Below are positions 1 to 33,765 of a stretch of 33,765 nucleotides of DNA, piece by piece. The stretch is taken from the NCBI GenBank assembly GCA_022925895.1, contig JAKSYS010000671.1:1-33765 (forward strand), given 5' to 3'. Each line of letters starts with the position of its first letter. Position 1 is the stretch's first letter. The stretch comes from Fragilaria crotonensis (Eukaryota; Bacillariophyta; Fragilariophyceae; Fragilariales; Fragilariaceae). The notes below the pieces were generated by a model. It searched no databases and had not been told where the DNA came from. It saw nothing but the letters and a program-made list of their open reading frames with translations. Position numbers and translations under genes: made by a program.

Positions 1-24
1 ACCAGTTGTGAAAGCACACAAGAA

Positions 25-813
25 ATGGAACATCTTGATACTGTGGACGAAGGAACGAGTACATCCAGCACGAGCACCGCCAGCATGACGAACAGCACCA
101 ACACCACCTCCGCGACGACTGACAATGACAAAACTACACATACAACCAACAGCAGCAACAAAAGCAAAATCAATGCTGAAGTTGAAAAACGATTGGAACA
201 TTTGGTTCCAGTGACGGACTTGGTTCCTGTGGGGACAGCTGCCATATTGGACAGTCCACACGTTTCGGAAGGTCCTGGTCGGATTGCCAATTCACCCGTC
301 CCATCCATTTACAGTGATGATCGTGGAGAGATTCATCGACTCCGTGTGGGACATCGACGTCTCAATCTCTTGTCGTCCAAACAGGGTGTCATGAGGTCTG
401 GATATTTGCACCCGCACATTATGAGTCACTTTGTCGTGTCGGGCAAGGTGGAAGTGTGGACTTTGGGAACGGATGCGACGACCAAAACGTTGTACGGTGC
501 TGGAGACTTTTTCACTCTGGCATCGTACGTTCCACACATTTTGCATTTTTTGGAGGATACCATTAGTTTGGAATTTTGGGAAGGACAATTCATTTGTTAC
601 TATTACCATCCCTATCGCAGAGTTGTGCAACTTCAAAATTCGTTGGTGGAGGATAGCAACTCCCGTAACACATCCTTGCATCAGCATTTGGTACCACAAG
701 ACAGGCACGAGAATACCTCGTCCACGTCGGCCGTCTTTTGGTGCACGACTGGCATTGTCGTTGGCTTTGTCCTGGGGACCTTCCTCAGTGCCGGACGTAC
801 GCATAGAAAATAG
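25..813 (+). CDS. Cupin-like protein with C-terminal membrane anchor
   Basis: Predicted 262-residue protein of unknown substrate. Residues 1-55 are a Ser/Thr/Asn-rich low-complexity leader. Residues about 95-195 resemble a single cupin barrel: a first motif with clustered histidines (HPHIMSHFVVSGKVEVW), where two His lie one residue apart and a third follows before a Gly turn, then a second motif starting GDFF and ending VPHILHF. These could be metal ligands, but the canonical cupin Glu is not evident, so metal binding is unproven. Residues about 235-257 form a hydrophobic helix (VFWCTTGIVVGFVLGTFLSAG) followed by a short basic tail, as in a tail-anchored protein. The ATG at 25 has no in-frame stop in the 24 bases before it, so the true start could lie outside the window. 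The gene is tail-to-tail with the TatD-like gene, 64 bp away. Fold call moderate; function unknown. Confidence 0.6.
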   Translation: MEHLDTVDEGTSTSSTSTASMTNSTNTTSATTDNDKTTHTTNSSNKSKINAEVEKRLEHLVPVTDLVPVGTAAILDSPHVSEGPGRIANSPVPSIYSDDRGEIHRLRVGHRRLNLLSSKQGVMRSGYLHPHIMSHFVVSGKVEVWTLGTDATTKTLYGAGDFFTLASYVPHILHFLEDTISLEFWEGQFICYYYHPYRRVVQLQNSLVEDSNSRNTSLHQHLVPQDRHENTSSTSAVFWCTTGIVVGFVLGTFLSAGRTHRK

Positions 814-877
814 TTGTGGAAGTTACTAGTAATACTCGCAATGCAGTTTGACGTTATTCGTGTTCCGGAGGTACTTT

Positions 878-2334
878 CTATTTTTGACCAGTGCTACAAG
901 TAGTATGCTTGATCATGTCGGTGTGTTTCATCAACTGATACAATTCATTGGCATTGTGTGACGCGGCACGGGCAATGTGTCGTGCTGATACATTCCGTTT
1001 GTACTTTGCGACGGCAGCTGCAACATGTGGGATCAATCCACTGTGTGGAAATGCCTGTCGACCAAGAGCAATTGCCACAGGAGTCGGAATGTTACTTCCC
1101 GTTTCCAACAAGAGACGGTCGAGTGGGATATCAAATGCACATTCGTGGGCCGCAACTGCCTTGGCGAACGTGACTGACCCGTCCAGGCCAAACCAAAGTC
1201 TATTTGGGAATTGCCGAAGGAGTGCCATCATGTCATCTGACAGACCTGTCCAGGAACAGAGGTGGACTTTAACAGTGGGATACGTTTCGAGAATCGTGCA
1301 CAAATCCTCCAATATTTGTGAATATGGGGAAACTACATCCTCTTGATTTTCTGCACGGAGCACAGGTCCAGGGATCAATTTGAGCTGCAGAGGAATGTCG
1401 GCCTCCATGGCAATCTCACACGTGCAGCGAACTCTTGCGAATTGTGCAACTCGAGAATTTGATTCGCCTGTGGAATAATCAAGTGTCGCACATAATCCAA
1501 CCACACGACGTTTATCAGCACAGGCCGTTTGCAAAACGGTACGTGCCAGCTCCCGATGCTCATCGAGACAGTCGAATCCAGGGTTAATACCAATCACTAG
1601 CAGGACCGGAAATGGTTCGACTTCTGACCACGGCAGGGGCAGACTCGAGTCTGCAGTCCATGTCTGATTTGTCTTTAAATAAATTTGAGCGATACTTCCT
1701 CCCAAGTTCGAGGTAATGATAGACTTTGATAGAATTCGACAATACTCCTGAAGGGCTTCTTCCTTGGTCTTTTGAAAGATGGCACCTGTTCGACCATTCT
1801 GAAGGAATTGCAGCGTTGCACTCCCGTTGCACATTGTGTCATAATAATAGAAAGATGAGTTTGCGTCGTTCTCATCAGTGTTGTTCTCTCTTGTTTCTGT
1901 TTCATCGATAGGCCCAAAGCCGTCTGGTAAATCTAATCCAGCAATCATGGTGGGCGACGGTTTTGACGTAGTAGTAGTAGCAGTCTTTCCTCGACTGCTC
2001 GTTTTGAGATTAACACCAGCAACGTGATCACCCTTGGCTTTTGTAAATTTAGATTCTCCTCGTCCATCATCCTCAAATCCTGGGCATTCCGTCGTACATG
2101 ACCCGTCTTGCCACACAAGTGACACCGTTGTTTGGCACGACGTTTCTGAGCAGCGTCTTTGCGCTGATTTTCACGACGTTCTTTAAAATCTAGTGTCGTG
2201 CTTGTTACTTTTCCATGATGATGATGATGAGATGGACGTGAATCTTCTACATCACCATCCTGTGATGAAGTTGAGGAACTGTCGTCGTCGCCGGAACGAG
2301 AACTTCGAGGACCATGTCGTTTTCCGTTTGCCAT
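878..2334 (-). CDS. TatD-like protein with CCHC zinc knuckle, interrupted by one apparent frameshift
   Basis: The start is the ATG at 2334-2332 (MANGKRHG). A Ser/Asp/His-rich leader is followed by a basic stretch and a zinc knuckle, CHLCGKTGH. The fourth ligand Cys lies in a different frame: the upstream frame reads VRRNAQD, while the downstream frame supplies CPGFEDDGRG. One extra base near 2087-2091 would complete C-x2-C-x4-H-x4-C and give 485 residues. The C-terminal 270 residues follow the TatD/amidohydrolase plan: LLVIGINPG, a central VHLCSWTG, LLLETGSNIP, a PHVAAAVA helix and a terminal HNANELYQL. The usual N-terminal H-x-H metal motif reads YYYDTMCN, and the Asp of the ETD motif is Gly, so nuclease activity is doubtful. 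It is divergent from H2A with 278 bp between the starts. Family call good; catalytic role unlikely. Confidence 0.75.
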
Positions 2335-2612
2335 GGGAATCAATGTGTTGAGATGTCGTGATCTGACATGTGTTGAAGGTTGAAGTCATTACTGTACCGG
2401 CACGAATTCTACTGTCACAGCGTGATCCAAAATGCCGAGATTCCAACAATCATTTTGTCCGACTTTTCATATTTGGGTGTGCGCCAAAAGGGACGATCCG
2501 TACGATGCAAGACGTCAAACGTAGCTTGACTTCCACGTTCCGAGGTTGACAGAACGTGTCTTGCAGCCGTCTTGCCATTTTTTCCTTGACATCGATCAAA
2601 ACCACAATCAAC

Positions 2613-3280
2613 ATGTCTGGCAAAGGTATGTCGATCGTGTATGCCATGAGCTTATCTATAGAGTTGAAGATCAGCTGTTGTGACAACGTTGGATGCAGTT
2701 TGCCTTGTCATGGAAAGGTGTTTGGGACGTTGCGACGGATTACTCAGTTTCAACCAGCCCAGCACGACAGTGTGATGTGTGTACGTTACGTTGACTCTGC
2801 AAAGAATACAATCCCTAATACTTTGCTTTCTCTCCGTACCTACTATTCTGCTCTACCAACCTACGTCAATTTCCAGGAAAAGGAAAGGGCGGTCGTGGCG
2901 AAAAGAAGGGATCCACCTCCTCTTCCAGCAAGGCTGGTCTACAATTCCCCGTGGGTCGTATTGGCCGTTACTTGCGCCAGGGCAAGTACGCGACCCGCAT
3001 GGGTGCCGGTGCCCCCGTCTACCTGGCAGCCGTCTTGGAATACTTGTGTGCCGAAATTTTGGAATTGGCCGGCAATGCCGCCCGAGACAATAAGAAGAGC
3101 CGCATCGTGCCTCGTCACTTGACTCTGGCAATCAAGAATGATGAAGAATTGAACAAATTGTTGGGCGGTGTAACTATTGCATCAGGTGGTGTCCTTCCGA
3201 ATATTCATGCCGTCCTTCTTCCCAAGAAGGTGGCGACTTCAGGGTCTGGCAAGAGCAAGTCTGCATCTCAAGACTATTAA
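2613..3280 (+). CDS. H2A: Histone H2A with H2A.X-type C-terminal SQDY motif
   Basis: Core nucleosome histone. The model is exon 1 2613-2625 (MSGK plus one base), a GT-AG intron 2626-2876 (GTATGT ... TTCCAG), and exon 2 2877-3280, giving 138 residues. The H2A fold is complete: [15 protein letters not shown], the acidic-patch region ([12 protein letters not shown] and the NDEELNKLL segment) and [11 protein letters not shown]. The loops match canonical H2A rather than H2A.Z ([26 protein letters not shown]). The last four residues, SQDY, fit the SQ(E/D)-hydrophobic consensus phosphorylated by ATM/ATR-type kinases in H2A.X, so this copy may serve both bulk chromatin and DNA-damage signalling. An intron after only four codons is notable for an H2A gene. 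The intron-less reading beginning at 2951 misses the N-terminal tail. Very secure family call. Confidence 0.96.
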
Positions 3281-3424
3281 GGAGAGAGCGATTAGAACGA
3301 TGTGGAATAGGGGCTTTCTGTTGGTGCATCCTCGAAGAGAGGCTTCAGGGTGCGAAGGCTACCATTCCATTGTCATGACAATTAGTAGAAGTGGGTTATA
3401 TCTTCTCTAGTGTTAGCAGTCGTA

Positions 3425-4732
3425 TCAATGCTGACCAGGAGGTGGCATGTAGTCCACACCACACTTGGCATCCGCCCAGTGATTATTGAGTAGTACATCC
3501 ACAGTGATCTTGGTAGCCTTCTTTGTAGCATCCAATTCCGTCGTCTGGAGCACCTTGTATTTAAGATCTGCCAATCCATTCGTCTTCCAATTCTTTTCGT
3601 GTTCTTCCAACGCCTCCCATTTGACCATGCACTTCCATTCCTTGTTGTCGCGCAAGAAATTCAACTTTTCATGCAACGTCATGTCCTCCAAATCTACCAA
3701 ACTCCCACTCGGAGGCCATCGCCACTTGATGCGAAGCTTTTCCAATCGATTTTGCATTTCATCATCTTCACCTCCCCAACCCCTATATATATATAATATG
3801 TTGTGTGAGTGTGCGTTTGAAACAACAAATCCACACACACACAACAGTAGCATACCGAGTACGTACCAAAATGTATTGGGATATCCATTGATGCGCTTGT
3901 AATCCGATTCACTAAAGCTAACAACACCACCAAAGTACTTTGGATTGTTGCTGTATCGATCCCAAACTCGTGCAATGTGAATCGGTACTTGAGGAAATTG
4001 TGCATACCAGGGACCCAAATCATCACTGGGGAGCAAATCAACATCGTGAAAGATGAATACATCATGTTTTTGGAGTAGTGATGATGCTGTTGTCGATGCT
4101 GTTCTGTGTTTATTCTTTCGGGCACAATCAAATCCAATATTGAGCAATTTCCCGCGATTGAATTTGCGACCATCATCGGATTGTTCCACAATGTAAATGT
4201 GATAATCGGAAACCAAATGTTTGGCTTTCAGGGCATTGAAAAATTGATGCATGTGCGGTAGAAATTTCTGTAAATGAGCGGCACGTTTCTGTGCGACATG
4301 AATGTCACGATACGGAACAATAATGGCCACCGATGTGGAATCTGCCAATGCCAAGATATCGTCATTGTCATCTTTTCTGGCTCTCTTGTTATTATTGTTA
4401 TAGTTGTTGTTCGAAGCAACAGCTGCACTGGTAGCCGGTGACGGAGAGTGTGATATGATTTGTACCTTGTCCACGATTGTACCAAGTCCTGAGCCACTAC
4501 TTGTTGAAGCAGCAGTGGTTGTGGGATCATGTGATTTCCGTTTTTCTTGTGCCTTGTTCAATTCGGCTCGTTTCTTGGCCTTGTTGGGATCAGCAACCTC
4601 TGACGCTGTGGGGAAATGCCATTGTGTGTGTTTCGTTTCCGCATGAAAGTAATACGTGCGTTTCTGAGAATTTGAATACCCACGGCTCCAACCAGCAGGT
4701 AAGGGATTGTTACTGTCACTTTTATCAGACAT
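3425..4732 (-). CDS. WW-domain / GT7 (beta-1,4-galactosyltransferase-like) fusion protein
   Basis: Predicted 407 residues from two exons: 4732-3867 and 3782-3425. The 84-bp GT-AG intron (3866-3783) is in phase and has no stop codon, so retention would insert a false hydrophobic segment. Removing it joins NTFW to GWGGEDDE, the conserved GT7 acceptor/metal motif. Domain order: a WW domain at residues 11-41 (W15, YYF 27-29, W38, P41); a linker rich in Lys, Ser and Asn; then a GT7 domain from about 134, with IIVPYRD, FNRGKLLNIGF (191-201), the metal-binding DVD (230-232), YFGG (266-269) and GWGGEDDE. GT7 enzymes transfer Gal or GalNAc from a UDP-sugar, usually in the Golgi. Here there is no signal peptide or membrane anchor, and the WW domain suggests a cytosolic or nuclear partner with Pro-rich motifs. 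It is convergent with H2A. Sugar and acceptor unknown. Confidence 0.85.
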   Translation of the reverse strand: MSDKSDSNNPLPAGWSRGYSNSQKRTYYFHAETKHTQWHFPTASEVADPNKAKKRAELNKAQEKRKSHDPTTTAASTSSGSGLGTIVDKVQIISHSPSPATSAAVASNNNYNNNNKRARKDDNDDILALADSTSVAIIVPYRDIHVAQKRAAHLQKFLPHMHQFFNALKAKHLVSDYHIYIVEQSDDGRKFNRGKLLNIGFDCARKNKHRTASTTASSLLQKHDVFIFHDVDLLPSDDLGPWYAQFPQVPIHIARVWDRYSNNPKYFGGVVSFSESDYKRINGYPNTFWYVLGMLLLCVCGFVVSNAHSHNILYIYRGWGGEDDEMQNRLEKLRIKWRWPPSGSLVDLEDMTLHEKLNFLRDNKEWKCMVKWEALEEHEKNWKTNGLADLKYKVLQTTELDATKKATKITVDVLLNNHWADAKCGVDYMPPPGQH

Positions 4733-5395
4733 GGAATGGTACGGATTGCTTGCTTGTCGACGTTGGTTTGTGTGGGTTTGATGACTCTACCGGGTATCAA
4801 TTGTTGCTGTTAACGGTTGGCTGTTTGCAGATTCTTGGTGTGTAAATTAGAGTCAAACTGCCACCTGTCTCCTTTTTCCTGCTACCGTAATAACTCTGGC
4901 TGATGAGCGTGAAGTGCAACGAATAACAAATACGGAAGTACTCTGTGTACTACGCAATGAACACAATGAATCGGATCAAGGGTTTATATGCAAGCACCGT
5001 CGTGTTTGGGGCGAGTCGTCCCAGGCGTCATGGAACACGGAACACCGAACGTGTCGCACAGTATCATACAGAGATTCGATTGATCCTCATTCTCGATCAC
5101 TATCGTAATGGATACGAGTAGACTACTCCAGTAACGCTGCGAATTCAGTAACTCTACTGGTAGTACTGGAGTATTCGTAACTGTCCAGGACCAGGTACAG
5201 TAAGTACGCTGGCGTACTTGTACCGGAGTATCAGCACCATATATACAAACGAGTGAGATTCGTGGTGCATGACGTAGTCCAACATACCTGTACAATTGTA
5301 TCTGGAATCTTTGCGACGAAGCCAGTGCACAGTGCATAGTCAGATCCTGTGACAGCTTCGGTCTCCCTTCGAACTCCAAAATCTAAAAACAGACG
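4733..5395. other. Divergent intergenic region, GT7 fusion / glyoxalase
   Basis: There is no convincing gene in these 663 bases. The stretch separates two divergently transcribed genes, so it should hold both promoters. Positions 5107-5240 are enriched in GTAC, TACTGGAG and GTACCGG words that recur in other intergenic stretches of this window. I could not identify a TATA box or initiator with confidence. Confidence 0.5.
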
Positions 5396-6802
5396 ATGCG
5401 CATCCGATCTCGTCGCATCTTTCCGGCTGTCCTCTCACTCTCTCCACTACTTTTCTCGTCATTATCGTTTGGATTCGTTCCAAGAACTGCAACGGTAACC
5501 AGAGTCAATCGTTTCGTTTCGTCTTCAGCAACTCAAACATTACGTCAAACTCATCCACGGCATAGACTAGTAGCCCTACAAATGTCGACTACGTCGTCTA
5601 CATCCATTGTTCCTGGTCGTCCGACATGGCAACAGACCATGATACGCGTCAAGGATCCCTCCAAATCTCTTGCCTTTTACACAGATTTGTTGGGATTCAC
5701 GCTCATTGACAAGTTAGATTTTCCACAATACAGTTTCACAGTCTACTTCTTGACGACACTACCCCAGGACGGGGAACCTTACACGTTGACACCCGGAACA
5801 CGTCAAGCCCACGAATATCTATGGTCTTCGGATGCGGTCATGTTGGAATTGACGCACAATCATGGGACGGAGAAGGATGAGTCGCAACAATATCATGTCG
5901 GCAATCAAGAGAAGGATGGATTTGGTCATATTGCTGTCAAGTGAGTACGAACATACGTATATGGGTTGTTGCTTTCTTATGCATGCAAACACACAGGATA
6001 CTTTGCAGATCCATGCAGTCATTTCAGTGCAATCACACTAACCGCCATTGTCCTACTTGTTTCTTTCAATTCGATTCAATTAACCACACACATCTCCACA
6101 TAACATAGCGTCGATGATGTGTACGCCGTCTCGGAAAAACTCGAACAGGCCGGATGCAGTTTTAAAAAGAAACCGGACGAGGGTCGCATGAAGGGACTAG
6201 CCTTTGTGTATGATCCGGATGGATATTGGGTGGAAATTGTCAAACGTGGTGACAGTTCTGGTATACCAAATGAAATGAACTTTTCACAAACCATGCTCCG
6301 TGTCAAGGATCCCCAACACAGTATTGCATTTTATCAAGCCATGGGAATGAAACTATTGGAAGAACGACATTTTGATGATTTTTCATTGTATTTCATGGGA
6401 TCGTCGTGTGTTCCGGACGATTCCGATCGTAAAACAATGTTCTCGCCAGTGTTGGAACTGACACACAATCACGGTACTGAAACCAAGGATGACTTTCGAC
6501 ATTACAATGGCAATGAGGATGGTCGTCAGGGATTTGGTCATCTTGGTTTCTTGGTCGATGATGTTTATGCCGCATGTGACAAGATTCGAGAATTCGGATA
6601 TGGCTTCCGCAAGGAGCCAGATGGTGGGTCCATGAAGGGATTGGCATTCTGCTACGACCCAGATGGATATTCGGTGGAAATCATCAAACGTCATTTGGGA
6701 CCCGATTCCCCTGTATCGACTTTGGTGATGTCCCAGTCGAATCAACATAGAGCCCTATTGACGTCGCTCAGGTCATGTGGTCGTGCATTGAGTCAGTACT
6801 AG
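5396..6802 (+). CDS. Two-domain lactoylglutathione lyase (glyoxalase I), plastid-targeted
   Basis: Glyoxalase I converts the methylglyoxal-glutathione hemithioacetal to S-lactoylglutathione, the first step of methylglyoxal detoxification. Exons are 5396-5940 and 6109-6802, with a 168-bp GT-AG intron; joining gives FGHIAVNVDDVY and 412 residues. Two tandem VOC domains each keep the four metal ligands. In domain 1 these are Q80 (QQTMIRVKDP), Glu in LELTHNHGTE, His in GFGHIA and Glu in WVEIVKR. In domain 2 they are Gln in FSQTMLRVKDP, Glu in LELTHNHGTE, His in GFGHLG and Glu in SVEIIKR. Residues 1-60 look like a diatom plastid preprotein: a signal peptide with a FGFVP junction, then a Ser/Thr/Arg-rich transit segment. 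A second Met at residue 63 (5582) just before the enzyme could start a cytosolic form. Enzyme call very secure; location inferred. Confidence 0.93.
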
Positions 6803-8693
6803 CACGGAGCAGTGGAAGACTCCAGTGCGGGAATAGTAGGCACATTAGTTGATTAGCATGCAGTCAATAACAGGATGCCACGATGAACTTGTGAAAAAGT
6901 CGTGACCAGCAAGATATGTTGGTGCCTCCTCCTTTCAGGATTTTCAAGAAGTTTGTCGTCTTTTGTTGGTTGGTTGGGCATAAGTGTTGACGTTAAAGTG
7001 CCAAGGCACTACATGTACTAGAGGTCATCATAGAAAGGGAACACAATAATGCAACGTGGAGTCTTGGAGTTCATAGGGTGCAATCAGACCACAATTGCCT
7101 TTCTCTAGTATAGAACCATAATGTGACTTCTAATTGGTAAAAACTACTACATTACAACGACTCGGAGTCTCGCCCAATACTACAGTATTCTGAAGGACCT
7201 TCTACTATCTTCCAGTTCCGACAATGAAGAATCACACAAGGAATAGCTTCACACATTTATTAGTAGGAGAACTTCACACTTCACATTCACACACACATTT
7301 CCGTCCTCTGTGCCAATCGTTTACAGATCCAAACACGAATGTGGATATTAGCGCCCAATCTGGGATTTATTCAACGACAATTACAACCACTGACATCAAA
7401 TATGCCTACGATGTTCATTTGGTCTCGGGACTCCGGAGCTCTGGAGGGAAGGAACGCAGACTCAGTATACATGCAACGAACTTGCCACTTGGAATACGTC
7501 ATTCCGGTACAGATGGAAGTTCCAGTCGGAAGCGTCGAGAAGAATTCCGTTTGCTTCCTTTTGACCATGTATGGTATCCGATCCTAAGCCCTACAGCAGG
7601 TTGAGCACGTGTCAACTAGATGTTCAAAATATCTCTCCATTCTTCTGTGGACATAAATTATTTATAAATATCACATTTCTGGTTCACGCATGGACACTTG
7701 AAATGTCGTTATCTTGGTTGTATTCCTAACCATCATTTTATCCATAAAAAATGTATGATTTTGATTGGATGATCCTGTCATGGGTACGTCATTCCCTCTT
7801 GAATGAAATTTTGCAGGGAGTGGACTGTTTAACCGTATACACGTACATCACATTTATCGAAGAACATGTCTGTATATATGACCACAGCAGCTCCTGTTTT
7901 CTCCGTAAGCTACTTGGAGTACTTGTACTACTTGTACTACTACTGCTTCTATTCGGTGCACTGCTGTGAGGTTTTTCTCGGTCATCGTCATCTGCCACCA
8001 TCAGTATTGGTAGTCCAGCAGCAACAGACCAAGGGTTGCGCTTTGCCTTAAAGATTCTCAGTGTTCCAATTAATTCCTTGGTGCCGATACTTTGGTTCAG
8101 GTTTTGCAAGTCTTGGAGACTCCAACATTCTGTGGTTGAATCCCCAATCTGCATTGCTCACAGCCAGTGAAGAAAACGCTCGGGAAAAGACCAAAGTGTC
8201 AAAAGCGTGCCGTGTGGGTGCAGGTGGAGAGACGGAGCCATCGTGACGAGAGAAAAAAGACTCTCACGTGTACTGTATAATCCTACGTGATTCCAGTACT
8301 GTATCCAAATCCCCTTGACTCTCGAGCATCTCCTTCCTATTCGAGAGCGAGTCCCTCTCTTGGCACTGGTACTTAATTTCCAAGACAACGATCGTGTGTG
8401 ACAAGCTGTGCAACAACAAGAACATCAAGTTGTTGTTGTTGTTGTTGCTACTACCGAGTTGATTTTTAGTTATTCTAGACACGAACTCGCAATCGCAGTT
8501 GGCTTCGAACCAGAACCATACTCGAGTACTGGAGAATCAGACCATCACAAGTTTGACTTTTTTCATTTTAAATTAAGACATTCATAGATTGTAAAAGACA
8601 GGAACGGAACGCTTCAAAGCTGCAAAAGGAAAAAAGCAAAGAAAATCACTACAAGATCAAGATCACCAACACTGATCCAACACAATCTATACT
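6803..8693. other. Long non-coding stretch
   Basis: About 1.9 kb without a supportable gene. Reading frames exist (for example 7224-7604 + and 7789-8154 -), but they have no recognisable domain and compositions typical of chance frames. Simple sequence includes a (TTG)n run near 8429-8449 and TACTTG/TACTAC repeats near 7914-7950. The last part should hold the promoter of the kinase gene. Confidence 0.5.
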
Positions 8694-10766
8694 ATGCAAC
8701 GACGAGACGATGGAGGACTCGGTACACAACTTATCGGCGACAAAATAGCCGTCAATCATAGGAACGTTCAAGTTATGAGGCTTCTTGGAGAAGGTGAGTT
8801 TATGCGCCATGTTATTGTGCGGGATGGATGACTGCAATGGACTGGACTCGACTGGGTTTGGCATGTTTCCTTCTGATCGTTACCAATTTCTCAGCGTCTC
8901 ACACTTGATCAAAACTCCTAATTCTCCTGTGTGTCTCTGTTTATGTTTGTGACCGATCCCCGATTCATTTCGACTCAATCCTTTTAAAAGGTGGTTTCTC
9001 GTACGTTTACCTAGTAAAGGACTTGTCAGACCCTAATAAATCAGATAATTCGACGCAACAATCGAATCAACCCGATCATAATAGTGCCAACGGATTAGGG
9101 AAAGACAGGAATCCAGTCATGGTCTTGAAGGTCACATCGATTCATTCGAGAGCTCAGCGTGATATTGCCGAGAAGGAAGCCAAGCTGTTATCACGTCTCA
9201 GCCACCCATCCATAATAAAAATGTACGACTGGTGTTATCGAACCACACCCCAAAATGTCGGCGTCGTGGGCAGCATCATTGGTGGTGGCGGCGGTGGTGG
9301 TGGTAATAAAGATTTGGCAGCCGCCGCATCCAAAGACGGAAGGCCGCAACACATTATCTTGATGGAGTACTGCGAAGGTGGACATGCTCTGGATGTGTGC
9401 AACAAGCTGGCGAGTGCCGGACAACGATTCGATTTGGCGGCTCTCATTATTGCATTTGGACAAATTTGTAATGCCGTCTCCTACCTGCACGCGCAGCGAC
9501 CGCCAATCGTTCATCGGGATCTAAAACCAGTCAACTTTTTGGTCAAGAATGGGGCCTACAAACTTTGTGATTTCGGGTCAGCAGTCTTTGGGCACGTCGA
9601 GCTCAAAAGCAAACAAGCAAGGCAGGAAGCAGACGAAGTCATTCAGAAAACGACGACGCAAATGTTCAGAGCTCCAGAGATGGTGGATCTGTTCATGTCG
9701 AACAAGCTGACACAAAGGTTAGTACTGACAAGCAAAGTTTGCTTGCGATTATTGTTGACCAGGTTTCTAATGTCATGACTTGCAGTACCGACGTGTGGGC
9801 GTTGGGTTGTTGCCTATACTCTCTTGCATTCCTGCAGAACTGCTTTGAAGAGGGGTCAAATCTTGCCATTATATCACGAAACTACAAGATTCCGGATGAC
9901 AATCCTTACGGAGATGGGCTTGTGGAGTTGATCGACAGAATGCTCACAGTTGATGACAGAGCACGAGGTGATATGACCGAGGTAATTCTCTGTTTATCAG
10001 CAATTTACTCTGGCCGTCCACTTCCTCCTCGGAGAAAGGTACCGAAAGCAAAGAAGAAAGAGGAAGAAACACAAGATGGAGAAGAAGATGAGGATGGCGA
10101 ACGCGTCGGTGCTTACCGCACGGATGGCCAAGGTATTCTAGAGAAGAAGAAAAAGAAGAAGAAGAAACGCCTAGTACGGTAAGTCTGAATCTCCATGTTT
10201 CCTCACCTCTCGTTTATGTCGGTCTCACAATGTGTACAGGGTAAGAAGTTAGCAACCGATTCTGCCGCAGCGCGTCGATTGAGGGGACGGCAAGTGGGAG
10301 ATCCAATAGATCACCGGGTCCATCTCCTGGTAACTATCCGTCACCAGGTGGTGGCACCGATATGTTTGAAGCATCATTCTCAGCATTCGCTATTGGCCAT
10401 GCTGTTCCTGCTGAACAAGAGCTTACATTCACAACCGACACGAGTAATTTTGCGGATGCTGGAGGTGCAGGAGATGGCGCTGCGTTCGGCAGTTTCGACG
10501 GAGAAGGCCGTGAAGACAATGCACGGGGATTCGATGCTTTTGGAAGCGCGAGAGCTTGGGGTAGCGGACAAGCGGCGCAACTGCAAAAAAGCGGCACCGT
10601 TACGGCGGACGGCTTCCCAACTGCTTTTGCCGGTCGAGAAGATGGTGCGCCATCTGACACCAGTGACGCCCTAGCGGTCCTACTCCAGAGAGAAGCCGAC
10701 ATGGCAGCTCGGTTGGAGAATCTGAAGCATGCTGAAGCCCTGCGCCGAGCACAGGACCAACCCTAA
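8694..10766 (+). CDS. NAK-family (AAK1/GAK/Ark1-like) Ser/Thr protein kinase
   Basis: Four-exon gene: 8694-8793, 8991-9717, 9786-10178 and about 10253-10766, roughly 577 residues. Introns are 197, 68 and about 74 bp, all GT-AG. Intron 1 splits the glycine loop (LLGEG/GFSYVYLV). Visible kinase features are the VAIK-type Lys in VMVLKV, HRDLKPVNFLV, the metal-binding DFG in CDFGSA, the RAPEM activation-segment end and STDVWALGC. NAK kinases phosphorylate clathrin-adaptor subunits and act in endocytosis and actin patches. CDFGSA and the RAPEMVDLF block are typical of that family. After the kinase domain come Lys/Glu-rich tracts including a KKKKKKKK run, then a Gly/Ser/Phe-rich tail (FEASFSAFA, FDAFGSA) and a short C-terminal helix. 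The third acceptor is uncertain: AG at 10251-10252 and AG at 10269-10270 both keep frame. The gene ends 106 bp from the convergent VDL gene. Confidence 0.88.
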
Positions 10767-10872
10767 GTCGAATCGGTATATTATCATGTACACGGATTGG
10801 ACGAAAAGTAAATTATTAGTGGTCTTGTTGATCTCTGTGTTGATAGCTCTTACTGCATTTGACTAGGTGCTC

Positions 10873-12051
10873 TTATTTTTTGACGTATTCGCCTCTCCAG
10901 CCTGGGGATATCCAATCAATGACTCCGCCCTCTCCGATCACAAGGTTAATCCAGTCTGTCGTTGACGTCCCAGTCCCAGCATCCGAATCATTCAACGCTT
11001 CGCCAACTGGACACGTGTTGTCAATGCGGGTAAATTTGTCAAAGTCGAGTCCAACCTTGGCCGCTGCTTCTCGGACAGCAGGCAAGGCTTCCTTCGGTAG
11101 CTGCGGTTCCTTGGCGTAGACGAACGACCCTTCATAGTTTCCTTGAAGGGTGTGACCCTTGTACGCCACAAGTTTGAATGGCGGGATGCCGTTGCTGCCG
11201 TCACTTTCCCCGACAATGTACCAATTCTCGTAAAACGACAAGCCATACATTTTTCCAGATGTATGCATGGTCCTCTTGGTTGGATTCGGCACGTTTTTCT
11301 GCGCAGCATCTACCAACATGTGTTCCTTGAGCTGATTGTTCCAAAAGCCACCTCCTGATTCTTTGGGTTGAAGGATGCGCAGGTAGATATCCATGTCAAG
11401 CTCAGATGCATCGTCGTTCGTAGCAGTAAACACGTTGGCTTGACAAGGAAACAGATCGTAATTTGGGTTCAAGCCATCAGTTTTGTACCACTTTCCAATC
11501 AATGATTTGGGATCAAAGTTCTTGACGGTATTGTCATAGCCTACATTTTCTGCCGAGTTATCAATGTTTTTGGGCACCTTGACACATTCGTTTTCTTCAA
11601 TGGTGCAGGATAGCCAATTGTTTAAATCTTCGGATCCATATTCGGCAAAGCATCTTGTCGCACACGATTGCTCCCCCTTGCACCTGCCCAAACAAGACAC
11701 GCCCTTGATGCCTCGTGGGTTGGAAAACAAATTTTTGGTTTGTTCGCCGCATTTATTGATAAAGCACCCCACGTCGCTCTGTTCCATCTTGTTCTCCTTG
11801 GCGTATTCGGCAAAGCCATCGTAGTTGGCAGTTGCTTGCGCCGGTGTGTCGGCGAAGGCTACTGGAGTGATGAGCGTTGATAGTCCAAATGCGACAGTCG
11901 CTAGTGCTTGGCCAGTCGTTTTCCAGACCTTGTCAAAATCATGTTTGGTGGATGCCGAGAGGTGCCGTGGTGAGAGTCCACTTTGAGGCTGTGGAATAAA
12001 CCCATAACAGGTTGCCACCAAAAGGACTGGCATTAGCAGGCATCGATTCAT
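10873..12051 (-). CDS. Violaxanthin de-epoxidase family protein (VDE/VDE-like), thylakoid lumen
   Basis: Intact 392-residue intronless gene. VDE-family lipocalins act on xanthophyll epoxides in the thylakoid lumen. VDE removes epoxides in photoprotection, and diatom VDE-like (VDL) members work in fucoxanthin-pathway steps. The presequence is tripartite: a signal peptide (residues 1-17) with a YGFIP junction resembling ASAFAP, a transit segment, and a hydrophobic lumen signal (ALATVAFGLSTLITPVAFA) with a cleavage-type AFA-D at 65-68. The mature part begins with a Cys-rich domain (CFINKCG, CLGRCKGEQSCATRC). The lipocalin core follows (GKWYKTDGLNPNYDLFPCQ, then SFYENWYIVGES) and ends in VIDWISPGW. 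The final block has DNTCPVG. I favour VDL over VDE from the WYKTDGLNPNYDLFPCQ wording, but choosing the subtype needs an alignment. It shares an 846-bp divergent region with the acyl-CoA ligase. Confidence 0.92.
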   Translation of the reverse strand: MNRCLLMPVLLVATCYGFIPQPQSGLSPRHLSASTKHDFDKVWKTTGQALATVAFGLSTLITPVAFADTPAQATANYDGFAEYAKENKMEQSDVGCFINKCGEQTKNLFSNPRGIKGVSCLGRCKGEQSCATRCFAEYGSEDLNNWLSCTIEENECVKVPKNIDNSAENVGYDNTVKNFDPKSLIGKWYKTDGLNPNYDLFPCQANVFTATNDDASELDMDIYLRILQPKESGGGFWNNQLKEHMLVDAAQKNVPNPTKRTMHTSGKMYGLSFYENWYIVGESDGSNGIPPFKLVAYKGHTLQGNYEGSFVYAKEPQLPKEALPAVREAAAKVGLDFDKFTRIDNTCPVGEALNDSDAGTGTSTTDWINLVIGEGGVIDWISPGWRGEYVKK

Positions 12052-12897
12052 CTTGGCGGGTGTTGTGCGGTTCGGAGATCGGATCGATCCCGATGGATGA
12101 AGTGTCAGCTATAATGAGGATGATAAAGTGATGATGTTGGTCGAAAGTTGAACTTCGTGACACGTACTTCCTTTTGTACAGTAAGCTACGTCGATTATCG
12201 TAGCACCGGGTACTCCGGTACCAATACTGTACCTGCACAAGATGTAGCGCATATTTGAAGATTTGATTTGGTACTGGTACCCTGACTGCGTCCAACCCGT
12301 CATGATGGGTTGGCATCGGCATTTCAAGAGCCGGACGGTCGGATGACCTTCCAGGTGCCAAACGAGCAGGCCGTGTTCATCGATCTTGCGTTGGTCTGTC
12401 CACGATTCCGCATTCCTTCAACCGGTAGCAATGATTGAGTTTGTATATATATATGAATACCAGCATGCTCCGATTTCCTGAACTACCGGTGTACGCAAGT
12501 ACCTGATACTCCAGTACCTGGTACTAGTACCTGGTACTGTGCTCTGTGCTCCCCGATTGATAGTGCTGTGTGTTGTCGTTCCGTATGATAGTAAGCATAC
12601 ACGCAGAATACTACCGGTAGTGCTCGTCTCGAGTACCGGGTGCCTGGTACTACCGGTAGTAGATACTGTAGTAGACGTATGCATTGTCAATTTAGAAAAA
12701 CGCGAGAATTACAGCTTCTTCTGCTGGACGTTGTAATGGGCGATTGAGGTCCATCACAAGGCCCGACAACTGACTCCTGAACACAGACAACAATCAAAAA
12801 CACTCAACAAGCATTAGGTTCTATATGACTTTCACGTGTCATTGAAATTTAGGTTGAGTTGTAATGTTGTGATCGTGAATTTGGATCAGTTGAGCAA
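12052..12897. other. Divergent intergenic region rich in GTAC palindromes
   Basis: 846 bases between the divergent VDE-family and acyl-CoA ligase genes, with no supportable gene. There is a TATATATATATG run near 12439. Positions 12205-12290 and 12480-12665 are packed with self-complementary words built on GTAC, CCGG and GGTACC, and include two exact copies of CTACCGGTAG. This region must contain both promoters. Confidence 0.55.
12611..12659. repeat. Paired CTACCGGTAG palindromes
   Basis: Two exact copies of the 10-bp palindrome lie at 12611-12620 and 12650-12659, separated by a stretch containing CTCGAGTACCGGG. Two more exact copies lie at 16812-16821 and 18093-18102. All four are in non-coding DNA. 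They may be regulatory sites or the cores of decayed repeats; the sequence does not decide. Confidence 0.7.
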
Positions 12898-14712
12898 ATG
12901 GTGAATCTTTCGGATGTCTTTTCACAACGAAGGTTCGACCAATCTCCTTGTGTTGCTCTCATACCTGTAAATGCATCCATTGGAGTAGATCCCTCTACGT
13001 ATGAAAACACGCCAGAAACCAAGTTCTTGGCGTATTGCGATGCATGGCTTGCTCTCAAGGAACACCGATCATGGATTCATAACTTGATAAAGAACATTTC
13101 AATTTCTTTGCAAACTGAAGATGAACAAGAATATCCTGCTGCTCCTATGCACACTGATATTGATATCGTGTTCGCCTACATTGCATCGAATTCAACAGAT
13201 GCCATGATATCGATACTCGCAGCTGCTGACAATAGCGTACGGGCCCAGGTTGCACTTCTCAATACTCGCTGGACACCGTCAGAAATGGCCGCTGTGTTGC
13301 AGACCACCGGCGAAACTACGAGTAGGAGTTGCACAGTTATTTTATATACCAATGAGCATGAATTACAGGATAAGGCGATCCAGACGAAAGTCATGTTAAA
13401 CCACAAAGTGATGCTGGTTCAAATACCATTGTTGGCACAAAAGTACTTTGTGACCAACGGGAAAATCGAGCTCAAGGAAGTTCAACAATCGCTATCGAAT
13501 GAAGAGATTGAGAACCAAATACAAAGCGTTTCTGCTTGTACTGCGGTCGATGCACTCCTGGTCTTTACATCTGGTACAACCTCTGGTTCAAAGGGTGTAC
13601 GGTTAAGTCACCGAGCATTGTGGATTCAAGCACTGTCCAAATTACGACACCCGTGTCGATACAACCGAACCACGCGGATGTTGTCCACGACCGTTCCAAT
13701 TTTTCATGTTGGGGGTTTGAATAGTACATTGGCTCTTTGGCTCTCGGGAGGAACATGGATGATCCCCCATGACAACACCACACAAAGGCAAAAAAGTGGA
13801 TTCGATGCCAATACATTACTTCAAATGATTTCACACCCAATCATGCCAACCACAACACTTGTGGTTGTACCAGCCATGCTTCATGCTGTGCTGGAACAGC
13901 AGCGCCATCGGCAAGATCACATTGTGTATCCCCGCGTTGATCTCCTACTGATTGGTGGACAGTCTGCCTCCCGGAATATGCTGGACAAACTTGCATCCAT
14001 CTTTCCGAAGGCACGAATTGTCCAAACCTATGCGTGTACTGAAGCCGCATCGTCTCTTACCTTCCACGAACCAACACAGGATACAGTTGCACAACCTCCC
14101 ATCTTGGGTGATTGTGTCGGTCGTCCACCGCCTCATGTGCAGCTCCAATTGGTGGAGCAGCAGCCACCGCAACAACTGGTAAATGACACAGCAACAATCA
14201 TTACAGAGCCATACAAGGTTGGTGTCTTTGTCACCAGTGGTCCTCACGTGATGAGTGGTTATTGGAACCGCAATGACGCCCCACCAGTACAGCAGCAGGA
14301 TTTTTCCATCAACAGTCATGTCACCAACGATTTGGGATTTCGAGATGATCATGGACGATACTATTTTTGTGGACGCTGCAATGACGTTATCCGCTCGGGA
14401 GGTGAAACTGTCCTTGCTTTGGAGGTGGAACGCATACTTTTGCAACACCCACGTATCAATGAATGTGCTGTCTTTGGACTGCCGGATGAACGATTGGGTG
14501 AAACAGTATGCGCCGCTATTGTGATGTCGTCGTCGGAAGAAAATTTGCTATCTCGAGACGAGATTCGTCGACATTGTCTAGAATGCAACTTGGCAGGATA
14601 CAAGCACCCTCGGCGCATCTTTTCAATGACAGAGCTGCCTCGCAACGCTTCGGGGAAGGTGCTCAAATTCGAACTCGTTAAAATGTTCCAGAACCAACGG
14701 AGTAGACTGTAA
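12898..14712 (+). CDS. AMP-forming acyl-CoA ligase (ANL superfamily) with PTS1 tail SRL
   Basis: Intact 604-residue adenylate-forming ligase. It activates a carboxylic acid with ATP and transfers it to CoA. Core motifs are in order: the phosphate loop VFTSGTTSGSKG (about 221-232), FHVGGLN, the YACTEAAS adenylate motif (about 376), the D-x-G motif (NDLGFRDDHGRYYFCGRCND, about 476-495), the hinge and SGGE, and the C-terminal catalytic Lys in PRNASGKVLK (about 580-589). The protein ends in SRL, a canonical type 1 peroxisomal targeting signal. Overall layout and motifs resemble the o-succinylbenzoate-CoA ligase/AAE14 group used in phylloquinone synthesis, whose plant member has been linked to peroxisomes. 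Fatty- or aromatic-acid ligases remain possible. There is no signal peptide. Superfamily call very secure; substrate inferred. Confidence 0.9.
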   Translation: MVNLSDVFSQRRFDQSPCVALIPVNASIGVDPSTYENTPETKFLAYCDAWLALKEHRSWIHNLIKNISISLQTEDEQEYPAAPMHTDIDIVFAYIASNSTDAMISILAAADNSVRAQVALLNTRWTPSEMAAVLQTTGETTSRSCTVILYTNEHELQDKAIQTKVMLNHKVMLVQIPLLAQKYFVTNGKIELKEVQQSLSNEEIENQIQSVSACTAVDALLVFTSGTTSGSKGVRLSHRALWIQALSKLRHPCRYNRTTRMLSTTVPIFHVGGLNSTLALWLSGGTWMIPHDNTTQRQKSGFDANTLLQMISHPIMPTTTLVVVPAMLHAVLEQQRHRQDHIVYPRVDLLLIGGQSASRNMLDKLASIFPKARIVQTYACTEAASSLTFHEPTQDTVAQPPILGDCVGRPPPHVQLQLVEQQPPQQLVNDTATIITEPYKVGVFVTSGPHVMSGYWNRNDAPPVQQQDFSINSHVTNDLGFRDDHGRYYFCGRCNDVIRSGGETVLALEVERILLQHPRINECAVFGLPDERLGETVCAAIVMSSSEENLLSRDEIRRHCLECNLAGYKHPRRIFSMTELPRNASGKVLKFELVKMFQNQRSRL

Positions 14713-14765
14713 ATTCTGGAGGAAATGGTTTTACGCACGACAATGCTACTACTCGAAATAGAGTA

Positions 14766-15997
14766 CTAGAATCCCTTTTTCGTTTTTCCCATACCCTTGG
14801 CAGCACGTTTTTGCAATTTCTTGTGGCGCTTCTCCAATTTGGCTTCCGACGCTTGGCGTCGACTGAGACCATTGGGATTGGCCACTGTTTTCTTCGGTCC
14901 GGCCGATGCCAACGTATCTCCTCGCTTCCTCTTGTTGGAACCACCCACAATATCCTTGGTCAAGATTCGTTTAAGAGCACCAGCCGCATCTACTGGCTTT
15001 GCCTTCTTTTCCTTTTCCGATGGATCACCCTTGCGACCCTTGAAGCGCTTACCACAGACTGTCACTCGCAAACTCCGTTTCTTATAGGTGGATTCATGCA
15101 TTCGTTGGAGTGCCGTGGTCGCCATCGTCTTGGTGGCAAACAAGACGTATCCAAAGCCCTTGCACTGCTGTGTAACTTTATCACGAACGATGCGAACATT
15201 TTCAATATCTTGATTGGAGAGGGCGCACCCTTGAACAAAATGCTGACGCAAGGAAACTTCGTCGGCTTGGTATGGCAAGTTTCCAACAAAGACAGATCGA
15301 GTTGCATCAATGGTAGGATTGACTCGATCGACACGTATCAAGTGTGATCCTACCATGGAATTGTTCAGGTCCATGGCTTTCTCGACCGAGGCCTTGTCGA
15401 CAAAAACAACGTACCCCTGAGCTGTCGTGCGGGCATCTGTATCTAAATGTTTGGTATTGACTGATACTTTCTTGACCAAGGCTTGATTGCCTTTCTGATC
15501 CGGTGCGACCTTGACACCCGTCGTGGCAATACTTCGCAGACGTGTGGATTCGACCTTGCCACATTTGGTAAAAATCGATTTCAATGAATTGCGAGTCGTA
15601 TCGAGTGGCAGATTACCGACAAATACCGTGCGATCGTCTGCAGAGGGAGATTCACCAGAGGATCATCGTCAAGAGTAGTGGAAGTTGTCGTAATTTCTGT
15701 GTAGTTGGTGGTGGATGGCTGGTCAACGTCCACAGCTGCGTCATCTTTGACAGCACCTTGACCATCCTCCTCTGCATCCGCAGTTTCTCCATTGCGCTTT
15801 CGTTTCTTCTTCTCTGGCTCAGTCACAATAGTTTCTGCTGTCTTCTTTCGCTGCTTTGTCTTTTTGCGAGGCAGTGGTTTGTGTTGTGGCCTCTCAGGAA
15901 GCGTCGATGATGCCTCAAAGACATTCAACAAACCAGAAGACGATTCGACGTTGCCAAAGATGGATCCCACTAACGATGATGGTGCTGTTGAAGTCAT
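14766..15997 (-). CDS. Nop12/RBM34-like nucleolar protein with two RRMs, one apparent frameshift
   Basis: Begins at the ATG 15997-15995 (MTSTAPSS). A Lys/Arg-rich and acidic N-terminal third (PRKKTKQRKK, KKKRKR) is followed by two RRMs. RRM1 has RNP2 TVFVGNLP and RNP1 AQGYVVFV; RRM2 has RNP2 SVFVGNLP and RNP1 KGFGYVLF. The C-terminus is Lys-rich (KKLQKRAAKGMGKTKKGF). This order matches Nop12/RBM34, which act in 60S subunit pre-rRNA processing in the nucleolus. The frame is broken just before RRM1: the upstream frame reads TTLDDDPL and ends inside RRM1, while the conserved RNP2 lies one frame over, preceded by SGESPSADDR. One missing base around 15658-15664 (GATGATCC) explains it, and adding it gives 410 residues. 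There are no splice sites there. The gene is tail-to-tail with the ligase (53 bp). Confidence 0.86.
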
Positions 15998-17120
15998 GCT
16001 TTGATTGTTGTCGGATAGGTAGAGTGTCAGTTATCGTTTGATGTGTTCAAGTGGACGACGGTTCTGAACAACTCGTTGTCCCTCCTCTACGGCCCACTGT
16101 TTTATTTTTATTTTCAGGCAGTTGGAGTGAGCATCCGTTTCGATACCACGATGTGGTGGATTGATTTCTTGATTGGCCACGAAGATTCGGCACGACCGTC
16201 GTCGGAATCCTGTAACCAACCGCAGCCGGCCCACTCTAGTAGCCAGCCATACGCTCTGCACGACACCGGCCAAATTCCGACATCGTACACTGTACAGCTG
16301 GTACTGTACATAGTTCTGAAACGCTCGGCTTGTGACAATGGCGTAACAATCGCCAAGTTGTTTTCCTCGTTGGGTCCTATCTTAGGAATTTAAGCCCCGA
16401 TTGTAACTGTTTAGGGGCTAGACCTTGCCTCTTGCCTATGAACGGGTGTGTGTATGGTGGTTTGCATGTCCGAAGCCTGTAGTAGGATGGTGTTTGAAAC
16501 CGGTTGGTTATCAAGTGTTGCAATTGAGGATGCTAGGTCATAGCCAGTACATGTGTTCATCAGTGTGACGGTCTTGCATTGGGATCAATGAAAGCAAATG
16601 CACGATTGACAGCACACCAGCACCACAACTTGAAAACGATGCGAATCCTGACGTCGTCGATATACGAGGTATCACATTTGTTTCCTCCATCAAGCAGCCA
16701 CAATGGAGAAAGCCCAGGAGGGACTCCTTCAGAATTGCTGAAGGCCGAGCGTTTCCTTCATATCTTGCATTAGCTACCCTATGTACTAGATGCTTGCCGG
16801 AGGGATAGTAGCTACCGGTAGTCCACTGGGCTGGCAGCCATTTTGATGCATGAGTTAAATTGCATTTTTGATGAAACCGTAGCATTTCCCTCCAAAAAAA
16901 ATGGAGTACTGCATACAAGATTTTACACTGGGTCTTTTTGGAGGCTTATTTTGGGGGAAATTCCTCATCCTATCGAAGAAAACCAGTGTACGCGTGGGAA
17001 AAAACCTTTGTATTGTTGTCTGGCAATCGCCGTCGAGTGTGTGTATCATGTCCTGATGATCATCGTGCATTGTAACCGTCGTCTGCGAGTTGAAAAAGAT
17101 CCTGGGACAAGATAGTCGTT
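15998..17120. other. Non-coding stretch
   Basis: About 1.1 kb upstream of the RBM34-like gene with no supportable gene. Short frames on both strands have no recognisable domain. One CTACCGGTAG palindrome lies at 16812-16821. The first 100-200 bases should hold the RBM34-like promoter. Confidence 0.45.
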
Positions 17121-17708
17121 TTACTCCGAGTACTGTACCAGGTACAGTAGGAGTTGCGGTCGCAGATGGTGTCGGTCGTTGAAGCGAAGACGATGAGTTT
17201 GTTGATTGATATCTCGTAGTAGAACCGAACTTTGATGTTGTTCTGTGGTGCGGGGGCTGTCACGATTGTGCTTTGGCATCGCTTTCCGTGTGTAGGACGG
17301 AGAGTGAGTGAGCGAGCACGCCATTGTTTTTCTTGGGCGTGTAAATGTGTGGATAGCAACAAGAGGCATTTCCAGAGTCTGTTCGTTTGCTCCTTTGCTC
17401 GCAGGATGTGATTTTCGTGCAGTGTCTTGGAGATGCGGAGGGTGTGTGTGTTTTTTGTCGGGTTGGTAGGGACATTTGGGGTGGTCGATACAGTTTTTGA
17501 TGGCATTGGCGTCGGGATTTTTAGAGCACGTACATAAATGGCGTTGGTTCTCTGTTGGATGTTTGCAGAATGGGCATTTTCTCGTTGTTTCCCCCAGTGG
17601 CTGTTGATCGCGAATGTGTTTCATGTGAGATATTTGCTGCTGAGGCATTTGCAGTTTTTCCCATAAAACATGCTCAAAAAAAGGCGAAACAAACGATCGT
17701 CATCATGT
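17121..17708 (-). pseudogene. Possible transposable-element remnant with Cys/His cluster
   Basis: A minus-strand frame reads HVLWEKLQMPQQQISHMKH, then within about 25 residues RKCPFCKHPTENQRHLCTC, then about 120 residues of low-information sequence. A Pro-Leu-Gly segment followed by C-x2-C-x4-E-x3-H-x(1-3)-C is a pattern seen near the C-terminus of some retroelement polyproteins (a zinc-binding tail after the reverse transcriptase/RNase H region). No polymerase domain is present here, and the frame is stopped upstream near 17708. I read it as a decayed fragment. A chance frame is possible. Confidence 0.3.
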
Positions 17709-18801
17709 TCCCAGCCATGACGAACTTGTAGTCAAGAAAGTCAAAAACGCAATGGTAAGTCCTGAATTGTTGATCAGCAGTTTGTGCACTCCTGTCACCA
17801 CGAAACACTAAAACCATGCATTCTTGGTGCAATTGATTGTTGTCATGATTGACAGAATACGCGATGGAAGGTTCGAACTACTCCTACTAGCTAGAAATGC
17901 TAGCATAGTAGCAACTTTACCAGTACCTCTACTGAACCTACAGTAAGAGCATTATTTCATCCTCGGTGCACCCAACACCAAGCACCCCAGCCACAACGCC
18001 ACAACACATTATATGTACTACAAGGTACCTGGTACCACATCTTCCCTATGTACACACAATACATACTTACGCCATACGACATACAACTGGTACTACCGGT
18101 AGAGTACTATGAGCTGTGCATCAACCTTTAAACTCTGAATTCTGAATGCAGAGAGTCTGTGGTCTGTGGTACATCCCACGACCTTTTCGTCGACGTAAGC
18201 GGCCCTAAGTTCTCCAGAATACGATACACACTATCTATGTTAAAGCGGAAGTCGTATGTACTAAAAGGTATGATACGTACACGTACAAGTAGACCGTTCA
18301 AGGTTTAATCCCAGGAAAGTCCAGTAGCGAAGAAATTTAGCTATTTCGGTGCTCGTCTCAACCGTCATTTACCTGAATCAACACATTCAAGGTAGCCACG
18401 CACACCTTTAGGAAGGATCCAGTCCCACAAACCGTGCGCGTCGATTAACAAATTCGTACAGTATCTATGGTAGCAACGATTCAATCCCAGTAAACGATTC
18501 ACACATGCTAACAACGTCGAACTACATGGTGGCAAGTCACGTGATTTTTTTATGATGGAGTATGCATTCATGTATTTCTTCTGTCCTCGGTCACATGAAA
18601 CGCCAAATAGACTGTTTTCTTCGCCGTCGCTCATGAATGAGGGTTGAACTACTTTATTATGTACCTCTGGTACAATTACTTGTAGCTGAGAGCGTACAAT
18701 AGCATATCCAACTACCCAATGCTGTCACAACGAGACTAATTTTTCATCTCACAATTTTGCCCTTGTATCTTCTCTTGCCAGAGCAGAGCCAACTAACCAA
18801 A
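17709..18801. other. Non-coding stretch upstream of SIT
   Basis: About 1.1 kb without a supportable gene. It contains AGGTACCTGGTACC near 18023 and a CTACCGGTAG palindrome at 18093-18102, plus other GTAC-rich words. The last 150 bases should contain the SIT promoter and 5' leader. The SIT start codon sits in an AACCAAAATGG context. Confidence 0.45.
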
Positions 18802-20381
18802 ATGGCAATCGAAACTCCCCTTCCGGACTTGTCCGACAACGTTACGTTGTTCAAGAGTATTTACTCTGTTGGACTCCTTCTCTTCTCCATTGCTATGATC
18901 ATGGGCCTGATCTTCACCGGCCAGACGAAGATCGCTCAGGATGTCAGTCCTATCCTAGCCTTCGTCGTCATTTGGTTTGCTATCATTTGGCTCACCGTGG
19001 TCGAGGGAGGTCAAGCATCGCTCGTTGGTCTAGCTCCGGTCAACCCAGAACTCTACAAGGTCTCGCACAAGAAAGCTCACTCCATCTGCAAGATCTGCTT
19101 CACTGGTGACAACTTTCACCGTTACCTTCTTGGTCGTCAATTCCTCGTTGTCTTGACTGTCTTTGCTGTCAACATGTCCGGCGGTCCCATCGATGGTGCT
19201 ACTCTCTGGGGTCTACCAGATTGGATCGTCAACATCTTTTTGGGTAGTGGTCTGGCCATGATTCTCTTCACCGTCATGTGTGGACAGCTCAACTCTGAAG
19301 TCAACGCTTCTCTCTGTATGCTTGACTACATGAACAACTGGATGATGTCCGTTACCTTCTGGGTTTCCATGGCGATCGAGTTCACAGGGTTGCTCCATGC
19401 CTCCTACGTTTGTCAGATGTTCGTTTGCCGTTTGGCCAAGCAGCCTGTGGAATGGCACGAGCCTCCACGAACAGGGTTGGTGGCCATTTTCTTCTGGTTG
19501 CGATGCGTGTTCTCATTCGTTGTTCTTGGTTTCGCGTTGGCAGTAACCTTTACAGCCTTGTTCGAGGGCAAGACAACTGTTTGGGATGGCATCCCTCCGG
19601 CCGCAGCCATGGTTATCTTCCTCTTTCTCTTGTGTGTTGTCGGTATGCTTGAAGCCATTCAAATTGCCTTCTTTGCGGTTACCAAGATTTGCAAGGCCGA
19701 CCGCGGTACCAACATTTTTGCCAAGAAAACCTGTCACTACCTCTTCCTTGGTACCGGCGAGAACTTGCCCAAGTTCATGGTTGGACGACAGCTCATGGTT
19801 GTGTCATGCATGTTCTTTGTGGCTCGAGTTACGAGTGTTCACATTGGCCCAGGCGAGACGAATATTTTTGGGTAGCTGACGGCGTCCAGAAGTTCTTCGA
19901 TACCGGTCTTCTTGGCGCATTGATCACCACAATCATCGGCTCCATCGCTTGGCGTCTTGTGGCCTCCTGCTTCCCAATCGCGTTCATAAGCTCCCCAATC
20001 ACGTACGTCTTTCTTCGCATTTGCCTCTTGTTGGAAGCCAGTGGTCTCTGCCAAGGAGCATGGGTTATTGCTGATATTCACAAGGCGATTGCTGGCTTCA
20101 AACGCGATGAAGAGTACATTGGAACTGCTGAAGAACGTGCTGGTTTGAGCATGAAAGACAACGACACCGTCCTTGACAGGGGTCCTGGAAAAATTGTCAT
20201 GCTCCCACATTTTATTGACCATGCTCCGGAGAGCTTGAAGGAGTTGTTGGAGTCCGACCCCAGCGTTGCGAAGTTTGTCAGTTCGTTGACTGTTGCGAAT
20301 GGAAATGGTCGAGATGACCGTGGATTTGGGACTGAAAGTTCCGATGAGCCTACTGGTGAGGGCAAAGAGGTTCTTGCTTGA
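18802..20381 (+). CDS. SIT: Silicic acid transporter (SIT family), one apparent frameshift
   Basis: Diatom plasma-membrane transporter that imports silicic acid with sodium for the silica wall. It starts at the ATG 18802 (MAIETPLPDLSDN). The protein has about ten hydrophobic segments in two five-helix halves. The SIT motif pairs are visible: EGGQ (68-71) with GRQ (111-113) in half 1, and EAIQ (284-287) with GRQ (328-330) in half 2; the usual Gly of the second EGxQ is Ala. Other family landmarks are GQLNSEVNASLCMLDYMNNW, LLHASY and AKKTCHYLFL. The frame stops after ETNIFG at 19873-19875, but the next frame continues with VADGVQKFFDTGLLGA and the last two helices. One missing base in the TTTTTGGG run (19865-19872) explains this and gives 526 residues, a normal SIT length. 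The tail is hydrophilic. An upstream TTG at 18757 is not a credible start. Confidence 0.93.
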
Positions 20382-20842
20382 TTTCTCTTGGTGAACCGAG
20401 TTCTCGAACCAAACTGGCCAACTTCATGTTTTGGTATCATGTGATACCACTGCACTGCTACTTATAGTAAGTGCAACTAGTAAGTGCAAGTATTAATGAA
20501 CAAGTCTATCATTTTATCATGTCAAATTTGACCTATCATGGGGCTGTAGCACCTGATACACCTAGCTAAGGCAGGTGAATATGGGAATTCTTCAGTGATT
20601 TCTCCTTTCTCCCTATAAATGCGACTCGCAGGTTCCGAAGAAGGACACCAGTTATGGCAGCATGGACGACGACGAACCCAACGTAGGCATTAGCCATCGA
20701 GTATCGTATATATCACAAAAGCTATCGAAGAACCTGGTCATGCACACGTTTGGATATGCAGTCGCTTAATTTCTACCGCGAGGTATGTGCGATTGGGTGC
20801 AGCATGAAAAAAATTTAGGTATGCATAGCCTCAGTAGAGTTG
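20382..20842. other. Non-coding stretch after SIT
   Basis: 460 bases with no gene. A palindrome GGTATCA-TG-TGATACC lies at 20434-20449, about 50 bp after the SIT stop. It could fold in the 3' UTR. Confidence 0.45.
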
Positions 20843-20871
20843 CTACCACCTAAAAAGTGCCTGGAGCCGTT
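20843..20871 (+). repeat. Left terminal inverted repeat
   Basis: 29 bp, matching the reverse complement of 21416-21444 at 28 of 29 positions. Confidence 0.85.
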
Positions 20872-21415
20872 TCGACCGCTGGAGCCGTTAAACGGGGTTT
20901 TTTCGACTCCTCCTACAAATAAGTCACTCAATTTCAAGAAATTGATGGCCCTTGCTATGGCTGTTTTGATCTCTGATATGCAATACAACAAAGTCTTCTG
21001 GAGTGGTGAACAAACCGATTAGAAACTGTTGTTGTAAACATCACTGGAAGTTGAGGGCTTGCAATTTTTCACCCCTTCGGATTTTCACCCCATTGATCAC
21101 GTACCACCAATAGGGAAAAACTCTGTAGTGGTAGAAAACAAGTACAAAAAAGCATAGTTGAATGGGGTGAAAAATCTCAACCGATGCCTAAAAAATGTCT
21201 TAAGGTATGTATACATTTAAATGAAGTGCCTGGATCTGATAACTGCTAAAATGAGCGTCACAAGCTCAGTGACAACTTCATCAATTCTTGCTCTGGTAAA
21301 AGAAATGATTAATGTTCTGGATAGCCAAGAACATCACACAGCATTTGTAAACAAACAAAATTGAAATCAAAGCATTTTTGAGCAAGATATCTTTAGTCCA
21401 CATTGGGGTGAAAGT

Positions 21416-21444
21416 AACGGCTCCAGGCACTTTTTATGTGGTAG
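21416..21444 (-). repeat. Right terminal inverted repeat
   Basis: 29 bp, partner of 20843-20871. The single difference is T where the left copy predicts G. Confidence 0.85.
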
Positions 21445-23331
21445 TAGTGTAGTTTGCTATTTATTTTTTACTGTCCACCTGTGCTTCCGTCACGTCGAAG
21501 CAACGTTGTTCTTCATTAACTGTGACCTGCACCATCAATTATCTTCTGATTGAAGAAATCGGATTATCTTGTGATTGAAGAAACACCCGTGTGCAGCATT
21601 GATAGCTCTAATTAATGAGCATGAGCACAAGGAGTGATTGCACTCTCAACGCACGCGGGAAACCAAATCCTTCGACTTTAATCGTTTTTATGTAGCGTGC
21701 GCCGCACGGTTTTCGCAATGCACAACTTTCTTGGAGAAAATGAAGCTTCTGAAAAATGCATCCTGCTTTCATTGGCGTGATTCTTGGCTTAGCTGTTGCC
21801 TCCATTGCGATCCTTGATGGTGTGAGGTATGCCTGTATTTACTACTAGTACTACACAAACATGACGAAGATCGTCACCGATGTCCGAGATAGCTCCTGCG
21901 TTCTTTGGCACTCTTAGTGGGATCCTCCTCACTTTTGAAAATTCACTACAACATGAATTGAGGTCCTCTGAAACAGATGCTCTGCCTCGTAGAGACATCC
22001 ATGAATGGAAAGCAAGGCACCAAAGCTTCCTTCTTTGTCAACAGACAAGATTTCTCCGACTCTGGTTCCAGACCAACCTATCAAAATGACATCCCTTCAC
22101 ATGACACTTTCCTTGTTTGCATCTGGATCAGAGATGCAATCTTTTCCCCCAAGTTTCGCCATTTTGATCACCATCTAGGACGTTTCCCACCATTTCCCAA
22201 TATTCCGAATCATCAAAGTGTTAGGGCTTCTGTCTTGGCACTGTCGATAGTTGACTATGTTCCCTTCAATGTGAACGACCACAACACACCAGAATTGCTA
22301 ATCAATTGCGCGACATGATGACCGACTGATCAAAGAAAGCACCTCCTTGCTTTGTGAATATCCGTCCCAAGTGATAGACTCGAACGACAACGTCACCCCG
22401 GTACTTGTAGCTTTTGAAAGGACCTTAATGCTTAATGGCGTACTAGCTATAATCATGACAAAAATCAGTTGCAGAATTTTTCTTCTGGGTTCAGTGGTGA
22501 CGTGGTGACTGGTGGCAGGAACGCACAAACTGTCAACGATTCAGAACTCACCGTTGTTGAGAATTCCAAGTTCCAAATTCCGACGAGGTCATTGGTCATC
22601 GGATTCAAATACTGTATCGTAGTAATGTATTCAGTAGTGTTTGATACAGTACCAAATCGTAGTACTATTGTATGAATTGTGAGCTTATTGATTTGCTGAC
22701 TCCAAACAATCAATTCAAAGGTGAGTTCTCATTGAGACCTCCAACCAAATAATTCTCTGTAGCCTTTACACAATTTAAATCCCATTCAACACAAATGCAA
22801 TCCCACTAAATATAGGAACTTCAGCAATTCAATCCCACTGGTTGACACCTTCAACAAAAGTGACTTCAATATATCTTTATGTTTGGTTGGAACTGTAGTC
22901 CAACCAACATCATTGGCATCCTGTATTTCATGATCAACATAACAGGTAGCTCTGGCATTAGTACTGTCGTGCGTAGCTTACCGTGCTTCAGGTACAGTAG
23001 CACTCGACACCGTGTCAGTGCTGGCACAGTAGAGCTTGACAACTGTTGTTGATTTGAACTTCGACTGCAGTTTAGTCATGGTTGAGAGTTGAGAACTAGA
23101 TGTGTGCCGGCGATGTCTGAATGTACTCATCGTATAACTTACAAAAGTGGCTGTACTCCAGCATATTCAACATTGTAGTTTTTATATACAACAACAGCCA
23201 CCGTTTCAATATAGGCCGGACCTCCTGTTTTCGACAGGATCTATGACTTCGCGGCCGCCAAGGTATATATGTAGCGTGAAGTGTGTCGTGGTGTGTGCTA
23301 GTTGAGTGTTGTAGAGTGTGGATTCCATGGG
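21445..23331. other. Gene-poor stretch
   Basis: About 1.9 kb with no recognisable gene. A plus-strand frame at 21977-22318 (113 codons) has no domain I recognise. Short repeats include a direct repeat GATTGAAGAAA near 21549 and 21577, an inverted ACTGTATC/GATACAGT pair near 22611-22655, and three ATCCCA words between 22780 and 22850. It may be decayed mobile DNA. Confidence 0.4.
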
Positions 23332-23481
23332 AGAATGCAGTGAAATGACATCAGTCCTCATGACGTCACTCTACTGAGCCCTTAAGGTTCTCCCTACGGT
23401 CATACAGTACTCCAGTAAGACAGTAGTGGAAAGAGATCATGGTGATTGGTACTACAGCTTGACGTCATTTCACTGCATTCT
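23332..23481. repeat. 150-bp inverted-repeat element with TGACGTCA cores
   Basis: The outer 21 bp (23332-23352, begins AGAATGCAGTGAAATGAC) and 23461-23481 are reverse complements with one mismatch. Inside the left arm region, TGACGTCA occurs near 23360-23368, and again in the right arm near 23460. TGACGTCA is the palindromic cAMP-response-element word bound by bZIP factors. The unit may be a tiny hairpin transposon remnant or a paired regulatory site. Confidence 0.6.
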
Positions 23482-23967
23482 AATCGGATCCGTGAAGTAG
23501 TGTGTAGTGTGTACGGTAGTGTGTGGTCTGTAGTTACGTAGTTCTCCGATAGTGTGTAGTAACGTTGTGATCGGTGTTGGCGGTACTGTATGCATAGTGG
23601 CGCTGTACAATGCTGCCGCGCACGCCAACCTCTGGGGTGAGGTGCCCACCGTTGCTCGTGTACCGGGGTGACGCCTTAGAGCATGCCCACTCGTGGCACT
23701 ATTTTTTTGTGACCCTTTTCCGTATAGCGCCTTTAAAAGCTTATTCTGGATATTTCCGATGTGTCCAAGTGCCCTCCGATCCCCACCGGTGGCGCTATTT
23801 CACTTCGGTTTGGGATGAAAACGGGCGCGCGCCATACAATATTTGACTCGAGCAGTACAGTTCATGTACCATATGCAAATCATATACTCGCAGTTCATTC
23901 ATTCTTTCGTCTCTCGTCGTCATCTCCATTCTGGCTCCCTCGTCGCCAGCTTCGCCCCTTGGTCAAA
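23482..23967. other. Non-coding leader of the accessory block
   Basis: No supportable gene. Two related segments, CCCACTCGTGGCACTATTT near 23687 and CCCACCGGTGGCGCTATTT near 23784, form a diverged direct repeat about 97 bp apart. The region lies just upstream of the Myb/SANT-like gene and may include its promoter. Confidence 0.4.
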
Positions 23968-24584
23968 ATGGATATCATACCTCCAACTGCTGCTGTTGCT
24001 GCTGGGCGTGCAAGAGGCCAGCCAAACTTCAAGGTTGCAGAAGACGTGATGCTTGTTAAGGCGTATGTTGTCGTCACGACAAACGCCGCAATCGCCACCG
24101 ATCAGAATGGATCGATGTTTTGGGATAAGGTCCAACTCGGCTTCATCCAGCACGGTGGTGGTGCTGGACGCACTTCCGGCTCCCTCCCAGAACCGCTATA
24201 ACAAGACCATCCAAATGGAAGTCAACAAATTCATCGGTATGCTGACGAATACTCTCCGTGAAGATCATAGTGGATGGGCTCTTGAAGACTACACCCACGA
24301 TGCCAAGAGGAGGTTCCTTGCAAAGTTCCAGAAGCCGTTTAAGCATGAAATGTGCTACGGCGTCCTCAAGGCGGCACTTACGAAGTTTGCGATTGACAAG
24401 AACGGCCGCTGTTCATCCGCGTGTCCGGCGTGCAATTTTCTTTTGCGACGACGACAACGCACCGGCGCCTGATGCCAATGTCGATGTCAACATCAGAAGG
24501 TGGGATATGTTAACTATTTTTTTAAGCTTTGAATTGTTACCGGATAATGACATCCCTATCGCAAGTTCTTCACATGAATGTTAA
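23968..24584 (+). pseudogene. Myb/SANT-like (trihelix-type) protein fragment, gene A, frame-disrupted
   Basis: Starts MDIIPPTAAVAAGRARGQ. Residues about 20-65 (FKVAEDVMLVKAYVVVTTN, then DQNGSMFWDKVQLGF) fit a Myb/SANT-like DNA-binding domain of the kind common in transposon-encoded and trihelix-like proteins. The frame ends at RTSGSLPEPL, but the next frame immediately gives QNRYNKTIQMEVNKFIGML, followed by LREDHSGWALEDY and FLAKFQKPFKHEMCYGVL. This is the expected continuation of such proteins. One extra C in CTCCC near 24184-24188 accounts for the shift. A second shift near 24410 leads to FFCDDDNAPAPDANVDVNIRRWDML and a stop at 24584. It may be a decayed copy, or the indels may be assembly errors. 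Function of the family unknown; a DNA-binding partner of a mobile unit is inferred. Confidence 0.55.
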
Positions 24585-24923
24585 GTGGCTAACACATATG
24601 TTGTCTCAAACATATATTGTATCTTTTCACAATATAGATGCAATATTATATTCACTATGTGACACATATTGTTACATATCAAATAGTGTATCAACATATT
24701 TGTTTAAATTAAGTACTTATAAAGAATCACATATGGCGATATCATGCTATATCTTGAACATATATTTTGTCGAGTTACCATATATATTTGTTCTTTACGC
24801 ATTGCGGTGTTCTCATTTCAGCATACATTGTATCAACCTAGCCATTTGTTTTCATACAATTCACCATTTTAATGCGTTTAATGAACTATGGCTGCCAGCA
24901 GCAGCTGTCGCAATCACAAGCAA
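24585..24923. other. AT-rich spacer between convergent genes A and B'
   Basis: About 340 bp of AT-rich sequence with at least six ACATAT words, several in the form ACATATxTTG, between 24588 and 24785. The spacer 27914-28235 sits in the equivalent place before the second B gene. Confidence 0.5.
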
Positions 24924-26672
24924 CTACGACTCATTTTCGTCATCCGAGTCCCATGCTGCCTCCACAGGTACCTTTGCTACCGCTGTTTCCAATGCATTGT
25001 TGTCAGCACCAGTACCGTCGTGCTGTTCTTGCCGCTCATCGCCACGGGCATTCTTCAATCCTGCCCGTGTCCTGCAGAATGCCAGCAGCTCACGTTCCAT
25101 GTCTTTTGACTGCGGGCATGCCCTGTTCTCTTTAACCATTATGCGCAGTGCATTGAACTGTCTTATTCCGTCATTGCTCCACCCACCATACTTGCAGGTT
25201 CCTTTTTTCTTTTCAGTGTACTTTCCCTTGTCTCTTTGTTTTCTTCGTCGTCATATTCTGCCCATCATCTGCTTCCGTTGGGTTGTCTTTGTCAACCAAC
25301 TCCGTGCCGTTTTCCATTTTCCAAATAGTTGTCAATCAGCAACAATGCAAGCGCTTCGTCACTTGTTGTCACCATTTTCGAATTGTCGCTGTGCCGCGCC
25401 TCCGATACAAGCATTGTTTTCTTCGCGATTCTCCACGCATTTGCACCACATACACTCCAAGAAGTTATTGAAGAAGAAGAAGGCCCTTTTCTCCCTGTCT
25501 GATGTTGCTGTCCTAAGCACAGAATTCTTCAAACGTGAAGAAGTCTTCGCCGCGTGTTTTGAAATCCTTATTGATTGCGCCCCGAACAATTCTGAGACCA
25601 GCTTGTTCACACGTACTCCTTTTCTGGTTCAACGCTGTATTGAAACATTTCGTATGTCAACTGAAAAAGGAAATGATTTTTGGCTTTTGATTTCAAGCAC
25701 CTTTGAAACGCCCTTGAACATAACTGGACTGTTAACAAACTTACATCGACGGAACAACTCGTTTTTGACATATATCACAATTCGATTTCTCACGTGCTTC
25801 TCTTCTCGTGGCGGCGCATTGGACTCATCGTCATTGCATACATCGTGCTGAACATGCGTAGACGACACCTTCTTCTTCGCCGTTGGAGTATCATTGTCAT
25901 CTGGAGGATCCTCCGCGCCTTCCTGGGCACAGTGGTTCAACTCCTGACCAAGACGTCGTCTTGCATCCATTGCTGTTTTCCCGACATCCCTAACAAGAAA
26001 CTGATCCATTCTGCGAACAGAGTCGTCATCATCTGACATGTCATGTGTCACCACGTTGTTGTCATCACCCGCATTACTTTTCCCCTCATCCTCCCTGTCA
26101 TCATCTGATTCGGACTCTTCATCGTCAACCTCTTCAAACTCTTCATCGTCAACCTCTTCAACTGAGTAAGAGGAGTCATCTATTTCCTCAGGAGCGTTCC
26201 TTCTGCTCACCACCACCACCTTTTTTGGTGCCACTTTCCTCCTCTTCTTCTTACCACGAGGAGGGACAACACGTCGTTTGCGTCCCTTTGCAGTGATCTG
26301 CACTGGGTCTGGGTTAACTGCTGTCGCGATCTGCACTGGTGGGTCCGGGTTAACTGCAGTCGTCGATGCTTTAACAGATTTAGCTGCAGATTTAGCCGCA
26401 GATTTAGCCGCAGATTTAGCCGCAGATTTAGCCGCAGATTTAGCGGCAGATTTAGCCGCAGATTTAGCCGCAGATTTAGCCGCAGATTTAGCAGCTGCTT
26501 TAGCAGCTTTAACAGCTTCAGCCTTTTGCTGTTCCGCCATCTCATTCCTCTTGGCTCTTGTTGTCGGTGTTTCAAGTTCGGCGTTCTTTGTATTGTTCTT
26601 GGTCGCGCGTGGAGGCGTGGTCCGAGTAGCCACTGAAGGTTGCTTCGTTGGAGGTATAGTTTTCTTCGGCAT
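24924..26672 (-). pseudogene. Gene B', frame-disrupted paralogue of gene B
   Basis: Starts at 26672-26670 (MPKKTIPPTKQPSVATRTT). The N-terminal half is Lys/Ala-rich with ten tandem KSAA-type units, then Arg-rich (KGRKRRVVPP, KKKRRK), then acidic. The rest matches gene B block by block but jumps between frames. In order: RRCKFVNSPVMF; a CEQAGLRIV block; SDREKRAFFFF and FLECM; LVSEA; TTSDEALALLLIDNY; CKYGGWSNDGIRQFN; and MERELLAFCRTRAG ending VEAAWDSDD near 24924. At least five single-base shifts are needed, near 25665, 25630, 25515, 25450 and 25320, several beside A or T runs. Either this copy is a pseudogene or the local assembly is poor. The antisense frame spanning 24529-25851 is a by-product. 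Confidence 0.7.
26377..26496 (-). repeat. Ten 12-bp tandem repeats inside gene B'
   Basis: Plus-strand unit GATTTAGCCGCA repeated ten times (120 bp) with few substitutions. On the coding strand it encodes Ala-Ala-Lys-Ser units, giving a histone-H1-like Lys/Ala tail. Gene B has no such repeat in the matching place. Confidence 0.9.
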
Positions 26673-26777
26673 GAGGAATGAATCAAAATGTAAGAAGAAG
26701 CAAGCAAGGGTTAGAATAGCGGTCTCAGTGGTTGTATCAATTTGCAGCAAGTATGAGACGACTTGTAATTTTGGGTG

Positions 26778-27913
26778 ATGAATTCGTTGTTGTCCATGGC
26801 CGTTGTTCCGGAGGCGAGGAGTGCGTTCCGGCAAAGGTTCAGGACGGCGAGCGGGGTTGGGTGCAATGAATTCTTGTGTCGGACTCCGATCAGTGTCGTT
26901 GCCGAAGCTTTCGGATGTAAGCCGTTTCGACTGCGTTCGGCTGCCGACATGTTCCCGGACGAGTCTGGACTCCAGTCGGAGTTCCTCAACGAGTTTTACG
27001 TGATGGACGTGGTCCTCAACCGGGCTCCTTCGCCGGCCGCAGTATCAAACGGTTGTGGGAAGGCGGGGGAGTGTGGCGGTGTCCACTCTTCTGACGTCAA
27101 TTTTGATGAAGTTCGTCACGTCCTGTCCCGCAAACCAGAAGATGCTGGCCCTGCCATGGATTATTTCTACAGGACGGCGTAAGACCAGATGGAAGAACCA
27201 AGTTCCACGGTATGGCAGTGAAGCTTGGCCATGGTGTGGCCATCAGCTGGGATGGCAGAGTTGTCCGACACTGCACGTCTGTTTCCTGTCCGGATGGGAA
27301 GGAATTTGGGTTTGTGACCAGGGGGAGGGACTCTTCCTTCCGGAACCATCTTTACGGAACGTTCACGGCTGCAAAGGAGAAAATTGTGAAGGCTGGGCGG
27401 GCCTTGTGTGCTGCCGGTTACTGTCCCCCCGGGGCGCCCTCTCCGGCTGGCTCGAAGAGAGCTAGCAGGAAGCGACAAAAGAAGAGGGGGAGGAGACCCC
27501 GCCGGAGGGGCAGCCCTCGGGTTGAAGCCGGGGGTGCCGCGGCCACGGAGCCTGGTTGGCAAGCCGGCGGGTTGGCGTCTGCTGAGGCGGCTGTCGAGCT
27601 CCTGGACATCGGGCTGCCGCTGTGTTCGGAAGGTTCCGATGCCGTGCGGCGATTCCGTTCTGGCAAACGGGAACGTGATGTTGGTGATTCGCCGTCCCGT
27701 GCGGACGGGCGGGAGGACGGAGCCATTGGTGGCGGTGGTGGTGAGCTGCATTTTGGTTCTCGAAAACCAAACGTGGCGGTGAGTGCCGGAACACCCTGCG
27801 TGGGTGGACGGAAGGGAGATGGACGTTCAGCCGGTGACAGCATCAGAAGGTGCGAAATGTTTAGTCTTGTTTCACATGGTGAGACATACGTATATATGAC
27901 AACCGTTGGATAA
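26778..27913 (+). pseudogene. Gene C', internally deleted paralogue of gene C
   Basis: The first part (MNSLLSMAVVPEARSAFRQR, then PFRLRSAADMFP and NEFYVMDVVLNR, to DYFYRTA) matches C residues from about 68 (LLSMAVIPEERASF) onward. At 27180 it meets a stop. The next frame then resumes with RPDGRTKFHGMAVKLGHG, SWDGRVVRHCTSV and NHLYGTFTAAKEKIV, which match C residues about 604-668. So about 370 residues of C are missing, and the join is out of frame. The tail is strikingly GC-rich and Arg/Gly-rich (KRQKKRGRRPRRRG) and ends DSIRRCEMF. The H-x-D half of the putative metal site lies in the deleted part, so this copy should be inactive. It is divergent from B' with only 105 bp between the starts. 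Paralogy is clear; function unknown. Confidence 0.75.
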
Positions 27914-28235
27914 CTAATAAACAAATATTTTGATATCAACAAAAAATGTTTGATTGTCACACGTATGTATTTTTATATGACAATATGTACAACATATACT
28001 GTTGTAAACCACTGTCTTTGATTACTCATCACACTTTCAATAAACAAATTTGTTTAGTTTCACCACATATGTATGGTCGCTTCTCAAACTAATTGTTCAA
28101 CTAAGTATTCAGTACCCACCAAGTATATTCTTGTTTGAAAATTGAATTGTCATTCGCATTGCTACTTCTAACAACATGTATTGTTTCCGATAAGCCATTT
28201 ATTTTTACGAACGCCGCATGTTTTGACACCAGTTC
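27914..28235. other. AT-rich spacer between convergent genes C' and B
   Basis: 322 bp, AT-rich, with CATATAC, ACATATG and ATATGTAC words. It occupies the same position relative to gene B as 24585-24923 does to B'. Confidence 0.5.
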
Positions 28236-30095
28236 TCAGTCGTCTAAGTCCCATGCTGCTTCAACAGGTAATGCCTCTGTTGCATCCAATGCATTTCCAG
28301 CACCCTGTTCATGTTGCGTGTCACCATCATTGACAAATCCCGCCTGAGCCATGCAAAAAGCCAGTAATTCACTTTCCATAACTTGTGCATGTTCGCTTGC
28401 TCTGTCCTCATGTACAAGATGGTAGAATTCATTGAAGCGCCTGGTTCCTTCACGGCTCCACCCACCATACTTGCAATGTCCACTTTTATTTGCCGTGTAC
28501 TTTCCCATGAGTCTTTCTTGTCCCTTCTTCTTCCTCCTCTTCCTTGACCTTTCGTTTTCCGCTCCCGTATTGTTATCTTCGCCGTCATTATCTGCAAGTG
28601 ACTCGGCATCCGCATCCCTTTCCATTGTTGTTTCTGTATCCGCAGCCCTCGTCAGTGAAGTCGACCACTTATCAATATAATTATCAATCAACAACAAACC
28701 AAAGGCTTCATCGCTTTTGGTGACAAGTTTGCGACCATCATCAGCTGCATCTGATACCAACATCAAGACCTTTGCCTTTCTCCAGTACCGTGCTCCACAC
28801 ACGCATTCCAAGAACGAGTCAAAGAACCAGAAGAATGCCCTTCGCTCCCTATCTGTTGTGGCTCTCCTGAGCTTACAGATTTCATCAATCGTAAAAAACT
28901 GTTCACCACGTTCTCTGAACTCAGTAAGGGTCCTCCTGACAATTTTTTTACCCGCTTGCTCACATGAACTCCTCTTTGTGTTCAAAGCATCATTGAAAGC
29001 ACTTTCATACAGCATCTGAAACCTTAAATGCTGGTGTCGTGGTACATTTTCGAAATCAATAACCAATTGAAATGCCTTTTGGAACATAGCATCACTGTTT
29101 ATGAATTTAATGCGGCGAAAGACCTCTGTTTTGACAAACTGTGTAATTCGAGTTGCAACATGTTTCTGTCGTTTTTTCACCGATTCCGTCTTCGACATGC
29201 CTCGAACCGAAATGTCACCGCCAATCTTCAGAAGCGACGCCTGGGTATATTTGTTTGGTGAATTTGACGTACCTTTCTGCTGTGAACTACTGTTCAACAC
29301 CTCACGTTCATCTGCAGCAGGTACATGTGTGGCCGCCCTGGCATTGCCCCGTGTGAATATCTCCATGCTGCTGTCATCTGATCCAGCAGATGACAAGTCT
29401 GAAGCATGTTTGTCGTTACCACCAGCATCGTTGTTGGGCGCCCCCTTGTCACCATCCTCGTCAGTGATGGATTCCTGTGCAGCATCCTCATTGTTGTCCT
29501 GCTCCTCATCATTGTCATCATTGTCCTCCTCATCATTGTCGTCATCCTTCTCCTCATCATCGTCATCAGCATCCTCATCGTCATCCTCGTCATTGTCCAT
29601 ATTTTTGTCATCCTCATACTCGGAATCATCATCATCGTCTACTTTCCTTGGTAAAGTTACAATAGTAACATTCGTTTCCGATGGTTTCGTCTTCCTCCTG
29701 ACAACACCAACACGTTTCCTCGTCTTATTCACCTCGACTGGGGGGGCGACAACCTCAGGCGTTTTCACCGGTTCCTCACTTGATTCTGGTGGTGCTTTTC
29801 TCTTGCCACCACCTGTACGTCGTGTCTTCTTTTGCGCAACGGTGTTGTCGACGCCAACGTCGACATCCCTGACATTTGGCTGCCCTCCGTTTTCAGCAGC
29901 TTGTGGTGGGGCGACCTCTGGCGTCTTCACAGGTTTGAGGGCGACTTTATCTTTTACAGCAGTTGTTGCACGAACCTGTTTTTCCTTGTTTCCCTTCCCA
30001 TTCTTCACGTTTGTTTTCAGAAGCTGCGGTGTCCTTTCCACTCTCTTGGGTGGTGGTTTGCGAGGTGAAGTCCGAGTTGCTGTGGCACCGCTCAT
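28236..30095 (-). CDS. Gene B, repeat-unit protein with basic/acidic tail and conserved C-terminal core
   Basis: Intact 619-residue protein; I do not recognise a named family. Residues 1-150 are basic and Pro/Thr-rich (SPRKPPPKR), with PVKTPEV repeated at 55-61 and 109-115. Residues 153-210 are almost pure Asp/Glu/Asn. Residues 310-480 form the conserved core shared with B': VFRRIKFINSDAMF, CEQAGKKIVRR, DRERRAFFWFFDSFLECV and VTKSDEAFGLLLIDNYIDKW. After an Arg/Lys block (RSRKRRKKKG, likely nuclear signal) comes a second core at 530-580: GKYT, CKYGGWSREGTRRFNEFYHL and MESELLAFCMAQAG. The C-terminus is VEAAWDLDD. The composition suggests a nuclear, chromatin- or nucleic-acid-associated protein. 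No transposase catalytic triad is evident. I believe similar uncharacterised multicopy proteins occur in other diatoms (recalled, not checked). Confidence 0.75.
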   Translation of the reverse strand: MSGATATRTSPRKPPPKRVERTPQLLKTNVKNGKGNKEKQVRATTAVKDKVALKPVKTPEVAPPQAAENGGQPNVRDVDVGVDNTVAQKKTRRTGGGKRKAPPESSEEPVKTPEVVAPPVEVNKTRKRVGVVRRKTKPSETNVTIVTLPRKVDDDDDSEYEDDKNMDNDEDDDEDADDDDEEKDDDNDEEDNDDNDEEQDNNEDAAQESITDEDGDKGAPNNDAGGNDKHASDLSSAGSDDSSMEIFTRGNARAATHVPAADEREVLNSSSQQKGTSNSPNKYTQASLLKIGGDISVRGMSKTESVKKRQKHVATRITQFVKTEVFRRIKFINSDAMFQKAFQLVIDFENVPRHQHLRFQMLYESAFNDALNTKRSSCEQAGKKIVRRTLTEFRERGEQFFTIDEICKLRRATTDRERRAFFWFFDSFLECVCGARYWRKAKVLMLVSDAADDGRKLVTKSDEAFGLLLIDNYIDKWSTSLTRAADTETTMERDADAESLADNDGEDNNTGAENERSRKRRKKKGQERLMGKYTANKSGHCKYGGWSREGTRRFNEFYHLVHEDRASEHAQVMESELLAFCMAQAGFVNDGDTQHEQGAGNALDATEALPVEAAWDLDD

Positions 30096-31010
30096 ACTAT
30101 GGAATGCAACAATGTTGTGATGGATGATAACACAAGAAGTGGTAGTCTTGTTTGAAGATTGTGTTTCGTGAATTTATTGTACTCGCATTGTGGTGGTGTT
30201 TCTACGCAAATTTGTTGACAACTCAGTGTTATTGAATGCGGGTGTACTTTTTGAATGGCATGAAGCAACGTTTGTATTCCATCATGTATACTTACATTTG
30301 ACGTCATACCAACATGTGTTGCGTTTGAATGTACATTTTTTGTCTCTTCTGAACACCTGCAGGCAAATGTTTGATGCCCTTCTATGTATATGTACATTGA
30401 GAAACAGTCAAACGTTGAGTACAGGTTTTGCTGCCCTGACCGACTCTCAGTCGTGTTGCAGTACTACTACCTTCCATTGCATGTACTTGTACTAGTGGGA
30501 TCAACGCAGCTTTGCTTGGTAGTAAATGTACGTACAACCTACTGGTAGAGGTCTAATTTTGCAAGAATTCGCGGGGATGTCAGTATATATATTAAAATTC
30601 ATCAAAATATACATAACTGGAATGGTCGTATGTGGTGAATGAAATTTGATGTACATAGGTAGTGCACGCAATCGACAAAAGATTAATTATGCCATCCTAC
30701 TACGTACAAGGTAGTACAATTGATGTGTCCCACTTTCATTGCAAATCATACTCATATACATGGATTGTTAGTACAACATAAAGGGTAAATATACTATCCA
30801 AGAATTGTGATTATGTACACACATGATGTCTATGTTGCCCGATACGGTTCGTATGCAAACTCAACTTAAGATTTCCCTTAAGTAATTGGGTCCCAATTTT
30901 AGTACATATTATACGCTAGATGCAGCGTAGAAATAATTCCGTCTAGACTACTTCTGTGCATTCTGCAAACCAAAATATTGCAACTTGCTTCTTTCATGTC
31001 TTCGCAAGTC
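30096..31010. other. Non-coding stretch between divergent genes B and C
   Basis: About 0.9 kb with no supportable gene. It is AT-rich with ATATATATAT near 30584 and GTAC words near 30480-30545. An inverted CTTAAG pair lies at 30866-30883. It contains the promoter of B and probably distal elements for C. The equivalent gap between B' and C' is only 105 bp. Confidence 0.45.
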
Positions 31011-31322
31011 CTTATCGTCATTGCCGTCGGATCGTTCTCGCAGAATCGATAGCCAAAGGTCGCTCCCCAGCCAGAAAGCGGGTTGAGTGATCGTTGTGTT
31101 GTCAACTTTGTGCTCGCATCGCCCTTCGTGGTGGTTGTGAGGTTCTGAAAAGGCATTTTGCAACCTTCAGCTGTCCAACAGTAATCATCGTCGCCGTCAG
31201 ATTATCCTCGCGGAATCAATAGCCAAAGGTCGTTCCCCAGCCAGAAAGCGGGTTGAGTGATCGTTGTGTTGTCGATTTTGTGCTCGCATTGCCCTTCGTG
31301 GTTGTTGTGAGGTTCTGGAAGA
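31011..31322 (+). repeat. Direct duplication, 170-bp period, upstream of gene C
   Basis: Positions 31011-31152 and 31181-31322 are diverged direct copies offset by 170 bp. Within them, long blocks such as CCAGCCAGAAAGCGGGTTGA and the 12 bases after it are identical. The second copy ends about 40 bp before the C start codon. This is a tandem promoter/leader duplication. Confidence 0.85.
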
Positions 31323-31363
31323 GACGTCGCGCGGCCTGTTTCCTGTCAGACGTTGATGGTAGT

Positions 31364-33676
31364 ATGAAGCCTAATCGACGTGGTGACTACGGGGTGCTGG
31401 CTGGGACTGGGAGCATCATAACATCTCCCTGCACAACGTCGGTTGCAAATCTGGGGAGAACGGCGAGAGTTTCTGAGTCCTTTATTGTTGACAAGGAGGA
31501 AGATGCTAAGAAACAACTTCCCTCCAATCGGGATGAACGCAATAGTTACCCAACGCACCGGCGATTGGTGGCATTGTTGTCGATGGCGGTTATTCCTGAG
31601 GAGAGGGCTTCTTTTTGTGAACGCTTTTGGGAGGCGAAGGGGGAGTACCAGATGGGAGGGCGCCGTAGGACCGCTGCAAAGCTATGGAGGGGACATCGGA
31701 CCGTTCCAAACCTTTGCAACACTCCAATCAGTTGGATTGCGAAGGCGTTCGAATGCGAGCCGTTCCGGCTGCGCTCGGCGTGTGACATGTTTCCATGCGC
31801 TGGGACGGAGTCCGCATACATGAACGAATTCTACGTAATGGATGTAATTTTAAACCGGTCTTGTTTGCCACCTGCTTCTGAGGTTAAGAAGGATGGCGGG
31901 CCTACCCCCATTGACCCTGATGTTGTTCGTCCGTTCAGATGTTATGAACCGGATGATTTAAATCCCGAGAAGGATTACTTATTCAGGTCTGCGATCCTGT
32001 TCCTACCTCAGTGTGGCGTCTTCTACTGCCACAGGGAGCGTCGCAGGGGAGACGTCGGTGTGCCGGGTACATTCATTGCCCACGACATGAGCTGGCTCCG
32101 TCTGCAGAGAAATATAGAGAGGAGGGTTGATGGTGTTGTTGAGGTGTCTTATGACTTCGGCAGTGATAGCTTCGTTAAGTGTTTCTTTGCCGAAAGGAAG
32201 GGGCCTCGTTTCCATGTTGAGGACCACTACATATCTGCCTGGAGAATCTCTACTGGGAAGTTGTCCCGCACGAACCTCCAGAATCGTGTGATGTACAGGG
32301 CCATTCAGTGCCGTGACACTGACGGTCCCATGTTGGCACCGGATATCCTGGATGGGGTGGAGTTTCCGGGCTGCCCTCGGGATTATCTTGCAGCAGACTA
32401 CACACGTCGTCTTGCCGTGGCCAACAGCGCCAGGAAAGATGGGCGCCACTATGTCCCTGGATGTCTCCATTATCAGCTGCCTTTATCCTGTTGGATAATC
32501 GATCCGACGGTGACTCATTGTGTTGACATCATGGTCGATGTTGACAGGGTTGGTGGAACACTGAACCGTCAGTCCGTTGTCATGATTCGTAACGTTCGGG
32601 AGATTGAAGCTGACGATGACCTTATCGGCTCACTGCGCAGTGTTACTGCCCACAACGTCGTGCTTCGGACGCACGCAAGAAAGGGGACTGCGAGGGCCAG
32701 GGGTGGCGACGTTGGAACAATGCACGCAATCGGCACGCACGTCGAACTCGATAGGACCACCACGAACCCATACATGGCGAACGGAAGGGTTCCCGAGGGT
32801 CTCCTCCGGCAACTGGTTGTTAACCTCGCTATCATTGGGAGTAACTGCTTTCCGCAGGTGTATGCTGTGCTAAGGGATACGGAGGGGGATTCTGGTCTCC
32901 TTCCAATTGAGCCAATGAATGGCGAAACGGAGGTAAATCCTGTCGGACTTCCTGGTGTTGACAGGAAAATGAATGGGGAGAAGGAGAAGAAGGTGGGTCG
33001 CCGAGTTGGATACACCATCGACATGAGCGTCGACCTTGCAAATTCTTCGCATTTGGATGTGCACGATGCCTCTCAGGGCTTCAGTGTGTGGTCCGAAGAG
33101 TTCCCTGGCCGTGCCACAAACTGGTTCTTCGTCCTCCCAAACCTTCATGGGCAGAGACCTGACAGGACAACCTTCCGCGGCGTGGCTGTGAAGCTTTCCC
33201 ATGGCATTGCCATCAGTTGGGATGGGCGTGTTGTACGACACTGCACTTCAGTTTCCCATCCAGATGGGGTGGATGGTGGGAGGCTTGGTGGAGTGGGTGC
33301 CGCACAGTTGGAAAACCATCTGTATGGAACATTCACCGCTGCTAAGGAGCGAATTGTGCAGGCGGGACGAGCAGTGTCTGCTGCAAACTATGTCCCTTCC
33401 GATGTGCTGCCTTCTGATGATGACTCTGATGCAGGGCAGAAAGTTAAGAGGAAGAGGTGCCGAAAAAAGAGAAGGAGGGGTAAACGAGTGCACACAGGGG
33501 TTGTTTGCGGTGATGCCACGGCTTCGGATGATACGGGTGCTGGAGGTGATCCACTGGGAATTGATTGTGAGGAATCAATTCTATCACGAGTGATGCCGGT
33601 GGCTGCTGCAAATGATCACACCCCAGGGGTGACTGGTGTTCCTGCTACCCTACGGATGGATTCTTTGAATCCGTGA
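31364..33676 (+). CDS. Gene C, repeat-unit protein with possible double-stranded beta-helix (H-x-D...H) domain
   Basis: Intact from the first in-frame ATG at 31364 (MKPNRRGDYG) to 33676, 770 residues. An open stretch upstream to 31253 has only a TTG and lies in the repeated leader. Residues 68-165 (LLSMAVIPEERASF, PFRLRSACDMFP, NEFYVMDVILNR) are shared with C'. The middle is unrecognised, with FYCHRERRRG, WRISTGKLSRTN and YVPGCLHYQLPLSCW. Residues about 550-670 are the best-conserved part: DLANSSHLDVHDASQGFSVW, a PG then NWFFVLPN, VAVKLSHGIAISWDGRVV, RHCTSV and NHLYGTFTAAKERIV. The spacing of H563-x-D565 and H626 fits the metal facial triad of Fe(II)/2-oxoglutarate oxygenases, though I cannot name a subfamily. 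A nuclear-type Lys/Arg run follows (KVKRKRCRKKRRRGKR). The C-terminus may instead lie in the next frame, ending near 33762. Confidence 0.72.
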   Translation: MKPNRRGDYGVLAGTGSIITSPCTTSVANLGRTARVSESFIVDKEEDAKKQLPSNRDERNSYPTHRRLVALLSMAVIPEERASFCERFWEAKGEYQMGGRRRTAAKLWRGHRTVPNLCNTPISWIAKAFECEPFRLRSACDMFPCAGTESAYMNEFYVMDVILNRSCLPPASEVKKDGGPTPIDPDVVRPFRCYEPDDLNPEKDYLFRSAILFLPQCGVFYCHRERRRGDVGVPGTFIAHDMSWLRLQRNIERRVDGVVEVSYDFGSDSFVKCFFAERKGPRFHVEDHYISAWRISTGKLSRTNLQNRVMYRAIQCRDTDGPMLAPDILDGVEFPGCPRDYLAADYTRRLAVANSARKDGRHYVPGCLHYQLPLSCWIIDPTVTHCVDIMVDVDRVGGTLNRQSVVMIRNVREIEADDDLIGSLRSVTAHNVVLRTHARKGTARARGGDVGTMHAIGTHVELDRTTTNPYMANGRVPEGLLRQLVVNLAIIGSNCFPQVYAVLRDTEGDSGLLPIEPMNGETEVNPVGLPGVDRKMNGEKEKKVGRRVGYTIDMSVDLANSSHLDVHDASQGFSVWSEEFPGRATNWFFVLPNLHGQRPDRTTFRGVAVKLSHGIAISWDGRVVRHCTSVSHPDGVDGGRLGGVGAAQLENHLYGTFTAAKERIVQAGRAVSAANYVPSDVLPSDDDSDAGQKVKRKRCRKKRRRGKRVHTGVVCGDATASDDTGAGGDPLGIDCEESILSRVMPVAAANDHTPGVTGVPATLRMDSLNP

Positions 33677-33765
33677 GGCCAATGGCAGCTGCAGTGTTTA
33701 CTGATTGCAGTCGGACCATGGATCCGATGGACTACAGGATACCGAGGAAGCGGAGGTGGTGAGTG
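33677..33765 (+). other. Tail of gene C, window edge
   Basis: After the stop at 33676 another frame stays open through about 33762 and ends in RIPRKRRW. It could be the true C-terminus of C if one base is missing near 33650-33665, or just 3' UTR. The window ends here. Confidence 0.3.

Follow-up and report, generated by a model that had tools for sequence, protein, structure and literature searches.

The window analysed here is an entire 33,765-bp diatom contig, which ends before the transposase genes and right ends of the two transposon copies described below. Its right-hand part contains two long frames, as the initial annotation had reported. Gene B (28236..30095, minus strand) is an open frame of 619 residues with a basic/acidic N-terminal half and a conserved C-terminal half, and gene C (31364..33676, plus strand) encodes 770 residues counted from the start chosen in that annotation. 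A relative of each gene lies to the left. B' (24939..25808, minus strand) is a decayed relative of B (tblastn identity 32% over 340 columns, E 1e-37). C' (26784..27838, plus strand) is a relative of C, and its two tblastn pieces (26784-27179 and 27176-27427) match C residues 70-210 and 596-678 only, so that residues 211-595 of C are absent from C'. The view that a live-looking copy stands beside a decayed one holds.

The same left terminus, CATCAGAAGGT, occurs at two positions in the window, 24491 and 27841, and both left ends are of the CATCA type. The first belongs to the left part of an older copy, element 1 (24491..27840, plus strand; left terminus CATCAGAAGGTGGG), which includes the B' and C' homology and is interrupted by element 2. 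It is directly preceded by AA, and its terminal homology to the copies on C30 and C85 amounts to 77% across 66 bp. The second belongs to the younger element 2 (27841..33765, plus strand; left terminus CATCAGAAGGTGCGAAATG), which is directly preceded by AG, is homologous to copies on C30, C85 and C474, and is cut by the contig end. The C' frame is uninterrupted up to 27838, that is, to the terminus of element 2; element 2 therefore begins inside C' of element 1. The region is thus two nested copies of a large, PlavakaB-like cut-and-paste DNA transposon, truncated by the contig end; the third gene D, the right ends and the target-site duplications of both copies would lie beyond it.

This layout replaces the tandemly repeated two-gene unit that had been proposed, and the AT-rich spacers described as preceding the 3' end of each B gene are in fact the left terminal regions of the two elements. 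The presence, within 10 kb, of two related B-C units that share their order and orientation would also fit a tandem segmental duplication of a host locus with B and C, or a faulty assembly, but either origin is very improbable given the transposon termini at both left edges and the many same-ended copies elsewhere in the genome. At only 32% identity, B' and B differ far more than a local copying error would allow, and tandem duplication of the unit is ruled out by the C' frame, which runs open as far as the element 2 terminus. Gene A (about 23675-24469), which had been placed at the head of the unit, matches a separate set of repeat copies; having its own copies, it is not a member of the B-C unit.

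Seven copies of the full element examined from elsewhere in the 62-Mb assembly are each 9.2-10.2 kb in length and have the gene order <B C> <D, in which B and C are divergent and D converges on C. Other copies, such as those of 2.5 kb, lack C. Inverted termini of the form CATCA...TGATG are present in 8/8 large copies and in 3/3 short copies with both ends read, and identical 2-bp target-site duplications flank all 11 copies with both flanks read (8 large, 3 short). The terminus word CATCAGAAGGTGC occurs at 60 places in the genome, versus one for the reversed control. At least 88 matches to B and at least 75 to C were obtained, the latter merging into at least 58 places. B lies within 9 kb at 31 of these 58, and in 30 of the 31 it is on the 5' side of C and on the opposite strand. 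Plavaka matches lie 3' of C in 24/24 places, on the opposite strand in 22 of them, and 12 of the 58 C places have no B, Plavaka or MULE match within 9 kb. The full element has inverted termini with a 2-bp duplication on its flanks, and contains the divergent genes B and C together with a converging Plavaka transposase gene, D. The initial proposal of a mobile element present in many copies, with a fixed divergent arrangement of B and C, is borne out, and the multicopy test suggested for it is positive in this genome. Plain host genes are ruled out by copy number and termini, and B and C as single-copy, unlinked host genes are excluded within this genome by copy number and linkage.

The D protein of C529 matches the Plavaka profile PF18759 with 31.8 bits (cut-off 26.3, E 1.1e-7), while the partial D of C87 scores 23.3, below the cut-off. 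Across the genome this profile gave 80 matches, 76 of them over the cut-off. The published motifs of CMCT transposases are D, D, C(2)C, H(3-4)H and E (PMC12730594). In D, residues D327, D466, C488/C491, H733/H737 and E757 are intact in C87, C8, C30 and C85, and the motifs are also kept in C157 where covered. Two of the six motif blocks are disturbed in the D gene of C341, and a second D lineage, on C137, is broken and lacks the first cysteine. The missing transposase had been taken as a property of the system; the window has none because it is the whole contig, whereas copies elsewhere carry the transposase beyond C. Large size and several genes without an assigned function might suggest derivation from an endogenous DNA virus, an origin that we regard as extremely improbable in view of the transposon termini and the Plavaka transposase. 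Moreover, no close relatives of B or C were found in 2.9 million viral contigs with single-protein queries, and no relatives of C were found in prokaryote genome contigs.

Comparison of B with Pfam gave nothing above the cut-off; its product, we tentatively suggest, probably binds DNA or assists transposition. The spacer between B and C contains a direct repeat (31014..31320) of two units, 31014-31150 and 31184-31320, that are 89% identical. Arrays of 176, 142 and 109 bp are found at the corresponding place in copies L011, L016 and L020, respectively, and none was found there in copy L013. The repeat probably belongs to the divergent promoter region.

The most conserved block of C contains an H-x-D...H pattern, and a candidate 2-oxoglutarate/Fe(II) dioxygenase-like domain is placed at about residues 540-680 (32981-33403, plus strand). 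Residues H563, D565, R622, R625 and H626 are invariant in 10/10 aligned copies, and H613 is present in 9/10, with N in the remaining one. From these alignments H563, D565 and H626 form a candidate iron triad, in which the second histidine is ambiguous (H613 or H626). A 2-oxoglutarate-binding arginine is not evident in the 10 aligned copies.

Searches of C against Pfam, PDB, PHROG and NCBIfam profiles gave no support for a dioxygenase, and identification of C as a TET/JBP protein by sequence accordingly failed in all four collections. Neither Tet_JBP (PF12851) nor 2OG-FeII_Oxy_6 (PF20515) was matched when sets of 10 and 9 members were scanned against Pfam, and C had no match to solved TET structures in the PDB profile searches. 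Genome scans with PF12851 and PF20515 were empty, in a setting where the controls matched weakly (Tet_JBP: E. coli) or nowhere. Weak matches to SPT6_acidic, FAM186A-B_C, RNase E (acidic part of B), LydB and others were judged to be due to chance, as was a PDB match to GP1 at E 0.1. Single-sequence AlphaFold2 models of C had pLDDT values of 29.8 and 33.2 in two runs and gave no usable fold.

An enzyme without profile or fold support leaves room for a non-enzymatic C in the same Plavaka element, acting as a DNA-binding anti-silencer or as a transposition co-factor for several transposases. The basic C-terminal tails seen in several C copies would suit such a protein, but the invariant H-x-D...H within its most conserved block would not be expected of it, and a sequence-specific DNA-binder fits poorly with a gene found in two superfamilies whose termini differ. 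We consider this alternative unlikely, while still a serious contender.

The gene is carried by two DNA-transposon superfamilies of the same genome, Plavaka and MULE. In 9 of the 58 places, C lies divergent beside a MULE transposase, in the same order. The MULE-associated copies form one clade with a support of 100 in an unrooted tree. The MULE carrier at C87:151771-159325 matches PF10551 with 37.1 bits (cut-off 27.6) and contains SWIM, Peptidase_C48 (Ulp1) and DBD_Tnp_Mut domains, the last below cut-off. Its terminal inverted repeat is 483 bp long (98.6%), and its flanks, TAGATTAAT and TAGATTAAA, agree at 8/9 bases, consistent with a duplication of about 9 bp read in this one copy. In the MULE copy on C131 the left repeat is shortened. 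Plant MULEs can carry Ulp1, and the diatom carrier resembles MULEs with a Ulp1 domain in its PF10551 transposase, Peptidase_C48 domain, long terminal inverted repeats and duplication of about 9 bp; it differs in that C is carried beside the transposase.

The dN/dS ratio of C is 0.15 (pair C87b/C22), versus 0.14 for D (pair C529/C87). C is thus under purifying selection as strong as that on the transposase in the pairs measured, and is therefore not a mere passenger. Its presence in an unrelated kind of transposon suggests that C helps the elements to survive in the host. Alternatively, Plavaka and MULE may each have captured C independently from the host, where its role had nothing to do with silencing, and C would now be passenger cargo. 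The 12 places lacking B, Plavaka and MULE would be compatible with this, and the unrooted C tree gives no direction. This origin is nevertheless improbable: a dN/dS of about 0.15 between transposon copies, matching the low value of the transposase, argues against a passenger, and no C place was identified as a single-copy host gene, an incidental observation rather than the result of a dedicated search.

We therefore favor, as fairly likely, nested PlavakaB-like elements in which C serves as an anti-silencing accessory, most likely a base-oxidising dioxygenase. C would be accessory cargo that keeps its own element expressed in a DNA-methylating host; the DNA methyltransferase domain PF00145 has 13 matches in the genome, some of which are pieces of one gene. 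The most likely route would be a divergent 2-oxoglutarate/Fe(II) dioxygenase in the C-terminal domain, which by analogy with the proposal for the TET/JBP proteins of fungal transposons might act by oxidising a modified base within the element itself. A gene present in two unrelated superfamilies and conserved like a transposase in the measured pairs has the profile expected of a portable anti-silencing tool. The more specific possibility, that C represents an undescribed transposon-borne family of DNA-modifying dioxygenases, unrecognisable by sequence and traded between Plavaka and MULE in parallel to fungal TET/JBP, is held more tentatively, at somewhat less than an even chance.

No element-coded counter-measure in diatoms was found among the best-ranked open-access papers, and the giant-transposon passages of PMC6431247 mention neither a dioxygenase nor a diatom. 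Among known systems, VANC of the plant Vandal MULEs resembles the proposed C in being encoded by the element whose silencing it lifts. The targets of VANC are sequence-specific, whereas C is common to elements with unrelated termini.

The closest parallel to the element is fungal PlavakaB (Kojima 2025, PMC12730594), for which CATCA..TGATG termini and 2- or 3-bp target-site duplications have been published. The two share the transposase family, the D-D-C(2)C-H(3)H-E motifs, the termini and 2-bp duplications. All TET+ fungal Plavaka elements are PlavakaB, and like them the window element has an accessory gene, here a candidate dioxygenase. The host is a diatom instead of a fungus, and the diatom element has the divergent partner B, which is not described in the passages on fungal PlavakaB in PMC12730594. 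Of two light-harvesting proteins compared, one places the host with the diatoms, and the other is not discriminating, its four best matches being LHCI chains of 9vfj. Plavaka elements with accessory cargo would thus extend from fungi to a diatom host.

Fungal TET/JBP genes, of the types PU, AG and PE, have moved between transposon superfamilies and are proposed to act against methylation-based silencing (PMC12730594). They resemble C in the occurrence of one gene in several DNA-transposon superfamilies per genome, in a candidate H-x-D...H iron site and in the proposed anti-silencing role. In contrast, C gave no profile match to TET/JBP, its motif is H-x-D where the Plavaka-borne PE type has H-x-E, and it is carried by a MULE, which the abstract of PMC12730594 does not name among the fungal carriers. 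If the proposed role is correct, diatom transposons share a fungal-type epigenetic arms race, fought with an enzyme that was separately recruited or has separately diverged.

The contig under study (C637) is complete within a 62.1-Mb assembly of 881 contigs, which are written here as C followed by a number. A diatom is the most likely host: the best PDB matches of one light-harvesting protein in the assembly are chains named FCPI-7 (6ly5, 297 bits) and Lhcr11 (6l4u, 294 bits), both from entries of a Chaetoceros diatom, and the match listed after them reaches 215 bits. Another light-harvesting protein is not discriminating, as all its matches at E = 1e-30 or better are LHCI chains of 9vfj. Its right part holds two long open frames, B (28236–30095, minus strand, 619 aa) and C (31364–33676, plus strand, 770 aa), with decayed relatives of each to their left, B′ (24939–25808) and C′ (26784–27427, in which C residues 211–595 are absent). 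Left transposon ends lie at 24491 (element 1, the older copy) and 27841 (element 2, the younger). Since the translated C′ frame stays open to 27838, element 2 starts within element 1. The right ends, duplications and D genes (D is the transposase gene found right of C elsewhere) of both elements would fall past the contig end. What the initial annotation described as a spacer followed by the 3′ end of B is the left terminal region of the element. The C-terminal tail motif conserved in other copies (Y-R/K-I-P-K/R-K-R-R) is located at 33733–33763, out of frame with C and just past its stop; premature termination of C in element 2 is therefore possible.

The Myb/SANT-like gene A (23675–24469), which had been taken as the leading gene of the unit, belongs to a separate repeat with copies of its own: one on C48 that is 99% identical over 420 bp, and 69–72% copies of its 3′ half on many contigs. 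Element 1 may have inserted into this repeat, as it starts about 20 bp past the end of A homology. Other small repeats are also found in the window. A stretch of about 170 bp (23320–23495) with a short inverted end has some 30 matches elsewhere at 79–89%, and is perhaps a small non-autonomous element. A 29-bp inverted repeat (20843–20871 and 21416–21444, 97% complementary, 544 bp apart) marks a possible small transposon.

The proposal that B and C are multicopy and divergently ordered was borne out genome-wide, with at least 88 matches to B and at least 75 to C (lower bounds, as 71 of 300 B candidates and 58 of 531 C candidates were scored). The C matches were merged into 58 places, and neighbors were counted within 9 kb. 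B is present at 31 places and, as in the window, lies 5′ of C on the opposite strand in all but one of them (on C22). Plavaka matches (D or PF18759) accompany 24 places, always on the 3′ side and on the opposite strand in 22. At 12 of the 58, B, Plavaka and MULE (Mutator-type transposase, PF10551) matches are all absent within 9 kb; among these, the C homologue at C34:84100–87200 (L034) carries a long Asp/Asn/Tyr repeat inserted ahead of its H-x-D block.

The repeated unit is a transposon. Eleven stretches containing B and C were fetched, seven of which were extended. In near-identical copy pairs, homology ends at common left edges and mostly at common right edges too, and the termini of the large copies read CATCAGAA...TTCTGATG. 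All eight large copies with both ends read have identical 2-bp flanks (GA, GA, TG, TA, TG, TA, TA and TA). One copy splits a 97-copy (GGTTCAT)n array on C87 (L013 1627–2304 and right flank), so that its clean TG duplication is readable against the repeat. Genome-wide, the word CATCAGAAGGTGC is present at 60 places, against one for its reversed control. Large copies measure 9,183–10,221 bp (n = 7), and in a 5,089-bp copy on C474 most of D and a part of C are missing. Five short copies with paired ends (2.5–2.7 kb; on C235, C55 and C215, L052–L054, and at C134:67118–69604 and C525:17457–20168) have termini CATCAGAAGG, as in the full elements. In the three fetched, blastn homology to full copies is limited to about 66 bp at the ends, and the flanks are the same on both sides (TG, CG and TC). 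Internal repeats of some 170 bp are present in the short copies, and the copy inspected has no long open frame. They are probably non-autonomous and mobilized by the Plavaka transposase.

C is also carried by a second kind of transposon. The C place at 156 kb on C87 has no B match alongside; 5′ of C and on the opposite strand lie a Mutator-type transposase (PF10551, 37.1 bits; SWIM) and a Ulp1 protease domain (C87:152348–155620; L030 149–3421). This unit has 483-bp terminal inverted repeats (98.6%) and flanks, read by eye, of TAGATTAAT/TAGATTAAA. A copy on C131 has mostly lost its left repeat and keeps the transposase and Ulp1 domains in one frame. MULE matches occur within 9 kb of 12 of the 58 C places, against about 1.7 expected by chance (arithmetic from 91 MULE matches in 62 Mb). 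In nine of the 12, the MULE is 5′, on the opposite strand and at most 3.7 kb away; the others are on C592 (MULE 3′) and C873 (two, about 7 kb off). The transposase on C592 (L043, L033) is another one of MULE type (PF10551, 47.5 bits), and it converges on a C homologue that falls in a different clade.

When 20 C sequences were placed in an unrooted tree, the nine MULE-borne copies formed one clade (support 100) that joined a C137 and C76 lineage (support 100), and the six remaining Plavaka C copies fell outside this group. The C137 copy of C adjoins a transposase of a second Plavaka-type lineage, distant from D (23% identity, E = 3e-27). The MULE and Plavaka neighbors, together with this tree, indicate that C was acquired by more than one transposon superfamily. 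On C137 (L040, L042), the C frame looks intact (808 codons), and a different, glutamine-rich minus-strand frame occupies the place where B would be.

Selection was assessed in pairs with measurable synonymous distance; most others were saturated, and dS values above 1 are imprecise. The dN/dS ratio was 0.15 for C (C87b and C22; dN 0.182, dS 1.215), 0.138 for D (C529 and C87), and 0.31 (C157) and 0.36 (C87) for B against C529. A few near-identical pairs gave 0.29–0.61, resting on very few changes. In the measured pairs, the constraint on C is about equal to that on the transposase.

In 2-oxoglutarate dioxygenases, the iron triad consists of H-x-D and a histidine some 50–70 residues on. In C, residues H563, D565, R622, R625 and H626 are invariant in all 10 aligned proteins, and H613 is present in nine (consensus block GNASHFDVHDASQG...NWYFV.PN...ISWDGRV.RHCTS). 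The genome has 13 DNA methyltransferase matches, some of them pieces of one gene. According to PMC12730594, fungal PlavakaB elements contain TET/JBP genes, which moved between superfamilies there. From the H-x-D...H pattern, these fungal genes and the methyltransferase matches, we infer that C is probably an anti-silencing enzyme, which would act by oxidation. C matched no profile or PDB entry, two structure predictions gave no usable fold, and the arginine that binds 2-oxoglutarate is not clearly recognizable in the sequence; C is therefore not classed as TET/JBP, but it probably works like these enzymes. Among the leading matches in the open-access literature, there was no report of Plavaka in diatoms, or of diatom transposons that carry TET-like genes or other genes against silencing.

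In the large copies, D follows to the right of C and is encoded on the other strand. It is intact on C529 (1,155 aa), where it matches the Plavaka transposase family PF18759 with 31.8 bits (cut-off 26.3; E = 1.1e-7); the D protein of C87, which is partial, scores 23.3 bits, under the cut-off. Most readable copies retain D327, D466, C488/C491, H733/H737 and E757, and two motif blocks are disturbed on C341. These residues correspond to the D, D, C(2)C, H(3-4)H, E set described for Plavaka and its relatives in PMC12730594, which also gives CATCA..TGATG termini and 2–3 bp duplications for PlavakaB, a lineage described from fungi, and assigns every TET-positive Plavaka to it. Because its termini, 2-bp duplications and transposase motifs agree with that description, the element appears to fit PlavakaB by these features. 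The system is best described as a PlavakaB-type transposon of a diatom-like genome, with B and C as cargo genes and C held in common with a MULE.
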